Shown piece after piece: positions 1-64,000 of a stretch of 64,000 bases of DNA. The notes under the pieces are model-generated. The model was not told the origin of the DNA, made no database searches, and was given only the letters and a program-made list of their open reading frames with translations. The number at the start of each line of letters is the position of its first letter. The stretch's first letter is position 1. The stretch lies in contig JAHEIH010000002.1 in NCBI GenBank assembly GCA_024639455.1, positions 1 through 64,000 of the forward strand, in the 5' to 3' direction. The translations under genes and the position numbers were made by a program. The DNA comes from Cellvibrionales bacterium (GTDB taxonomy: Bacteria; Pseudomonadota; Gammaproteobacteria; Pseudomonadales; JAHEIH01).

Positions 1-539
1 CCAGCTTGCCGGACATTATTTTTCACGATCAACGCAAATGTTGATACTTTGCCAATAACACCGGTTGGAGCTATATCTTCAATTAAGTAATTTGCTTGTA
101 CAGGTCTCTGTGTGGCGATGGTATTTTGCTTAAGGAATTCTATGGCGTTTTGGCCAATGCAGCAGTCTGCATCAATGATTATGACAATTTCAGGTCGCTT
201 GCTCTGCAAGTACTGGACACCAAAATCTAAAGCAAATCCTTTTCCCTTTTGTGATGTGTCATTTCTTTCAATGACGTTGAACTCTTTCCCATTGATTATT
301 GAAAACTTGCGAACTATGTCGGCTGTTCTGTCGCTACAATTATCAGCAACTACTAAGACATCGTCTCCTTTTGGTAATTGTTTCTTTATTGAATGAAGTG
401 TCTTTTCAATTACTTTTTCTTCATTGTGTGCTGCTATTAATATTGTTGCTGTGGCTTTTTTATTTGTTTTTAATTTTTTTTCTTTTGAAAATTTTGCAGC
501 CAATACAGTTGTAAAAAAATAACTTGTTTGAATAAACAA
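1..539 (-). CDS. Family 2 glycosyltransferase, C-terminal end beyond window edge
   Basis: This is an open frame on the minus strand that runs off the left edge. After a hydrophobic N-terminal stretch it shows the GT-A features of family 2 glycosyltransferases: TILIAAHNEE, then VVADNCSDRTADI, then IIIDADC, the last being the nucleotide-sugar/metal DxD-like motif. It probably transfers a sugar to a lipid-linked or polysaccharide acceptor at the inner membrane face. It follows rmlD in the same direction and is likely co-transcribed with the rhamnose genes. No ATG or GTG is available: an in-frame stop lies at 594-596 and the first conventional alternative is TTG at 537-539. An ATT at 579-581 would keep a full membrane helix and has an AGAGAAAAG purine run just upstream. 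The gene is much richer in A+T than rmlD, suggesting recent acquisition. The family call is sure; the start and the sugar are not. Confidence 0.8.
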   Translation of the reverse strand, partial: MFIQTSYFFTTVLAAKFSKEKKLKTNKKATATILIAAHNEEKVIEKTLHSIKKQLPKGDDVLVVADNCSDRTADIVRKFSIINGKEFNVIERNDTSQKGKGFALDFGVQYLQSKRPEIVIIIDADCCIGQNAIEFLKQNTIATQRPVQANYLIEDIAPTGVIGKVSTFALIVKNNVRQA

Positions 540-582
540 GATAGAAGTAATAAATAATGATAAAAAATATATTAAGCTAATA

Positions 583-1473
583 TTACTTTTCTCTTACCGT
601 TAGCAGTACTTGCTCTAGATGATATTTCCAATCATCCGGCACGATCTCAAAGTTGCTCGCCAACTTGTCGCATGATAATCGCGAGTTTGCTGGGCGTTTG
701 GCCGGTGTTGGAAACTGATCAGAACTGATGGGATTTAGTTTAGGTGCATTGTTCAACAAATTCAGTCGCACAGCGGCATCAAAAATATGCTCAGCAAAGC
801 CAAACCACTCAGTATAGGGTGCCCCACTGTAGTGGTATATACCCCAAGCAATATCTTGTTTATTGCGTTGCGCAATGGTATTGGCAATGGTCAAACAACA
901 ATCGGCAATGCCTTTGGCGCTGGTAGGTGCGCCTAGTTGGTCATTGACTACACCTAATTCGTCACGTTCGGCACCAAGGCGAAGCATGGTCTTTACGAAG
1001 TTATTGCCGTGTGCACCAAACACCCAGGCTGTGCGCAAAATTATATGTTGCTCAAGTTGTTGGGCAATCGCTATTTCACCAGCAAGCTTTGATTCACCAT
1101 ACACCCCGCTTGGACCAGTGGGATCACTCTCGTTGTAAGGAGAGAGCGTGTCCCCAGCAAAGACATAGTCGGTAGAGATATGAATCAATACCGCATTGAC
1201 TTCCCGACACGCCGAAGCAAGATTTTCTGCGCCCGAAGCATTGATGGTAAAGGCGGTGTCTGGTTCGCTTTCAGCTTTATCAACAGCTGTGTAGGCGGCG
1301 CAGTTAATGACTACCTGAGGTTGTTCGTTATGTATAACTTCTTTAACCTTCGCTGCGTCAGTAATATCGAGGCCGTGGCGATCAAAACATACAATATTGT
1401 GCTGGCTTTGCGGTGCTAATAGCGTGAATTCGTGGCCTACTTGCCCGTTGCTACCGGTAACGAGAATTTTCAT
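583..1473 (-). CDS. rmlD: dTDP-4-dehydrorhamnose reductase RmlD
   Basis: This cytoplasmic enzyme catalyses the last step of dTDP-L-rhamnose synthesis, NADPH-dependent reduction of dTDP-4-dehydro-L-rhamnose. It belongs to the extended short-chain dehydrogenase fold. The Rossmann glycine motif TGSNGQVG lies near residues 6-13, the STDYVF strand near 100-105, and the catalytic Tyr125 and Lys129 are seen in YGESK. At 296 aa it has the usual family length. It lies 2 bases downstream of rmlC and just before the AT-rich glycosyltransferase, within a minus-strand operon rmlB-rmlA-rmlC-rmlD. The start is the ATG at 1471-1473. The identification is secure from the motifs and the presence of all four pathway genes. 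Confidence 0.96.
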   Translation of the reverse strand: MKILVTGSNGQVGHEFTLLAPQSQHNIVCFDRHGLDITDAAKVKEVIHNEQPQVVINCAAYTAVDKAESEPDTAFTINASGAENLASACREVNAVLIHISTDYVFAGDTLSPYNESDPTGPSGVYGESKLAGEIAIAQQLEQHIILRTAWVFGAHGNNFVKTMLRLGAERDELGVVNDQLGAPTSAKGIADCCLTIANTIAQRNKQDIAWGIYHYSGAPYTEWFGFAEHIFDAAVRLNLLNNAPKLNPISSDQFPTPAKRPANSRLSCDKLASNFEIVPDDWKYHLEQVLLTVREK

Positions 1474-1475
1474 GC

Positions 1476-2033
1476 TTATCCTTGGTAAACGGGAAGTTCA
1501 GATTTAGGAATGTCCGCCAGCGCCCTGGCAGCGCTGTCTTTTGCCGATAGTAGCGGCTTGTCGAGAGGCCAAGGAATGCTGAGTTCAGGATCATTCCATA
1601 GCACCGCCCCTTCGTCTTCGGGGTGATAATAATCGGTACATTTGTATTCAAAGTCTGCCGATTCTGATACCACGCAGAAACCATGCGCAAATCCCGGCGG
1701 TACCCAGAACTGGTTTTTCATGCCGGCGCTTAATATTGACCACACCGCCTTGCCGAAGGTGGGGCTGCCGACGCGAATATCGACCGCAACATCGAACACT
1801 ACACCACTGACAACCCGTACCAGTTTGCCCTGAGGGTATTTAAGCTGGTAGTGCAGACCACGCAATACACCATGGGCGGAACGCGAGTGGTTATCCTGAA
1901 CAAAATCCATGTTGATGCCGGCGGCTTTGTAGCGCTCGGTGGAATAGGTTTCCATGAAGAAGCCGCGATCGTCCCCAAATACCTTCGGGTGAATGTGCAT
2001 CACTTCTGGGATGTCGGTTTTAATAATTTCCAT
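1476..2033 (-). CDS. rmlC: dTDP-4-dehydrorhamnose 3,5-epimerase RmlC
   Basis: RmlC epimerises carbons 3 and 5 of dTDP-4-dehydro-6-deoxy-D-glucose, the third step of dTDP-L-rhamnose synthesis. The 185-aa protein has the cupin jelly-roll of the family. The conserved RGLHYQ stretch contains the probable catalytic His61, with Lys70 after it in PQGKLVRV. Later motifs include GDxxxDIRVGSPTFGK-type and FVPPGFAHGF-type segments (here WVPPGFAHGF), which are typical of RmlC. It sits between rmlA (11-base gap) and rmlD (2-base gap) on the same strand, so all are probably one transcript. Length and motifs are normal. Confidence 0.96.
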   Translation of the reverse strand: MEIIKTDIPEVMHIHPKVFGDDRGFFMETYSTERYKAAGINMDFVQDNHSRSAHGVLRGLHYQLKYPQGKLVRVVSGVVFDVAVDIRVGSPTFGKAVWSILSAGMKNQFWVPPGFAHGFCVVSESADFEYKCTDYYHPEDEGAVLWNDPELSIPWPLDKPLLSAKDSAARALADIPKSELPVYQG

Positions 2034-2044
2034 GACTTGCCCTT

Positions 2045-2920
2045 TTAACGGATATCGTACTTAACGATTTCGGCAAGGTATTTGCCGTAGTCGTTCTTCA
2101 GTAGCGGTTTGGCTAATGCCTGTAGCTGTTCGTCGGTAATCCAGTGTTTACGCCAGGCAATTTCCTCTGGGCAGCAGACCTTGAGGCCTTGGCGTTTCTC
2201 GATGGTCTGCACAAAGGAGCCCGCTTCAATCAGTGAGTCGTGTGTGCCGGTGTCTAGCCAGGCAGTGCCACGGCCCATCACTTCCACATCCAACGAACCT
2301 CGTTGCAGGTAGGCGTTGTTTACGTCGGTAATTTCCAATTCGCCGCGCGGTGAAGGTGTTACCGCTTTGGCGATATCCACCACACTGTTGTCGTAAAAAT
2401 ATAGCCCGGTCACGGCGTAGCGCGATTTGGGCTGGGCAGGTTTCTCTTCAATGGTTTGTGCAACGCCTTGCTCATTAAATGAGACTACGCCGTAACGTTC
2501 AGGGTCGTTGACGGGATAGGCGAATACTGTGGCGCCGGTATCTTTTGCCGCGGCACGCTCCAGCGATTTTTGCAGATCGTGGCCAAAGAATAAGTTGTCA
2601 CCCAGGACTAGGGCGCAGCTATCGCCAGCAATGAATTCTTCGCCAATCAAAAAAGCTTGTGCCAGTCCGTCGGGAGAGGCTTGTACGGCGTAGCTAAGCG
2701 ATAGACCCCAGGCTGAACCATCGCCTAACAATTGTTCAAAACGCGGTGTGTCCTGAGGTGTGGAGATGATTAAGATCTCTCGAATGCCCGCTAGCATTAA
2801 GGTACTGAGTGGGTAGTAAATCATGGGTTTGTCGTACACCGGCAGCAATTGCTTGGAAACGGCCAGTGTCACTGGGTGTAAGCGTGTGCCGGAACCGCCG
2901 GCCAGAATAATTCCTTTCAT
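2045..2920 (-). CDS. rmlA: Glucose-1-phosphate thymidylyltransferase RmlA
   Basis: RmlA makes dTDP-glucose from glucose 1-phosphate and dTTP, the committed first step toward dTDP-L-rhamnose and usually the feedback-controlled one. The nucleotidyltransferase signature [11 protein letters not shown] is at residues 8-18, followed by [18 protein letters not shown]. The metal/phosphate region [10 protein letters not shown] and the EEKP motif are both present. At 291 aa it matches the short, soluble RmlA class. It starts at ATG 2918-2920 with a good ribosome binding site (AGGAGATCAC on the coding strand). It is 9 bases downstream of rmlB and 11 upstream of rmlC. Confidence 0.97.
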
Positions 2921-2929
2921 GTGATCTCC

Positions 2930-3994
2930 TTACGCCGAAAGGCCGAGGCGTTCGCCTTGGTAGCTGCCGTCGAGTACGCGCGACCACCAGTCTTGGTTGT
3001 TGAGATACCACTCCACGGTTTTGCGGATACCCGTTTCAAAGCTTTCCTCAGGGACCCAGCCGAGCTCACGTTGAATTTTACTGGCGTCGATGGCGTATCG
3101 CAGGTCGTGGCCGGGGCGGTCGGCGACGTGGGTAATGAGGTCTCGAAAATGGCTGACACCTTCAGGTTTATCGGGGTAGATTTCCTGCAGAATGTCGCAA
3201 ATGGTATGTACCACATCGATATTGCGTTTTTCGTTGTGGCCACCAATGTTGTAGGTTTCTCCAACTTCGCCGTCAAACACCACTCTGACTAGCGCGCGGG
3301 CATGGTCTTCGACATACAGCCAATCGCGGATCTGTAGGCCCTCACCATACACAGGAAGTGACTTTCCGTGGATCGCATTTAAGATCACCAGTGGAATCAG
3401 CTTCTCGGGGAAGTGGTAGGGGCCGTAATTGTTAGAGCAGTTTGTGACAACCACGGGCAAGCCGTAGGTGCGGTGCCAAGCGCGAACTAGGTGATCAGAG
3501 CCCGCTTTAGAGGCCGAGTAGGGTGAGCTTGGCGCGTAGGGTGTGGTCTCGGTAAACAGGTCATCGGTACCGTGCAGGTCGCCATATACTTCATCGGTCG
3601 AAATGTGGTGGAAGCGGAAGTTTTCCTGAGCGCTACCTTCAAGGCTCATCCAATACTGACGCGCGGCTTCTAGCATGCAGTAGGTGCCCACCATGTTGGT
3701 CTCGATGAAGGCCGAAGGGCCATCAATGGAGCGATCCACATGCGACTCGGCGGCAAGGTGCATCACTTTGTCAGGGCTGTGTTCGGCGAACACGCGTTGC
3801 AACTCGGCCAGGTTACAAATATCGACTTGCTCAAAAGCATACAGTGGACTGTCGTCGATTTCCTGCAGCGACTCAAGATTGCCGGCATAGGTCAATTTGT
3901 CAACATTCACCACGTGGTACTGTTTGTCGCGAACGAGGTGTCTTACAACCGCGGAGCCAATAAAGCCGGCACCACCGGTAACGAGAACTTTCAT
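2930..3994 (-). CDS. rmlB: dTDP-glucose 4,6-dehydratase RmlB
   Basis: RmlB uses tightly bound NAD to convert dTDP-glucose to dTDP-4-dehydro-6-deoxyglucose. The Rossmann motif TGGAGFIG is at residues 6-13. The active-site Thr133-Asp134-Glu135 triad is seen in STDEVYGDL, and the catalytic Tyr159 and Lys163 in YSASK. The length of 354 aa is standard. It starts at ATG 3992-3994 behind AAGGAAATT. It lies 9 bases downstream of the Wzz-type gene, so rhamnose precursor synthesis appears coupled to polysaccharide export and chain-length genes in one operon. The identification is secure. Confidence 0.97.
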
Positions 3995-4003
3995 ATAATT
4001 TCC

Positions 4004-5005
4004 TTACGTATCAATCCATTCATCAGCGGGCTTAACGGCAGCCTCGCTGTCTGTTTTAGCCATTTCTATTGGCGGCTGAATCTCATCGGCGACAGTTGTC
4101 TGGTACTCGCTGAGACCCTGTTTGATTTTTTTGAGTAACACGCTGCCCATTGCGATCATCATGCCAAGTACCAAAAATCCCATAAAAGATAGAGCTGCGT
4201 ATTGCTTGCGTTTTGGTGACGATTTGTGAAGGGGGGGGAGTGCAGGTTGAATAATCTCAAGCGGGTAATCTTTGCGAGCGAAGATCAAGGATTCCGCACC
4301 AATTTGTGATTCTATCATTCGGTAGATAGAGCGATGTAACTGAATGTTATCTATTTCCTGTAGGCGCTTATTAAGATAAGCCTGTCTCTCTTCAATCAAT
4401 TTCACCTGCTTTTGTTTAGTGAAATTGTTAAAGCTTGGGATAATAGCATTTGCCAACTTGGCAGAAAATTCAGGGTCTTTGGTAGTAAATAATATCGAAA
4501 GCAGCCCTGTTTCATCATTAAGTTCATAGGATCGCATTGTTATAAATGCTTCATTTGCCCAGCGCATGTCGGGTTGAAAACCATCGATCCATGTCTCATT
4601 GATGGGGTCCCAATTATCCTTGAAAATGTAGGGTAATAAGTTTTGCTCTTCTATGAACTTTACGCTAAACGAATAGGATTTAAGAGTAGCCATCATTCGC
4701 TTAGATTCATTGCTACGGGCCTGAGATGAGTCCAGAATAAAATCATTCTCAAGTAGACCCAGTGTATAGCTTGACTGGCGTTCGTCGGGCTTAACGCTAC
4801 CTGGTTCCTCATTGATATTAATGGCAACAAGTGAAAGTGCGGTGTACTTGTTTTCCATTAGCAGCGTTAGGCTAAAAACAAGCATTGCAGCAATGGTTGC
4901 CGCAATGAAAATGGCGTATTTATGTCTCAATAAGGCATTGAGATATTCCAGCAGATCTATTTGCTGGTCAATATTAAATGGTGGTGCTTGCTGCGTATTT
5001 TTCAT
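4004..5005 (-). CDS. Wzz-type polysaccharide chain-length determinant (no kinase domain)
   Basis: This 333-aa inner-membrane polysaccharide co-polymerase has one membrane helix near residues 30-50, a large charged periplasmic coil, and a second helix near 269-289 preceded by a proline-rich stretch (PALPPLHKSSP). That is the Wzz layout. There is no Walker A motif or tyrosine-rich tail, so unlike Wzc it cannot be a tyrosine autokinase. Members set the length of O-antigen, capsule or exopolysaccharide chains. The frame can be extended upstream to 5068, but the ATG at 5003-5005 overlaps the stop of the SLBB gene by one base (TAATG), which fits translational coupling, and it begins with MKNTQQ, a normal cytoplasmic tail. 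The C-terminal cytoplasmic tail of about 40 residues is acidic and longer than usual. Confidence 0.85.
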   Translation of the reverse strand: MKNTQQAPPFNIDQQIDLLEYLNALLRHKYAIFIAATIAAMLVFSLTLLMENKYTALSLVAININEEPGSVKPDERQSSYTLGLLENDFILDSSQARSNESKRMMATLKSYSFSVKFIEEQNLLPYIFKDNWDPINETWIDGFQPDMRWANEAFITMRSYELNDETGLLSILFTTKDPEFSAKLANAIIPSFNNFTKQKQVKLIEERQAYLNKRLQEIDNIQLHRSIYRMIESQIGAESLIFARKDYPLEIIQPALPPLHKSSPKRKQYAALSFMGFLVLGMMIAMGSVLLKKIKQGLSEYQTTVADEIQPPIEMAKTDSEAAVKPADEWIDT

Positions 5006-7872
5006 TATTGAAATAAAAAATCTAAACTGGCTGCTGAAATTGACACTTTGTATAAAAGGTCTGCCCATGATTGTGCAAATTCTCGACCATTAATTCGGTC
5101 TAAACTAAGCGGTACGTATATTGTTGACCCGGGAGAAACTGTTAAATTTTTAGCTTTAAGTGCCCAGCCCCAGGTGCTAAGTGCGCTACGAGTTGATACC
5201 ACTTCACCGTTGGCTTGCACTATGAATACATGTTCGTGTTGCGCCATCTCGCGCATACCGCCTGATAGGTTGATGTAGTCAAATACCGCACGGTCATCAC
5301 GGAACATGTGCGATGAGGGGTAGTACACTTGACCCACCACGCTGACCTCTTCTTTAAAGCGAGGCACCATCAGACGATCGCCATTCTCAAGCGCAAAGTC
5401 TGGCGTTTCATGGCATTGGTTCACGGCTTGCTCAACGTCAATGACCATGCGTCCCGCCGCTTTTTGACGCTTCAGCTGTTGGATAATTTGCAGTGTATCA
5501 GTGGCCCCTTGAGTAATGGGCAACTTTTCATCTTTGCCGTATCCAGGTGAAAGATGAACATCGACTAGGCGATCGTCCAATTCGTCGAACAATCGGTCGA
5601 GGGCATCTTGCTCACGCAAACGCACACTTTCGCGGGTAAATACTGAACCAAATAGGTAGGCGTTTTCAGTAAAACCACCGGCGCGGCGAACAAGTGAGCA
5701 GAGGGTTTCGCCCTTTTGTACTTGATATTTACCGGGGTAGAGTACTTCTCCTTCAATACTTACAACGCGGGGTGTATTGAACCACTCGGGTTTCTCTCGC
5801 AACACTAGAAAGTCATAGGGTTGCAGGATCATATTGGCGTCGTAGCCATCTTCGGCAGCCATGGTCAGTTTGACATCGGCGTGATCCACCACAGAAAACT
5901 CACCGTCAATTAACTCCCTACGTGACAGGCTGGCTGCGCGACCATAGGCGTCTGCCGTGAGGCCACCCCCAGCGATGAGTAGGTCTTTAAGTCGCATACC
6001 GGGTGTTAGTGGATAGTCGCCGGGAAATTTTGCTTTGCCCGTCAAGGTAACAACCGGGGCAAATTCCCCGTAGGCCGCCTGTTTACGAAGGGTGTCAATG
6101 TCGCCAGCGATTAAGCCCGAGCGATTAGTGGTATTGTCAAATAGATAGATTTTGTCCTCGGCTTGCAGGACGGGGTTGTGATCACCTCGCGGATTGCGGC
6201 GCGCGTTGGCCAAATCTAAGTTAATAAATTCTATTTTTTCGGTTAATGGGTCTTTGCGAACAAGTAGCGCATAATTCAGGTCGGTACCCGGCTGAATGTC
6301 GCCGCCAATCACCAAACTGTCGAGCAAACGAGTATTTTGTTGTAGAGGGTATACGCCGTTGTGGCGCAGCGCACCAGCTAGCTCGAAGATAGCGGGAGGA
6401 TTGCTCGGTGTCGCTTGTGCCGTAATCTTATTAACCGCGCCTTGTACAATGCTCGCACGAGCCGAGCTGGTATCAAAAATAATGACTTCATCCCTGGGTT
6501 GTAATTTAGGGTCATGCGATGAAGTAGGACGCTGCATGGCTAGGCCGAGATTGAAATAAATGACGCTAGTGCGTTTTGTTTTAGCGGATTCGCGGAAAAT
6601 GATGCCTGTAGAGTAATCGACCCCCTGCAGCAACGAACGTGCATCACCAATTAAATCGCTTATGAACATGTGGCTGCGCCATTCATAGCCACCGGGTTCG
6701 AGTACGTGCCCGCCAAGCAGAACGACATCTTCCATTTTGTTCAGTACCGGGAAAATGCGGATCATATCGCCGTTTTTAACTTTTACCTTGCCGCCATCGG
6801 CGCTCAAATCAGCGGTAACGAGGGTTTTACTACCCGCGTCCGAGATGCGTTCGATATGGGTTTTTTGTTTTGCAGCAGCCGCTTGCAAGCCACCAGCCAA
6901 CGCCAGCAGTTGCTCAACGGTTTGCTCGGTTTTTAGCTCGTAAATGGCGGGGCGATTGACTTCGCCGGCAATGCCGACGGTCTCGCCGATGGGGGGCACA
7001 AACACGATGTCGCCCTGGCGCAGGTGGATGTTATCTTCGTCATATCCTTGTAGCAAAATATTGTAGATATCCAGTGTCGCTATAATGTTGCCTTCTCGGC
7101 GGACTTGAATATTGCGCAAAGTACCGCTGCGCTTCACGCCGCCCGTGGTAATCAGAGTGTTAAGCAGGGTGGATAAGCCGCTGATGGTATACGTGCCAGG
7201 TCGTTGCACTTCACCAACCATGAGCACTTGCAGTGTGTGCAGTTCAGCTAGGGTAACAATAGCTTTGGCGCCGACGCGAGTCGCGGCGATTTCGTTAGAG
7301 ATGACAGTTTTCGCTTCACTAAAGGTGAGACCGGCTAGCGCTATTTCACCGATCTCCGGCACCAGCAGCGCGCCATCGCGCGTCACCACAAGGCGGTATT
7401 CTACGTCCATTGCACCATATACCCGGATGACAAAGGTGTCGCCGGGGCCAATGCTGTAATCGGGTGGAACGGGAATGCTCTCAACCGGGGCAAAAGTAGT
7501 GGGAGTGATCGAAAAGATATCATAACCGAACTGTTCTATATCGCGTTGCACAACCTGCTGTTGAATGCGCTCCTCAAGTGTTACTGGATCTAGAGCCTCT
7601 TGTACCTTTTGCTCGATCTCACTGGGCTCTTCCTCGGCCAGTAAGAGCGCTTCGTTGGGAACTGCAACATTAAGTGCAGGTTTGTCTAAGGGAGCATCCT
7701 GTACACGCGCCGCCGCTCTAACGGCATTGCTAAGTTGCACGTCTTGCGGTAGGAGCACACCAGCGCGAGAGTAACCGATGGCTTCGATGCCTTGCGCCAT
7801 TGTCTGGTTTGCTAGGCACAAAATTAGTGCGAGAGTTGAGGTTGTTTTAAATACGGTAGTTAGCTTAATCAC
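5005..7872 (-). CDS. Large multi-SLBB polysaccharide export outer-membrane protein
   Basis: At 955 aa this protein is more than twice the length of Wza. A signal peptide (about residues 1-26, ending TMAQ) is followed by a poly-export domain near 135-215 (DYSIGPGDTFVIRVYG). About seven SLBB beta-grasp repeats follow, recognisable from hydrophobic-G-x-V-x-x-P-G-x-Y cores such as VGEVQRPGTYTI (about 219-230), AGEVNRPAIYEL (about 302-313), GGHVLEPGGYEW and EGEVLYPGKYQV. Proteins of this class form the periplasmic and outer-membrane exit channel for exopolysaccharide. No lipobox is seen, unlike Wza. It starts at GTG 7870-7872 and overlaps the upstream lipoprotein gene by 8 bases. It is followed directly by the Wzz-type gene, its expected partner. 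Confidence 0.88.
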   Translation of the reverse strand: MIKLTTVFKTTSTLALILCLANQTMAQGIEAIGYSRAGVLLPQDVQLSNAVRAAARVQDAPLDKPALNVAVPNEALLLAEEEPSEIEQKVQEALDPVTLEERIQQQVVQRDIEQFGYDIFSITPTTFAPVESIPVPPDYSIGPGDTFVIRVYGAMDVEYRLVVTRDGALLVPEIGEIALAGLTFSEAKTVISNEIAATRVGAKAIVTLAELHTLQVLMVGEVQRPGTYTISGLSTLLNTLITTGGVKRSGTLRNIQVRREGNIIATLDIYNILLQGYDEDNIHLRQGDIVFVPPIGETVGIAGEVNRPAIYELKTEQTVEQLLALAGGLQAAAAKQKTHIERISDAGSKTLVTADLSADGGKVKVKNGDMIRIFPVLNKMEDVVLLGGHVLEPGGYEWRSHMFISDLIGDARSLLQGVDYSTGIIFRESAKTKRTSVIYFNLGLAMQRPTSSHDPKLQPRDEVIIFDTSSARASIVQGAVNKITAQATPSNPPAIFELAGALRHNGVYPLQQNTRLLDSLVIGGDIQPGTDLNYALLVRKDPLTEKIEFINLDLANARRNPRGDHNPVLQAEDKIYLFDNTTNRSGLIAGDIDTLRKQAAYGEFAPVVTLTGKAKFPGDYPLTPGMRLKDLLIAGGGLTADAYGRAASLSRRELIDGEFSVVDHADVKLTMAAEDGYDANMILQPYDFLVLREKPEWFNTPRVVSIEGEVLYPGKYQVQKGETLCSLVRRAGGFTENAYLFGSVFTRESVRLREQDALDRLFDELDDRLVDVHLSPGYGKDEKLPITQGATDTLQIIQQLKRQKAAGRMVIDVEQAVNQCHETPDFALENGDRLMVPRFKEEVSVVGQVYYPSSHMFRDDRAVFDYINLSGGMREMAQHEHVFIVQANGEVVSTRSALSTWGWALKAKNLTVSPGSTIYVPLSLDRINGREFAQSWADLLYKVSISAASLDFLFQ

Positions 7873-8860
7873 GAACGGGCTCCATGGGTATCAGGGCCTG
7901 TGCGGCATTGGGGGTAAAGCGACGGCAGCCGCGAAAGTCAATAATGACGTCTTGCTGGGTGTTGGGGCAGACGTCTTTGTAATCGTATATACCATCGCCA
8001 TCGCTGTCTTTGGGGCCGGAAAATAGAATGCGTTCTACAAAATGGGCCATATCGCGCGGTTGAGCGACGCGGTCAGCCGCCACTGAAAATCCACACACAT
8101 CGACATTGTCGAAACGCGCGCGAGACAATTCGTTGCCTACGCCAATAGTATAGAGACAGGCGCCATCACCGGCTTTGCCATCCCAGGCCGAGACGTTATC
8201 CGCTACGCTGATACCTTTGGCGAATTTGGTGCGTTGACGCATTCGTGCAACGGCTTTTACGACCGATTTATCGACACGCTGCCACTCGGTAATGACCACC
8301 ACGGCACTTCTTCCAGGTAGTTTGCCTAGGTGCTCGGTCAAGTGGTCAAGTGCCTCAGCAAGTGTTGCCCCTTTGGCGGGTTTGAAGTGTTGTCGTTGAT
8401 TGAGTGTGCTTGCCACAGCGGCGCGATTGTAAGCGGGCGATGGCGCCGTCAGACTGTCCATCATAAGTGCCCAGCCCTCAGAAAATTGCAGGACTTCACC
8501 GGTCAACGCGATGGGGGGTAACGTCTTGTTAAGGCGGCGCAGAATTTCTTCTGCATAGCGACGCTTGCTAATATCGCGGTATTCTTCTTCCATGGTATCG
8601 CTGTTGTCGATGAGGACGAATAAGTGATCCACTTTTTGCATCAACTGCTGTTGCAAAATTTTCGGCTGCAAATCAACGGGGTCAAAGATGTGTATGGGGC
8701 GTTTGTGCAGTGACGTGTCGTAGGGGGCAATGGTGGCGTTGTCGCCAAGATATTCGGCGTCTACGAGGTGCTCGGTCGACGCGCACGCTTGCAGCAGGCA
8801 CAACAATAACGCCACACTGCAGATGCGATAATAACTTTTAACTGTCAAAGTGCCAAACAT
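7865..8860 (-). CDS. Lipoprotein with von Willebrand A domain and thrombospondin type 3 repeat
   Basis: This protein of about 331 aa has a lipoprotein signal (LLLCLLQAC). A vWA-like domain follows, beginning LFVLIDNSDTM, a variant of the DxSxS metal-ion-dependent adhesion site in which two positions keep D and S. A calcium-binding type 3 repeat near the C-terminus reads DSDGDGIYDYKDVCPNT. It should be anchored in the periplasm or outer membrane and bind a partner protein or polysaccharide in a metal-dependent way. It is the first gene of the export-rhamnose operon and overlaps the SLBB gene. An in-frame TTG lies one codon before the ATG at 8858-8860; the ATG is preferred. The domain call is good, but the biological role is unknown. 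Confidence 0.75.
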   Translation of the reverse strand: MFGTLTVKSYYRICSVALLLCLLQACASTEHLVDAEYLGDNATIAPYDTSLHKRPIHIFDPVDLQPKILQQQLMQKVDHLFVLIDNSDTMEEEYRDISKRRYAEEILRRLNKTLPPIALTGEVLQFSEGWALMMDSLTAPSPAYNRAAVASTLNQRQHFKPAKGATLAEALDHLTEHLGKLPGRSAVVVITEWQRVDKSVVKAVARMRQRTKFAKGISVADNVSAWDGKAGDGACLYTIGVGNELSRARFDNVDVCGFSVAADRVAQPRDMAHFVERILFSGPKDSDGDGIYDYKDVCPNTQQDVIIDFRGCRRFTPNAAQALIPMEPVRD

Positions 8861-8934
8861 CAATAAACCGTATGCTTCTCGTTATAAGTTTTCTTTCTTA
8901 AGAAATCTTTTTATAGAACTCTATTCCCTTTGCA

Positions 8935-8962
8935 ATCATAGATCATTTGAGGGGTTTCACAA
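8935..8962 (-). promoter_or_regulatory. Candidate sigma-70 promoter for the polysaccharide export operon
   Basis: On the minus strand a -35-like TTGTGA (8957-8962) is separated by 16 bases from a TATGAT -10 (8935-8940). It lies 75 bases upstream of the vWA lipoprotein start in an AT-rich gap of about 115 bases. It is a pattern match only. Confidence 0.4.
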
Positions 8963-8975
8963 GTATGTAACAGGC

Positions 8976-9413
8976 TTAATTTAGCCATTCAAGAATAATG
9001 TCCTCAAGATGTTTGTCTGGGAAAATGTCTATCCCCATTTCACTCTTGATTAAATAAGCCGTTAGCAAACCAATCAGCAATAGACCAAATATTATCAACA
9101 TACCCATTAGTAAAATCATCATTGACCCGCTTCTTTTATCCTGCGCATTTTTTCGCACGGCTTCTTTAAGCAGGGTGCCCCGGCGTTTGTCTCTTCCCGC
9201 GAAGAGCACCAAATAATAGCGGGCAAAATAGAGTGGGATATTTAGGCGGATATCGATTGGATGTCGCTTTCCCCGATCGGCAGCCAAGAGCGCAGCACGG
9301 ACGGCCTCGACTTGCTCGGTCGTCATGCTGTCGATTATTTTTCGATCAATTTTGCTCATCGTGAACGAGGCAAAAATCTCACTTGAAATATCTGGACGCT
9401 TTTGTAATGGCAT
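8976..9413 (-). CDS. Small membrane protein of unknown function in polysaccharide locus
   Basis: I do not recognise a characterised family. The 145-aa protein has a soluble N-terminal part with a helix-rich segment (SKIDRKIIDSMTTEQVEAV). A conserved-looking basic stretch (ADRGKRHPIDIRLNIPLYFARYYLVLFAGRDKRR) follows, given here as key residues only, then one strong membrane helix (SMMILLMGMLIIFGLLLIG) and a short acidic tail. This is the layout of a small single-pass inner-membrane protein with its basic face toward the cytoplasm. The frame can extend to a TTG at 9446, and another in-frame ATG is at 9357-9359; none has a clear ribosome binding site. It is divergent from the glycosyltransferase-STAS gene and may share its control region. 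Confidence 0.6.
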   Translation of the reverse strand: MPLQKRPDISSEIFASFTMSKIDRKIIDSMTTEQVEAVRAALLAADRGKRHPIDIRLNIPLYFARYYLVLFAGRDKRRGTLLKEAVRKNAQDKRSGSMMILLMGMLIIFGLLLIGLLTAYLIKSEMGIDIFPDKHLEDIILEWLN

Positions 9414-9531
9414 ATATTTGTCTAGTTGTCGGGATATTTGAGCCAATCAGTTGAATAAAGTCTTACTTAGTGTAACTTCTATAGAAGTATTTTTCTTTTA
9501 CAAATGTGTTTAATTTATTTTGGTTTCTTAA

Positions 9532-10659
9532 ATGACGGTTGACTTTGAAGCGCTTTTTTCTCGCGATCTGTGGTGCCTAATGGGCTTACCTATCGATGTT
9601 AGTCGCGAGCTTCAGTGTGTAGCCTATCTCAATGAGAAAATGTCGAAGGGAGAGGGATGTTTTCTTACTACCCCCAATCTCCATTTCTTGATTAAAAGCT
9701 CACAAAGTTCAGGGTTTAGACGTTCTGTGCTCGGTTCAGACTTTGTGATAGCCGACGGTGTGGCCTTGGTGTGGATTGCAAAGTTGCTTGATATTCCTCT
9801 GACGGACCGCGTTAGCGGTGCTGGCGTGTTTGAGCGCTTGCGACACGGCATGGCGGGTCGTGCGTTTAGAGTATTCTTTTTGGGAGGCCCCGAAGGGGCC
9901 GGTGATCGAGCCTGCGACATGTTAAACGGTGAAAACAGCATGTTAATCCCCTGTGGTGCTTACCAGCCCGGTTTTGGCTCCGTTGAGGATATGAGCTCGC
10001 TCGATATTATTGAGCGCATAAAAAAAAGTGACCCCGACTTTTTGTTGTTAGCGCTGGGCGCCCAAAAGGGGCAGGCCTGGATCGAGCTCAATAGGCATCA
10101 CTTTCCTGGGGTGACCTTATCCCATTTGGGAGGCGTGGTTAATTTTACAGCGGGCTTGGTAAAAAGGGCGCCGCGTTGGATGCAAAAAAGTGGTTTAGAG
10201 TGGGTTTGGCGTATGTTTGAAGAGCCAGCCTTGATTGAACGCAATATGCATGATGGTCCCGCTTTCTTGCGTATGATTGTGCAGCAGGTAATGCCCTATC
10301 GACGCTACCAGAAGCAGCTTGCCAAACAAAAATTTAAATGTAGCTTATTGGTTAGTTTCATTGAGGAAGTAGACGAGTTTTGCACGCTTTCGCTAAGCGG
10401 CAGCCTTTCAGAAGGTGTGATTCCGCAGATCAAACAAGCCTTTATCGATATCGCGAAAAAGCAAAAGCATCTCGTGCTCAATATGGAAGCGGTGGACTAT
10501 ATTGATTGTTCGGTATTGGCTAAATTACAGCAATTAGAATATTGCCAGCGGCAGGCTAATCTTGGCTTTGCTATAAAAAATCTATCCCCGCAGATACGAC
10601 AAATTTTTGCTTGGAACAATGTTGATTACTTGTTAGGTGACGATACTAGCGCCGAATGA
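9532..10659 (+). CDS. WecG/TagA/CpsF glycosyltransferase fused to a C-terminal STAS domain
   Basis: Residues about 15-250 match the WecG/TagA/CpsF (GT26) family. TTPNLHFL (46-53) carries the conserved Thr-Pro-Asn, and ADGVALVW (74-81) carries the likely catalytic Asp. RVSGAGVFERL and FFLGGPEGAG follow. Such enzymes add the second sugar, often N-acetylmannosamine(uronic acid), to a prenyl-linked sugar at the membrane. Residues about 270-375 form a STAS domain, with the phosphorylatable position seen as Ser327 in YIDCSVL. In the RVxGxD motif the usual Asp is replaced (SGAG), so the specificity may differ. GT26 enzymes normally stop at about 250 aa; the STAS extension suggests control by a partner-switching kinase or phosphatase. 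The gene overlaps the convergent OmpA-type gene by 14 bases. Confidence 0.85.
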   Translation: MTVDFEALFSRDLWCLMGLPIDVSRELQCVAYLNEKMSKGEGCFLTTPNLHFLIKSSQSSGFRRSVLGSDFVIADGVALVWIAKLLDIPLTDRVSGAGVFERLRHGMAGRAFRVFFLGGPEGAGDRACDMLNGENSMLIPCGAYQPGFGSVEDMSSLDIIERIKKSDPDFLLLALGAQKGQAWIELNRHHFPGVTLSHLGGVVNFTAGLVKRAPRWMQKSGLEWVWRMFEEPALIERNMHDGPAFLRMIVQQVMPYRRYQKQLAKQKFKCSLLVSFIEEVDEFCTLSLSGSLSEGVIPQIKQAFIDIAKKQKHLVLNMEAVDYIDCSVLAKLQQLEYCQRQANLGFAIKNLSPQIRQIFAWNNVDYLLGDDTSAE

Positions 10660-11149
10660 CCCGCGCTGAAATCACTGTGCGACGATTTTTAGCCATGCCA
10701 TTAGCGTGGTCATTATCGGCGGTGGGCATCATCTCGCCTTTCCAGCCGACGCTTTTATTGGCGCTGTCCAGCCCGCGACCCTTTAAATAATCAATCACAC
10801 TGGTTGCGCGGCGCATAGATAGCGTGTCGTTGTATTGATGGGTGGCGCGACTGTCAGTGTGGCCAACAATCGTTAAGGACTCAATGCTGCGATGATCGAT
10901 AGCGTGTACCAGTGATTCAAGGGTAGTGATGGCTTCTTCATTGAGCGAATAGAGGTCTGTGCCAAAGTACACCGTAACCTGAAGGTCTTCGGCTGATTCG
11001 GCGAGAGGCTCGCAGCTGCAAGTTGAAATCTGGGCTGCAGGTGGAATCGAATGAGAGAACACGATGTCTTCACCGTAACGGGCATGACTGCAGCCAGTAA
11101 GAATAAGTAGAGAGGCAAGGGTGTAGGTTATTTTGCGTAGCATTGGCAT
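10646..11149 (-). CDS. OmpA-family peptidoglycan-associated lipoprotein
   Basis: This 167-aa lipoprotein has a signal peptide ending LLILTGC. A short linker containing two extra cysteines (CSC) is followed by a C-terminal OmpA/Pal domain. The peptidoglycan-binding signature is clear: VYFGTDLYSLNEEA, then IVGHTDSRATHQYNDTLSMRRA with the conserved Asp and Arg, and NRRTV near the end. It should tether the outer membrane to the cell wall, perhaps supporting the export channel encoded nearby. It is convergent with and overlaps the end of the STAS-fusion gene. Two ATGs (11147-11149 and 11141-11143) are possible starts. Confidence 0.85.
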   Translation of the reverse strand: MPMLRKITYTLASLLILTGCSHARYGEDIVFSHSIPPAAQISTCSCEPLAESAEDLQVTVYFGTDLYSLNEEAITTLESLVHAIDHRSIESLTIVGHTDSRATHQYNDTLSMRRATSVIDYLKGRGLDSANKSVGWKGEMMPTADNDHANGMAKNRRTVISARVIRR

Positions 11150-11311
11150 GGTGTGTCTCAGTGAAAATAAAATTATTGTAGTAAAGCTGTTACAGCTTGC
11201 ATCATTTTTTAGCTTAGACTACCTTCAAAATTAATAAAAGAGCGCTTTTAGGTGATCTTTATCGTGTCAATTGACGGGTGTGGCTTGATAGTAAGCGACG
11301 TTGTGGGATTA

Positions 11312-11893
11312 ATGCCTCGATTTTTTGAATTTTTGCTGGTGTTGGTGCTGCTGTTGTTGCTCTCGCCGTTTATGTTGTTTTTAGCGCTGGCGGTGATGCT
11401 GCTAAGCGGTTGGCCGGTGTTTTTTGTGCAGCAAAGAATTGGTCTGAACGGCGAGTTGTTCCATCTTTATAAGTTTCGCTCGATGTTCAATGGCGTATCG
11501 TCCCAAGTAACGACGACAGTGGTTGATAGCGAGGCATTGCGAATGAAGTGCCGTGATGATCCGCGTGTGACATCGATAGGACGTTGGTTGCGGCGTTTTT
11601 CGCTGGATGAGTTGCCTCAGCTCATTAATGTGTTGAAGGGCAATATGGCGCTGGTTGGTCCAAGGCCACACCTACCCAGTGAATTAGTTGCTTATTCGCC
11701 TGAGCATTTTCAACGCTTGTCGGTAAAGCCTGGGATTACGGGGTTGTGGCAGGTGAGTGGGCGTGCTGAAAAGTCGGTTTCGCAAGAGTTAGATTTGGAT
11801 CTTGCGTACACTTCCAAGCGGAGCTTCGCTTTAGATGTGCTCATTTTATGTAAAACATTACCAGCAGTAGTGTTTGGTCGAGGTGCCTATTAG
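11312..11893 (+). CDS. Bacterial sugar transferase (monotopic phosphoglycosyl transferase)
   Basis: This enzyme transfers a sugar phosphate from a UDP-sugar to undecaprenyl phosphate, starting a glycan repeat unit. It has the small PglC/WcaJ C-terminal layout: a re-entrant membrane helix at the N-terminus (FFEFLLVLVLLLLLSPFML), the QQRIG and YKFRSM motifs, and the catalytic Asp-Glu dyad in SLDELPQLINV. It ends with VGPRP and PGITGLWQVSGR. The ATG at 11312 fits the family's usual start (MPRFFEF). The frame can open earlier at GTG 11252, adding about 20 residues. The stop overlaps the next gene's GTG by one base. All catalytic residues appear intact, in contrast to the related domain in the next gene. 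Confidence 0.9.
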   Translation: MPRFFEFLLVLVLLLLLSPFMLFLALAVMLLSGWPVFFVQQRIGLNGELFHLYKFRSMFNGVSSQVTTTVVDSEALRMKCRDDPRVTSIGRWLRRFSLDELPQLINVLKGNMALVGPRPHLPSELVAYSPEHFQRLSVKPGITGLWQVSGRAEKSVSQELDLDLAYTSKRSFALDVLILCKTLPAVVFGRGAY

Positions 11894-13269
11894 TGTCCAC
11901 GTCTCGTCTTGCTGTTCTGGTCGATCCGGGTGTTCCCGAGGCGCTGTCAGGGTTGCTACAAGATTACTCCATGCCTATGCTGCCAATGGGGACACGTCCC
12001 ATGTTGGCACATTGGTTGGACCGCTTGCTAGCCGTAGAGATTCGCGATGTTTTATTGTTGCTTGAGCATATGCCAGAAAAAACGCGTGAATGGCTGGAAG
12101 CATTTACACCGGAAGGTATGACCATTAGCTGCGCAAGCATTCGCAAGGGGCAGCCATTTAAGACACAGTATGCCCACTTGTTGGGTATGACTTATGATTC
12201 AATTGTTGTGGTTGATTTGTCGGCGTTTCCTAAGCTGGATATAGTGGATGCCCTGAAGGCCTCCCCTGAACATGGGGGTGTTACGTCCGTTGAAGGTTTA
12301 TCACATTGGGCGCAGAAGTTAGTCAAACAAACGGGTGAGCAGCTCCATTTAATTCCTGCTTCTTCTGCCGTACAGGTAACATCGCCGGCTGATATTTGGC
12401 GCATCAATATGGATATTCTGGCGGACAAGTTGACCGACCCAAATCCCTTTGGATTTCAGCCTGAGCCACACTGTTATATCGGTAGCAACTGCAAAATTGC
12501 AGGGGATGTACGCTATCACGCGCCGCTCGCCATGGGCGAAAGTTGTATTTTTTCTGCGCGAGTTCACCTTGGCCCGAATGTCGTTGTCGCCGAAAAGTGT
12601 GTTTTCGATGTCGGGTGTTTTGTTCAGGATTGTGTCGTGTTTGGGCGTACCTTTATAGGCTCCAATCTTGTTCTTCGTAATGCGGTAGTCAGTGGTAGTA
12701 TGGTTTATCTGGTGGATGAGGACCGGATGGGGCATATCGATGATGTCGCGATGCTGGCTAGCAGCGGGGCCAATGATATGGCTGTGGGTATAGTGCAGCG
12801 CACCGTGGCGGCATTGACCATGCTGTTTTTGTTGTCACCCATCGCAGTACTGGCTATATATAGAGTGTTGAAAAGTCGCGCTTGGTACAAAGAAGAAGAT
12901 ATTTACCTCGAGTCTGGTCGTGATTTAAACGGTTTCAGGGCTTTCCGCCGACTGCGTGTAAAGACATTATTGGTGCCTCATCGAGCATGGCGCAAGTCAC
13001 TTTGGTTGTGGAGGGTTGTACGCGGCGAAATGCCTTTGGTAGGTTCTTCCCCGCGGCGCAGTCAGGACTTTGTGTACCCGAGTTGGGTGACCGATGCGGA
13101 GGAGTTCTCCCCTGGCGTGATGGCATTGGCCGATATTACTGTCGCCTGTGATGCGACCTGTGAAGAGATTGTCATTGCCGACGCTTATCAATTGGCAAAA
13201 GGCGAGGTCGGTGGTCACATGGGTATGTGGTGGCGATGGATGCTTGCCTTAATGACCTTTAAAAATTAA
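11893..13269 (+). CDS. Nucleotidyltransferase-like / beta-helix / inactive sugar-transferase fusion, apparent pseudoenzyme
   Basis: This 458-aa protein has three parts. Residues about 1-180 resemble an NDP-sugar pyrophosphorylase (LPMGTRPMLAHWLDRLL), but the glycine-rich LAGGxGTR loop is absent. Residues about 190-290 form hexapeptide repeats of a left-handed beta-helix (HCYIGSNCKIAG, GESCIFSARVHLGPN, GRTFIGSNLVLRNA). Residues about 298-458 resemble the sugar transferase encoded just upstream: a hydrophobic segment, FRAFRRLR for the YKFRSM motif, RGEMPLVGSSPRR for KGxMxLVGPRP, and PGVMALADI for PGITGLWQV. The catalytic Asp-Glu pair aligns with Arg367-Lys368, so this copy should not be active. 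It starts at GTG 11893, overlapping the upstream stop. A scaffold or regulator of the initiating transferase is one possible role. Confidence 0.7.
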   Translation: MSTSRLAVLVDPGVPEALSGLLQDYSMPMLPMGTRPMLAHWLDRLLAVEIRDVLLLLEHMPEKTREWLEAFTPEGMTISCASIRKGQPFKTQYAHLLGMTYDSIVVVDLSAFPKLDIVDALKASPEHGGVTSVEGLSHWAQKLVKQTGEQLHLIPASSAVQVTSPADIWRINMDILADKLTDPNPFGFQPEPHCYIGSNCKIAGDVRYHAPLAMGESCIFSARVHLGPNVVVAEKCVFDVGCFVQDCVVFGRTFIGSNLVLRNAVVSGSMVYLVDEDRMGHIDDVAMLASSGANDMAVGIVQRTVAALTMLFLLSPIAVLAIYRVLKSRAWYKEEDIYLESGRDLNGFRAFRRLRVKTLLVPHRAWRKSLWLWRVVRGEMPLVGSSPRRSQDFVYPSWVTDAEEFSPGVMALADITVACDATCEEIVIADAYQLAKGEVGGHMGMWWRWMLALMTFKN

Positions 13270-13293
13270 TACTTATCTATTGAGGAAATAATT

Positions 13294-13626
13294 GTGTCTG
13301 ATCAATTAAAAGTCGATGTAGTCAACGATGTCACCTTAGCGCGTCTGATCGGTCGCGTTGATGCAAAGTGTGTGCAAGATATTGGCGAGCGTCTCAAATC
13401 GCATGCAGTTGATGTGCTGGCGGTCGATATGTCGAAAGTAAATTTCATCGATTCGTCGGCGTTAGGTTTAATCGTGTCGACCTTTCGCCGCAACCAAGAG
13501 GCGGGCAGTAAATTCTGTTTGTTCGGCATGAACCCACAGGTTCGTGCGGTGTTTGAATTAACCCGCTTGCACCGAATTTTTGATATTTTTGAAACGGAAG
13601 AGCAAGCGCTGGCGTCTTTGGCCTAG
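13294..13626 (+). CDS. STAS-domain protein (anti-sigma-factor-antagonist type)
   Basis: This 110-aa protein consists of a single STAS domain like SpoIIAA and bacterial partner-switch proteins. The core motif FIDSSALGLIVSTFRR (51-66) keeps both serines; Ser55 is at the position phosphorylated in SpoIIAA. Such proteins bind an anti-sigma factor, kinase or target enzyme in a phosphorylation-dependent way. It starts at GTG 13294 behind TTGAGGAAATAATT and follows the fusion gene by 24 bases. A second STAS domain sits at the end of the glycosyltransferase at 9532-10659, so the two probably answer to the same kinase/phosphatase, which is not in this window. Confidence 0.85.
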   Translation: MSDQLKVDVVNDVTLARLIGRVDAKCVQDIGERLKSHAVDVLAVDMSKVNFIDSSALGLIVSTFRRNQEAGSKFCLFGMNPQVRAVFELTRLHRIFDIFETEEQALASLA

Positions 13627-13663
13627 CAAGCAGCAAATAATTCAATTTATTTGCGATTAGGGC

Positions 13664-13692
13664 TTGACCTTAAGGGGGCAAGTCCCTAGAAT
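13664..13692 (+). promoter_or_regulatory. Sigma-70 promoter for the initiator tRNA-rimP-nusA operon
   Basis: TTGACC (13664-13669) and TAGAAT (13687-13692) are separated by exactly 17 bases, 37 bases before the tRNA. This is the strongest promoter match near the operon and sits where the metY promoter is expected. Confidence 0.75.
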
Positions 13693-13729
13693 TTGCCACC
13701 TCTTGAGAGCACATGCTCTAAGACGTTGA

Positions 13730-13806
<77 letters not shown>

Positions 13807-13841
13807 ATTTTTAGTTAGACGCGAAGGCGTCGGCTTTTTAG

Positions 13842-13866
13842 AAAACCCCATTTTGGGGTTTTTTAT
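13842..13866 (+). terminator. Hairpin after the initiator tRNA
   Basis: An AAAACCCC/GGGGTTTT stem with an ATTTT loop is followed by TTATTATC. It is probably a partial terminator or tRNA processing signal, because the downstream genes depend on read-through. Confidence 0.7.
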
Positions 13867-13909
13867 TATCTACATTATGCCGTCGCGTCTGCAGGGCGCT
13901 TGCGGCAGC

Positions 13910-13935
13910 AAAATGGGCCGAGGGCCCATTTTTTG
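13910..13935 (+). terminator. Second hairpin (attenuator) before rimP
   Basis: A 10-bp stem pairs AAAATGGGCC with GGCCCATTTT around a GAG loop and is followed by more T's. Two hairpins in tandem between the tRNA and rimP suggest regulated read-through into nusA-infB. Confidence 0.65.
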
Positions 13936-13966
13936 TTTGTGCGGCAAAAGCGCCGCGGGGTACTGA

Positions 13967-14419
13967 GTGGCAAAAGTAGATGTATTGCATGACCTAATCG
14001 AACCGACCGTAACGGCGTTGGGTTACGAGTTATGGGGTGTCGATTATCAAGGGCAAGGCAAGTTCAGTATGTTGCGCGTGTATATCGATTCTCCTAACGG
14101 TATCACCGTCGACGATTGCGCCTCAGTGAGCCACCATGTCAGTGGTGTATTAGATGTAGAAGATCCCATCGATGGGGAGTATACCCTCGAGGTTTCGTCA
14201 CCGGGTATGGATCGTCCGCTTTACACCCTGGAACAATACCAAGCGTATGTTGGCCAACTGGTTAACTTGCGTCTGCGCGTACCCTTTGAGGGGCGTCGCA
14301 AATTTAAAGGCGTGATAAACGCCGTAGAAGGTGATGAGATTGTGATCTATGTCGACGATCATGAGTACTTGTTGCCAATATCAACTATCGAAAAAGCGAA
14401 TATCGTACCAACCTTTTAA
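13967..14419 (+). CDS. rimP: Ribosome maturation factor RimP
   Basis: RimP helps assemble the 30S ribosomal subunit. The 150-aa protein shows the family landmarks: an N-terminal segment [20 protein letters not shown], then [20 protein letters not shown], and [16 protein letters not shown], followed by an Sm-like C-terminal domain. Length is normal. The start is GTG 13967, placed just after GCGGGGTACTGA. It is the first protein gene of the nusA operon, 20 bases before nusA. The order tRNA-fMet, rimP, nusA, infB is conserved across gammaproteobacteria and confirms the identity. Confidence 0.95.
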
Positions 14420-14439
14420 AGGCCAAGGGTGAGTCAAAA

Positions 14440-15933
14440 ATGAGCAAAGAAATCCTGTTAGTTGCTGATGCAGTATCAAATGAGAAGGGCGTTGATAAGG
14501 GCGTGATCTTCGAAGCTATCGAAACAGCATTAGCGGCAGCGACTAAGAAACGTTACGAAGAAGAAGCGGACATTTATGTGGTCATTGACCGCAAAGATGG
14601 TAGCTATGAAACCTTCCGTCGTTGGACTGTCATGGCGGACGACCAGTTGGCTGAATTGGGTACTGAATTGACTACCGAAGAGGCCGCTGAAGTGAGCGCT
14701 GATTTGAACGTGGGCGATATTCACGAAGAGCAAATTGAAAACGTCGATTTTGGTCGTATCGCCGCGCAAACCGCTAAGCAAGTGATTGTACAGAAGGTGC
14801 GTGAAGCCGAGCGTGCACAGATCGTCGCTCAGTATCGTGGTCGCGAAGGCGAGATGCTGGCAGGCACGATTAAAAAAGTGACCCGTGACAATATTATTGT
14901 AGATCTGGGTAACAACGCTGAAGGCCTATTGCCGCGCAGTGAGCTGGTCGGACGTGAAACCTTCCGTATGGGTGAACGCGTACGCGCCATCTTGGTGGAA
15001 ATTTCTACTGAAAATCGTGGTCCTCAGCTGATCTTGAGCCGCGCTTGCCCCGATATGTTGATTGAACTGTTCCGCATTGAAGTGCCAGAGATCGCTGAAG
15101 AAGTTATTGAAATTCGCGCGGCTTCGCGCGACCCCGGTTCTCGTGCCAAAATCGCGGTGAAAACCAACGATGGCCGCATCGATCCCGTTGGTGCTTGTGT
15201 AGGTATGCGCGGAGCGCGTGTACAAGCCGTTTCGGGCGAGTTAAATAACGAGCGCGTTGACATCATCCTGTGGGATGACAACCCGGCGCAATTGGTAATC
15301 AATGCCATGGCACCAGCTGATGTGGAGTCGATCGTGGTCGACGAAGACAGCCACACCATGGATGTCGCTGTAAATGCCGATAATCTGGCGCAGGCGATCG
15401 GCCGTAGCGGCCAAAACGTGCGTTTGGCTAGCGAGTTGACTGGCTGGACAATCAACGTGATGAGCACCGAAGAGGCCAACGAGAAGTTCCAAGCCGAGTC
15501 CGGCCAAATTCTGGAAAGCTTCATGAACGCCCTGGATGTGGATGAGGACGTCGCGGCGGTGCTGGTAGAGGAAGGGTTTACTTCGTTAGAAGAAGTTGCC
15601 TACGTACCATTGGAAGAAATGGCTTCTATTGAAGGTTTTGATGAAGACATCGCTGAGGAGTTGCGGGCTAGAGCGAAAGATGCGCTGTTGACACAGGCGA
15701 TTGCTTCAGAAGAGAAATTGGATCAAGAGCCTGCAGAAGACCTGTTGGCAATGGATGGTATGGATAAGCACTTGGCCTATGTGTTGGCCAGTCGCGGAAT
15801 TGTCACCATGGACGATTTGGCAGAGCAGTCGATCGATGAATTGATCGACATTGAAGAAATGACAGAAGAGCGCGCGGCGGAGTTGATTATGACTGCTCGC
15901 GCACCTTGGTTCGCCGACGAGGCTGGCCAGTAA
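14440..15933 (+). CDS. nusA: Transcription termination/antitermination factor NusA
   Basis: NusA binds RNA polymerase and nascent RNA to control pausing, termination and antitermination. At 497 aa it has the full enterobacterial-type layout: the N-terminal polymerase-binding domain (about 1-125), an S1 domain (about 135-200, with [17 protein letters not shown]), two KH domains ([14 protein letters not shown] and [14 protein letters not shown]), and two acidic C-terminal repeats that bind the alpha subunit. The C-terminal repeats are intact, as in E. coli and unlike many shorter bacterial NusA proteins. It starts at ATG 14440, 20 bases after rimP. Confidence 0.97.
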
Positions 15934-15957
15934 GGGAAGACTAGGGGGAGAATTTTT

Positions 15958-18636
15958 ATGGCAGACGTGACAGTAAGTCAATTAGCCGAGGTTGTTGGTA
16001 CCCCAGTCGAAAGGCTGTTAAACCAAATGAAAGAGGCGGGCCTGCCTCACAGTGGGGCCGCAGATAGTGTCTCTGAAGCGGATAAGCAAACGCTGTTGAC
16101 CTTCTTGAAGAAGAGTCACGGTGAGTCGGCAGATGCGCCTAAGAAAATTACCTTAAAGCGCAAGACAATTTCTACCCTAAAAACGGGTAGTGGTTCCTCT
16201 CGTAAAACGGTAAACGTTGAGGTGCGCAAAAAGCGTACCTACGTTAAGCGTGACATTGTTGAGGACCAGGTCGAGGACCCCATCGAGGTGGATGCTGAGG
16301 AGCCCTTAGTTGAGGCGCCTGTCGCTAAAACGGCTCAAGTCGTTGAAGAGGCGGCAGTTGTCGAACTAGCGCCGGTAGAAGAGGTTCCAGTAGTAGAGGA
16401 TGTGGTGCCAGAACCAGAGCCAGAGGAAGAGCCTGTGGCGGCAGAAGCTCCCATAGAAGAACCCTCTCGCGACAGCATGGATCCCGAGGTGCTGCGTCAA
16501 GCGGCGGCCATGCGTCGCTTGAAGAAAGACGAGGAAGAGCGTATTGCTCGTGAAGAAGCTCAACGTCTGCGCGAAGAAGAAGAATCGCGCAAACAGAAGC
16601 TTGCCGAAATCGAGAGTAAAGCGCAGGTCAAAGAGGGCGAGAAACCCAAGCCTGAGCATGTGGTCAAGCACCGTAAAGCAGATGACGGTGATGATGACCA
16701 GCCTCGCAAGAAAGCGAAAACAGTTAAAGACAAGAAAACCCGCGGTAAAGACCGCACTCACAACTTGTTGCACGGCGACTTCTATGTAGAAGATGGTGAC
16801 AACGAGGGTGGTCGTGGTGGTCGACGCAAAGCGCGCGGCAAAAACAAACACGGCTTCTCAATACCAACGGAGAAGATAGTGCACGAAGTTCAAGTGCCGG
16901 AGGCGATTAGCGTTGCCGATTTGGCTCAAAAAATGTCATTAAAAGCGGCCGTTTTGGTCAAAGAATTGTTCAAGATGGGTACCATGGCTACCGTGAACCA
17001 AGTTATCGATCAAGACACTGCGGTGTTATTGGTAGAGGAGTTGGGTCACAAGGTCGTGTTGGTTGATACCAATGCCATCGAGACCAAGCTTGAAACTGAT
17101 ATGGTCATGGCCAGTGAAGGCGGGACGATGGAGTCTCGTGCACCAGTTGTCACTGTGATGGGTCACGTTGACCACGGTAAGACCTCGCTGCTGGATTACA
17201 TTCGTAAAGCCAAGGTGGCTTCGGGTGAGGCAGGTGGTATTACCCAGCATATTGGTGCATACCACGTAGAAACTGGTCACGGCATGATTACCTTCTTGGA
17301 TACTCCCGGACACGCAGCGTTCACCGCTATGCGCGCCCGCGGTGCGACCAGTACCGATATCGTGATCCTTGTGGTAGCTGCTGACGACGGTGTGATGCCA
17401 CAAACCGAAGAGGCGATTCAACACGCCAAAGCGGCGGGCGTTCCATTGGTGGTGGCAGTCAACAAGATTGATAAAGAAAGTGCCGATCCCGATCGCGTGA
17501 AAAACGAATTGGCTGCGAAAGACGTTATCCCTGAAGATTGGGGCGGTGATACACAGTTTCTTCATGTATCTGCCCATACCGGTCAAGGTATCGATGAGCT
17601 GTTGGATGCGGTGTTGCTGCAATCGGAAATGCTAGAGCTGCAAGCGCCTCGCGACATCTCGGCACAGGGTGTGGTTATCGAGTCGCGTCTAGATAAAGGC
17701 CGCGGTTCGGTCGCCTCTGTACTGGTGCAGCGTGGTACCCTGCGTAAGGGTGATATCGTTATCGCTGGTACACAGTACGGCCGTATTCGCGCCATGCTGG
17801 ATGAGAACGGCAAGCCAGCTAAAGAAGCGGGGCCTTCAATTCCAGTAGAAATTTTAGGTTTGGATTCTTCGCCCAATGCTGGTGATACATTTGCCGTTGT
17901 AGACAGTGAGAAGCGCGCTCGTGAAATTGCCTTGCACCGCCAAGAAAAACTGCGCGACGAAAAACTTGCTCGCCAGCAGGCATCGAAGTTGGAAAACATG
18001 TTTGCCAGCATGGGATCAGAAGAGAAGAAAACCCTCAACGTTGTGCTTAAAACCGACGTACGTGGTTCGTTGGAAGCTCTGGTGGCGGCCCTGGCCGATA
18101 TCGGTAACGACGAAGTCCAGGTCAACGTCGTGTCTTCAGGTGTTGGCGGTATTACTGAGACCGATATCAACTTGGCACTGACCACCGGTTCTGTCGTGTT
18201 CGGCTTTAACGTTCGCGCCGACGCAGGTGCTAAGAAGTTAGTGGAAGACGAAAACGTCGACATGCGTTACTACAGTGTTATTTACAACCTGCTGGACGAC
18301 GTAAAAGATGCGTTGACGGGTATGTTGAGCCCAGAAATGCGTGAAGAAATTGTCGGTGTGGCAGACGTTCGCGAAGTGTTTAAATCGCCTAAGTTTGGCC
18401 AGGTGGCGGGCTGTTTGGTGGTTGAAGGTACCATTTATCGCAACAAGCCCATCCGCGTATTGCGCGACAACGTGGTGATCTTTGAAGGTGAGCTAGAATC
18501 ACTGCGTCGCTTCAAAGATGATGCCAATGAAGTTCGCAGTGGTTTGGAGTGTGGTATTGGTGTTCGCAACTACGATGTGAAAGTCGGCGATAAGATCGAA
18601 GTATTCGATACTAAAGCCATTGCGCGTAGTCTGTAA
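15958..18636 (+). CDS. infB: Translation initiation factor IF-2
   Basis: IF-2 is the GTPase that places initiator tRNA on the 30S subunit and promotes subunit joining. The 892-aa protein begins with the IF2N helix-rich domain ([15 protein letters not shown]). A long charged, low-complexity linker follows (about 60-300, rich in Glu, Lys and Arg). The G domain comes next, with GHVDHGKT at 402-409, then DTPGHAAF and NKID, and then domains II to IV. Internal in-frame starts could give a shorter form as in E. coli; I did not find a decisive one. It starts at ATG 15958, 24 bases after nusA. Confidence 0.97.
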
Positions 18637-18659
18637 GCGAATACTGGCGGAGTAACTGT

Positions 18660-19043
18660 ATGGCTGGCGACTATAGTCGTACCCAACGAGTGGCGGACTA
18701 CCTCAAGCGCGAGGTAGCTCTGATCATTCAAAACGAGATCCGTGATCCTCGTGTCGGTATTGCCAATATAACTGGCGCTGATGTGAGTCGCGACCTCTCG
18801 CATGCCAAGATCTTTTTGACCTTTATGCAAGCCGAAAGCGAAGCCGAGGCCAAGCAGGCGGTGGATGTCCTAAACAAGGCGGCGGGCTTTATTCGCTCTT
18901 GTTTGGCATCGGATAGCACTATGCGCACCGTCCCCAAGCTGCGTTTTCACTTCGATAGTTCGGTGGGTCATGGTCGCTATATGGAAGACTTGATTCAGCG
19001 CGCGGTGGGCAAGCCCAGCGGTGATGATGTCGGCGAGGACTAA
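18660..19043 (+). CDS. rbfA: Ribosome-binding factor A
   Basis: RbfA is a small KH-fold protein that binds 16S rRNA late in 30S assembly and is important at low temperature. The 127-aa protein has the family features: RVADYLKREVALIIQNEIRDPRV near the N-terminus (shown here by key residues RDPRVG), the SHAKIFLTF strand, and LRFHFDSSVGHGRYMEDLI toward the end. It starts at ATG 18660 after GGCGGAGTAACTGT. Its stop overlaps the ATG of truB (TAATG), implying coupled translation. Confidence 0.96.
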   Translation: MAGDYSRTQRVADYLKREVALIIQNEIRDPRVGIANITGADVSRDLSHAKIFLTFMQAESEAEAKQAVDVLNKAAGFIRSCLASDSTMRTVPKLRFHFDSSVGHGRYMEDLIQRAVGKPSGDDVGED

Positions 19044-19972
19044 TGGCACGACGTCGTAAGGGCCGTCCTGTAAACGGCATTCTGGTGTTGGATAAGCCCA
19101 CTGGAATGTCTTCCAACGCGGCGCTGCAAACGGCGCGTCGTTTGTTCGATGCTCAAAAAGCCGGGCACACCGGTGCGCTCGATCCGCTCGCTTCTGGCGT
19201 ACTTCCTATATGTTTTGGTGAGGCGACCAAATTTTCTCAATATCTGCTCGATGCCGACAAGGCCTATCACAGCGTGTTTCGCCTTGGGGTGTGCACCGCC
19301 AGTGGTGATGCGGAAGGTGAGGAGTTATCTCGTGTCGATGCCAGTCACATTGATTTGGCGGCAGTCGAGGCGGCAGTGCCTGCTTTTCGTGGCGAAATTA
19401 CCCAGATCCCTTCGATGTTTTCGGCATTGAAGCACCAAGGCCAACCGCTTTATAAGTTAGCGCGCCAGGGCATTGAGGTGGAGCGCAAATCGCGCCGAGT
19501 TACTATTCATTCGCTCCAGTTAGGTGATTTTGTTGCCGCTGAGCACCCTTCGTTGGCGGTAGATGTCCATTGTAGTAAGGGAACATATATCCGGAGCATC
19601 GCCGAAGATCTCGGTGGGACTCTCGGTGTCGGTGGTCACGTTGAGACGCTGCGCCGCACCCAGGCCGGCCCATTTCACTTAGGTCAGGCGGTCACCTTAG
19701 ATGAATTGCGCGAGCGGCTTGAAAATGAAGGCTTGGGCGCACTTGATGCATTGTTGTTACCGGTTGAAACGCCGGTGATGCATCTTCCCGAGATCACCAT
19801 TAGTGCCGATCTGGGCCATTATTTCCTCCACGGCCAGTCAGTCATGAAATCGGCCTTGCCAGAAGGGCTCTTAAGGGTCTATGTCGAGGGCTTGGGTTTT
19901 GTCGGTTTAGGTGAGTGCAATGACGACGCCATGCTGGCGCCGCGTCGGCTTTTCCAGTTTAGCGCTAATTAG
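19043..19972 (+). CDS. truB: tRNA pseudouridine-55 synthase
   Basis: TruB converts uridine 55 in the T-loop of tRNAs to pseudouridine. The catalytic Asp47 is visible in GHTGALDPLASGVLP. The N-terminal GILVLDKPTGMSSN and the CSKGTYIRSIAEDLG segment, both typical of the family, are also present. The C-terminal part (about 250-309) corresponds to the PUA-like domain. The length of 309 aa is normal. It overlaps rbfA by one base and ends 179 bases before rpsO. Confidence 0.96.
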   Translation: MARRRKGRPVNGILVLDKPTGMSSNAALQTARRLFDAQKAGHTGALDPLASGVLPICFGEATKFSQYLLDADKAYHSVFRLGVCTASGDAEGEELSRVDASHIDLAAVEAAVPAFRGEITQIPSMFSALKHQGQPLYKLARQGIEVERKSRRVTIHSLQLGDFVAAEHPSLAVDVHCSKGTYIRSIAEDLGGTLGVGGHVETLRRTQAGPFHLGQAVTLDELRERLENEGLGALDALLLPVETPVMHLPEITISADLGHYFLHGQSVMKSALPEGLLRVYVEGLGFVGLGECNDDAMLAPRRLFQFSAN

Positions 19973-19991
19973 CGTAAATCCTTAATAAAAC

Positions 19992-20021
19992 TGTGCACTT
20001 ATGTGTAAAAGCGTATATAAT
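19992..20021 (+). promoter_or_regulatory. Possible promoter for rpsO-pnp
   Basis: TATAAT at 20016-20021 is a perfect -10, with a weak -35-like TGTGCA 18 bases upstream (19992-19997). The 130-base leader that follows, containing GGTAAGTTGTTCTTACC, may fold and carry S15 autoregulation. The -10 is convincing but the rest is inference. Confidence 0.45.
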
Positions 20022-20151
20022 TTTGCGTCGGCTTGTATGGGTGTGTTGCCCGTTGGTCGATAAGGTAAAACAGACCTGTCTGTAAATATGCACGGGCAGG
20101 CCGTTTCATTCACGGTAAGTTGTTCTTACCAAAGGCATATTGGAGAAAATC

Positions 20152-20421
20152 ATGGCATTATCAGCTGCAGAAAAAGCTAGCATTGTTAAAGAATACCAAC
20201 AAGCGGAAGGTGACACTGGTTCACCCGAAGTTCAAGTGGCGCTGTTGACCCATAATATCAACAAGCTGCAAGGTCACTTCAAAGCTAATTCGCACGATCA
20301 CCACTCTCGTCGTGGTCTGATCCGCATGGTTAACCAGCGTCGTAAGTTGCTGGATTACCTGAAAGGTAAAAACGTCTCGCGTTACACCGACCTGATTAAG
20401 CGTCTGGGTCTGCGTCGCTAA
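20152..20421 (+). CDS. rpsO: Small ribosomal subunit protein S15
   Basis: S15 binds the central domain of 16S rRNA and bridges to 23S rRNA. With the ATG at 20152 the protein is 89 aa, the standard length. TTGGAGAAAATC provides the ribosome binding site; a longer reading from TTG 20140 would consume that site and is rejected. Family motifs [23 protein letters not shown] (key part DHHSRRGL) and RRKLLDYLK are present. It lies between truB and pnp as in most gammaproteobacteria. In known relatives S15 represses its own translation through the leader. Confidence 0.97.
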
Positions 20422-20429
20422 GACACTCA

Positions 20430-20463
20430 AAGCCCGGCATCTATTGCCGGGCTTCATTTTTTT
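20430..20463 (+). terminator. Hairpin between rpsO and pnp
   Basis: A 10-bp stem AAGCCCGGCA/TGCCGGGCTT with a 5-base loop is followed by CATTTTTTT. It is an intrinsic terminator, probably leaky because pnp follows. In E. coli this intergenic RNA is also where RNase III and PNPase act. Confidence 0.85.
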
Positions 20464-20475
20464 GGAGGAAACCCC

Positions 20476-22596
20476 GTGAAACCGGTTATTAAAACTTTTC
20501 AATACGGTAAACATACCGTAACACTGGAAACGGGACGAATTGCACGCCAGGCAACAGGCGCTGTGCTAGTAAGCATGGATGACACTGCTGTCTTGTGTAC
20601 TGTGGTAGGTGCTAAGAGCGCATCACCTGGTCAAGACTTTTTCCCTCTCTCTGTGCACTACATGGAGCGTACCTACGCGGTAGGTAAAATTCCTGGTGGC
20701 TTCTTCAAGCGTGAAGGCCGTCCCAGCGAGAAGGAAACATTGACCAGCCGTTTGATCGACCGTCCTATTCGTCCGCTGTTCCCCGAAGGCTTCAAGAACG
20801 AAGTACAAGTAGTTTGTCAGGTTGTGTCAGCCAACAAGAGCGTTGACCCTGATATCGCTGCGATGATTGGTACTTCTGCAGCATTGGCCATTTCAGGCAT
20901 TCCTTTCGACGGTCCTATCGGCGCCGCTCGTGTAGGTTTCTCTGATACTGATGGTTATCTGTTGAACCCCACCTACGCAGAACTAAAAGAGTCGCGTCTG
21001 GACATGGTGGTTGCTGGTACCAAAGATGCGGTACTGATGGTTGAATCAGAAGCAGACGAACTGACTGAAGATCAAATGTTGGGCGCTGTATTGTTCGCCC
21101 ACCAAGAGCTGCAAGCTGTGGTTCAAGTGGTTGAAGAATTGGCCGCTGAAGTTGGCAAGCCCCGTTGGGAGTGGACCGCCCCTGAAGCTAACGCTTCACT
21201 GGTAGACGCTATGCAATCGCAATTCGCTGCTAAAGTTGGCGAAGCTTACCGCATCACAGAAAAAGCAGCACGTTACGACGCGTTGGCGGCGATCAAAGAA
21301 GAAGCGATTACTGCTTTGGTCAGCGATGAAATTAGCGCTGACGATATTAAAGGCGAATTCAAAGATCTTGAAAAAACCACTGTTCGCAAACGTATTTTGA
21401 ATGGCGAGCCACGTATCGATGGTCGCGATGGTAAAACTGTTCGCGCCATTCACGTTGAAACAGGTGTCGTACCTAACGCGCACGGCTCGGCGTTATTTAC
21501 ACGTGGTGAAACGCAAGCATTGGTAGTGACTACCCTGGGTAGCGCGCGCGATGCACAGATCATCGACGCTCTCGAAGGCGAACGTCGCGATCCGTTCATG
21601 ATGCATTACAACTTCCCTCCTTACTCTGTAGGCGAGTGTGGTCGTATGGGTGCTACTGGTCGTCGTGAAATTGGTCACGGTCGTTTGGCCCGTCGCGGTT
21701 TGTCAGCCATGCTGCCTACTGAAGATCAATTCCCCTACACCATACGCGTAGTATCAGAGATTACTGAATCTAACGGTTCAAGCTCTATGGCCTCTGTGTG
21801 TGGTGGTAGCTTGGCGCTGATGGACGCCGGTGTTCCTTTGCGTGCACCTGTTGCTGGCATCGCCATGGGTTTGGTAAAAGATGGCAACCAGTTTGCTGTT
21901 TTGACCGACATCTTGGGTGATGAAGATCACCTCGGTGATATGGACTTTAAAGTAGCCGGTACTTCAGAAGGTATTACTGCGCTGCAGATGGACATTAAAA
22001 TCCAAGGCATCAACGAGAAGATCATGGATGTGGCGCTGGAACAAGCCCAGCATGCTCGTCTGCACATACTTGGTGAAATGAACCGCGTCATCAGCGAGTC
22101 GCGCGAGACACTATCTGCCAACGCGCCTTCAATGACCAGCTTCAAGATCGATTCGGACAAGATTCGTGACGTGATCGGTAAAGGCGGCGCTACCATTCGT
22201 GGTATCACCGAGCAGACTGGCGCGTCAGTGGATCTGGCTGATGACGGTACCGTTAAGGTATTCGGTACCGATGCTGCCTCACGCGATGCTGCTGTTGATA
22301 TGATCATGGCGATCACTGCAGAAGCTGAAGTCGGCGCCGTTTACAAAGGTAAGATCGCACGCATCGTCGATTTCGGCGCCTTCGTGACCATTCTGCCTGG
22401 TAAAGATGGTTTGCTGCACATTTCTCAAATTTCACACGACCGTGTAGAGAACGTCGCTGACGTTCTTGAAGAAGGTCAAGAAATCGACGTTAAAGTACTC
22501 GACGTAGACGCGCGTGGTCGCATCAAGTTAAGTGTTAAAGCGCTGATTGAGAAAGAAGCACCTGCTGAAGATGCGGATACCGAAGCGGCTGAATAA
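20476..22596 (+). CDS. pnp: Polyribonucleotide nucleotidyltransferase (PNPase)
   Basis: PNPase degrades RNA from the 3' end using phosphate and is a core part of the degradosome. The 706-aa protein has two RNase PH domains (about 12-143 and 325-460) separated by the helical alpha domain. A KH domain follows (about 555-615, [17 protein letters not shown]), then an S1 domain (about 620-690, [18 protein letters not shown]). The [13 protein letters not shown] region typical of the second catalytic domain is present. It starts at GTG 20476 behind TTTGGAGGAAACCCC. In known relatives PNPase represses its own mRNA after RNase III cleavage. Confidence 0.97.
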
Positions 22597-22623
22597 TTCG
22601 GCACAAATCGGCATTGCGCACGT

Positions 22624-22655
22624 AAAAAGGTCATAGTTTACTATGACCTTTTTTT
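22624..22655 (+). terminator. Terminator of the nusA-pnp operon
   Basis: A long inverted repeat AAAAAGGTCATAG/CTATGACCTTTTT with a TTTA loop and a T-run follows pnp by 28 bases. It is symmetrical enough to work in both directions. Confidence 0.9.
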
Positions 22656-22673
22656 ATACACCGGAGGTATTCC

Positions 22674-23756
22674 ATGTACGTTGTTAAAAGTTTTGTTGCT
22701 ACGTTATTTGCTGTGGCTTCGTTTTCTGCCAGCGCTTTGCAAGTAGAAACGGTCACTGATGCTCTCGCTAGACCTTGGTCAGTCAGTTTAATTGATGACC
22801 AGTTCGCTTTTGTTACCGAAAAAGAAGGTACGCTTCAATTGGTCGATCTACGCGACGGCAGTATGCGCAATATTGCGGGTATGCCAGAGGTGTTCAGCGA
22901 GAGCCAAGCGGGTTTGCTTGGTACAGTCTTGCATCCGAAGTACGCGGACAATGGATGGTTTTACGTGTCATATGTGAAGCCGCTTGGCGACGATAAGACA
23001 ACGACCGCCGTCATGCGCTTTACCTTCGATGGCGAAAAAATTACCGAATCGAAAGCCATTTTCCAAGCCGCGATTGATAGTGACAACAAAGGCCACTTTG
23101 GTAGTCGTATGGTATTCGATCGCGATGGTTTGCTCTACATCACGCTGGGAGACCGACGTAATCGCCCGGCGGTACAGGATATGACTCACCACAATGGAAA
23201 GTTGATCCGCGTGAACGACGACGGCAGTATCCCTGCGAGTAATCCTTTCGTATCTGGCGATGACGTCGCTAAACCCATTTTTAGTTTGGGGCATCGCAAC
23301 GCACAAGGTTTGGCTATGCGCGCCGATGGCTCGATGTGGAACAGTGAACACGGCCCGCGAGGTGGCGATGAAATCAATAAGCTGCGCGCCGCGGCTAACT
23401 TCGGTTGGCCAGTGATCACCTACGGTAAGGAATATATTGGTGGCGATATCGGCGAAGGGGTCGAGAAAGCGGGCTTAGAACAACCCGTACACTTTTATGT
23501 ACCCTCGATTGCTACCTCAGATATGGTGTTTTACTACGGTGATGAATTTCCCGAGTGGCACGATAACCTACTGCTCACCTCGCTGGCGGGTAGTCATCTA
23601 AACCGTTTGACGTTTGAGGGCGATAAGGTAGTCTCTGAAAACCGCCACTTGGAAGATCTAAAGGAGCGCTTGCGGGATATCGCTTTGGATAGCCGCGGCC
23701 TCATTTACCTGATTACCGACAGCGGAAAGCTGCTGCGTTTGCGCCAAGGCCAGTAA
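22674..23756 (+). CDS. Periplasmic PQQ-dependent aldose sugar dehydrogenase family protein
   Basis: This 360-aa protein has a signal peptide (cleavage after about residue 21, SASA) and the six-bladed beta-propeller of the soluble glucose/sorbosone dehydrogenase family, like E. coli YliI. Recognisable motifs are ARPWSVSLI, LLGTVLHPKY, GHFGSRMVFDRDGLLYITLGDR, FSLGHRNAQGL, and MWNSEHGPRGGDEIN, which carries the active-site and PQQ-contacting residues. It should oxidise aldoses in the periplasm if PQQ is present. It starts at ATG 22674 after CCGGAGGTATTCC. It is followed 4 bases later by a BtuF-like gene, so it may be co-transcribed, although no functional link is obvious. Confidence 0.87.
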   Translation: MYVVKSFVATLFAVASFSASALQVETVTDALARPWSVSLIDDQFAFVTEKEGTLQLVDLRDGSMRNIAGMPEVFSESQAGLLGTVLHPKYADNGWFYVSYVKPLGDDKTTTAVMRFTFDGEKITESKAIFQAAIDSDNKGHFGSRMVFDRDGLLYITLGDRRNRPAVQDMTHHNGKLIRVNDDGSIPASNPFVSGDDVAKPIFSLGHRNAQGLAMRADGSMWNSEHGPRGGDEINKLRAAANFGWPVITYGKEYIGGDIGEGVEKAGLEQPVHFYVPSIATSDMVFYYGDEFPEWHDNLLLTSLAGSHLNRLTFEGDKVVSENRHLEDLKERLRDIALDSRGLIYLITDSGKLLRLRQGQ

Positions 23757-23760
23757 ATAC

Positions 23761-24603
23761 ATGTTCAAGTGGCTACTCGTTTTGTTGTTGTGTGTGTCGA
23801 CGCACTCCGCCAATGCCCAGATGCGAGTAGCCTCTATCAATATGTGTGCCGATCAGTTGTTGTTGCTGATGGCAGCGCGCGAGAATATCGTTTCTCTCTC
23901 CTATTTATCGGCTGATTCTCAGTACTCCGGTTGGACCGCTCAAGCCCAAAAATTCCCTCTAAACTACGCTGGGGCAGAGGAAATTGTCACCCTTGAGCCT
24001 GATCTTGTGTTAGCCGGGCAGTACAGTGATCCTATGGTGATCCGCTTACTACGGCAACAAGGAATCGACGTTTATCAAATGACGCGGCCGCAGTATTTGG
24101 AGCAATTGTTCGATGAGGCACTTGCTGTGGGCCAGTTGTTGGACCGTGAAGACGTGGCTAAACGACTGATTGACAGTTGGCAGCGGGATATTGCTCGTTT
24201 GATCGCGCAGGGAAATAGCGGTTTGAAACCCCGGTTAGCGATCGTAGGACCCAATGGATTTACCGAAGGTGCTGGTAGTCTACGCGATCAAATGCTACAA
24301 CAAGCAGGCATCATAAATATTGCTGCCGAGCTCGGTTTGGTGGGTAATAGTGCCTTTACCCTTGAGCAGCTGATCGTCTCACGCCCAGACTTGATCGCTT
24401 TGGAAGACTCCACGCGCAATGTCCACTCGCTGGCGCAGCGCTTACTGCAACACCCGGCCATTGGCAACCTTCCCACTATGGCGGTAGAGTTACCTGCCAA
24501 TATGTGGTCATGCCCCGGACCGAGTTATGTACAGGCCCTTGGTGCGTTGATTGAGGCCAAATTATCGTGGCAAGCAAGACAGGACAATGTGATTGAACAA
24601 TAA
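23761..24603 (+). CDS. Periplasmic substrate-binding protein, BtuF-like
   Basis: This 280-aa secreted protein (signal peptide ending SANA) belongs to the helical-backbone metal-receptor family that binds cobalamin, haem or ferric siderophores. RVASINMCADQLLLLM, EEIVTLEPDLVLA, and later SRPDLIALED are the typical strands. The two permease-contacting acidic positions are likely in AGAEEIVTLEPD and in the C-terminal half. It starts at ATG 23761 and overlaps the permease gene by 11 bases. The order binding protein-permease-ATPase and the small size favour BtuF, but the iron-chelate class cannot be excluded. No cobalamin riboswitch was seen upstream. Confidence 0.8.
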   Translation: MFKWLLVLLLCVSTHSANAQMRVASINMCADQLLLLMAARENIVSLSYLSADSQYSGWTAQAQKFPLNYAGAEEIVTLEPDLVLAGQYSDPMVIRLLRQQGIDVYQMTRPQYLEQLFDEALAVGQLLDREDVAKRLIDSWQRDIARLIAQGNSGLKPRLAIVGPNGFTEGAGSLRDQMLQQAGIINIAAELGLVGNSAFTLEQLIVSRPDLIALEDSTRNVHSLAQRLLQHPAIGNLPTMAVELPANMWSCPGPSYVQALGALIEAKLSWQARQDNVIEQ

Positions 24604-25579
24604 ATGGTTTTACAGTGCGTGCGCCGTTTGGATCTTGCTCATGCTATGGCATCTTTCGATAGGCAGTAGCCAGATTGATCTGCTTGCAGCATTGCAGGGT
24701 CTCTGGTCGGGCGACGAAAGTATTGCCGCCACCATTTTGCGTGATATTCGCTTGCCTCGCATGGTGCTAGCTGTTGCTGTGGGGGCCGTATTAGGTCTTT
24801 CTGGGGCTGCCATGCAGAGCTTGTTACGCAATCCCTTGGCCGACCCTGGGTTAGTTGGTGTTAGCAATTTTGCTGCCTTGGGGGCTGTGATCAGTCTCTA
24901 TTTTGGGTGGGCCGCCATGGCGTGGTGGGTGCTGCCAGTGGGAGGTATGCTAGGTGCCGCTATGGCGGTGCTGGCGATCTTTACATTGGCGGGACTGCAA
25001 AGTAACGGTCTCAGTTTGATTTTGGCCGGTGTGGCGGTCAATGCGCTGGCGGGTTCGTTAATTGCGTTGGCGCTCAACTTTTCTGCCAATCCCTATGCTA
25101 TGAGTGAGATCGTCTATTGGTTGCTGGGATCATTTGCCAATCGTAGTGTGGTCGATGTGGCCATGGCGCTGCCGTTTATGGTCGTGGGGAGCGCTGCCAT
25201 TTTGTTGAGTAAAAACTTTCTCGATGCGCTCAGTCTTGGTGAAGAAACAGCTCAATCGCTCGGTTACGATCTTCTTCGGCAGCGCGCCATGATTATTATT
25301 GGTGTCGCGCTCTCCGTCGGCGCGGCGGTCTCGGTCAGCGGTAACATTGGCTTTGTTGGCTTGGTCATTCCTCATCTAGTGCGCCCGTTAGTACAGCACC
25401 GCCCAAGCAAATTATTGTTATCCAGTGCGCTGGTGGGTTCAGGCTTCATGCTGCTGGCGGATATCTTGGTGCAGGTCTTTGCCACCGGTCAGGAATTAAA
25501 ACTCGGTGTGGTCACCGCCTTGGTGGGTGGCCCCTTCTTCCTATGGTTGATCTGGCGCTTACGGAGGTCTTATGTCTAA
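24593..25579 (+). CDS. FecCD/BtuC-type ABC transporter permease
   Basis: This 328-aa inner-membrane protein has about ten hydrophobic helices and the BtuC/FecCD signatures: LRDIRLPRMVLAVAVGAVLGLSG (key part RLPRMV), GAAMQSLLRNPLADPGLVG, and SVSGNIGFVGLVIPHLVRP. It moves cobalamin or an iron chelate across the membrane. The reading frame has an in-frame stop just upstream, and the only workable start is TTG 24593, preceded by AGGAC; no ATG is available. It overlaps the binding protein gene by 11 bases and the ATPase gene by 8. The overlaps indicate translational coupling. Confidence 0.88.
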   Translation: MNNKWFYSACAVWILLMLWHLSIGSSQIDLLAALQGLWSGDESIAATILRDIRLPRMVLAVAVGAVLGLSGAAMQSLLRNPLADPGLVGVSNFAALGAVISLYFGWAAMAWWVLPVGGMLGAAMAVLAIFTLAGLQSNGLSLILAGVAVNALAGSLIALALNFSANPYAMSEIVYWLLGSFANRSVVDVAMALPFMVVGSAAILLSKNFLDALSLGEETAQSLGYDLLRQRAMIIIGVALSVGAAVSVSGNIGFVGLVIPHLVRPLVQHRPSKLLLSSALVGSGFMLLADILVQVFATGQELKLGVVTALVGGPFFLWLIWRLRRSYV

Positions 25580-26345
25580 GGTCCCCAGTCTCTTATGCAG
25601 GCAGGTCGGTTGGCGTAAATCGTCTAAATCTTTGCTCGACAATATCGATCTCACCTTGACGGAGTCGGAATTAGTGGCTGTTATCGGCCCAAATGGGGCC
25701 GGTAAGAGCAGCTTGATGCGCGCCATGATGGGATTGATTCCGGATGTGCAGGGGAGTGTCTCCTTGGATGGACGCGAACTGTCTGACATCGATATCAAGG
25801 AGCGCGCCAAGCTTGTGGCTTACATGCCCCAGCAGCAGCCCGTAGCATGGCCTCTTTCGGTACAACATACCGTAGAGCTAGGTCGCTTACCTCACCAAGG
25901 CTTTAGACGTCGTCTCAATGGTTGCGACGAGGAAGTTGTCACCGAGGCAATGCAAATGGCCGACGTTACGCACCTGGCGGAGCGCAGCGTAGATACTCTC
26001 TCGGGGGGGGAGTTATCGCGGGTCATGATTGCGCGTCTATTTGCTGGGCGTGCGCCTATTATCTTGGCCGACGAGCCAATCGCCGCACTCGATCCCTATC
26101 ACCAGTTGCACATCATGGAGCTGTTGCAGCAGCACTGTCAGCGCGGGGGTTCGGCCATGGTCGTTATGCACGACCTCACCATGGCGGCGCGTTTTTGCCA
26201 GCGCATCGTTGTGATGCAGAACGGGGGTGTCGTTGGTGATGGCCCACCGGCTCAAGTGCTTAGCGATGAGTTGTTGGCGAGTGTCTATGGCGTGAAAGTA
26301 GCGCGACCCGATGGCATGGTGATACCGCAGTCGCGTCTCGATTAG
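25572..26345 (+). CDS. ABC transporter ATP-binding protein, BtuD/FecE-like
   Basis: This 257-aa cytoplasmic ATPase has Walker [10 protein letters not shown] at 39-47, the Q-loop region [12 protein letters not shown], the signature LSGGELSRV near 144-152, Walker B IILADEP, and a switch His in VMHDLT. It powers the importer encoded just upstream. It starts at ATG 25572 behind GGAGGTCTT, 8 bases inside the permease gene. Its last four bases overlap the stop of smpB, which is convergent. Substrate is unproven; cobalamin is favoured over iron chelate by family resemblance. Confidence 0.9.
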
Positions 26346-26821
26346 CGGTTGTCGTGGCGCACGATGCGCTGCTTTTCACGGTTCCAGTCGCGATCCTTGA
26401 GGGTATCGCGCTTGTCGTGTTCTTTCTTGCCCTTGGCGAGTGCAATTTCGGCTTTGATCAGGTGGTTTTTCCAGTACAGCGCGGTGCACACGCAGGTCAG
26501 GCCTTTGGCTTCAACCGCTAAGGCGATACGTGCGAGCTCCTTGCCGTGCAGCAATAGTTTACGGTTGCGTGTCGGCTCGGTGACGTAGTGTGTACAGGCG
26601 CTTTTGAGTGGGGTGATATTCATGCCATAGAGGTAGGCTTCGCCCTGGTGCATTTGCACAAAGCTATCGACGAGCTGCACTTTGCCTTCGCGTAGGCTTT
26701 TCACTTCCCAACCTTGCAGAGACACGCCGGCCTCGAATTTATCTTCGATGAAAAAGTCGTGTTTCGCTTTCTTGTTGAGAGCGATCGTGTTGCTTTGGGG
26801 TTTGGGTTTTTTCTTAGCCAT
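26342..26821 (-). CDS. smpB: SsrA-binding protein SmpB
   Basis: SmpB binds tmRNA and brings it to stalled ribosomes for trans-translation. The 159-aa protein begins with a lysine-rich tail and then the classic core: [29 protein letters not shown] (key parts FIEDKFEAG and GWEVKSLR). It has the oligonucleotide-binding-fold loop [18 protein letters not shown], and ends with a basic tail [18 protein letters not shown], which enters the A site. It is convergent with the ABC ATPase gene. No ssrA gene is visible nearby. Its position near ratA, ratB and bamE is conserved. Confidence 0.96.
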
Positions 26822-26947
26822 GGCGCGTAGTATAAAGCACTCGTTACGTGGCTGCCTATGTGAATTGTATCAGAAGCTAAATTTTTGTTTTTGCTTGAGA
26901 CTCTAGGCTTCTTGGCAGACAATACCTTGGCATCATAGGAAAGCGCA

Positions 26948-28300
26948 ATGAAACGACAGGCTAGTTCAGATCAAGGCATGTGGCGTCGCCAAATTACCTT
27001 CTTATTGGCGTCGTCTGGGTCGGCTATTGGTCTTGGAAATATCTGGAAATTCCCCTATATCGCCGGTGAAAATGGCGGTGGCGCTTTTATTTTAATGTAT
27101 CTCCTCTGTATCACTTTGGTCGGTATCCCTATTTATATGGCCGAAACGGTGGTGGGGCATGAGACCCGTCGCAACCCCGTCACCGCGATGTCGATATTGG
27201 CCAAGCAGGCTGGTCAAAGCCAACGTTGGCGATGGGTGGGTGGTGTAGCCTGCCTCACGGGTCTTATTGTGCTCTCCTATTTTACCGTCGTAGCTGGTTG
27301 GGGATTACATTACTTGGTGAACGCGTTTGAAGGCGCTTTTCAAAATGAAGGTAGCTACGCTGTCCGCGGTATTTTCATCGATTTGTTATCCGATCCCGTT
27401 GCCATGCTGCGCTATCAGTCCCTGTTTTTAATGACGGTCATGCTTGTCGTAGGTCTAGGTGTTAGGGCGGGACTGGGTGTGGCCGGGCACGTTATGGTTC
27501 CCTTGATGCTGCTCATGTTGGGGCTGTTGATTGCCTATAGCCATTCGCTGGGAGACATGTCAGCCGCTATCGATTTTATGTTTAGCTTTGACACCGACGC
27601 TCTCAATTGGAACAGTTTTTTGGTGGCGTTGGGCCACGCCTTCTTTTCGTTGAGTATTGGTATGGGAGCAATGATGGCATATGGCGCCTATATGCCGAAA
27701 CGCACATCCATTCCGTCGATGGTGTTTGCCGTCGCTAGCATCGATTTGTTATTCGCCATGTTTGCCGGATTAGCCATATTCCCCATTGTATTTGCCAGTG
27801 GTTTGGCGCCAGGCGAAGGCCCGGGTTTGATGTTTGTAAGTCTTCCGGTGGCTTTTGGCAATATGTTGTACGGTAGTTTTATGGGCGCACTGTTTTTCGC
27901 TTTAGTGGTGGTAGCTGCGCTCAGTTCTGCTGTGGCACTGCTTGAGCCAGCGGTGGCTTGGCTCAATGAACGGCGCGGAATTCCACGGCCTATCGGCGTG
28001 TTACTGCTAGGTGTGCTCGTATGGCTGCTGAGTTTGATGTCGATGTTTTCCTTTAATGCCCTGCAGCATGTGGAAGTAGTTTCAGGACTTAATATTTTTG
28101 AGTTTCTTGATGGCCTATCTGCCAACGTGTTACTGCCCGGTGTGGGCTTTGCGTTAGCCGTTTTTGTTGGTTGGCGTATGGATGTCCAGAAATTTTCCCA
28201 CCGTCGCTTCTTCTCGCTGTGGATTTGGCTGTTGCGCTATGTCACCACGCCGGCGGTTTTGGTAATATTCGTTACCGCCTTAATCCAACACGTGGCCTAA
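26948..28300 (+). CDS. Sodium-dependent transporter, NSS (SNF) family
   Basis: This 450-aa inner-membrane protein has 11-12 predicted helices. It opens with the NSS signature SGSAIGLGNIWKFPYIAGENGGG (key residues GLGNIWKFPY), where the unwound helix 1 binds sodium and substrate. LeuT-fold features also include SIGMGAMMAYGAYM and the helix rich in Gly and Phe around 245-260. Bacterial members import amino acids or amine-type solutes with sodium. The substrate cannot be told from sequence alone. It starts at ATG 26948 behind AGGAAAGCGCA and is followed 10 bases later by ratA, though it is not part of the conserved block. Confidence 0.9.
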   Translation: MKRQASSDQGMWRRQITFLLASSGSAIGLGNIWKFPYIAGENGGGAFILMYLLCITLVGIPIYMAETVVGHETRRNPVTAMSILAKQAGQSQRWRWVGGVACLTGLIVLSYFTVVAGWGLHYLVNAFEGAFQNEGSYAVRGIFIDLLSDPVAMLRYQSLFLMTVMLVVGLGVRAGLGVAGHVMVPLMLLMLGLLIAYSHSLGDMSAAIDFMFSFDTDALNWNSFLVALGHAFFSLSIGMGAMMAYGAYMPKRTSIPSMVFAVASIDLLFAMFAGLAIFPIVFASGLAPGEGPGLMFVSLPVAFGNMLYGSFMGALFFALVVVAALSSAVALLEPAVAWLNERRGIPRPIGVLLLGVLVWLLSLMSMFSFNALQHVEVVSGLNIFEFLDGLSANVLLPGVGFALAVFVGWRMDVQKFSHRRFFSLWIWLLRYVTTPAVLVIFVTALIQHVA

Positions 28301-28310
28301 TCTAGTAGCT

Positions 28311-28745
28311 ATGAAAACCATTCAACGCAGCGCGCTGCTCATGTACCCTGTTGAACACTTGTATCGACTCGTTAACGAGGTTGAGGCCTATCCGCAGTTT
28401 ATTGATGGCTGTGTCGGTAGTGAGGTTTTTGAGCGCTCTGAGACCGAATTGCGCGCTCGATTGGATCTTGCGAAGGCTGGAGTCAAACTCAGTTTTACCA
28501 CCCATAACACTATGCAGCCCAACGAACATATTGTGTTGAGCTTGATCGATGGGCCATTTAAAGCCTTTAAAGGTGAATGGCATTTCACTCGATTGCAGGA
28601 AAATGCATGCAAGGTCGAGTTTGAGCTGCAATTTGAATTATCCAACGCGCTGTTGAGTGCTGCTATTGGCAAGTTACTCGACGGCGTGACAAGCAATTTG
28701 GTAGATGCCCTATGTCAACGCGCGAAAACACAATCGATTCAATGA
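28311..28745 (+). CDS. ratA: RatA/COQ10-like START-domain protein
   Basis: This 144-aa protein belongs to the polyketide-cyclase/START superfamily, in the RatA/Coq10 group. Characteristic motifs are QRSALLMYPVEHLYRLVNEVEAYPQFIDGC (key part VEAYPQF) and FKAFKGEWHF. E. coli RatA has been described as a toxin that blocks 70S assembly, while the eukaryotic relative Coq10 binds coenzyme Q; the role here is not settled. Its TGA overlaps the ATG of the next gene (ATGA), so the two are coupled. The pair next to smpB, bamE and fur is a conserved arrangement in gammaproteobacteria. Confidence 0.9.
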   Translation: MKTIQRSALLMYPVEHLYRLVNEVEAYPQFIDGCVGSEVFERSETELRARLDLAKAGVKLSFTTHNTMQPNEHIVLSLIDGPFKAFKGEWHFTRLQENACKVEFELQFELSNALLSAAIGKLLDGVTSNLVDALCQRAKTQSIQ

Positions 28746-29029
28746 TTACTGTAGAAGTGGCTTACGCCACGCCACAGTTGCAAAAAATTGTCACGCTTCA
28801 AGTGGCTTCTGGCACAACGCCTCGTCAGGCGGCAGTGGCTTCTGATATAGGACAATTTTTCCCAGAGGCCGATCTCGCTGGCGCTGACATGGGCATTTTT
28901 GGCAAGGTAGTAAAGGCCGATGAATATGCTCTACAAGAGGGCGATCGTGTAGAGGTTTACCGGCCTTTGATTGCCGATCCCAAGGAGGTGCGCAAAGCGC
29001 GCGCTGCTAAGGTAAAAGCGGAAATTTAG
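28742..29029 (+). CDS. RatB/RnfH family ubiquitin-like protein
   Basis: This 95-aa protein has a beta-grasp, ubiquitin-like fold of the RnfH (RatB) family. ITVEVAYATPQLQKIVTLQV forms the first hairpin, and GIFGKVVKADEYALQEGDRVEVYRPLIADPKEVRKARA (key parts IFGK and EVYRPLIADPK) is the family signature. The function is unknown; it was named a possible antitoxin partner of RatA and is also seen in rnf clusters. The start ATG 28742 overlaps the ratA stop; an upstream alternative at 28712 would overlap ratA and is not favoured. Confidence 0.9.
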   Translation: MITVEVAYATPQLQKIVTLQVASGTTPRQAAVASDIGQFFPEADLAGADMGIFGKVVKADEYALQEGDRVEVYRPLIADPKEVRKARAAKVKAEI

Positions 29030-29050
29030 CGGCGTTGAGCGCCGCTATGG

Positions 29051-29428
29051 TTATTCTTCGGGGGTATTGATGACGGGGTTGCTACCCTCGTCGGTTGGCT
29101 TGTCACTTGCCTTGTTTTTCAGTTGGCCTTCAATAGTGACCAGCTTGTCTTCTTCAAAGATGACCGCAATGCGTTCTTCAATGAGTGTCTTTTTACCGTA
29201 TTGCACGAGGAAAATGTAATCCCAGCGTTGGTCGTTGAAGCTGTCGGTGACCATGGGTGTGCCCATGATGAATTTTACCTGGCGTTTGGTCATACCGGTT
29301 TCGAGTTGGTTGAGCATGTCCTCTTTGACAATGTTGCCTTGCGGCACCCGCATTTTGTAAACCCCTGGGAAGCTACAGCCTGCCGCAAAGATTACTGTGC
29401 CTAGCAAGAGTGGCAAAAGTTTTTTCAT
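29051..29428 (-). CDS. bamE: Outer membrane assembly lipoprotein BamE
   Basis: BamE (SmpA/OmlA) is a small lipoprotein of the BAM complex that folds outer-membrane beta-barrels. The protein of about 125 aa has a lipoprotein signal (LLLGTVIFAAGC), followed by the BamE core: VKEDMLNQLETGMTKRQVKFIMGTPMV (key parts LETGMTKRQV and GTPM), then RWDYIFLVQ. The C-terminal tail is Pro/Asn-rich and unstructured. The start is taken as ATG 29426-29428; an in-frame TTG two codons earlier is less likely. It is divergent from fur, as in Pseudomonas-like genomes. Confidence 0.95.
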   Translation of the reverse strand: MKKLLPLLLGTVIFAAGCSFPGVYKMRVPQGNIVKEDMLNQLETGMTKRQVKFIMGTPMVTDSFNDQRWDYIFLVQYGKKTLIEERIAVIFEEDKLVTIEGQLKNKASDKPTDEGSNPVINTPEE

Positions 29429-29575
29429 CGTCAATATCCATCTAAAAATCTGTCGAGCGATAATACATGATGCCCTGCGACACTGCTAATCCTTGGCCTT
29501 AAAAAAACACAAAAAGGGCTGAAATTCCCTCAGCTTCCTTTTAAACTGATGCTATTAATGAGACTGGGAATGAGA

Positions 29576-29983
29576 ATGGATAACAATGAATTGCGTAAAG
29601 CGGGGCTCAAAGTCACGGTGCCGCGCTTAAAAATTCTCGACGTATTAGAGAACGCTGGTGAAGACGCCCACCTTAGCGCTGAGGATGTCTTCAAAATTTT
29701 GATGGAGCAGGGCGAAGATGTCGGTCTGGCCACTGTCTATCGAGTATTAACCCAGTTTGAGCAGGCAGGTTTGGTGACGCGTCACCACTTTGATAGCGGG
29801 CTGTCGGTGTTTGAGCTATCCAGTGAAGATCACCACGACCACATGGTTTGTACCGAAACCGGCCAAGTGGTGGAGTTTTATGACGAAACCATTGAGAAAC
29901 TACAACACGAAATTGCAGAAAAACACGGCTTCGAGCTCGTTGATCATAGCCTTGTGCTCTACGTTAAGCCTAAAAAATCTTAG
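29576..29983 (+). CDS. fur: Ferric uptake regulator Fur
   Basis: Fur is an iron-sensing repressor that binds operator DNA when loaded with ferrous iron. With the ATG at 29576 it is 135 aa, in the normal range; the site GGGAATGAGA precedes it. The DNA-binding wing helix holds GLKVTVPRLKILDVL and GLATVYRVLTQFEQAG. The metal residues lie in SSEDHHDHMVCTETGQVVEF. It lacks the C-terminal cysteine cluster seen in E. coli Fur. It is divergent from bamE, with 147 bases between them, and its 3' end overlaps the end of recN by 4 bases. Confidence 0.96.
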   Translation: MDNNELRKAGLKVTVPRLKILDVLENAGEDAHLSAEDVFKILMEQGEDVGLATVYRVLTQFEQAGLVTRHHFDSGLSVFELSSEDHHDHMVCTETGQVVEFYDETIEKLQHEIAEKHGFELVDHSLVLYVKPKKS

Positions 29984-31650
29984 TGTTGCACGTTGAGCAT
30001 GGCCTTGGCGTGTGCCACGGTCTGCTCGCTAACACTTATTCCGCCGATCATTCTGGCAATTTCTACAATTTTTTCTTCGTCATCAATCTGCTGTAACTGT
30101 GTGGTCGTTCTGTCGTCATGGTGTTGTTTGCTAACCACCACGTGCTGATGTCCCTTCACGGCTACTTGCGCTAGGTGGGTCACACACAGCACCTGTGTAT
30201 TAGCGCTGAGTTGGCGCAGCAAATTGCCCACGACTTCTGCTACGGCGCCGCCAATACCGACATCAACTTCATCAAATACCATGGTGGCGACCGAAGAGGT
30301 CTGTGCCACAATTACCTGAATGGCGAGGCTTATACGGCTTAATTCGCCGCCCGAGGCGATCTTGCCAAGTGGCCCTGGGGCCTGGCCAGGGTGAGTAGCG
30401 ATAGTGAATTCGATCTCTTCCGCACCGTAGGGGTGAACTGCTTGTTCCCACGCTCGTAATGCCACTTCGAAGCGGCAACCGCGCATCGAAAGAGCTTGTA
30501 ACTGTTGGTTAACCTGATCTGCCAATTGCTTGCCAGTGTTTAGTCGCGCGTCGGTCAATTGCTTAGCACGCTCTCGATATTTTGCCAATGCCTGTGCATG
30601 CTGGGCTTGCAGGGCGTCTATATTGCCGCCATCGCCTTCAAGGGTGGCCAGTTCGGTCTTCAATTGCTGTTGTACATCGAGTAGTTCATAGGGTTGCACG
30701 CGGTGACGACGAGCCACTTGGTGAATATCATCGAGGCGTGCGTCTACTTCAGCCAAGCGCTGGGGATCGATGTCGAAGTTATCGATGCGTTGCTGCAATT
30801 CATGGCTGGCCTCTTCGATTTGAATACGGGCACTTTCTAGCATGTCGAAGACGTCGCTTAAGCCCGCATCGTTATCTAAGTTATCCTGAATCAAGCGGCA
30901 GGCGTGATTAAGTAAATCAAGGGCACCCTCGCCAGCATCGCTTCGGCACACAGCGAGCGCGCGTTGGTTGTTTTGCAGGATGTCGCCAGCATTGCTGAGC
31001 TGCTTGAGCTCGGCTTCTAGCGCTTCTAGTTCGCCCTCCTGTAGCGCCAGCTTGTCCAATTCGTCGACTTGGTAGCTGAGCAACTGTAATTTAGCGCTGT
31101 ATTCTTCTTCGTTGGCGAGGCGCGTGGTTAGCTGTTCATCGATCTGGCGGAAGGCTTTGGCTGCCTGGCGCACCTTTTCCGCCAGTGCTTGGTGTTTGCC
31201 AAAGCCGTCTAAAATAGAGCGGTGGTTAGCTTTTTTGAGCAGGGTTTGATGCTCGTGCTGGCTGTGGATGTCGATCAACCATTCACCTAATTCCTGTAGT
31301 TCGCGGGCAGTGACACTGCTGCCGTTGACATACCCGCGGGAGCGCCCTTCCGCGGTGACAACGCGGCGAACTAAACATTCGTTGTTTTCATCTAACAGCT
31401 CGCGGCTATGCAGCCACTCGCGGGCGGCGGGTATCACGCTGACGTCAAAACAGGCGGTCACCTCGGCCTGCTTGCATTGGTGGCGCACCACACCTGCGTC
31501 CGCACGAGAGCCTAAGCACAGTGCCAGAGCATCGAGCATAATCGACTTTCCTGCACCGGTCTCGCCAGTGATAACCGTCATGCCGGTATCGAATTCGAGT
31601 TCGATATTTTCCGCGATAACAAAATCTTTGACGCTTAGATGTAGCAACAT
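29980..31650 (-). CDS. recN: DNA repair protein RecN
   Basis: RecN is an SMC-like ATPase that acts on double-strand breaks and is one of the most strongly SOS-induced proteins. With the ATG at 31648-31650 the protein is 556 aa, near the family norm. Walker A GETGAGKS is at 29-36, long coiled coil follows in the middle, and the ABC signature SGGELSRISLA and Walker B MVFDEVDVGIGG lie in the C-terminal half. The ribosome binding site is GGAGGCGATT. The frame remains open upstream to 31794 but that extension covers the promoter. A near-consensus LexA site lies 28 bases upstream. Confidence 0.95.
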   Translation of the reverse strand: MLLHLSVKDFVIAENIELEFDTGMTVITGETGAGKSIMLDALALCLGSRADAGVVRHQCKQAEVTACFDVSVIPAAREWLHSRELLDENNECLVRRVVTAEGRSRGYVNGSSVTARELQELGEWLIDIHSQHEHQTLLKKANHRSILDGFGKHQALAEKVRQAAKAFRQIDEQLTTRLANEEEYSAKLQLLSYQVDELDKLALQEGELEALEAELKQLSNAGDILQNNQRALAVCRSDAGEGALDLLNHACRLIQDNLDNDAGLSDVFDMLESARIQIEEASHELQQRIDNFDIDPQRLAEVDARLDDIHQVARRHRVQPYELLDVQQQLKTELATLEGDGGNIDALQAQHAQALAKYRERAKQLTDARLNTGKQLADQVNQQLQALSMRGCRFEVALRAWEQAVHPYGAEEIEFTIATHPGQAPGPLGKIASGGELSRISLAIQVIVAQTSSVATMVFDEVDVGIGGAVAEVVGNLLRQLSANTQVLCVTHLAQVAVKGHQHVVVSKQHHDDRTTTQLQQIDDEEKIVEIARMIGGISVSEQTVAHAKAMLNVQH

Positions 31651-31677
31651 AATCGCCTCCTGTTTTTTGTCTAGTAT

Positions 31678-31693
31678 ATGTATATTTATACAG
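31678..31693 (-). promoter_or_regulatory. Near-consensus LexA box upstream of recN
   Basis: On the minus strand CTGTATAAATATACAT matches 14 of 16 positions of the gammaproteobacterial LexA site (CTGT-AT-rich-ACAG). Only the inner TA/AA and the last base depart. recN is an SOS gene in well-studied relatives, so location supports the call. Confidence 0.6.
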
Positions 31694-31739
31694 TGCGCAA
31701 GATGTCGCGTCGGACAGTCACATTTTTTTACATTTTTCC

Positions 31740-31767
31740 CTTGAAATGCGTCTGGCCATCCCCACAT
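31740..31767 (+). promoter_or_regulatory. Heat-shock (sigma-32) promoter of grpE
   Basis: CTTGAAA (31740-31746) and CCCCACAT (31760-31767) are 13 bases apart, matching the sigma-32 consensus CTTGAAA / CCCCATnT except for one base. It lies 48 bases upstream of the grpE start. Confidence 0.8.
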
Positions 31768-31814
31768 AGCTGACATGGGTATTTTTACATTCACCTCTGG
31801 CCGGAGATTTCAAG

Positions 31815-32378
31815 GTGACAGTTGAAGAAAACAAGCAACATGACGAACAGCTCGACCAAGTCGCGGAAGAGCAAGTAGAAGCGAGTGTCGACGAGGGAAC
31901 CCTGGAGGGTGATGTGTCGGCACTGCAAGCCGAGCTCGACGCGGTGCGTGGCGAACTTGCCAACATGAAAGAGCACAGCATGCGTGCCCTCGCTGAGGCG
32001 CAGAACATTAAACGGCGCTCTGAAATCGATGTTGAAAATGCGCGTAAATATGGTGCAGAAAAAATTATTTCTGAGTTACTGCCGGTGGTGGATAACCTCG
32101 AGCGTGCACTGCAAGCGGCCGATGCCGACATCGAAGGAATCAAACCCGTGCTAGAGGGTGTGGAGCTGACGCTGAAAGGTTTTGTCGATGCACTGGGCAA
32201 GAGCAACGTTGAAATCGTCGATCCTCACGGCGAGCCCTTCGACCCTGAAGTACACCAAGCGATGACCATGATCGAAAGCCCCGATGCCGAGCCCAACAGT
32301 GTTGTGGCCGTCATGCAGAAAGGCTATCGCTTAAATGGCCGCCTACTGCGCCCGGCGATGGTCGTGGTCGCGAAATAA
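31815..32378 (+). CDS. grpE: Nucleotide exchange factor GrpE
   Basis: GrpE releases ADP from DnaK and acts as a thermosensor in the Hsp70 cycle. The 187-aa protein has an acidic N-terminus and a long coiled-coil helix (about 30-80). The C-terminal beta-domain carries HGEPFDPEVHQAMTM and VVAVMQKGYRLNGRLLRPAMVVVAK (key part GYRLNGRLLRPAMV). It starts at GTG 31815 after CCGGAGATTTC. It precedes dnaK and dnaJ in the usual order, transcribed from its own sigma-32 promoter, and is divergent from recN. Confidence 0.96.
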   Translation: MTVEENKQHDEQLDQVAEEQVEASVDEGTLEGDVSALQAELDAVRGELANMKEHSMRALAEAQNIKRRSEIDVENARKYGAEKIISELLPVVDNLERALQAADADIEGIKPVLEGVELTLKGFVDALGKSNVEIVDPHGEPFDPEVHQAMTMIESPDAEPNSVVAVMQKGYRLNGRLLRPAMVVVAK

Positions 32379-32401
32379 AGTGAAATTTTTTAAAAACCAC
32401 A

Positions 32402-32430
32402 CTTGAAATACGAGAATTCAAACTTATATA
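32402..32430 (+). promoter_or_regulatory. Candidate promoter of dnaK
   Basis: TTGAAA (32403-32408) and TATATA (32425-32430) are spaced 16 bases apart, a plausible sigma-70 site. The same CTTGAAA could serve as a sigma-32 -35, but the matching -10 is poor. It lies 84 bases upstream of dnaK in the 135-base gap after grpE. Confidence 0.5.
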
Positions 32431-32513
32431 GAAATCAACAGCAAGAACCACCGCTCTGGAACAACCAACACCAGATTCTGCGGTAAGCTGAACTGATTTA
32501 ACTGGAGATCAAA

Positions 32514-34436
32514 ATGGGTAAAATTATTGGTATTGACTTGGGCACCACTAACTCGTGCGTATCTGTACTTGAGGGTGGCAAAGCTAAAGTTATCGAAAAC
32601 AGCGAAGGCGATCGTACAACTCCCTCGATCATTGCTTACACCGCGGACAATGAAATTCTGGTAGGCCAGTCGGCAAAGCGCCAAGCTGTGACCAACCCTA
32701 CGAATACACTGTTCGCTGTAAAGCGTCTGATCGGTCGTCGTTTCAAAGACGACGTGGTGCAGAAAGACATCTCAATGGTGCCTTACAAAATCGTTGAGCA
32801 CGACAATGGTGACGCGTGGGTAGAAGTCAAAGACAACAAGTTGTCGCCCCCACAAATTTCAGCTGAAGTGTTGAAAAAAATGAAAAAGACCGCCGAGGAA
32901 TACCTGGGCGAGGCCGTCACCGAAGCGGTGGTAACTGTCCCTGCGTACTTCAATGATTCGCAGCGCCAAGCGACTAAAGACGCCGGTAAAATCGCCGGTC
33001 TGAACGTGCGTCGTATTATTAACGAGCCCACCGCCGCGGCGTTAGCCTACGGTATGGACAAGGCGCAAGGTGACCGCACCATCGCTGTGTACGATTTGGG
33101 TGGCGGTACCTTCGATATTTCAATCATTGAGATTGCTGAAGTCGATGGTGAGCACCAGTTCGAAGTATTGTCGACCAACGGTGACACCTTCTTGGGTGGT
33201 GAGGACTTTGACCTGCGTTTGATCGAATACCTCGCAGCTGAATTCAAGAAGGATAGCGGCATCGATCTGCACAACGATCCACTGGCGTTGCAACGTTTGA
33301 AAGAAGCGGCAGAAAAAGCCAAGATCGAACTGTCTTCTTCACAGCAAACTGAGGTGAACCTGCCTTACATTACGGCTGATGCGACCGGTCCTAAGCACTT
33401 GGTCGTTAAACTGAGCCGCGCCAAATTGGAGTCGCTGGTTGAGGAATTAGTGACTCGCTCACTGGAGCCTGTGCGCACGGCGTTGCAAGATGCTGGCCTG
33501 AGTACATCAGAAGTTGACGATGTCATCTTGGTAGGTGGTCAAACCCGTATGCCTATGGTGCAAGCGAAAGTGGCTGAGTTCTTTGGTAAAGAGCCTCGTC
33601 GCGACGTAAACCCCGATGAAGCAGTCGCTATGGGTGCATCGATTCAAGGTGCAGTATTGGCTGGCGACGTGAAAGATGTATTGTTGCTGGACGTCACCCC
33701 CTTGACTCTGGGTATTGAAACCATGGGTGGCGTGGCGACGGCACTGATCGAGAAAAACACCACGATTCCTACTAAGAAGTCACAGGTGTTCTCGACCGCA
33801 GAAGACAACCAGTCTGCTGTAACCATTCACGTGGTACAGGGCGAGCGCAAGCAAGCCGCGCAAAACAAGTCACTGGGTCGTTTCGATCTGGCAGACATCC
33901 CTGCGGCGCCTCGCGGCATGCCTCAGATCGAAGTAACTTTCGACCTAAATGCCGACGGTATCTTGAATGTGTCTGCCAAAGACAAAGCTACAGGTAAAGA
34001 GCAGTCGATCCGCATCACCGCCTCGAGTGGTTTGTCGGATGATGAAATCGAGAAGATGGTACGCGACGCTGAAGCTAACGCTGATGCCGATAAAGCCTTC
34101 GAAGAAGTGGTGCAAGCGCGCAACACCTTGGAAGGTCTGATTCACGCCACTCGCAAGACCTTGGAAGAGGCTGGTGATAAGGCGACTGAAGAAGAGACAA
34201 CAGCCATCAATGCTGCGTTGGAAGAAGCGGAAACTGCCGCGAAAGGCAACGATAAAGCAGCTATGGACGCGGCGACTCAGAAATTGACCGAAGCCTCTGG
34301 CAGCCTGGCGCAAAAGATGTACGCCGAGCAACAAGCCCAGCAAGCAGAGGGCGGAGCTGAGCAGCAAGCCGACAACGCGGCAGACGATAACGTCGTCGAT
34401 GCCGAGTTTGAAGAAGTGAAAGACGACAAGAAGTAA
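32514..34436 (+). CDS. dnaK: Molecular chaperone DnaK (Hsp70)
   Basis: DnaK is the cytoplasmic Hsp70 chaperone. It is 640 aa, the standard length. The ATPase domain starts [13 protein letters not shown] and includes [13 protein letters not shown] and [10 protein letters not shown]. The substrate-binding domain holds [17 protein letters not shown]. The acidic C-terminal tail ends EFEEVKDD, close to the conserved Hsp70 terminus. It is likely transcribed both from grpE's heat-shock promoter and from its own. It precedes dnaJ by 138 bases that contain a terminator-like hairpin. Confidence 0.98.
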
Positions 34437-34507
34437 TTCGACCGTCGCGACAAGGCGCGGGGCCTTGTCCTATAATGCCCCGTTCCGTCGTACTTCGAAG
34501 AACAGCG

Positions 34508-34544
34508 GAGGTTTGGCGAGCTCGTCAAACCTCTTCTTTTTTCT
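34508..34544 (+). terminator. Hairpin between dnaK and dnaJ
   Basis: GAGGTTTG (34508-34515) pairs with CAAACCTC (34526-34533), with an inner palindrome GCGAGCTCGT, and is followed by TTCTTTTTT. It is a probable intrinsic terminator or attenuator that lowers dnaJ expression relative to dnaK. Confidence 0.7.
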
Positions 34545-34574
34545 GCCGACAGTAGTGAGATAGGTTAATAACAC

Positions 34575-35705
34575 ATGTCAAAACGCGATTACTATGAAGT
34601 CTTGGGTGTCCAGAAGGGCGTCGACGAAAAGGAGCTGAAAAAAGCCTATCGTCGAATTGCTATGAAGTACCACCCCGACCGCAACCCCGATGACCCGAAT
34701 GCCGACGAGAAATTCAAGGAGGCAACTGAGGCCTACGAGGTTCTGTCCGATTCGCAAAAACGTGCAGCCTATGACCAGTTTGGTCACGCCGGTGTCAACC
34801 AGCAAGGTGGGGGCGGTGGTTTTGGCGGTGGCGAGAACTTTAGCGATATCTTTGGCGATGTGTTCGGTGATATTTTTGGCGGCGGCCGCTCCAGTCGTCG
34901 CGGTGGCCCGCGCCGTGGCTCCGATTTGGCGTATACATTAGAGCTCGACCTGGAAGAAGCGGTCAAAGGCACCACAGTGAAGATCAATGTGCCTCGCATG
35001 GCCCATTGTACTTCGTGTGATGGTAGCGGTGCCAAAAAGGGGTCAACCCCCATCAACTGTAATACTTGTGGCGGTGTTGGTCAGGTGCGTATGCAACAGG
35101 GATTCTTCTCTGTACAACAGACCTGCCCCACCTGTCGTGGTAAGGGCAAAACCATTACCGATCCCTGTAACAGCTGTCACGGCCAAGGCCTGGTAGAGGA
35201 AACCCGCAATTTGTCGGTCAAAGTGCCCGCGGGTGTCGACACTGGCGATCGCATTCGTCTATCTGGCGAGGGCGAAGCAGGCCCTGAGGGAGGTCCAAAC
35301 GGTGACCTGTTCGTGCAAGTTGTCGTGCGAGATCACAACATTTTCCAACGCGATGGCAAACACCTGTACTGTGAAGTGCCGATTAGTTTTACCGATGCGG
35401 CCTTAGGTGGTGAGCTAGAAGTTCCTACTTTGGACGGCCGGGTAAAATTGAAGATTCCCGCCGAGACACAAACCGGTAAGCTATTCCGTTTGCGCGGCAA
35501 GGGAGTTGCTCCTGTTCGTGGTGGTAGTGTGGGCGATTTGATGTGTCGCGTGGTCGTGGAAACGCCAGTGCATTTAAGCAAGCGCCAACGCGAATTGTTA
35601 GAAGAGTTTCAAGCGACCCTGCACGAGGGCGGCAAAAAACAATCACCGCAGAAAGACGGTTGGTTCGAAGGGGTTAAGAATTTCTTCGACGACATGAAAA
35701 TCTAG
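34575..35705 (+). CDS. dnaJ: Molecular chaperone DnaJ (Hsp40)
   Basis: DnaJ delivers substrates to DnaK and stimulates its ATPase. The 376-aa protein has the J domain with the HPD motif in [10 protein letters not shown] (about 33-35). A Gly/Phe-rich linker follows ([19 protein letters not shown], about 75-100). Four zinc repeats of the form CxxCxGxG are seen: [24 protein letters not shown] and CNSCHGQG. The C-terminal substrate-binding domains follow. Length and domain order are standard type I DnaJ. dapB follows after 15 bases. Confidence 0.98.
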
Positions 35706-35711
35706 CGTTAA

Positions 35712-36527
<816 letters not shown>

Positions 36528-36546
36528 TCGTTTGTCTAGGTATAAC

Positions 36547-36571
36547 ATGGCGCTTCGGCGCCATTTTTTTT
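36547..36571 (+). terminator. Terminator after dapB
   Basis: ATGGCGC (36547-36553) and GCGCCAT (36558-36564) pair around a TTCG loop, an especially stable tetraloop, and are followed by seven T's. It ends the dnaK-dapB transcript just before the glycerol operon promoter. Confidence 0.92.
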
Positions 36572-36575
36572 GCGG

Positions 36576-36604
36576 TTGACTGAATCCATTAAGGTGGTTA
36601 AATT
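36576..36604 (+). promoter_or_regulatory. Sigma-70 promoter for the glycerol operon
   Basis: TTGACT (36576-36581) and TAAATT (36599-36604) lie exactly 17 bases apart, 42 bases before the regulator gene. Between the -10 and the start is an imperfect dyad AATAGCTGAGCTATA (around 36628-36642) that could be the regulator's own operator. Confidence 0.65.
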
Positions 36605-36646
36605 TAAGTTGTTAAGATAAAGATGAAATAGCTGAGCTATACCACT

Positions 36647-37708
36647 ATGCCTAACCATAAATGGACTCTGAAAACGTTGGCGCAAGAATTGGGGGTATCT
36701 ATTGCCACCATGTCTAATGCCTACAACCGTCCGGATCAACTATCTGCGAGCCTCCGAGAAAGATTGCTTAAACAAGCTCAAGCCCTAGGCTATAGCGGGC
36801 CGAGCGCGGCCGCCAGCAGCCTGCGAACCGGTCGCACTGGAGTTATTGGTGTCATGATCTCCCACCCGCTAAGCTATAGCTTTATCGATCCAGTGGCGGG
36901 CATGTTTCTCGAAGGCGTTTCGCGCGAGTTAGAAGCGAATGGCATGAGTATGTTGCTGCTTTCCTCTCGGCTTGAACATGAGGCTCTAGCGGGTCATGTC
37001 TCACTGGTGGATGGCTTCATTATCTATGGCCCACCGCTGCCTTCGATTGCCGATTTTATGCGCCGCCAAGCCAAACCCATCGTTACCGTCGATTTTGAAA
37101 TGGACGACGTTCCCGCCGTGACCGTCGATGATTTTGGGGGCTGCTTCAACCTGGCCCGCTATGGTACCGAAAAAGGTCAACGTGTGGCGCTGATTGGCTT
37201 GCGCTTATTCGACAGCGATACGGTCGAAAATGCCGAGGGTAAGGAGCTACTTGATAGCCACTACAGCACCATTAAACGCTTACAAGGCTTCCGTGAGGGG
37301 GTGGCTCAAAATGGTATCATCATCGAAGATAAAGATATTTGGTGTGCTCCGGAAAATTTGCACAACCATGGCCGTGAAGTAGCGGAAAAACTGTTTGAGC
37401 AGGACGACCACCCCAATGTTGTGATGTGCATGAGCGATAGGCTCGCATTGGCTGCGATTGAAGTTGCCCGCGAAAAGAAACTCAACGTGCCGAAAGATGT
37501 CAAAATCAGTGGTTTTGATGATATTCCTGAATCCAAACGCAGCTTCCCAAGTCTGACCACGGTGACGCAGCAGTGTCAGCTGAAAGGGAAAATAGCAGCG
37601 CAAATGTTCAGCGGTGAGCGCGAAATGGCGTCGGTTAAGTTGGAAACTCAGGTGCAATTTCGCATGAGCTATTTAATGCCGATCAAGCGCGTCAAAGACA
37701 CCCTATGA
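36647..37708 (+). CDS. LacI-family transcriptional regulator of the glycerol operon
   Basis: This 353-aa regulator has an N-terminal helix-turn-helix ([23 protein letters not shown], key part [13 protein letters not shown]). The LacI hinge helix ([17 protein letters not shown]) follows, and then a periplasmic-binding-protein-like effector domain with [18 protein letters not shown] near the C-terminus. It overlaps glpK by four bases (ATGA), so it surely acts on glycerol use. Most relatives use the DeoR-type GlpR instead, so the ligand (glycerol, glycerol 3-phosphate or another sugar) is unknown. It is probably a repressor of its own operon. The start at ATG 36647 has no strong ribosome site. 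Confidence 0.88.
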
Positions 37709-39183
37709 CCAAACGATTAGCGATACTAGCCATCGATCAAGGCACCACCAGCAGCCGCGCGATGGTGTTTGATCAATTGACCTCGGTTGTCTCTAATGCA
37801 CAAAGTGAATTTGCCCAATTTTACCCTGCCGATGGCTGGGTTGAGCATGACCCGGAAGAGATTTGGTCAACGACATTGGAGGTGACTCAGCGAGCTTTCT
37901 CGCAAGCACAAGAGGTTGATATTGTTGCGCTTGGTATCACCAATCAGCGCGAAACGACGGTCGTGTGGGACCGCAACACTGGTGCAGCGATCTACCCAGC
38001 GATTGTTTGGCAAGACCGACGCACCGCCGATGTGTGCCGGCAGCTTGCTACTGCGGGTCACTCGGCTGAGGTTCAGCAAAAGACCGGCTTGCTTCTCGAC
38101 CCCTATTTTTCAGCCACCAAAGTGGCGTGGATATTGGACCATGTGGATGGCGCCCGCGATCGCGCCGAGCGCGGTGAGTTGGCATTTGGCACCATCGACA
38201 GCTTCCTGATATGGCGTCTCACCGGCGGCGCGGTGCACGCCACCGATGCCACCAATGCCAGCCGCACCAGTTTGTACAACATCCATAGCGGCGTGTGGGA
38301 TGAGGGCTTGTTGGCGATGTTCCGTGTACCTGCGTCAATAATGCCAACGGTGAAAAACTGCGACGATGACTTCGGTGTCACCGCCTCAGGGTTATTACCC
38401 ATCGAGTTGCCGATCCGCGGCGTGGCAGGTGATCAACAAGCCGCTTCGTTGGGGCAGTGTTGCTTCGACGCCGGCGATATCAAAAGTACCTATGGCACCG
38501 GGTGTTTCGTGTTGCTTAACACCGGTGAACAAGCCGTGATGTCTAATAATCAACTGCTGACTACGGTGGCTTATCAGCTGGATGGCGTGCCTTACTACGC
38601 CCTCGAGGGGTCGATTTTTATTGCGGGTGCTGCGGTGCAGTGGTTACGCGATGGTTTAAAGATTATCCAACACGCGGGTGATACTGAAGCTATGGCGATG
38701 CAACTGGCGAGCAATGAAGGGGTCTATCTCGTGCCCGCGTTCACTGGCCTGGGAGTACCGTATTGGCGCCCCGATATCCGCGGTGCCATATTTGGTTTGA
38801 CGCGCGCCACCGGGCCAGAGCACTTCGCCCGTGCCACCTTGGAGGCGATTGGTTATCTCACCCACGATCTGTTAGAGGCGATGGCCAAAGATGGTATTGC
38901 ACCGCGCTCTTTGCGCGTCGATGGGGGGATGGTGGCCAACGACTGGCTGTGTCAATTTCTGGCCGATGTGCTGCAGGTAGAGGTGATTCGCCCTGTCGTG
39001 TTGGAAACTACTGCGTTAGGTGCCGCCTATTTAGCGGGGCGTAGCACTGGTGTCTACGGAGATCGCGCCGAGTTTGCCCAGCGCTGGCAGCGGCAACGGC
39101 AGTTCTCCCCCCTGTGCGACGATGCTCAGCGACAGCAGTGGTTGGTGGGTTGGCGTCGCGCGATACAGCAGCTGCTGAGTTAA
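37705..39183 (+). CDS. glpK: Glycerol kinase
   Basis: GlpK phosphorylates glycerol at the 3-position using ATP. The 492-aa FGGY-family protein shows [15 protein letters not shown] at the N-terminus, [14 protein letters not shown] with substrate-contacting residues, [15 protein letters not shown] as the phosphate-binding loop, and [19 protein letters not shown], typical of GlpK. Length is slightly under the 500 of E. coli. It is coupled to the regulator by an ATGA overlap and followed by glpD 6 bases later. No glpF facilitator is found in the operon. Confidence 0.96.
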
Positions 39184-39189
39184 ATTGCT

Positions 39190-40800
39190 ATGAGCTTGCG
39201 CCATACTTTTATCGAACAGCACAAACAGCGCATCTTCGATACTTTGGTGGTGGGCGGCGGTATTAATGGCGCGGTATCCGCCGCTGCACTCTCGGCCAAG
39301 GGTGCCGCTGTGGCGCTCATTGATCGCGGTGACTTTGCCGGTGAGACAAGTTCTCAATCATCCAACCTTGCTTGGGGCGGCATCAAATACCTCGAAAGCC
39401 ACGAATATGGTTTGGTGTGGAAACTGTGCCGCTCCCGAAATCATCTCATGCGTTGCTACCCCTCGACGGTGGAAGAAATCCGTTTCGTGGCGTCGATTCA
39501 AAAGGGCTTTCGCTTCCCCGCCTGGTTTATTTATCTCGGTGCCTTGCTGTACTGGGTGTTTGGTCGTTTTCAAACACGTGCGCCGCGTTATCTATCGCCG
39601 GCGGCCTTGAAGGCGCGCGACCCCAGTATTGATATCAGTCACATCAGCGGCGGTGTTGAATACTCTGATTGCTACCTACACGACAACGATGCCCGTTTTG
39701 TGTGGAACTTCATTCGGACTGCCATCGACTACGGCTGTGCCGCGGCAAACTACGTTGAGTTGCTCGACAGTGAATTCCGCGATGGTCTTTGGCACTGCCA
39801 ACTGCGCGACAATATCCGTGGCGAGTGTTACAGCCTGCGTGCCAAGGCGCTTGTGAATGCTGCAGGGCCGCAAGTTGATGCGATCAACCGAGGCTTGGCT
39901 GTGACGACAACACACCGTCATTTGTTCTCGAAAGGGGTGCATTTGATCGTTGATCGCCTAGGCAATAGCGACAGCATCAAGGCTTTTTTTGCTTCCGATG
40001 GACGTTTATTTTTCGTCATCCCGATGGGACCGAAAACCTGCATCGGAACCACCGATACCCAGGTGGATGACCCCACGGCGGCGGTCACTGATGAAGACCG
40101 TCGTTTCATTTTAGATAATGTGAATAGCCTGCTCGATCTGCTTCGTCCTCTGACCGAGGGCGATATCATTGCCGAGCGTTGTGGCGTTCGCCCGTTGGCG
40201 CTTGAGGGAAGCGATGGCGTCGCTGATTGGGTGAAACTGTCCCGCAAACATGCGATTGAGCTTGATGACGCCTTGCCGATGTTGAGTATTTTTGGCGGCA
40301 AGTTAACCGACTGTATCAATGTTGGTGATGAGGTGGCTGAGTACATAGCTGATATGGGGGTTGAGTTGCCTCTCCGCAACAAACGTTGGTACGGTGAGCC
40401 AGCAGCCGATATCAAACAGGAATTCATGCATCAGGCGCTGGCGATGCGCTTGGATGATATGACCCCAAGTTCGTCTTCCGAGCCTCTCACCAAGCGTCTC
40501 TGGCGTCGCTATGGGAGTCACGCGTTAGCGTTATTAGAGATGATTCGGCAAGACCCTCGAGACGCCGAGTTGTTGATAGAGAATGCCGAGTATCTTCGCT
40601 GTGAGGTAGCGTTAGCCGCGCGTATGGAAATGATTACTACGCTTGATGATTTCCTGCGTCGGCGTTCTAAAATTGCGCTGGTCGTCAGGCGCGAAGATAT
40701 CCTGTCGGCACCGGGTTTGATCGACGCATGTCAACTCCTCTTTGGTGAGCAAGCCGATCAGGCGCTGGCGGATTACCTGGCTATGCAAGTGGGACGCTAA
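39190..40800 (+). CDS. glpD: FAD-dependent glycerol-3-phosphate dehydrogenase
   Basis: This 536-aa protein oxidises glycerol 3-phosphate to dihydroxyacetone phosphate at the inner membrane, passing electrons to quinone. The FAD-binding motif VVGGGINGAVSAAALSAKG (GxGxxG near residues 19-25) is followed by SSNLAWGGIKYLE. The substrate region includes IPMGPKTCIGTTDT and ISGGVEYSDCYLHDNDAR. The helical C-terminal DAO_C domain is present. The aerobic GlpD role is supported by the preceding glpK. The gene ends with a weak hairpin at 40815-40834. Confidence 0.93.
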   Translation: MSLRHTFIEQHKQRIFDTLVVGGGINGAVSAAALSAKGAAVALIDRGDFAGETSSQSSNLAWGGIKYLESHEYGLVWKLCRSRNHLMRCYPSTVEEIRFVASIQKGFRFPAWFIYLGALLYWVFGRFQTRAPRYLSPAALKARDPSIDISHISGGVEYSDCYLHDNDARFVWNFIRTAIDYGCAAANYVELLDSEFRDGLWHCQLRDNIRGECYSLRAKALVNAAGPQVDAINRGLAVTTTHRHLFSKGVHLIVDRLGNSDSIKAFFASDGRLFFVIPMGPKTCIGTTDTQVDDPTAAVTDEDRRFILDNVNSLLDLLRPLTEGDIIAERCGVRPLALEGSDGVADWVKLSRKHAIELDDALPMLSIFGGKLTDCINVGDEVAEYIADMGVELPLRNKRWYGEPAADIKQEFMHQALAMRLDDMTPSSSSEPLTKRLWRRYGSHALALLEMIRQDPRDAELLIENAEYLRCEVALAARMEMITTLDDFLRRRSKIALVVRREDILSAPGLIDACQLLFGEQADQALADYLAMQVGR

Positions 40801-40814
40801 ACTTTTTTCTCTGC

Positions 40815-40834
40815 ACCCGAGGGGGGCGGGTTTT
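40815..40834 (+). terminator. Weak terminator after glpD
   Basis: A five-base stem ACCCG/CGGGT closes a seven-base G-rich loop and is followed by TTTT. It is modest, but placed correctly 14 bases after the glpD stop. The remaining gap to 41004 shows only an unsupported TATACT (-10-like) and nothing else clear. Confidence 0.45.
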
Positions 40835-41004
40835 AATACCTTCTGTAAACCTTTTCTATTCATCGGCCTTATGGCTCTTATAAATGATTCGCATCCTCTA
40901 GCGCTTGCTATTGTCGTATACTTGCAACCAAGGCTACCAAGGAAAGGTAGCGACGGGAGTGATGGATTACCCAATCACGGAAACAGTTACAGTGGAGAAA
41001 AGCT

Positions 41005-41178
41005 ATGGAAGATAGAGACCTGCACAAATCTTTCTGGTTGCAAGAGGCTTGGCACATCGAGCGCGAAGGCGCCCGTGCGGCCAATATGGGTAAGTCCGAC
41101 CGCGATTGCCCCTACCGAGGTGATTGGCGTGCCGACCTGTGGCGCCAAGGGCTTCGCCAAACCAACCAGCAACGTTAA
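41005..41178 (+). CDS. Small ribosome modulation factor (RMF)-like protein
   Basis: This short gene encodes 57 aa. The core EREGARAANMGKSDRDCPY aligns with the RMF pattern RGxxAGxxGxSxxxCPY, and WRADLWRQGLRQ matches the RxxWxxGWR element that follows. In E. coli RMF dimerises 70S ribosomes in stationary phase. The start ATG 41005 is well placed behind AGTGGAGAAAAGCT. A good terminator follows the TAA. The N-terminus (MEDRDLHKSFWLQ) differs from the basic start of E. coli RMF, so it may be a paralogue or a related ribosome-binding protein rather than RMF itself. Confidence 0.7.
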   Translation: MEDRDLHKSFWLQEAWHIEREGARAANMGKSDRDCPYRGDWRADLWRQGLRQTNQQR

Positions 41179-41183
41179 ATGTT

Positions 41184-41209
41184 AACGCCGCTTATGAGGC
41201 GGCGTTTTT
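41184..41209 (+). terminator. Terminator after the RMF-like gene
   Basis: AACGCCGC (41184-41191) pairs with GCGGCGTT (41199-41206) around a 7-base loop, followed by a T run. It suggests the small gene is transcribed alone. Confidence 0.88.
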
Positions 41210-41317
41210 GTTTAACGAATCGCTATTTGCTATCGCGGGTACGTTTCGCCTTGCGCCTTTAACGAGGCGAGCATAGGATAGGCATCCGTAAAGGACGCTA
41301 ATCTTTAGGAGAAAACG

Positions 41318-41860
41318 GTGCTGCGCCGCGTATTGCATAACTGGCTATTTAAGTGGACGGCTGATAAGCCTTGTCGACTGATTTATGTCGAAGAACGCCC
41401 ATACCTTGAACGCTACTACCTCGGTCAGTGGTTTGGTTATATTGCTTATTTGCACCGTTTTGTTTCCAGTGACCGTGAACGGCATATCCACAATCATCCG
41501 TGGCAGCGCGGTTTTACCTGGATAGTGAGCGGTCGCTATAGAGAAGAGCGATTGGTGGACTTGTGTCCTACGGCAGGCGAATCGGGTTGTGTCACCACGA
41601 TTAAAACACGGCGCTGGTTTGGGCGTGTCAACGGTAACACCTTTCACCGCATTCATGACGCTGTCCCTGGAACATGGACGCTGTTTGTCCATTCACCCTT
41701 TTTAAAAGAGAAGGGGTGGGGGTTTATGTCTCAATCGGCGGATGACCCTGCGCAGACGATTTTTTCTACTCACGTGTCACGCTCAAGCCGACGCTGGTGG
41801 GAAACCCAATCTGTGGGGAGAGAAATGCCGAGGCAGCCGGTGGAGTTTTTTGCCCCCTAA
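41318..41860 (+). CDS. Cupin-like hypothetical protein with HxHNHPW motif
   Basis: This 180-aa protein has no function I can name. It contains RHIHNHPWQRGFTWIVSGRYREE (key part HIHNHPW), and later NGNTFHRIHDAVPGTWTLFVHSP (key part FHRIHD), which together look like the two metal-binding histidine strands of a cupin-type barrel. It is rich in Arg and Trp. The start ATG 41318 follows TTAGGAGAAAACG, a strong ribosome site. It overlaps no gene upstream, and its 3' end lies 92 bases before the next gene. A metal-dependent small-molecule enzyme or a binding protein is possible. Confidence 0.55.
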   Translation: MLRRVLHNWLFKWTADKPCRLIYVEERPYLERYYLGQWFGYIAYLHRFVSSDRERHIHNHPWQRGFTWIVSGRYREERLVDLCPTAGESGCVTTIKTRRWFGRVNGNTFHRIHDAVPGTWTLFVHSPFLKEKGWGFMSQSADDPAQTIFSTHVSRSSRRWWETQSVGREMPRQPVEFFAP

Positions 41861-41952
41861 ATGCCAGGCGGACAAATATTGTCCCAATGTATTGCAACAT
41901 TTTAGCGGTGTTTCTTTTGGGCGCACCGCTGCCGCGAGGCGAGGTCGGGGTT

Positions 41953-42570
41953 ATGGGATTTGTCAGTACCACTTTCGTCGATGTCTTTTTGGCCATCTAT
42001 TTCTCATCGGTCGCGCTATTTTATACCGCTCGCATTATATTTTTACGTCGTCAGCGGCCTGCTGTTGCGCTGGTTGACCACGGGCGTGCTTATCAGCGGC
42101 AGTGGTGGACGCATGCGACTTTTCGTATATTTCGCGCCCTTATTTGGTGCGTATGTGTGGCGCGCTTGTGGCTACCTGATATAGATCGCTGGATCCAGTT
42201 GATGGCCTTAGATCCTGCGTTGCGTGGCTTGGGTGTGCTATGGCTATTAGGTGGCTTTGCGCTTGCCTTAGTGGGCCATCGTACCCTAGGGGGACAGTGG
42301 CGCTCGGGCGTTCATGCTGATCAGCATACAACCTTAATTACACAAGGCATCTATGCCTACAGCCGCAATCCTATGTTTATTGGCGTGCGCATTGCCTTGG
42401 TAGGCTTCTTATTGGCGCTACCTTCGTTGCTGTCGTTGGTAAGTTTAGTGACAGGCTGGTGGATGTTGGGCCTGCAAACGACGGTTGAGGAAGCGCATTT
42501 AGAGCGATTGCATGGTGAGCGATATCAGGCCTATCAGCAGCATGTGGCGAAATGGTGGTCGCTACGTTAA
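41953..42570 (+). CDS. Membrane methyltransferase, isoprenylcysteine carboxyl methyltransferase family
   Basis: This integral membrane protein of about 205 aa has several hydrophobic helices. The conserved C-terminal motif YAYSRNPMFIGV, followed by the glutamate-rich EEAHLERLHGERYQAYQQHVAKW, is typical of the ICMT-like/phospholipid methyltransferase family. Bacterial members are mostly uncharacterised S-adenosylmethionine-dependent membrane enzymes. The ATG at 41953, after GAGGTCGGGG, is preferred. The frame opens earlier (41797, 41887), but those starts overlap the preceding gene or a less membrane-like stretch. Its end overlaps the Lrp-type gene on the other strand by 9 bases. Confidence 0.72.
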   Translation: MGFVSTTFVDVFLAIYFSSVALFYTARIIFLRRQRPAVALVDHGRAYQRQWWTHATFRIFRALIWCVCVARLWLPDIDRWIQLMALDPALRGLGVLWLLGGFALALVGHRTLGGQWRSGVHADQHTTLITQGIYAYSRNPMFIGVRIALVGFLLALPSLLSLVSLVTGWWMLGLQTTVEEAHLERLHGERYQAYQQHVAKWWSLR

Positions 42571-43044
42571 GGGGGCGTTCTCAACGATCGCTTGCATAGC
42601 GACATAAGTTGCCGTGTTGGACATATGGGGTAGGGTGGAGATCTTTTCTGCCAATACACGACGGTAGTCGCTCATGTTGTGGGTACGAATTTTTAGTAGG
42701 TAGTCAAAGTGCCCGGCGATTAAGTGTACCTGCTCCACTTCGGGAATATTTTTCACTGCGTTGTTGAATTCCGCTAGCGCTCTTTCGCGGGTGTCGCTCA
42801 GTTTTATTTCCACAAAGGCGATGTGGTCCATGCCCAACAGAATGGGGTCTAATACGGCTCGATAGCCGCGGATATAGCCCTCTTTCTCCAAGCGCTTTAA
42901 GCGGGTCTGAGTGGGCGATTTCGACAGCCCAATACGATCTGCTAACTCGGTCAGACTGATGCGGCCATTAGTACTGACGACACGTAAAATGGCGAGGTCG
43001 AATTTATCGAGCTCAACGTTAGTTGTTCTGAATTTTTGATTCAT
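42562..43044 (-). CDS. Lrp/AsnC-family transcriptional regulator
   Basis: This 160-aa regulator has an N-terminal helix-turn-helix (ISLTELADRIGLSKSPTQTRLKRLEKEG, key part LSKSPTQTRLKRLE). A C-terminal RAM ligand-binding domain follows (HIAFVEIKLSD and VHLIAGHFDYLLKIRT). Such proteins sense amino acids and control transport or metabolism genes. The target is unknown; neither neighbour is an amino-acid gene. It is convergent with the methyltransferase gene, overlapping by 9 bases, and its promoter would lie between it and umuD. The start is ATG 43042-43044. Confidence 0.93.
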   Translation of the reverse strand: MNQKFRTTNVELDKFDLAILRVVSTNGRISLTELADRIGLSKSPTQTRLKRLEKEGYIRGYRAVLDPILLGMDHIAFVEIKLSDTRERALAEFNNAVKNIPEVEQVHLIAGHFDYLLKIRTHNMSDYRRVLAEKISTLPHMSNTATYVAMQAIVENAPLT

Positions 43045-43182
43045 AGCGAGACTCTGTAGTGCTGCGGCAGCTTATATCAGGAGATTGTCTGCTAATACTA
43101 AGGCAAAAAGGAGATCTGTGCTTGCCAGATACGTGACTATTTTAATTTTTCCGCTTGAGCGGCTGCAAAAATCGCTCTAATA

Positions 43183-43202
43183 TACTGTATGTTTGTACAG
43201 TA
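43183..43202 (+). promoter_or_regulatory. LexA box (SOS operator) of umuDC
   Basis: TACTGTATGTTTGTACAGTA is a perfect CTGT-N8-ACAG palindrome with TA flanks. It sits 14 bases before the umuD start, placing it over the expected promoter. This is the best regulatory site match in the window. Confidence 0.92.
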
Positions 43203-43216
43203 TACAGGAGTGCGCC

Positions 43217-43660
43217 ATGTCGGTGTCAATCATGGGGCGCTGCGACAGTGTTGAACTTCAGCAGGCGCTCCCCATCCCACTTTACCTTGAACGCGTGTCG
43301 GCGGGGTTTCCCTCGCCAGCGCAGGACTTTATTGAGAAAACCCTCGACCTGAACGAGCTGTGTATCCAGCACCCGGCGGCAACTTTTTTTGTGAGAGTCG
43401 AAGGTGAATCGATGCGCGATGCGGGCATCTATCCCGGCGATGTCCTGGTGGTTGATCGAAGTTTGCATGCCAGTCACGGTGATATCGTGATTGCAAGTTT
43501 ACAGGGTGAAATGACGGTTAAAGAGTTGTCTACCCGGCCGCGTTTGGCTCTGCTGGCGCACAATCCGGTGTTTCCCACGATAGCGATTGATAATCCGGAT
43601 GAGTTTGAAATTTTCGGTGTCGTAACGAATGTCGTGCGGCCGTTATCGCGAGGGCGTTAA
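43217..43660 (+). CDS. umuD: SOS mutagenesis protein UmuD
   Basis: UmuD cleaves itself under RecA* control, giving UmuD', which forms Pol V with UmuC. The 147-aa protein has the expected cleavage site Ala29-Gly30 (RVSAGFPSP). The catalytic Ser65 is in VEGESMRDAG, and Lys102 is in MTVKEL, a Ser-Lys dyad of the LexA/UmuD peptidase family. The start ATG 43217 follows CAGGAG; the longer reading from 43193 would begin inside the LexA box and is rejected. umuC begins 3 bases after its stop. Confidence 0.95.
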   Translation: MSVSIMGRCDSVELQQALPIPLYLERVSAGFPSPAQDFIEKTLDLNELCIQHPAATFFVRVEGESMRDAGIYPGDVLVVDRSLHASHGDIVIASLQGEMTVKELSTRPRLALLAHNPVFPTIAIDNPDEFEIFGVVTNVVRPLSRGR

Positions 43661-43662
43661 GC

Positions 43663-44925
43663 GTGTACGCGCTCGTTGACTGCAACAATTTTTACGCCGC
43701 CTGCGAACGGCTGTTTCGGCCCGATCTCAAGCATCGGCCCATCGTGGTATTGTCGAACAACGACGGCTGTGTGGTGGCCCGATCCTACGAAGCGAAGGCG
43801 CTCGGTATCAAGATGGGGGTACCCATCTTTAAGGTGCGCGAAGATATTCGTCGTCACAATATATTGGTATTTAGTTCTAATTACACACTGTATGGCGATA
43901 TTTCTGCGCGTGTTATGTGCACGTTAGAGGCTATGGCGCCGCGGGTAGAAGTATATTCCATTGATGAAGCGTTTCTCGATGTGCACGGAGTGAGCCATTG
44001 TCGTGATCTTGTGGCCTTTGGGGGCGAGGTGCGGCAGCGGGTTTATCAAGACACAGGTATTACCGTATGTGTTGGGATAGCGCCCAGTAAAACATTAGCT
44101 AAATTAGCGAATTACGCCGCGAAAAAATATCCCGCCACCAAGGGGGTGGTGGATTTATCGGATCCCTTGCGGCGCCGGCGACTGATGCACATTACCCCTG
44201 TCGACGAAGTGTGGGGGGTGGGGCGACGCTTGGCCGTGCGGTTGCGTGATATGGGTATCAACACCGCCTTGCAACTGGCGGACTACAACAAAAAAGCGCT
44301 GCGGCGGCACTTTTCGGTAGTGCTAGAGCGCACCGCGCGCGAGTTAAACGGCGAAGATTGCCTGGATTTTGAACAGGTGGCCGAACCCAAGCAGCAGATC
44401 ATGTGTAGCCGCTCTTTTGGTGAGCGCATCCACCGCATAGAGCCGATGCGCGAAGCCGTGGCCAAGTATGTCGCTAACGCCGCGGCTAAATTGCGAGCCG
44501 AACACCAACGGGCACAAGCTATTAGCTTATTTATGCGTACCAGTATGTTTAGCGACCGCGAGCCGCGTTACAGCAATGCAGCAACGGTGAAATTGATGCG
44601 CCCGAGCGACGATACGCGGGTATTGATGAAGCACGCTCAAGCGCTGGTGGGCAAGTTGTGGCGGGACGGTTTTGCCTATGCTAAGGCAGGGGTGTTGCTG
44701 GGTGACTTCTATCCGCGCTATGTGTGGCAGCCTAGCCTGCTCGATTTACTTGAGGTCGACCCACGGGCCGACAAGTTGATGGCAACGATGGACGCAATCA
44801 ACGCCAAGCAGCGCGGGGCCGTTTTTTGGGCGCGGCAAAACAACGGTACGCAGTGGCGTATGAAACAGGAGTTTCTATCGCCGGCCTACACCACCGACTG
44901 GCAGCAACTGCCGCGGGTGCGGTAG
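43663..44925 (+). CDS. umuC: Y-family DNA polymerase UmuC (Pol V)
   Basis: UmuC is the catalytic subunit of the error-prone translesion DNA polymerase V. It is 420 aa, close to E. coli's 422. The palm motifs ALVDCNNFYAACERLFRPDL and VYSIDEAFLDV hold the catalytic acidic residues. The VCVGIAPSKTLAKLANYAAKK region and the C-terminal UmuC-specific domain with the region ending TDWQQLPRVR are present. The start is GTG 43663, preceded directly by umuD, and both fall under the LexA box. A second Y-family polymerase, dinB, is found at 52033-53100. Confidence 0.95.
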   Translation: MYALVDCNNFYAACERLFRPDLKHRPIVVLSNNDGCVVARSYEAKALGIKMGVPIFKVREDIRRHNILVFSSNYTLYGDISARVMCTLEAMAPRVEVYSIDEAFLDVHGVSHCRDLVAFGGEVRQRVYQDTGITVCVGIAPSKTLAKLANYAAKKYPATKGVVDLSDPLRRRRLMHITPVDEVWGVGRRLAVRLRDMGINTALQLADYNKKALRRHFSVVLERTARELNGEDCLDFEQVAEPKQQIMCSRSFGERIHRIEPMREAVAKYVANAAAKLRAEHQRAQAISLFMRTSMFSDREPRYSNAATVKLMRPSDDTRVLMKHAQALVGKLWRDGFAYAKAGVLLGDFYPRYVWQPSLLDLLEVDPRADKLMATMDAINAKQRGAVFWARQNNGTQWRMKQEFLSPAYTTDWQQLPRVR

Positions 44926-44931
44926 TGGCAT

Positions 44932-45750
44932 TCAGGCGTTGGTCAACATGGGGTCGTGTATCCAACCTTCGAGTGGGTCGACATCACTAGGTTGCCCATA
45001 GTGGGGGGCGCTACAGCGCGCGGCCCACGCCGCTTGGATGGCGCACAAAAGGGCATCGATGGCGTCGCCGCTGGGGTCGTCAATTAACGCGGCATCGGTC
45101 TGTAAACGCACACCGTAGTCCTCCCACAATTGTTCGCTCTGCAGGTGTTGCCAAAGCATCAGACGTGCCTGCTGTTGTTCATAGGTTTGCTTGGTGGGGT
45201 CGTCTTGCTTGTAAGTCAGGCGGCCTATATAACGCCGCGCTAACAGTCCAGGATAGCACTCGAGCCCGATACGTGAATCGTCGTTGTCGCGCAATCCCGG
45301 CAAGCAAAGGTCGCTGTTAAGCAGGCGCGGCGCGCCCTCAAAAAACATCAATCCTACGGGTGTGCCATACAGTTTTTGTGGGCTAATGGCACCGGCGCGG
45401 GCGTCGGCGACACGACGGTGCTCTTTGTCGCCGTTCGGTCTGTCGGCGCGGTAGGCGTCGAGCGTGGTGCGAAACTGGGCGCGATCCCACTGACTGACAA
45501 GCCCCACATAGTCACGCCACGCTGGCGGCCAACCAATGTTTTCAATAAAACGGCGCGGCATGGCAAAGGGGAAGTCCATGCCCGCGAACCAAGGACCTGA
45601 CCGCTGCAAGAAGTGTTCAAAATCTGCCAGTGACGTCCAGCGCTGCAATTCTTTTACCCGAAGGCAATCGCCCTCGAGGACCGCTTCAATGCAAGTGATG
45701 TGTTTGCGCTTGCTGGGCGTACTGGTGAAATCGATGCCGTAAATATACAT
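44932..45750 (-). CDS. DUF429 domain protein, predicted RNase H-like fold
   Basis: This 272-aa protein begins MYIYGIDFTSTPSKRKHITC, the typical opening of the DUF429 family, where the first Asp is thought to be a metal ligand in an RNase H-like fold. Other conserved-looking parts are GMDFPFAMPRRFIEN and a C-terminal ALIDDPSGDAIDALLCAIQAAW, giving a second acidic cluster (key residues DDPSGDAIDALL). The biochemical function of the family is not established; it may be a nuclease. It is convergent with umuC, 6 bases apart. No operon partner is evident. Confidence 0.75.
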   Translation of the reverse strand: MYIYGIDFTSTPSKRKHITCIEAVLEGDCLRVKELQRWTSLADFEHFLQRSGPWFAGMDFPFAMPRRFIENIGWPPAWRDYVGLVSQWDRAQFRTTLDAYRADRPNGDKEHRRVADARAGAISPQKLYGTPVGLMFFEGAPRLLNSDLCLPGLRDNDDSRIGLECYPGLLARRYIGRLTYKQDDPTKQTYEQQQARLMLWQHLQSEQLWEDYGVRLQTDAALIDDPSGDAIDALLCAIQAAWAARCSAPHYGQPSDVDPLEGWIHDPMLTNA

Positions 45751-45877
45751 TAAATAAGAAAATCCAGTAATTTTCGGTGCGTGATAGTAATCAGTGCTAA
45801 AATTTGCACTAAATATGACACATCATGAGTTGCCATTGAAGGCGAAACTAAGATAATGAACTTAAGGCAGTGAGCGA

Positions 45878-48106
45878 GTGGGGCAAGACTTCAATAAAAT
45901 GAAACAGTCGACCAAAAGCATCTTTATAGGTTTGGCCGTGCTGATGGTCATCATGCTGAGGATCGAATGGCTGCAGGTTAATCGCCAAGTGAGTTTCATT
46001 AATAGCGAACAGTCCGGTTTAGTGCTACTTGAACCAACGACGCAGTTACTGGTGGCGCTAGGCGAATACCGCGGCATCTGCACCGCTCAACTTGCTGGCG
46101 ATAGCGGTTTTTCAAGCCAGTGCCAACAGCGCCGACAAGTCGTTGAAAAGTATTTGAGTGCCATTGATGAATCCGATCTAGCACCGTTCCGTGCCGATGG
46201 CGAATGGCGCCGTTTGCAGATGTTGTGGAGTCTGCAAAACAAGGCGCGAGATGCGATCAATTATACTGAGCTGTTCGAAGAACTTACCCGTGGCATTGGA
46301 CTAGTCATGGCGATTAACCAAAAAATTTATGCCTTTTCCAATTTGAAACTAGACGGCGAGTTGCTGGCTTACAATTACGCTAAGCTACGTGCAGTGACGA
46401 TCCCTGAGTTACAAGAATCACTCGGCCAGATGCGTGGTCGCGGCACCAGTATCATGGTGCGCGGTAGTCTCGATAGTGAACAGAATAACGCCTTAATTCG
46501 CGGTCAAGCGATGATTGTTCATCAATTAAATACGTTGTTGGACATGCGCCAAGAACTGACGGTAAGTGGTGATATCCCCAGTGAAATTCAGTTGGCGCTT
46601 ACCAAGTCCATCGAGCAGATTCAGTACTTCTTGGAAATTAACGTTGAGGTACTGTCACGCCAAGATCGCCTAAGTAGAGATGGTGCTGAGCTGTTTTTTA
46701 GTGCAGGTACCCAACCTATTTTATTATTGCAGTCGCTGTCGCAACTGTTGCAGGGTGAGTTAGAGAGCATCTTGCAACAGCGTCAAAACAACGGCTACGT
46801 AATGTTAATATTTACCACTTTTTGTGCGGTCGTCATTTTCGGTGTCATGTGGTTTTTATATCGTCGCACCAGCATGGCGATTGAGGCTATGGATGAAAGC
46901 GAGCATCGCTACCGAGATGCCAATGATGCCAAGACCCAGTTTTTGTCGAATATGAGCCACGAGCTGCGCACCCCATTGAACGGTATTTACGGGGCGTTGC
47001 AGATATTAGACGGCGACAATGAACAGCCCCGCCATTTACAGAAGCTGACGCGAATCGCCTTAGAGTCGACTGAAATGTTGACGTCGTTGATTGGCAATAT
47101 CCTCGATTTGGCCAAGATTGAGCAGCGCGAGGTACATCTAGATCCCGAACCCTTCATGATCAACGATATGTTGGAAGCCTATTTGCCGACCTTTCGCACC
47201 TTGGCGGATAAAAATGACACCGAGTTCACCTTTGTCATTGACCCGGATTGTCACCTGTATTGGCAGGGCGACAAATTGCGCATTATGCAAATCATCAATA
47301 ATGTTGTGGGTAATGCGATCAAGTTTTCACCCAAGGCCAGTGTGGCTTTTACTGCCTCTTCGCACGACAACGTTTTGCGCTTTGAGGTGCGTGATACCGG
47401 CATTGGCATGGATCAGAAGACCATCGATACCTTGTACGAACGCTTTAGCCAAGGAGATAAGGGGCGCCCCCGCGAATTTCAGGGCAGCGGTCTCGGTATG
47501 GCGATCTGTAAAGAACTGTTGGATATGATGGGCGGCACCATCGAGGTGCATAGTCAGATTGGCCGGGGTAGCGAGTTCATTATCGAGATGCCGCTGGAGT
47601 CGCTTAGTATGCCAATAAAGCCTGAAGTGGCTATTCTGCAGGCGATGGCGGACTTGGATGAAGATGATCTACACGAGGCGCAAGACTGGCGTGAGAGCCA
47701 TGTGCTGTTAGTGGATGATGCCATGACCAATCTATTTGTATTGGAGGCCATGATGGCTACCATGGTGAAGCAGGTCAGTATTGCTAGCAGTGGCTTCGAG
47801 GCCTTAGAAATTATCAATCACACCCACGTTGATATGTTGGTCAGCGATATCAGCATGCCGGGTATGGATGGTATGCAGCTGCTCAAGCGAGTGAGAGCGT
47901 ACCAACCACATATCCCAGCCGTGGCGCTATCGGGTAATGTGTTGAAGGAAGATATTTTGGCCTACCGCCAGGCCGGCTTTGATGAAGTGCTGTCTAAGCC
48001 TGTGCAGAAGCGTGATTTGCAATCGGCCATGGAAAAGTCCTTCATTCTCCGCCAGGCTGAGCGCAATGGCGACCTGCCTGCATCGGACAACCTTACTGTC
48101 CACTAG
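45878..48106 (+). CDS. Hybrid sensor histidine kinase with periplasmic four-helix sensor
   Basis: This inner-membrane protein of about 742 aa has a membrane helix near residues 15-30 and a helical periplasmic sensor region (about 35-300) that resembles nitrate/small-ligand four-helix sensors; this part is inference. A second helix lies near 308-328. The histidine kinase core carries phospho-acceptor His361 in MSHELRTPLNGI, with the ATP-binding domain in VGNAIKFS, DTGIGM and GSGLGMAIC. The receiver has Asp657 in VSDISMPGMDGM. No separate DNA-binding partner is adjacent. The start could be GTG 45878 or ATG 45899. It is followed by a bidirectional terminator. Confidence 0.85.
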   Translation: MGQDFNKMKQSTKSIFIGLAVLMVIMLRIEWLQVNRQVSFINSEQSGLVLLEPTTQLLVALGEYRGICTAQLAGDSGFSSQCQQRRQVVEKYLSAIDESDLAPFRADGEWRRLQMLWSLQNKARDAINYTELFEELTRGIGLVMAINQKIYAFSNLKLDGELLAYNYAKLRAVTIPELQESLGQMRGRGTSIMVRGSLDSEQNNALIRGQAMIVHQLNTLLDMRQELTVSGDIPSEIQLALTKSIEQIQYFLEINVEVLSRQDRLSRDGAELFFSAGTQPILLLQSLSQLLQGELESILQQRQNNGYVMLIFTTFCAVVIFGVMWFLYRRTSMAIEAMDESEHRYRDANDAKTQFLSNMSHELRTPLNGIYGALQILDGDNEQPRHLQKLTRIALESTEMLTSLIGNILDLAKIEQREVHLDPEPFMINDMLEAYLPTFRTLADKNDTEFTFVIDPDCHLYWQGDKLRIMQIINNVVGNAIKFSPKASVAFTASSHDNVLRFEVRDTGIGMDQKTIDTLYERFSQGDKGRPREFQGSGLGMAICKELLDMMGGTIEVHSQIGRGSEFIIEMPLESLSMPIKPEVAILQAMADLDEDDLHEAQDWRESHVLLVDDAMTNLFVLEAMMATMVKQVSIASSGFEALEIINHTHVDMLVSDISMPGMDGMQLLKRVRAYQPHIPAVALSGNVLKEDILAYRQAGFDEVLSKPVQKRDLQSAMEKSFILRQAERNGDLPASDNLTVH

Positions 48107-48129
48107 GTGGGTAAGTCGCTGAAAATTAC

Positions 48130-48166
48130 AAAAAAACCGAGCCTAGTGAACAGTCTCGGTTTTTTT
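48130..48166. terminator. Bidirectional terminator between the hybrid kinase and the LRR gene
   Basis: AAAAAAACCGAG (48130-48141) and CTCGGTTTTTTT (48155-48166) pair around a 13-base loop, with A and T tails on both sides, so it can stop transcription from either convergent gene. Confidence 0.9.
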
Positions 48167-48184
48167 AACGCTAAACGTTTGTCC

Positions 48185-49672
48185 TTATCCCGCGCAGTGA
48201 TCCGGCAAGACAACTTCAAGGTCGGGCAGGGCCGCTTGCACTGTACTAATGGACGCACAGTCGACACTCGCGGCACCGGTCAGAATTAAGCTGTCGAGTA
48301 AGGTCAAATCGGCCAGTGCTGAGACATCAGTGACAGCGGTGTTGCTCAGATCGAGCGTTTTCAGATTAGCATTGTCAACCAGTGCTGTTACGTCGGTCAC
48401 CGCGCTACCGTCCGCCTCCAAGATGGTGAGAATGCCAAGGTCTGCAAGGGCAGTTAAATCACTGCTCGCGGTGTTGTTAATGATCAATGTCTTGAGAAGG
48501 GTTAAACCCGCAATACCGTTAAAGTCGCTGACGTTGGTGCCATCAATAGAGAGATAGTTCAATGCTGACATGTCGGCCAAGGCAGTAAGATCGCCCACCG
48601 GATTATTCGACAAGCCTAGTGTCACCAAACTGGTGTTGCCGGCAATGGCAGAAATATCGGAAATATTATTGTTGCTCAAATTGAGCAACAATAAAGAGGT
48701 GAGCTCTTGCAGGGCGCTGATATCGGCGATGCTATTATCACCGAGCAGTAATTGGCGTAGCGAAGCGAGTTCACTTAACACACTGAGATCGGTCAGCTGG
48801 TTGCCAATCAAATCCAAGTAAGTGATCTGGGTTAATTCAGACAAGGCGCTGATGTCGCCCACCATGTTGTTGCGAAGGCTTAAACGCGTCAGATCGACAA
48901 GGGTTGATAAGCTGTTGATATCCAAGATGGCGTTGTTGTCGGCATCAAGGTTTACAAGACTCACCAAACTGGCCAAAGGTGATACATCGCTCACGCTGTT
49001 GTTGTTGAAGCTAATTGCGCCCAGCGCGGTGGCATCGGCTAATGGGCTAAGATCGGTCACTGAGTTGTCATCGAAAGAAAGGACGGCCAATACGGTTTTC
49101 CCTGCTAGCGCGCTGATGTCAGTGACTTGGTTGTCTTTCATTTGCACGATCTCGAGCAAGCTTAAGCCTGCCAATGGGCTGATATCGGTCAAGCCTAAGC
49201 CGTCTATATACAGTGCACTGAGCTGGGTCATGTTGCTCACTACTGAAATGTCGGTGACCTGGCTGTTTTCGACATTGAGAAATTCCAGTGCCGTAAAGCC
49301 GCTCAAGGCAGAAATGTCACTCACAGGGTTAGTGCCCAAGTGCAGCGCAGTGATTTGTGTCATACCGGTGAGCGGCGTGATATCGGTAATGCTGTTGTTT
49401 TCAACGTTGAGCGAGGTAAGGCCGGTTAAGCTATCAATGCCCTCTAAAGAGCTAACGCTTTTGTTATTACAAGTCAGGCTGGTGATATCACTGATATTTT
49501 CATATTGATAAACAATAGCAATGTTGGTGAGACAGGTATTGAGTGCTTCGTCGCTAACCTCAAACACCAAGTCGGTGGTGGTCGGCAAAAGATAGGGGTT
49601 GGTGGCACCGCCAGAACAAGCCGCGAGGACAGTAAATGTAGCGGCCAGAACAGCTGAGCGAAATAGGGTCAT
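48185..49672 (-). CDS. Leucine-rich-repeat lipoprotein
   Basis: This cell-envelope protein of about 495 aa has a lipoprotein signal (LAATFTVLAAC). Roughly 18-19 tandem leucine-rich repeats of 22 residues follow, each of the form LxxLxLxxNxVTDISALAxLT. This is the internalin-like SDS22 subtype that forms a curved, protein-binding surface. The N-terminal cap holds a Cys pair (NTCLTN and SLTCNNK), and the C-terminal cap another (DCASIS and DHC), probably disulphides. A role in adhesion or outer-membrane protein binding is likely, but no partner is known. The ATG at 49670-49672 has GGAA 7 bases upstream; in-frame ATGs at 49678 and 49684 exist. Confidence 0.82.
   Translation of the reverse strand: MTLFRSAVLAATFTVLAACSGGATNPYLLPTTTDLVFEVSDEALNTCLTNIAIVYQYENISDITSLTCNNKSVSSLEGIDSLTGLTSLNVENNSITDITPLTGMTQITALHLGTNPVSDISALSGFTALEFLNVENSQVTDISVVSNMTQLSALYIDGLGLTDISPLAGLSLLEIVQMKDNQVTDISALAGKTVLAVLSFDDNSVTDLSPLADATALGAISFNNNSVSDVSPLASLVSLVNLDADNNAILDINSLSTLVDLTRLSLRNNMVGDISALSELTQITYLDLIGNQLTDLSVLSELASLRQLLLGDNSIADISALQELTSLLLLNLSNNNISDISAIAGNTSLVTLGLSNNPVGDLTALADMSALNYLSIDGTNVSDFNGIAGLTLLKTLIINNTASSDLTALADLGILTILEADGSAVTDVTALVDNANLKTLDLSNTAVTDVSALADLTLLDSLILTGAASVDCASISTVQAALPDLEVVLPDHCAG
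48260..49500 (-). repeat. Tandem 66-bp leucine-rich repeat array within the LRR gene
   Basis: About 18-19 coding repeats of 66 bases (22 codons) show the recurring N-x-V/I-T/S-D-I/L-S core. The DNA copies have diverged, so this is protein-level periodicity rather than a fresh DNA repeat. Boundaries are approximate. Confidence 0.7.
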
Positions 49673-49889
49673 GTGCATTTCCATGGGTCGATTGTGATCG
49701 AGAAGAGAGGCATTGTGCCGTGATTCTGCCCGAGAAAAAAGCCCTATTTTAGGCGCTACGCGCCTGCCTAGCAATGTGACCCAACAACGATGCCTACGAA
49801 TGCATAGCGCTATTGAGCTGCTAGTGTTTCGCAGGTGATGTTAAAGCGGTTATTATCTCAGGTTAAATAACGATAGCAGGGAGACATGA

Positions 49890-51989
49890 ATGTTCACCAA
49901 GAAGACGAAAATCATCGCGTTACTGGCCTCTGCTGGCCTATTGCTCAGCGCCTGTGACAAGCTCGAGCAAGCGGCGGCGCCCGCCGTGCCAGAAATAGTT
50001 GAAAGCGTGCCTACCAGCAGTGATCTCTATGGCGACTATCTGAACCGTCCGGTCACCGATGATATTTTTTACTTCGTGCTTCCCGACCGCTTTGAAAATG
50101 GCGATCCCAGCAACGATGAGGGCTCTACCACGCTGGTCGAATCGCGCGGGGGTTTTGACCCTACCGATAAAGGCTACTACCACGGCGGAGATCTCGCCGG
50201 TCTGACAGCAAAATTGGACTACCTGCAAGAGATGGGTGTCACCGCGGTATGGCTGACCCCCATTTTGCGCAACCAGGCCGTGCAGGGTGACAGCTCGGGT
50301 TACCACGGATACTGGATCTTAGATTTCACCCAGATCGACCCGCACCTGGGCAGTAACGCCGAGTTGAATAAGTTAATTGATACCGCACATAGCAAGGGCA
50401 TGAAGGTATTTTTTGACATCATTGTTAACCACACTGCCGATGTGATTAGCTACCGTGAATGCCATAACGAAGACGGCTCATTCCGCGACCCGGAATCGGT
50501 GTTGTGCCCTTTCAAGACTTACGACCACATCACGTCCGGTGACACCTACTCCCCCTTCGTTGCCAAGGGCCGTGAACACTTGAAAACCCCCGCTTGGCTG
50601 AATGACCCGCAGTACTATAACAACCGTGGCGACAGCGTGTGGGTGGGTGAGAGTGTCATTACCGGTGATTTTGTCGGCCTTGATGATTTAAACACGACCC
50701 ACCCGCGGGTGGTGCAGGGCATGATCGACATTTATAAGGATATTATTACCGAGTTTAAACCCGACGGCTTCCGCATTGATACCGTAAAGCACGTTGAAAT
50801 GTCCTTCTGGGAACAGTTTGACCCCGAAATTATGGCGCACGCTAAAAGCTTAGGGATTCCTCAATTCCACATTTTTGGTGAAGTAGCCCAAGGCGATGCC
50901 GCCTTTTTGAGCCGCTACTCTACGATCGGCAAGATGCCTGCGACACTCGATTTTCAACACTTTTATACCGGCATCGACGTTTTCGCTAAGGGCGCTAGCC
51001 CGCAAAAATTAGTGCAGCTGGTTAACGATGACGACTACTACCGCGACCACGACAGCGACGCCAAACTGAAGTTTACCTTCATGAGTAACCATGATAATGG
51101 CCGTTTTGGTTACTTCCTCAACACCGAGCAGCCCGATAGCAGCGAACAAGAAAAGCTGCAGCGCTCGTTACTAAGCCACGCCTATATGTACTTCTCGATG
51201 GGCGTACCAGTCGTGTTTTATGGTGATGAACAGGGCTTTACCGGCGATGGCAACGACAAGGATGCCCGCGAAAATATGATGCCGTCGCTGGTCGCGAGCT
51301 ATAACGACAACAACCTGCTGGGCACCGATGCGACTACCGCCGAGGATAACTTCGACCAAGACCACCCGATCTACCGCGCCCTGAGCGACTACGCTGATGT
51401 GTACAAGGCACATCCTCCCCTGCGTCGTGGGTCGCAGTACCTGCGCTACGCGAGCCAAAAAGCCGGTTTTTTTGCCTTTTCACGCGTGATGCCCGAGTCG
51501 CGAGAGGAGTACTTAGTGGTCTTTAATACTTCGACACAAAACCAATGGCAATCGTTGTTGGCCACTGCCGATCGTTACGAGCCAATCTTTGGTGCCGACG
51601 AGTCTTTGCAAGCAGAGGATGGCAAGGTCACTGTGGCGCTCGAGGGATTAAGTTTTGCCATTTACCGCGCAACTAGCGCGGCACCGACGGTTGAGGATTT
51701 GAGTATCCGTGTGGCCAGGGCCCGCAACGATGTTCGCTCGCCGTCTTTTGTGGCAATCGACTACACCACCGTGGCGGAAGATGACTACGCACTGCCGTTG
51801 TTGAGCGTAACGACCGAAGTGCAGACAGCTGACGGCCAGTTCGAATTGGTGGCGGTGGATGATAATGCGCCGTTTACGGCCAAATTACGGCGTAGTAAAT
51901 TGGTCGACGAAAAGGCGACATTACGCGTTACAGTTGATAACCATGCGGGTCAAACCTCAGTAAAGACCTTCGATATCGACGTTCGTTAA
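49890..51989 (+). CDS. GH13 family alpha-amylase lipoprotein
   Basis: This 699-aa surface or periplasmic lipoprotein (signal ending AGLLLSAC) is a glycoside hydrolase family 13 enzyme that splits alpha-1,4-glucans. The barrel holds FYFVLPDRFENGDPSND, then FFDIIVNHTADV. The nucleophile Asp297 is in GFRIDTVKHV, the acid/base Glu331 in FGEVAQGD, and the transition-state Asp402 in FMSNHDNGRF. An extra C-terminal beta-sandwich region (about 600-699) follows. It may feed maltodextrins to import systems elsewhere. It starts at ATG 49890 after AGGGAGAC and ends at a good terminator. Confidence 0.93.
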   Translation: MFTKKTKIIALLASAGLLLSACDKLEQAAAPAVPEIVESVPTSSDLYGDYLNRPVTDDIFYFVLPDRFENGDPSNDEGSTTLVESRGGFDPTDKGYYHGGDLAGLTAKLDYLQEMGVTAVWLTPILRNQAVQGDSSGYHGYWILDFTQIDPHLGSNAELNKLIDTAHSKGMKVFFDIIVNHTADVISYRECHNEDGSFRDPESVLCPFKTYDHITSGDTYSPFVAKGREHLKTPAWLNDPQYYNNRGDSVWVGESVITGDFVGLDDLNTTHPRVVQGMIDIYKDIITEFKPDGFRIDTVKHVEMSFWEQFDPEIMAHAKSLGIPQFHIFGEVAQGDAAFLSRYSTIGKMPATLDFQHFYTGIDVFAKGASPQKLVQLVNDDDYYRDHDSDAKLKFTFMSNHDNGRFGYFLNTEQPDSSEQEKLQRSLLSHAYMYFSMGVPVVFYGDEQGFTGDGNDKDARENMMPSLVASYNDNNLLGTDATTAEDNFDQDHPIYRALSDYADVYKAHPPLRRGSQYLRYASQKAGFFAFSRVMPESREEYLVVFNTSTQNQWQSLLATADRYEPIFGADESLQAEDGKVTVALEGLSFAIYRATSAAPTVEDLSIRVARARNDVRSPSFVAIDYTTVAEDDYALPLLSVTTEVQTADGQFELVAVDDNAPFTAKLRRSKLVDEKATLRVTVDNHAGQTSVKTFDIDVR

Positions 51990-52000
51990 GTTCCAAGCCC

Positions 52001-52025
52001 AAGGCGCCTGCGGGGCGCCTTTTTT
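52001..52025 (+). terminator. Terminator after the amylase gene
   Basis: AAGGCGCC (52001-52008) pairs with GGCGCCTT (52014-52021) around a TGCGG loop and is followed by T's. It may also help terminate dinB from the other side. Confidence 0.9.
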
Positions 52026-52032
52026 GTGCGCG

Positions 52033-53100
52033 CTATTGGAATAATGAGAGCTGTAAATCGCTATCGGCTGGGTCATCTGCTAAGCGCACGCCTAAGCCAA
52101 GTAGTCTTACGGGAAGCGCTTTCCTAGCCAGCGCTTCCTGCATTAATAAACGGTAGTCTTCCTCGCTAGGTCGACTACCCGCCCGCTCTACCGTGGTGCT
52201 GGTAAAGTCGGCAAATTTCACTTTTACAAACGCGCCCTTAATGCCGTATTCGTCTTTGAGTCGGTCAAGGCGTCGTTGCAGGTCTTGCATTAATTCGGGA
52301 ATCTTGGCTTCGCAATCAGGGCCATTAACCAAGTCCTCGGCGTAGGTGTGTTCGCAGCTGACGCTTTTTCTTACCCGTTCAGTATTCACCGGGCGTTGAT
52401 CGATGCCGTGGGCGTAGTCGAACAAACGTTGCGCAAAGTCGCCAAAATGCTGTTGTAGCAATTCAAGCCCCGCGCTGCGTACATCCATACAGGTGTTGAT
52501 GCCGAGGTCGTGCAACTTTTGAGCGGTGACCTTGCCAACACCGTGAATTTTGGCCACGGGTAGTTGCAGGACAAATTGCTCCACCTGGTCCGGGCGGATG
52601 ACACAAATACCATTGGGCTTGTTCCAATCGCTGGCGATTTTAGCTAAAAACTTAGAGTTACTGACGCCTGCAGACACGGTGATATCGAGTGCCGCTTCGA
52701 TACGTGCGCGGATGTCCTCTGCAATGAGTGTGGCGCTACCGTTGTATTGCTGGCAGGCAGTCACGTCGAGATAGGCCTCATCGAGCGATAATGGCTCAAT
52801 GAGATCCGTGTAGTCAGAAAATATTTCTCGCATCACCAAAGAGGCTTCTCGGTAGGCTTCAAAACGGGGTTTGACTAAAATGAGTGGCGGGCATTTACGC
52901 AAGGCCAACGCACTGGACATGGCGCTGCGCACACCAAAGGCGCGAGCCTCGTAGTTGCAAGTGGCTATCACTCCGCGTCGGTCACTACTCCCCCCGACCG
53001 CCATGGGGACACCCTTCAAACTGGGGTCATCGCGCATCTCGATCGCAGCAAAAAAGCAATCGGCGTCTATATGAATGATTTTGCGACTGGGACCGTTCAT
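52033..53100 (-). CDS. dinB: DNA polymerase IV
   Basis: DinB is a Y-family polymerase that bypasses DNA lesions and can cause frameshift mutations. The 355-aa protein has the family motifs: IIHIDADCFFAAIE at the N-terminus with a catalytic Asp, LDEAYLDVTAC with the second acidic pair, TVSAGVSNSKFLAKIASDWNKPNG, and a helix-hairpin-helix region GVGKVTAQKL. The C-terminal little finger domain ends DLQLSLFQ, which resembles a beta-clamp-binding motif (QLSLF). No LexA site was seen upstream. It starts at ATG 53098-53100, divergent from a hybrid kinase only about 70 bases away. Confidence 0.95.
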   Translation of the reverse strand: MNGPSRKIIHIDADCFFAAIEMRDDPSLKGVPMAVGGSSDRRGVIATCNYEARAFGVRSAMSSALALRKCPPLILVKPRFEAYREASLVMREIFSDYTDLIEPLSLDEAYLDVTACQQYNGSATLIAEDIRARIEAALDITVSAGVSNSKFLAKIASDWNKPNGICVIRPDQVEQFVLQLPVAKIHGVGKVTAQKLHDLGINTCMDVRSAGLELLQQHFGDFAQRLFDYAHGIDQRPVNTERVRKSVSCEHTYAEDLVNGPDCEAKIPELMQDLQRRLDRLKDEYGIKGAFVKVKFADFTSTTVERAGSRPSEEDYRLLMQEALARKALPVRLLGLGVRLADDPADSDLQLSLFQ

Positions 53101-53169
53101 TTGGCTAGGAATGTTGCATATTGGAATGTGGCATCTTATATTGATTCATTAATCCAACTAGCCTTCTAT

Positions 53170-56100
53170 ATGAATAAATTGTCTTACCCAGAGTGTTACT
53201 TAGCGTCCAACGCAGACCAATCTGGCGAATTAGCACAACATTTTAGCGAGACTATGCTTGAAACACAGGTATGGGTTGTGCGGCTGTTGATTGCTTTTGC
53301 GGCGATAGTCACCGTTTGGCGCATGACACTAGGTTTGCCTGTTTATTCTGCCTCCATAAGGGAGGCTTGGCTAGTTAATGGTGCGGCATTATTTTCCTTA
53401 GTGACCACTTTGCGATGGCGGTCGGTCTATCTCTTACAATACCGTGTTATCCGTCTACTGGGGATGTTCATGCTGTTGGTCGCTGGATTTCACATGGTCG
53501 CGACCTCAGGTTTTGAGCCAATATGGGTGTTAACCTTAATGCTTATTGGTTCCGTCATCTGTGGTGACGAACCCAATCATCCCCTCTCTATTTGGCGTTG
53601 GCTCGGTACTGCGGCGGCGCTCATTACACTGACCATGGCGCTGTATTTTTTCCCCTTGGAGCAGCGCCTTGAACACACCTTATTTTTCAAACGTGTGCAT
53701 ATAAGTATGCTGCTAGTGGTGGCTGTCACCGCGTTCAGTTGGCATTACATTTTCTATCTGCAGTCTTTGATTGGTGTTAACGAAAGACACCAATACCAGT
53801 GGCATGAAAGGTGCGCATTGCTCATAGAGCAGAATGAGTTCGTTAACCCGCTGTTCTTAATTGTATTATTGTCATGCATACTAATGAGTATTTTTTTTAG
53901 TACCTTGTTTTGGTGGCCTGAATCATCGTTTCTTAGAGACCTAATACTCGACAACAGTCCATTGCTACTGTTTACGCTTTGTTTAATGGCGGTTATTTTT
54001 TTGCTTGCCATACGGCCCCAATGGAAGCGTCAAGTAAGCCTTATTGGATTTTGGGTATTAGCCATTAGTGTTGCATTGATGATGTCACGTACTGATGGTC
54101 GTCTCGACAGCATAATATTTATTATCGGTCTCATGATGCTGCAATATATACAGCCACTGTCTAGGCGTTGGTTGGCGATAGCGTTGATCTGTCTGATACT
54201 TGTCGTAGTGTTGAGTTTTAAACATGCGTCAGTATCACTAGAATTTATCGTCATAGGATTTATGAGCTTTAGTTGCTGCGCTTTGTTGTTGGACCGTCTG
54301 CGTCAATTATATAGGCGTCAGTTAAAGGTTTTACAAGCCATTCACTATGCATCGCAGAAGGACCTCATAACAGCGGAAGTGGTTTTATCTGAGGATGCAA
54401 ACTGGTTTAAAGGGTTACAGCATTGGATACTGTTTGCTGTTATCGGCTCAATGTTAATTGTTGCCACAGTATTGTTTTCGTATCACTTCAATATGGACCA
54501 GCAGGCCCGTATCATAAGTAATGACATTACCAATGAAATAAGTTTTGAACTTGATCAATTAGGTTACGAATTCCACCTGCTGGCAACGATTGATGATGTC
54601 AGCCTTATTAAAGGAGCGACCCTCAATCCCGTTTGGTGTGCCCTGTGGCGCGATGATGGAAGCGACATCTTGCAGCGACCTGATTGCCAGTTTACCCCTT
54701 CTAGTTTTAACCTCTCAGTGACGGATTTTAAAACGTACGAGAAGGTATCCTACTGGCTTAATAATGATCGACTTTACTTAGTTTTTAGTGAAAGAAACAT
54801 CAATAACCGGACAATTTTTGCGGCTGTAGACGTCGTGTCTTGGTTGAACAATGGATTTCATCTCATCCCTAATCTTAAAGACTTCAATGTTGTCGCTAGT
54901 TTTTGGCTTCCACATAAGCAACAAGTGTTTTCGATAGATCTTAATACCATGGCGTCGACTAGCTCTTTGATAGTCATAGATAAAATGGATAAGCAGGGGG
55001 TAGAGATTAACGCCTACATTAAACCTGAGGCCGCGCAATTGTTTTACCTAGAGGTGTTGCAATGGATTGTGGTGCTGATGGTCCTTTTGGGGTTGATACG
55101 CCGTTTTTATCTCCATCGACAGCGCATTTTTTTGTTGAATGCCAAATTGCACAATAGCAATCTTGAGCTGGAAACAAACAAAGAGTTACGTCAAGAGCTG
55201 TCGGATGCGCTTTTTCGAACCGAGCAGGCCAATAAAGCTAGGGATAATTTTCTCGGTATGATCGGCCATGAAATTCGCACACCTCTTAACGTTATTATGG
55301 GCATGATTCAGGCTCTGAGCATGAAACAGTTGCCTAGCGATGCTAAACACTTGTTGGAGAATGCCTATAATGGCTCGACCCTATTGCTGAATTTTGTCAA
55401 CGATGTATTAGATTACAACAAAATACGATCGGGACAGTTGTTTTTAGACAATCGTCCCTTTGTATTAGCATCCCTGGTGGATCAATATGTTAATCAATAC
55501 AAAGTGGCGGCGAATGCAAAAGGGCTTAATTTTAAATACAAGTTGCATGGTGATAGCCGTTTAGTATTGTTGGGTGATGATATTCGTCTTGGGCAGGTGC
55601 TGTCGAATCTACTCAATAATGCGGTTAAGTTTACCGATGTGGGGGGGATTATTTTACAGCTGGATATCGTCACTTTAGAAGGTAAGTCTGAATGCACATT
55701 TAAGGTGATTGATACTGGGGTGGGCATCGAACCTGAATTCATGCCACATCTCTTTGAGTCCTTCAAACAATCCGATATGAGTATGAAGCGCAAATATCGT
55801 GGTTCTGGTCTTGGTTTGTCTATCGCAAAAAATCTTGCAGAACAGATGCACGGTCATATCGATGTTGTTTCTAGGGTCGGGCGCGGCAGTACGTTCATTT
55901 TTAAGGCGACGTTTGACCTTGCTGAGGACCAACAGTTCGATGCCTGGCTGAGTGGTATAGATTTTTCAAAACCCGATAAGCGCCACGAGGGAGAGCGCAT
56001 TTTGGTGGTTGATGACGATAGCATTAATCTTGAGGTCATTGCCGAATTGATGGTGCCGTTTGGCGTTGAGGTAGATTGCGCTTCAACCGCTGAGGAGGCT

Positions 56101-56352
56101 CTTGAATATATTCAGCAGCACGGTAGCGAATATCGCTTTGTATTGATGGACCATCAGATGCCACATTTGACGGGGCTTGAACAAACGTACAATATCAGAG
56201 AAACTTATGCCAAAGACGCACTACCGATCATCTTATTAACGGCTGATTTGTCTGAAAAAGTACAAGCGTTGGCCCAAAAAGCGGGTACTAATGAATCAAT
56301 TGCCAAACCCATTACCTTGAAAAAACTTCTCCGCCTTTTCGAAACGTATTGA
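53170..56352 (+). CDS. Large hybrid histidine kinase with polytopic membrane sensor
   Basis: This protein of about 1060 aa begins with a long N-terminal region of about nine or ten membrane helices (about residues 30-390) unlike common MASE domains. An extracytoplasmic segment follows, flanked by two helices (about 435-640). The histidine kinase core has phospho-acceptor His700 in MIGHEIRTPLNVI, and the ATP-binding domain carries LNNAVKFTD, DTGVGI and GSGLGLSIA. A C-terminal receiver has Asp994 in LMDHQMPHLTG. Internal composition is more AT-rich than its neighbours. The frame reaches back to 53071 within the opposite dinB gene; ATG 53170 is preferred. The ligand is unknown. Confidence 0.82.
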   Translation: MNKLSYPECYLASNADQSGELAQHFSETMLETQVWVVRLLIAFAAIVTVWRMTLGLPVYSASIREAWLVNGAALFSLVTTLRWRSVYLLQYRVIRLLGMFMLLVAGFHMVATSGFEPIWVLTLMLIGSVICGDEPNHPLSIWRWLGTAAALITLTMALYFFPLEQRLEHTLFFKRVHISMLLVVAVTAFSWHYIFYLQSLIGVNERHQYQWHERCALLIEQNEFVNPLFLIVLLSCILMSIFFSTLFWWPESSFLRDLILDNSPLLLFTLCLMAVIFLLAIRPQWKRQVSLIGFWVLAISVALMMSRTDGRLDSIIFIIGLMMLQYIQPLSRRWLAIALICLILVVVLSFKHASVSLEFIVIGFMSFSCCALLLDRLRQLYRRQLKVLQAIHYASQKDLITAEVVLSEDANWFKGLQHWILFAVIGSMLIVATVLFSYHFNMDQQARIISNDITNEISFELDQLGYEFHLLATIDDVSLIKGATLNPVWCALWRDDGSDILQRPDCQFTPSSFNLSVTDFKTYEKVSYWLNNDRLYLVFSERNINNRTIFAAVDVVSWLNNGFHLIPNLKDFNVVASFWLPHKQQVFSIDLNTMASTSSLIVIDKMDKQGVEINAYIKPEAAQLFYLEVLQWIVVLMVLLGLIRRFYLHRQRIFLLNAKLHNSNLELETNKELRQELSDALFRTEQANKARDNFLGMIGHEIRTPLNVIMGMIQALSMKQLPSDAKHLLENAYNGSTLLLNFVNDVLDYNKIRSGQLFLDNRPFVLASLVDQYVNQYKVAANAKGLNFKYKLHGDSRLVLLGDDIRLGQVLSNLLNNAVKFTDVGGIILQLDIVTLEGKSECTFKVIDTGVGIEPEFMPHLFESFKQSDMSMKRKYRGSGLGLSIAKNLAEQMHGHIDVVSRVGRGSTFIFKATFDLAEDQQFDAWLSGIDFSKPDKRHEGERILVVDDDSINLEVIAELMVPFGVEVDCASTAEEALEYIQQHGSEYRFVLMDHQMPHLTGLEQTYNIRETYAKDALPIILLTADLSEKVQALAQKAGTNESIAKPITLKKLLRLFETY

Positions 56353-56706
56353 TTATTGGCTTGCAGCGAGTAGTGATTCAAACGCGCCGCCGTTGGTCAC
56401 TGCTGTGTAACCCGCATTCTGTAAGGTGGCCGTGGCTTGACCAGAGCGGTTGCCACTTCGGCAGTACAACACCATTGGGGTGTCTTTAGCCAAACCCAGG
56501 GCTTGTACGCCCTGTAAGATGCCGCTGTGGGTGATGCGAGTAGAGCCGTCGAGATGGCCTTCGCGGTATTCGGCCTCGCTGCGAACATCGATCAGCATGG
56601 CCCCATCGGCGACTTTTTGCAGCGCTGCAATATGGCTATCGTTAACACTGTTGCCGCAACCAAATAAACTCATCATCATAGCACCTACCAAGGCAATTCG
56701 TTTCAT
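56353..56706 (-). CDS. Rhodanese-like lipoprotein
   Basis: This 117-aa protein has a lipoprotein signal (MMMSLFGC) and a single rhodanese domain with the active-site loop YCRSGNRSG, where the Cys can carry sulphur. MLIDVRSEAEYREGHLDGS (key part DVRSEAEYREGH) is the other classic motif. It would act in the periplasm or outer membrane as a sulphurtransferase or a sulphur-relay protein. Start ATG 56704-56706 has GGAG five bases upstream; the frame opens to 56742. It ends directly against the hybrid kinase gene (convergent). No obvious partner, though it is near the cysteine-peptide locus. Confidence 0.85.
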   Translation of the reverse strand: MKRIALVGAMMMSLFGCGNSVNDSHIAALQKVADGAMLIDVRSEAEYREGHLDGSTRITHSGILQGVQALGLAKDTPMVLYCRSGNRSGQATATLQNAGYTAVTNGGAFESLLAASQ

Positions 56707-56788
56707 GGAGTCTCCGTGAGTATTTTTTTGCTGTCCATTCATTGTACACTCAGCCTCATGATTAATCTTTGCTAATGCAGGTCAATTT

Positions 56789-57217
56789 ATGTTTTTTGTG
56801 TCCGCGGCATTGATCGGCATTATCGCTGTCATTCCCGCTATCATGTGGGCGCGCCACCAACGTACAGCCATTCTCGTCAAAGCTGCAGGATGGGGTTTGA
56901 TCGCCGCGGCATCTATCTATGTGATCGCGGCGTTGGGGCGAGCTGATGGTTTGTGGAAAATCATCGAATTGATGGGAGTGGGGGCCTTTGGCTGTTGCTA
57001 TTGGCTAGCCAACAAACGTCCGCTGTGGGCACTGGCTTGGGGCTGGGCACTTCACCCTGTGTGGGATATTTTTCTGCACTACCTCGGCCCCGGTAACTAC
57101 ATCATTCCAGCATGGTATAGCATCGCTTGCGCGGTATTTGACGTGTTTGTCGCGGCGTATTTATTTTGGCGCGACTATCAGCAGCGTCACCCCGTCGATG
57201 TCGTGCGCCTTTGGTAG
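56789..57217 (+). CDS. Small four-helix membrane protein (DUF6010-like)
   Basis: This 142-aa protein has about four or five membrane helices and a conserved central motif WALAWGWALHPVWDIFLHYLGPG (key part WALHPVWDIFLH), where His and Asp may be functional. This resembles the uncharacterised DUF6010 family. Function is unknown. It starts at ATG 56789 and its end overlaps the 3' end of hvfC on the opposite strand by 31 bases. Its position next to the HvfABC locus may be incidental. Confidence 0.55.
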   Translation: MFFVSAALIGIIAVIPAIMWARHQRTAILVKAAGWGLIAAASIYVIAALGRADGLWKIIELMGVGAFGCCYWLANKRPLWALAWGWALHPVWDIFLHYLGPGNYIIPAWYSIACAVFDVFVAAYLFWRDYQQRHPVDVVRLW

Positions 57218-57942
57218 CCTAGTATGATCTGTTCCTGGTGCAGTTGTTCTAAGACATTCACAACATGGGGCCAAAGACTTTTGGCATCAGTATTGGGTAT
57301 ACGCTCACTCAGTGATTGGCAGGCTGCCCCGATTGATGGGTTGAGTTGCAATGCCTGAAGAAGTTGCAATGTCGTGGCATTTAACGCGTTGAAAGCCACC
57401 TCGTGTGAGGCCTTACGGTATACCGCAACACCAAACCACTCCCCACTTGTTGGTGGGATTGCTGCGTCAGGGCTGAATTGGTGTACAGGTCTGGGGTAGA
57501 TGCCAAAGTGAACGGTGGGGTTCACAATAACGTCAATATCGCCTTGTTCAAGATTAGCGAGTGGCTGGCCTTCATGAAAAACTACCTCACCTGTATGTTG
57601 ATAGGCGGCCAATTCTAACCATTCGTAATGCATTAAATCGTGCAACCATTCGGGCACATTGTCGCGCTCTTCTATCCAATCTAGAAAGATCTCTGGAATA
57701 TTTTTAAATAGTGGCGAGTGTAGTTTTCCCTCGGCGAAAAATGCTTTACTCAAGTTATGCCAGTCTTCATCACCGATTAACGCGGATGCAATCGGATAGC
57801 ATTGATCGATGAACCCCGTCAGATTGTTATAAACCAGTCGGCGATATACCTGGAACCGCGATTCGGCTAAACCGAACGGGGCTTCGCTTTGGCTTCGCAG
57901 GGCAGCGGCAATGTCTCGTTGATAATCAGCTAAGTCGGTCAC
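57187..57942 (-). CDS. hvfC: HvfC/BufC-type DUF2063 partner protein
   Basis: This 251-aa protein is the DUF2063-domain partner of the DUF692 oxidase. The N-terminal helical domain holds ESRFQVYRRLVYNNLTGFIDQCYPI (key part RFQVYRRLVYNN) and the C-terminal part ends in a winged-helix-like region. In characterised RiPP systems such partners are needed for modification and probably present the precursor peptide to the oxidase. It starts at GTG 57940-57942, overlapping the hvfB stop (GTGA), so the two are translated together. The name is by homology and locus order. Confidence 0.87.
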   Translation of the reverse strand: MTDLADYQRDIAAALRSQSEAPFGLAESRFQVYRRLVYNNLTGFIDQCYPIASALIGDEDWHNLSKAFFAEGKLHSPLFKNIPEIFLDWIEERDNVPEWLHDLMHYEWLELAAYQHTGEVVFHEGQPLANLEQGDIDVIVNPTVHFGIYPRPVHQFSPDAAIPPTSGEWFGVAVYRKASHEVAFNALNATTLQLLQALQLNPSIGAACQSLSERIPNTDAKSLWPHVVNVLEQLHQEQIILGYQRRTTSTG

Positions 57943-58784
57943 GTTGCCACCCTAGCGGTGACGGGCACGGTCTGATTTTGTAGGCGCTTGATATGTAACA
58001 CCTCAGGGAGTAATTCTGTCAGTGGCGGAATGTTAAAGTCGCGCTCCAATAGAGTAGGGAAGACCCCAAATTGCTGGTAACTAAAGTTGAGCAGTTGCCA
58101 AACATCATCAATCACCTCGGCACCATGGGTATCGATGACGAGATCCTCCGCTTCACGGAAATGCCCGGCGGTGTGCATGTACACAATTCGCTTGGTGGGT
58201 AATGCTTGTAGGTACTGGTAAGGATCGAAACCAAAGTTCACGCTATTGACGAATACATTATTGATATCGAGGTGCAAGTCACAGTCAGCGGCTTCAAGTA
58301 CAGCACAAACAAAGCTCGCTTCATCCATACTGGCGTGGGGTGCAGCCATGTAAAACGAGGTGTTCTCTAGGGCGATCCGTCGACCAAGAATATGTTGCAC
58401 ACGCTTCACACGCTGGGCGACGTGGTCCACCGTCTGCTCGGTAAAGGGCAGCGGTAATAAATCGTACAGGTGACCGTTAGCGCTACACCATGACAAATGT
58501 TCGCTGTAGAGGTCGATGTGGTGTTTGTCTAAAAAGCGTGCGATATCTTCAACGAAGTCTTCATCGAGCGGATCGCTACTGCCAATAGAAAGAGACAAAC
58601 CGTGGGCGACAAAGGGGCGTTGCTCAAGCAGTGTATTTAACTGTTGGCGTTTACGCCCGCCGTGAGACATCCAATTTTCAGGGGCAATTTCAAAAAAATT
58701 GATGACGTCGGGGACGCCATCGTCAAAGAGGGTGGAGAGGTGCTCCTGGCGAAGCCCCAAGCCAGCGCCCGAAGGGTAGGCCAT
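57939..58784 (-). CDS. hvfB: DUF692 (MNIO) family multinuclear iron oxidase, HvfB/BufB-like
   Basis: This 281-aa protein belongs to the DUF692/UPF0276 family, a TIM barrel holding two or three iron atoms, related to MbnB of methanobactin synthesis. Candidate metal ligands are seen in order: EIAPENWM, VAHGLSLSIGS, YSEHLSW, ENTSFYM, DLHLDINN and YMHTAGH, plus DTHGAEV; none is missing. Such enzymes oxidise cysteine residues of a peptide into oxazolone/thioamide or thiooxazole-type groups that bind copper. It lies 3 bases after the precursor gene and overlaps hvfC, giving a tight operon. The exact product here is inferred. Confidence 0.9.
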   Translation of the reverse strand: MAYPSGAGLGLRQEHLSTLFDDGVPDVINFFEIAPENWMSHGGRKRQQLNTLLEQRPFVAHGLSLSIGSSDPLDEDFVEDIARFLDKHHIDLYSEHLSWCSANGHLYDLLPLPFTEQTVDHVAQRVKRVQHILGRRIALENTSFYMAAPHASMDEASFVCAVLEAADCDLHLDINNVFVNSVNFGFDPYQYLQALPTKRIVYMHTAGHFREAEDLVIDTHGAEVIDDVWQLLNFSYQQFGVFPTLLERDFNIPPLTELLPEVLHIKRLQNQTVPVTARVAT

Positions 58785-58787
58785 GGC

Positions 58788-59144
58788 TTAGCCCATACCC
58801 CCGCACTTGCCTTCACCACATTTACCGTCTTTGGCTTTTTTGGTGTCTTTAGCGCCGCACTTTCCATCATCGGCTTTCATTGAACCGCCGCATGAGCCGT
58901 CATGCGCTTTGTCGTGGCCGTTGTGGTTGCCGTGGTCGTGGCTTTTATCTTTGCCGCCACACTTACCTTCGCCACATTTGCCGTCTTTGGCTTTTGATTT
59001 GTCTTTGTCGCCGTGGTGCATGGCGACTTGATAGCCTTGCTCCATACTGGCGGCACTAAAGGGACTGCTATCGGCATTAACTTGCATGGCGGTACTGCTC
59101 ATGGCGGCAGCGATGGCGATACTAAGCGTCATTGATTTTTTCAT
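58788..59144 (-). CDS. hvfA: Cysteine-rich RiPP precursor with EGKCG motifs, HvfA-like
   Basis: This peptide of about 118 aa has a Sec-type signal (key part SMTLSIAIAAAMSSTAM). A Lys/Asp/Gly/His-rich body follows with six cysteines in xGKCG or DGSCG contexts. The 13-residue unit AKDGKCGEGKCGG occurs twice (58953-58991 and 58797-58835). A HDHGNHNGHDKAHDG stretch between them may bind metal. This is the HvfA pattern, where the EGKCG cysteines are substrates of the DUF692 enzyme encoded next. It starts at ATG 59142-59144 (GGAG seven bases upstream); an ATG six bases earlier overlaps the anti-sigma stop and is possible. Confidence 0.88.
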   Translation of the reverse strand: MKKSMTLSIAIAAAMSSTAMQVNADSSPFSAASMEQGYQVAMHHGDKDKSKAKDGKCGEGKCGGKDKSHDHGNHNGHDKAHDGSCGGSMKADDGKCGAKDTKKAKDGKCGEGKCGGMG

Positions 59145-59146
59145 TG

Positions 59147-59404
59147 TCATTCTCCGTGGTTGGATGTTGGTTTTTGCAGTTGCTCAGTAATTCTTTGCTT
59201 AGCTTCTTTTGAAAGACCCGGGGCCTTCTCATCATCCACTAAGCGGCGGCTGGCCTGACGTATATCCCTTACTTGGTCGACAAAGTGTCGACAGGTTTGG
59301 CACATCATCAAGTGGAATGTGATGTTGATGCGCCGCCATGTGCTCGCTTGTTGCAATTCTCCGCTAGCCACGATGGCGCTGACGTCTTTACAAGACAACA
59401 TCAT
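59147..59404 (-). CDS. Zinc-binding anti-sigma factor (ZAS type)
   Basis: This 85-aa protein carries HLMMCQTC, the His-x3-Cys-x2-Cys zinc motif of ZAS anti-sigma factors, with an upstream Cys in MLSCKDVSAIV. It would hold the partner sigma factor until a metal or thiol stress releases it. Start ATG 59402-59404 overlaps the sigma factor's stop (TAATG) and has GAGGAG upstream, so the two are translationally coupled. The TGA overlaps the possible first ATG of the precursor gene. No membrane helix is seen, so it is soluble, like ChrR's N-terminal part. Confidence 0.83.
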   Translation of the reverse strand: MMLSCKDVSAIVASGELQQASTWRRINITFHLMMCQTCRHFVDQVRDIRQASRRLVDDEKAPGLSKEAKQRITEQLQKPTSNHGE

Positions 59405-59952
59405 TAACTCCTCGACCAGTGTTTCTGGATGCAAGCCCGCAGTTGTAACATACTGCGTTGGCGTAACTTCCATAGGTTTGTCGTGCTAATTGACAAATCC
59501 TGACAAATTTTTTCACTTTCTTCTGCCAATACTTCACTGGCGATAAAAACTTGGCGCATTTTCCATGGCAATTTTTCCAAGCAAGTCTCTAAAACGGCGC
59601 TAAATTGTCGCTGCTGCAAATCTCCCTCTGGGCTAGCCATGGCCGCTATTGACTGCTGCCAATGACCGCTATTATCAAAAAAGGCAGCTAATTCATCGTC
59701 GTCTTCGGGCAGCGAAGCGAATTTACCTTGGCGACGAAAGTGATCGAACAACTTGTGTTTTAAAATGCCAATTAACCAACTGCGCATTTGACTGGTTTGC
59801 TTGAAACGTCCATATGCTTCCATGCCAGCGAGTAAAGTTTCTTGCACCAGTTCTGCAGCTTGCTCTTTATCACGGCACTGCAAAAGTGCATAGCGGTAAA
59901 GCGCGTCGCCGTGTTGTTCCAGCCAGTCGATGGCAAAGTGAGGGTCTTGCAT
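59404..59952 (-). CDS. ECF-family RNA polymerase sigma factor
   Basis: This 182-aa sigma factor has region 2 (about 10-85, YRYALLQCRDKEQAAELVQETLLAGMEAYGRF; key part AAELVQETLLAG) and region 4 (about 120-178, LPWKMRQVFIASEVLAEESEKICQDL). ECF factors respond to envelope or metal stress through a paired anti-sigma, which follows here. It likely drives the hvfABC genes and itself, and perhaps the divergent DoxX gene. The start ATG 59950-59952 is supported by the usual MQDPHFAIDWLEQHGDALYRYA opening; the longer frame to 60132 is not coding. I found no confident autoregulated promoter. Confidence 0.9.
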   Translation of the reverse strand: MQDPHFAIDWLEQHGDALYRYALLQCRDKEQAAELVQETLLAGMEAYGRFKQTSQMRSWLIGILKHKLFDHFRRQGKFASLPEDDDELAAFFDNSGHWQQSIAAMASPEGDLQQRQFSAVLETCLEKLPWKMRQVFIASEVLAEESEKICQDLSISTTNLWKLRQRSMLQLRACIQKHWSRS

Positions 59953-60038
59953 GAGTGATCCAACTTTATTTTTTTCAGTATAGTAGAAAATTGTCAGGCT
60001 TCTGTACTTTCTCCGACCCATCGAAAAGGAGGAAGACC

Positions 60039-60659
60039 ATGCATACATTGATAAAGTTAGCGCGCTTTTTAGACAGTTTGAGTCAACAGCAATGGCTCGC
60101 GAGTTTGGCGTTACGCGCCTATCTAGCCCCAATATTTTGGATGGCTGGGACGCGCAAATTAGCGGATATGGAAAGCACTATTGCCTGGTTCGGCAATCCT
60201 GAATGGGGGCTAGGGCTACCCTTCCCAACGCTTATGGCTTGGTTGGCGGCCGGGACCGAAACACTGGGCGCGGTGCTGTTAATAATAGGTTTGGCGGTGC
60301 GTTTTATAGCGATTCCTTTGATGGTGACCATGTTGGTCGCTACTTGGACGGTTCACTGGGAAAACGGCTGGCTCGCCATTGCAGAGGGGCAGGGCAGTTG
60401 GTTTGCAAACGAACGCACGCTTGAAGCGGTCCAAAGACTCGATCGCGCCAAGGATATTTTACGTGAATATGGCCATTTCGATGGGTTAACCGAGCATGGC
60501 AATTTTGTGGTGCTCAATAACGGTGTCGAGTTTGCTGTTACGTATTTCATTATGTTGTTGGCGTTATTTTTTCTTGGTGCTGGGCGTTTCAGTAGCCTAG
60601 ATCATGGCTTGAACGTCTATGTCACTCGGTACTCACAGCGGTCCAGTGGCGTGAATTAG
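60039..60659 (+). CDS. DoxX-family membrane protein (HvfX-like)
   Basis: This 206-aa inner-membrane protein has about four helices and the DoxX signatures: YLAPIFWMAGTRKL near the start, LPFPTLMAWLAAGTETLGAVLLIIGL (key part AAGTETLGAVLL), and a long loop with acidic residues before the last helix. DoxX proteins are commonly found with DUF692 operons and may link to the quinone pool or thiol redox. It starts at ATG 60039 after AAAGGAGGAAGACC and is divergent from the sigma factor by only 86 bases, so a shared control region is likely. The role in this pathway is inferred from location. Confidence 0.82.
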   Translation: MHTLIKLARFLDSLSQQQWLASLALRAYLAPIFWMAGTRKLADMESTIAWFGNPEWGLGLPFPTLMAWLAAGTETLGAVLLIIGLAVRFIAIPLMVTMLVATWTVHWENGWLAIAEGQGSWFANERTLEAVQRLDRAKDILREYGHFDGLTEHGNFVVLNNGVEFAVTYFIMLLALFFLGAGRFSSLDHGLNVYVTRYSQRSSGVN

Positions 60660-60690
60660 GCGTAAAAGAAGTAAAACGTTAAGGTTCACT

Positions 60691-61005
60691 ATGGCAGGCA
60701 AACTTCTGTACGACGATTTATTAAAAAAGGGTTCGGTACCTCGCATGGTAGTGGAGTCTTATGACTTGTGTCTCTACCAATGCTTTGCCGACCTGGGTGA
60801 GGGTGAACGACTAGTGTGGAAAACAGCCACTAAAACGCTCACTACGCACAACCTCACTGCGATGCGAGAAAAGTTGGCAAAGCTGAAGCCCGCTGAGGTG
60901 TGTTTGCGTCAGTCGAGTGCCTTTGATGAGATGATTGGCCAGCCGAGCAAGACGGACGGTAACGCATTGTTGATTCCGCTGTCCTTGGATTCTATTTTCT
61001 TCTAG
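60691..61005 (+). CDS. DUF6482-like small protein
   Basis: This 104-aa protein is soluble and I cannot assign a function. VVESYDLCLYQCFADLGEGERLVW, key part DLCLYQC, then LKPAEVCLRQSSAFDEMIG, resembles the DUF6482 group of marine bacteria, typically about 100 aa. It has two or three cysteines and ends with a hydrophobic strand. It starts at ATG 60691, 31 bases after the DoxX gene, with TTAAGGTTCACT upstream, and could share its transcript. There is no clear link to the RiPP locus other than position. Confidence 0.55.
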   Translation: MAGKLLYDDLLKKGSVPRMVVESYDLCLYQCFADLGEGERLVWKTATKTLTTHNLTAMREKLAKLKPAEVCLRQSSAFDEMIGQPSKTDGNALLIPLSLDSIFF

Positions 61006-61134
61006 TTTTGCTCTGCGACACGAGTGTCTAGTTAGCCCTACTAAGGTTGAAAACGGTCGCGCCCTGCGAGAAGACTTGACGCCCTCATCTTGTCGGGTCA
61101 CATTGTGGCCTTCATTATAACAATGGAGGCGGTA

Positions 61135-62475
61135 ATGGCCTATCTTGGATTGCTCTTTGGTTTGATACTACTTATCTACTTAGCGTTGCGCGGCGTCAGT
61201 ATCGTGCTAGCGGCCGTGCTGTGTTCACTGGTGATAATCCTCACCAATGACTTGCCATTGGCGGATAGTCTAATGCAAGGATTTGCGCTCGGTAAGTTAG
61301 GGGCGTTTACCTTTGCAGGAAAGTTTTTCCTGTTATTTGCTTGCGGTGCCATTTTTGGTCGCGTCATGGGCGACAGTATGGCGGCCACCAGTATCGCCAT
61401 GGCAATGGTTAACGCGTGGGGGCGCGATAAGGTTCTATGGATTACTACCTTGGCGTGTGCCTTGCTCACCTACGGTGGCGTGGTGGTGTTCGTTGTCATT
61501 TTTGCCATTTATCCCCTTGGGCTGCGTTTGTTGCAAGAGGCCAATATTCCCAAGCGTTTATTCACCGGTGCGGTAGCACTAGGCGCCGGCACCTTTACCA
61601 TGACCGCTCTGCCGGGTACGCCGTCTATCCATAATGTCATCGGCTCGGTAGGTTTTGGTACCGACCTGTACGCGGGTTCCCTGTTAGGTTTGATCGGCAG
61701 TGCCATCATGTTGGCGGGTGGTATGTTCTACCTAGAGCGCGAGCGCCGCTTAGCAGAGGCTAGAGGTGAGGTATTTGAACCTAGCTCTAATGATCGCATC
61801 GTCGATATCAATGATACTCATTTACCTTCGTGGGTAGCGTCGCTATTTCCCATTGTTGTGGTGTTAGGCACTATTCTATTGCCGCGCTTGATGAGTGAGG
61901 GTGGCGGCGTAATTATGGACTTTGCGCGCAGTCAGCCTATTTTTTGGCCCTGCTTCGCGTTGATTTTAGGCAGTGTAGTGGCTCTACTCATGTTTGCCAG
62001 CGTTCGCCTGCGTGCTTTTGAGGTCATGAGCCAAGGCACTCAGGAATCGATTATGCCGCTGATCAGTACGGCCGCGGTCATTGGTTTTGGCGGTGTTGTC
62101 ACCCAGACCACGGGTTTTCAGTCGTTCATTACTACCATGGCAGGTCTCGATTTGCCCCCGCTCATAAAGTTGTTTACTTCGGTCAGTTTGATCTCAGGTA
62201 TTACCGGGTCGGCTACTGGTGGCCTGCAGATCTTTATGCAAACCATGGCGGCAACATATATCGAAACCGGCATCGCGCCTGAGGTGTTGCACCGTATTGC
62301 GGTCATGGCGAGTGGTGGCCTTGATTCTTTGCCGCACTGTGGTGCGGTGATTGCTATGTTGACCATTACCGGTATGACCCATCGGCAAGCCTATCGCGAT
62401 GTGGCGGTAGTCACTATTGCGATCCCCATTGCCGCCACCCTAATTTGCATTGGACTAGTGCCAATCTTGTATTAG
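61135..62475 (+). CDS. GntP-family permease
   Basis: This 446-aa inner-membrane protein has about 12 helices and GntP/citrate-type motifs: LRGVSIVLAAVL, FACGAIFGRVMGDS, YGGVVVFVVIFAIYPLGLRL and GTFTMTALPGTPSIHN. The family imports gluconate, D-serine, lactate, and other organic acids with protons. The start ATG 61135, after GGAGGCGGTA, is preferred to the two in-frame upstream starts (61090 and 61123). It is convergent with the isoaspartyl peptidase gene; a terminator hairpin lies between them. The substrate cannot be read from the sequence. Confidence 0.88.
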   Translation: MAYLGLLFGLILLIYLALRGVSIVLAAVLCSLVIILTNDLPLADSLMQGFALGKLGAFTFAGKFFLLFACGAIFGRVMGDSMAATSIAMAMVNAWGRDKVLWITTLACALLTYGGVVVFVVIFAIYPLGLRLLQEANIPKRLFTGAVALGAGTFTMTALPGTPSIHNVIGSVGFGTDLYAGSLLGLIGSAIMLAGGMFYLERERRLAEARGEVFEPSSNDRIVDINDTHLPSWVASLFPIVVVLGTILLPRLMSEGGGVIMDFARSQPIFWPCFALILGSVVALLMFASVRLRAFEVMSQGTQESIMPLISTAAVIGFGGVVTQTTGFQSFITTMAGLDLPPLIKLFTSVSLISGITGSATGGLQIFMQTMAATYIETGIAPEVLHRIAVMASGGLDSLPHCGAVIAMLTITGMTHRQAYRDVAVVTIAIPIAATLICIGLVPILY

Positions 62476-62484
62476 TGGATGTTT

Positions 62485-62508
62485 GGAGAGGTGCGCACCT
62501 CTCCTTTT
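62485..62508. terminator. Terminator between the GntP permease and the isoaspartyl peptidase
   Basis: A perfect palindrome GGAGAGGTGC/GCACCTCTCC (62485-62504) is followed by TTTT. It has no loop on paper, so a few central bases must open. It serves the permease transcript and possibly the opposite one. Confidence 0.7.
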
Positions 62509-62513
62509 GAGCG

Positions 62514-63494
62514 CTAATCGTTTTTGAAAATCGCGCTGTGTTCGTTGCCGGAGGCATCGATCCAAGCGCGGTACATGCCTGCCGAATTAAAGCTCACCAC
62601 CACCTCGCCATTTGGGGCAAGGCCTACGATGCCACCGTCTCCTCCTAGGGTAACCAATTCTTCTAGCACGACGTTGTCAGCCGCTTGTTGCAAGGAAATA
62701 TTCAACAGACGGCTTTGACTACATATGTTGAAAGCCACCGCCGCGCGGATGAAATATTCGCCGTGGCCTGTCGCCGAAATACCACAGCTGCGGTTGTCGG
62801 CATAGGTGCCCGCACCGATGACAGGCACATCGCCAATTCGCCCGTAGCGCTTATTACTCATGCCGCCGGTAGATGTGGCTGCGGTAATGTTGCCGTGTTT
62901 ATCTAGCGCCACGGCACCCACTGTGCCGGCACGATCATCTAGGGTTTTCCGCTCGTGTGCGTGTATACGTTGTAGCTGTAATTGGCGACGCTGGGTAATG
63001 AAGAAGGTGTTATCTACCAACGGGAGTTGACGTTCGGCGGCAAAGGTTTCGGCGCCTTCACCCGCCATGAAAACATGGGGGCTGTGATGCATGACCTCTC
63101 GCGCCGCCAAAATAGGGTTTTTAATCGTTTTTACCCCTGCGATGGCGCCAGCGTTACGATCCTCACCGCGCATGATCGATGCGTCTAGTTCCACTTCGCC
63201 GCGGTGGTTTAGAACAGCGCCGTGACCGGCATTGAACAACGGTGAATCTTCCATAGCGGTAATCGCGGCAATTACGGCGTCTTCGCTGTTACCGCCAGCG
63301 TCGAGAATCTGGTGGCCGCGTTTCACCGCCTTGCGCAGTGCGGCGTGGTAGGCTATGCGTTGCGCCGGGGTAATGTCCTTTTTCAAAATCGTGCCAGCTC
63401 CACCGTGAATGACGATGGCTATAGGGGTCTCCGCGGCGAAGCTGGAAGCAGAAAAGGCTAAGCTAAGGGCAGACAATAAAGCGGCAATGCGCAT
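62514..63494 (-). CDS. Secreted isoaspartyl peptidase / type 2 asparaginase
   Basis: This 326-aa Ntn-hydrolase of the plant-type asparaginase family (EcAIII/IaaA-like) splits isoaspartyl dipeptides and asparagine. A signal peptide (ending SASSFA) puts it in the periplasm. IVIHGGAG at the N-terminus and GTVGAVALDKHG, with nucleophile Thr191 that becomes exposed after autocleavage, are clear. TATSTGG-type residues appear as ITAATSTGGMSNK. It starts at ATG 63492-63494; the frame opens to 63527 over the previous gene's end. An M20 peptidase lies 20 bases upstream on the same strand, so peptide salvage is likely. Confidence 0.93.
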   Translation of the reverse strand: MRIAALLSALSLAFSASSFAAETPIAIVIHGGAGTILKKDITPAQRIAYHAALRKAVKRGHQILDAGGNSEDAVIAAITAMEDSPLFNAGHGAVLNHRGEVELDASIMRGEDRNAGAIAGVKTIKNPILAAREVMHHSPHVFMAGEGAETFAAERQLPLVDNTFFITQRRQLQLQRIHAHERKTLDDRAGTVGAVALDKHGNITAATSTGGMSNKRYGRIGDVPVIGAGTYADNRSCGISATGHGEYFIRAAVAFNICSQSRLLNISLQQAADNVVLEELVTLGGDGGIVGLAPNGEVVVSFNSAGMYRAWIDASGNEHSAIFKND

Positions 63495-63514
63495 CGTGAA
63501 GTCCTCGTATAAGG

Positions 63515-64000
63515 TTATTTTTGCCAACAGGGGTGATCGGGTTGGCTGGCTAGTTGAAGTAATAGTAGCGCGCTAAGTTGGGCGCGCGGCACAAAGGCAT
63601 CGGCCAGCAAGTACTCTTGGTCGGAATGAATGTTGCCGCCTTGAATGCCCAGTGTGTCGATATTGATGACGCCCGCAGCGGCAAGGTTGTTGCCGTCGCA
63701 GCAGCCTCCGGTGGGGTGCCATTGCACATCTAAACCAAGCTGCTGGCCGCAATGTTGTGCCAGTCGATAGAGTCGTTCTTGTCGGCCGGCTATTTTTTTC
63801 GGGGGGCGTCCAAAACCGCCATGAAGTGCCAGGCTTATACCGTCGCGTTGGTTGATCGCCGCGACGATATCGGTAAGCGCCGAGTCCACCTCTCGCATGT
63901 CTTCTACGGTAGCCACGCGCACATTAAATTTACCTACCGCATTATCAGCCACGATATTGAGGGCGCCGCCGCCGTGGATATAGCCGGGGTTAAACGTGAC
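63515..64000 (-). CDS. M20-family metallopeptidase, C-terminal part (cut by window edge)
   Basis: This fragment of about 161 aa is the C-terminal part of a zinc-dependent M20 peptidase. The segment FNPGYIHGGGALNIVADNAVG resembles the dimerisation-domain motif of the carboxypeptidase/ArgE/DapE family (key parts NPGYIHGG and NIVADNA). The rest shows HPTGGCCDGNNLAAAG, and later a G-rich catalytic-domain stretch with IHSDQEYLL, where Glu and His ligands are expected. The N-terminal catalytic half lies beyond position 64000. It is followed by the isoaspartyl peptidase gene and probably shares a transcript. Confidence 0.85.
   Translation of the reverse strand, partial: VTFNPGYIHGGGALNIVADNAVGKFNVRVATVEDMREVDSALTDIVAAINQRDGISLALHGGFGRPPKKIAGRQERLYRLAQHCGQQLGLDVQWHPTGGCCDGNNLAAAGVINIDTLGIQGGNIHSDQEYLLADAFVPRAQLSALLLLQLASQPDHPCWQK

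Follow-up and report, generated by a model that had tools for sequence, protein, structure and literature searches.

In a Cellvibrionales bacterium, a captophorin locus appears to be governed by an ECF sigma factor and a ZAS anti-sigma protein, and the active sigma factor is predicted to transcribe its inhibitor and the peptide operon from inside its own gene. The probability assigned to this model as a whole is about 0.78. Nothing else in the locus is as unusual as the predicted second promoter copy within the sigma gene. It is likely that, in a large ECF/ZAS family including named Pseudomonadota, the letters of region 4.2 are under dual selection, for the protein and for a promoter dedicated to the inhibitor; in captophorin loci this promoter would also drive the copper-peptide operon, without added sigma factor from the site. 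On the same reading, the protein changes tolerated there would be those that keep the promoter, namely Lys/Gln (GTMAG), Thr/Ser (CGWC) and Ala/Ser/Thr/Pro, all encoded as NCG.

The window, that is, the whole 64,000-nucleotide stretch of DNA analysed, contains six genes at 57187-60659 (Table 1), where the first-pass annotation had placed an HvfABC-type RiPP locus. The HvfB, HvfC and HvfX proteins exceed their NCBIfam cut-offs and the precursor exceeds that of the KCGExKCG domain model, in agreement with that assignment; doxX diverges from the other five genes across an 86-base gap (59953-60038), also as proposed. Pfam and NCBIfam support the sigma factor, the DUF692, DUF2063 and DoxX proteins and the Cys repeats of the precursor, and the anti-sigma protein was identified by motif. 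The grouping is not due to chance: neighbourhoods of the HvfABC kind are found repeatedly, and 10 of 80 named HvfB loci contain a sigma homologue. The locus is accordingly annotated as captophorin-type (HvfABCX), a putative member of the characterised oxazolin/captophorin class that brings along an ECF sigma factor under ZAS control. The set of genes is not in itself novel: a ZAS-type sigma switch is already known to be coupled to genes of this kind in Neisseria and Haemophilus, with sigma/ZAS/DoxX coupling on record in PMC2893595 and PMC7907618, respectively.

Table 1. Genes and predicted promoters of the captophorin-type locus (positions in the window)
Feature	Position	Strand	Detail
HvfC-type partner (DUF2063, RRE)	57187..57942	-	NF050145 196.2 bits (cut-off 142)
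HvfB-type MNIO (DUF692)	57939..58784	-	NF003818 402.9 bits (cut-off 360); PF05114 348 bits
HvfA-like RiPP precursor	58788..59150	-	start ATG 59150 or 59144
ZAS anti-sigma, 84 aa	59147..59401	-	identified by motif; start by sequence and relatives; alternative start 59404
ECF sigma factor, 182 aa	59404..59952	-	start ATG 59952
Predicted intragenic ECF promoter	59504-59476	-	-35 GTCAGGATT (59504-59496), 12 nt, -10 CGACAAAC (59483-59476)
Predicted ECF promoter of doxX	59993..60021	+	-35 GTCAGGCTT (59993-60001), 12 nt, -10 CGACCCAT (60014-60021)
HvfX / DoxX membrane protein	60039..60659	+	NF050144 226.5 bits (cut-off 80)

The precursor has a putative N-terminal signal peptide, judged by eye, and six cysteines (59, 64, 87, 98, 111 and 116), each followed by Gly. 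Its Lys-Cys 5-mer repeats score 40.7 bits against NF050137 (KCGExKCG_twice; cut-off 19.5), and it is not filed as an oxazolin HvfA because it reaches only 46.5 bits against the equivalog model NF050188 (cut-off 95). A DUF2282 bufferin was rejected, the precursor being without any Pfam match. ECF-linked MNIO peptide operons are reportedly also found in Caulobacter (SigF/NrsF) and Cupriavidus (gig/RpoQ), in connection with metal stress. These systems differ in having DUF2282 precursors and, in Caulobacter, the membrane protein NrsF in place of a ZAS protein. The MNIO, whose best solved relative by sequence is 3BWW, is a predicted 5-thiooxazole maturase: its ligand equivalents N175, D218 and H220 correspond to N175, D242 and H244 of HvfB and are at least 97% conserved across 118 aligned rows. 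Its partner matches PF09836 and PF22106 above cut-off, in keeping with a PME1 partner, and 3DEE is the sole solved relative found for it by sequence.

The HvfABC-type RiPP class first suggested for the locus holds, but the copper-binding heterocycle or thioamide chemistry put forward with it has to be revised: the chemistry of that class has since been reassigned from oxazolone and thioamide, set aside here, to 5-thiooxazole (PMC13419390, PMC13097082); the H. influenzae product bears six 5-thiooxazoles (PMC13419390). Nor is the product undescribed, as had been supposed, since it would be a new member of a described peptide class. It is unlikely that the same enzymes instead make a peptide with another metal or oxidant role, such as a product of hypochlorite or disulfide stress. 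The ZAS-type switch and the sub-threshold HvfA score would suit such a role, as would the RpoE2 dependence of the H. influenzae doxX/hvf genes under HOCl (PMC7907618). However, the KCGEGKCG and DGKCG cores fit known substrates, and PMC13097082 reports that a DGKCG variant is fully modified by FonBC and that captophorins bind Cu. According to the same paper, FonBC lowered the mass of a two-repeat substrate by 8 Da.

The sigma factor matches Sigma70_r2 (45.6 bits) and r4_2 (27.9 bits) of Pfam above cut-off, and its best score among the listed sigma models, 158.0 bits against TIGR02943, falls just below the cut-off of 162.2. No convincing sigma-70 promoter was found for its gene, with three matches in the region versus 3.8 expected and none above shuffles. 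The ZAS-type switch proposed beside it is supported by the motif Cys4/His30/Cys34/Cys37 (Cys-x25-His-x3-Cys-x2-Cys, in a short protein, numbered from 59401), although the anti-sigma protein has no Pfam match and scores 45.9 bits against NF052368 (cut-off 50). Meningococcal NMB2145 has its Cys and His residues at exactly the same positions (PMC2893595). Downstream of GAGGAG are two in-frame ATGs, 59401 and 59404, the latter sharing bases with the sigma stop. A start at 59473 was rejected, since 59401/59404 agrees better with the Cys4/His30 numbering, with the ribosome site, with where the internal promoter lies and with the relatives, and the anti-sigma reading frames of L031, L033, L049 and L072 likewise start MLSC. 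Both this likely start and the promoter copy inside the sigma gene had been overlooked in the earlier reading.

The intragenic site lies within sigma codons C150-N159 of region 4.2, facing the anti-sigma gene and hvfABC, and no other place in the 64 kb fits the Neisseria sigE consensus as well (15 of 17 positions; -35 GTMAGBWTT, 12-13 nt, -10 CGTCTAAH, as given in PMC2893595). At the level of sequence it is of the same kind as C. glutamicum PrshA, a cognate-type promoter in a sigma coding region facing the anti-sigma gene. The main comparison set comprised 122 sigma genes reaching region 4.2, from which 111 were kept, all below 85% nucleotide identity to each other and exclusive of the copies of the window locus (L001, L002, L109, L168, L169). 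The core GTMAG-N16/17-CGWC occurs at one codon position in 63 of these 111 genes, and just two matches fall at any other place; the 63 spread over 31 family labels, some possibly coinciding. An anti-sigma frame, found by motif, lies downstream in 62 of the 63, starting 41-116 nt from the site in 60 of the 62 measured, and HvfB is also downstream in 20.

A plain captophorin operon, read from one upstream promoter through sigma, anti-sigma and hvfABC, would make the motif an accident of the conserved region 4.2 pattern C-K/Q-x-L-x-I-x-x-T-N. Few codon choices suffice to create the core, which arises in 46 of 1000 recodings of the window gene, and therefore the case rests on the family; some related loci do use an upstream ECF promoter instead, with eight of the 111 genes having an upstream site and no internal one. 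However, synonymous recoding with each gene's own codons predicts the core in 7.0 of the 111 genes (sd 2.3) versus the 63 observed, and in 3.55 of 43 later-fetched genes versus 29 observed. Among the C[KQ] genes, codon 1 is TGT in 66 of 71 (17 of 39 among other genes that have Cys at that position), AAG encodes Lys in 54 of 56 and CAG encodes Gln in all 15. Of the 66 genes with the C[KQ]..xT pattern, 65 have NCG as codon 8; the 63 matching genes use NCG there for four amino acids (TCG 22, CCG 17, ACG 13, GCG 11). K/Q exchange preserves GTMAG and T/S exchange preserves CGWC, which also counts against an accident of the protein pattern, and the plain operon is thought very unlikely.

The later genes came from 52 loci outside the main set, of which 46 were kept and 43 remained after three close to earlier genes were dropped; no off-site core match was found in the 46 examined. 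Since 12 of the 52 came from one later search and 40 from a match list whose other rows had already been used, they are later-fetched genes rather than an independent random draw. That list supplied 30 loci and the 40 further regions, the relatives are part of all homologue matches, and L170-L174 and L242-L254 stand outside the analyses. A codon-constraint profile was not used as proof: it is circular, having been computed on genes picked for carrying the motif. The site is absent from 48 of the 111 genes, among them the retained genes of Acinetobacter and of the order to which the window belongs (L003-L028), and a scan of N. gonorrhoeae, Moraxella, B. glumae and Klebsiella homologues revealed no intragenic site.

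The first-pass annotation had suggested looking for a shared ECF promoter in the 86-base gap; a candidate site faces doxX there, 17 nt before the ATG, and some related loci share it. Taken alone this site is modest, the fraction of shuffles as good being 0.03. Among five matching loci with a full-size doxX frame, four (the window, L031, L210 and L218) have the core before doxX, and the divergent doxX of L175 is without the exact core but by eye shows GTCAGG-N15-GGAC. Extragenic promoters with the same letters, spacing and direction occur in Acinetobacter (L083, L086, L092, L093) and before doxX of Sulfuriferula (L031). It is highly improbable that the conserved codons form another RNA or DNA element, for example one for translation coupling or RNA stability of the anti-sigma message, since, although the site lies near the anti-sigma start (41-116 nt in 60 of 62), its two blocks 12-13 nt apart match the extragenic doxX and precursor promoters in letters, spacing and direction.

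GTCAGG-N15-CGAC occurs seven times in the 2.88-Mb genome versus three for the reversed control, and two of the seven are at this locus. Away from the site, the 218 kb around matching genes show no clear excess of the core (19 occurrences, with 15 of the reversed pattern). The idea of a large regulon in the organism's own genome was rejected: a stricter pattern has five places versus seven for the reversed control, and of the three outside the locus L237 is antisense inside a coding frame, while L233 and L236 have no clear gene start behind them in the reading-frame lists. The 250 nt preceding hvfA in the window were likewise judged to hold no promoter (best score 9; 0.95 of shuffles as good). 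The upstream-promoter shuffle comparison used rows with at least 120 nt of upstream DNA, after removal of near-identical upstream sequences.

The sequence itself establishes the gene identities, the motif match, its conserved position and how far it exceeds the recoding expectation; the signal, promoter activity, chemistry and copper binding are inferred, as follows. At rest, the zinc anti-sigma protein (Cys4/His30/Cys34/Cys37) would hold the sigma factor, which thiol oxidation or metal displacement may free. Sigma-RNA polymerase would then fire two promoters of one type, GTCAGG-N15-CGAC: that in the gap, driving doxX, and that in the region 4.2 codons, driving anti-sigma-hvfA-hvfB-hvfC. With both fired together, one event would yield the inhibitor along with the peptide and the enzymes that modify it, with no added sigma factor via the internal site, and the outcome would be a self-limiting pulse. 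HvfBC would turn the HvfA cysteines into 5-thiooxazoles before Sec export, and the periplasmic product would bind Cu(I). PMC2893595 reports meningococcal sigE expression as unaltered under oxidative stimuli, which counts against the model.

Captophorins include oxazolin (HvfABCX, H. influenzae), fontiphorin (FonABC) and gonophorin (NgoABC), according to PMC13097082 and PMC13419390. The window shares with them an MNIO, a DUF2063 partner and a secreted-type precursor with EGKCG repeats, and with oxazolin the six Cys and the DoxX partner of hvf. Unlike them, it has a linked sigma/ZAS pair and divergent doxX, and its precursor, which misses the HvfA equivalog cut-off, combines two KCGEGKCG doublets with DGSCGG and DGKCGA singles. 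The Neisseria sigE operon (NMB2140-2145 / NGO1948-1943; L238) likewise holds doxX, precursor, MNIO, DUF2063, ECF sigma and ZAS genes, with identical anti-sigma Cys/His positions and the same promoter type, but places doxX first and sigma and ZAS last, as described in PMC2893595; the one core match in L238 lies where the doxX frame starts, and the sigma gene contains none. In H. influenzae, the RpoE2-HrsE pair also controls doxX-hvf genes, but the sigma gene is unlinked to hvf and acts from another locus near msrAB (PMC7907618). The C. glutamicum sigH-rshA pair, in which the gene for the ZAS anti-sigma protein is read from a SigH-dependent promoter lying in the sigH coding sequence, is by analogy a precedent for a promoter of this placement, although the promoter sequence differs and the bacterium is distant; according to PMC3489674, S. 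coelicolor and M. tuberculosis differ in this respect. Beyond that example, the window-type site has synonymous-level conservation over many families and here would be read through into a RiPP operon.

No report of the deep conservation of the intragenic site, or of its use before a captophorin operon, was found in the literature searched. With the peptide locus, a recently named RiPP class gains a further member, and its copper peptides gain a natural link to a switch of the thiol type. The predicted hidden promoter is the weightier of the two, suggesting that many ECF sigma genes also serve as regulatory DNA for themselves. It would explain how the inhibitor is made in excess of sigma factor from a joint operon, and it would limit the region 4.2 mutations that evolution allows. 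If such sigma genes were recoded or codon-optimised, the feedback would be lost unnoticed.

The locus consists of the six genes placed there by the first-pass annotation: five sit close together on the minus strand, and doxX diverges from them across a gap of 86 bases. The ECF sigma factor, HvfB-type MNIO, HvfC (DUF2063/NGO1945_C) and HvfX/DoxX exceed curated cut-offs of Pfam and NCBIfam. With 40.7 bits the precursor passes the NCBIfam KCGExKCG domain model, whose cut-off is 19.5, and with 46.5 bits it stays below the cut-off of 95 set for the HvfA equivalog model; the anti-sigma factor falls below the 50-bit cut-off of NF052368 (45.9 bits). The start first read for the anti-sigma gene needs correction; read from 59401 the protein has Cys4, His30, Cys34 and Cys37, positions identical to those of NMB2145 in the accessible text of PMC2893595. 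The gene set is a known kind of locus, here with an additional member. The peptide class is described in PMC13097082, PMC13419390 and PMC12452194, and regulation of such genes is treated in PMC2893595 and PMC7907618; in the available portions of PMC12452194, EGKCG clusters mostly combine precursor, MNIO, DUF2063 and DoxX genes in various ways, and sigma/NrsF genes occur in Buf1 clusters. A gene for a rhodanese-domain protein (Pfam), its N-terminus lipoprotein-like by eye, adjoins the locus.

Coordinates of features in the window and in one related locus
Feature	Position	Strand
Locus under study	57187-60659	
Rhodanese-domain protein gene	56353-56742	minus
PF block variant, precursor residues 30-40	59063-59031	minus
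Anti-sigma start, corrected	59401 (or 59404)	minus
Top Neisseria sigE-type match, inside sigma gene	59504-59476	minus
Gap from which doxX leaves	59953-60038	
Tandem precursors, Sulfuriferula locus	L031:5200-5973	

By sequence, the closest solved structure to the MNIO is 3BWW, and the HvfC partner matches 3DEE. N175, D218 and H220 of the window enzyme correspond to the HvfB ligand residues N175, D242 and H244 (PMC13419390, accessible text), each of these columns being at least 97% conserved across 118 rows. The precursor, whose signal peptide was judged by eye, has six cysteines (59, 64, 87, 98, 111 and 116), each directly followed by Gly, in the contexts KCGEGKCG (twice), DGSCGG and DGKCGA. 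Because FonBC, of the fontiphorin system, strongly prefer a small residue after Cys and fully modify a DGKCG variant (PMC13097082, accessible text), most or all six cysteines are likely to be modified. A PF-x3-7-L-x2-G-[YF] block, possibly a recognition or export element, is present in 52 of 77 precursor-like ORFs of related loci, the window variant (PFSAASMEQGY) having Met in place of Leu. The Sulfuriferula locus L031 encodes two tandem precursors (one with KCGEGKCG, the other with DAKCAADKK repeats) ahead of a single HvfB.

When the window was scanned with the Neisseria sigE consensus (-35 GTMAGBWTT, 12-13 nt, -10 CGTCTAAH; PMC2893595, accessible text), the top match overall (15/17) lay inside the sigma gene. 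Its core, GTMAG-N16/17-CGWC, occupies one and the same codon stretch (window C150 to N159) in 27 of 66 aligned sigma homologues and, after wider sampling and removal of near-copies, in 63 of 111 sigma genes, within which only two core matches lie elsewhere. Because the protein motif is conserved, each gene's stretch was recoded with its own synonymous codons as the null, which gave 7.0 expected cores (sd 2.3) against the 63 observed. Later-fetched genes carry the core in 29 of 43 cases against 3.55 expected, with zero off-site matches in the 46 non-redundant genes examined. The 63 hits carry 31 family labels, not all of them necessarily distinct; for the window gene alone, chance would give the internal site at about 0.05.

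Codon choice is strongly skewed. TGT is used in 66 of 71 C[KQ] genes versus 17 of the 39 remaining genes that have Cys at that codon; among C[KQ] genes Lys is AAG in 54/56 and Gln is CAG in 15/15. Of 66 genes with the C[KQ]..xT pattern, 65 have NCG at codon 8, and among the 63 hits the residue there varies while CG stays (TCG 22, CCG 17, ACG 13, GCG 11). Four later-fetched hits (L271, L275, L287, L299) replace Thr by Ser and CGAC by CGTC, thereby keeping the -10. Seven of the 48 non-hits keep the -10 but with GTAAT or GTAAC (L141, L142, L148, L156, L162, L200, L231). The codon-constraint profile is circular, as its genes were chosen for the motif.

The gap before doxX holds a putative shared ECF promoter: a core toward doxX is there and recurs before doxX in some related loci. 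It scores 13/17 on the Neisseria consensus, as many window places do. Across the 2.88-Mb genome GTCAGG-N15-CGAC occurs at seven places, against three for the reversed control; this locus accounts for two of the seven. The core precedes doxX in four of five hit loci with a full-size doxX frame (window, L031, L175, L210, L218), the exception, L175, having GTCAGG-N15-GGAC by eye. Scores of at least 12/13 were found upstream of the precursor in 5/13 related loci with a linked sigma gene versus 3/77 without, and upstream of doxX in 4/11 versus 0/33, the window doxX site scoring 11; these sigma-linked matches are not independent, since 4/4 and 3/5, for doxX and precursor respectively, are from Acinetobacter, where the divergent doxX-precursor gap has one predicted promoter in each direction.

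No large regulon is apparent, because in 16 whole genomes, picked for having sigma homologues, GTMAG-N16-CGACYAAT occurs at 13 places, seven being the intragenic site by position, versus nine for the reversed control. Around hit genes the core shows no clear enrichment beyond the site itself (19 versus 15 reversed), and a stricter pattern is not enriched in the own genome (5 places versus 7 reversed). At L179, L188 and L193, cores of this promoter type precede VTT-type membrane and DUF3179-like genes (names by eye) beside sigma/ZAS pairs, which suggests that these may be other regulon members.

Of 95 genomes searched, the own genome among them, 57 contain HvfB (E 1e-50 or better); the single congener (75% complete) lacks both HvfB at this threshold and a sigma match. 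Ten of 80 named HvfB loci have a sigma homologue within the fetched stretch (L031, L033, L049, L070, L072, L081, L083, L086, L092, L093). Among 194 genomes sampled, the window sigma has only distant homologues in its own order (best 37%), and its top relative anywhere among the matches listed is 50% identical (genome G1058). A quick tree puts it in a set of eight rows, itself counted (SH-aLRT 96); the remaining seven belong to other orders, and six of the eight carry the internal site. The place of the window gene is unsure because its branch is long (1.2). The layout nearest to the window among the loci examined is L175, with divergent doxX, then sigma, ZAS, precursor and HvfB. An 11-kb Moraxella plasmid (L239) carries doxX, precursor, DUF692, DUF2063, sigma and anti-sigma genes, with an IS4 transposase between those for DUF692 and DUF2063. 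The Neisseria gonorrhoeae record NZ_CP119140.1, entered as a plasmid, is 2.17 Mb long, which points to a chromosome.

Other wirings exist. The 111 sigma genes divide into 62 with an internal site only, eight with an upstream site only, one with both and 40 with neither. In N. gonorrhoeae (L238) doxX comes first and sigma last, with one core match, where the doxX frame begins. The Moraxella plasmid has two matches, both of the GTAAT variant and both in the divergent doxX-precursor gap; within sigma, the core is absent from the homologues of B. glumae (L240) and Klebsiella (L241). Family f26 (L017, L022, L023, L025, L026, L028) shows the opposite wiring: its sigma-ZAS-HvfB loci lack the internal site and have an ECF promoter upstream.

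A putative promoter within the sigma gene has precedent in the SigH-dependent rshA promoter suggested within sigH (PMC3489674, accessible text), and the conserved site is a variant on a known theme; PMC3498285, in its accessible text, has little bearing on it. Among the best matches listed from open-access papers, none dealt with such a conserved promoter in ECF genes of proteobacteria, and no novelty is claimed beyond that literature. For 62 of the 63 hits, an anti-sigma frame recognised by its motif lies downstream. The fetched stretch also has HvfB after the sigma gene for 20 hits and eight non-hits, six of the latter having an upstream promoter of score at least 12. Because family f78, with 17 hit genes, has no HvfB within the fetched stretch, the site's conserved role is probably feedback through the anti-sigma factor, to which the peptide operon would have been added in loci like the window's.
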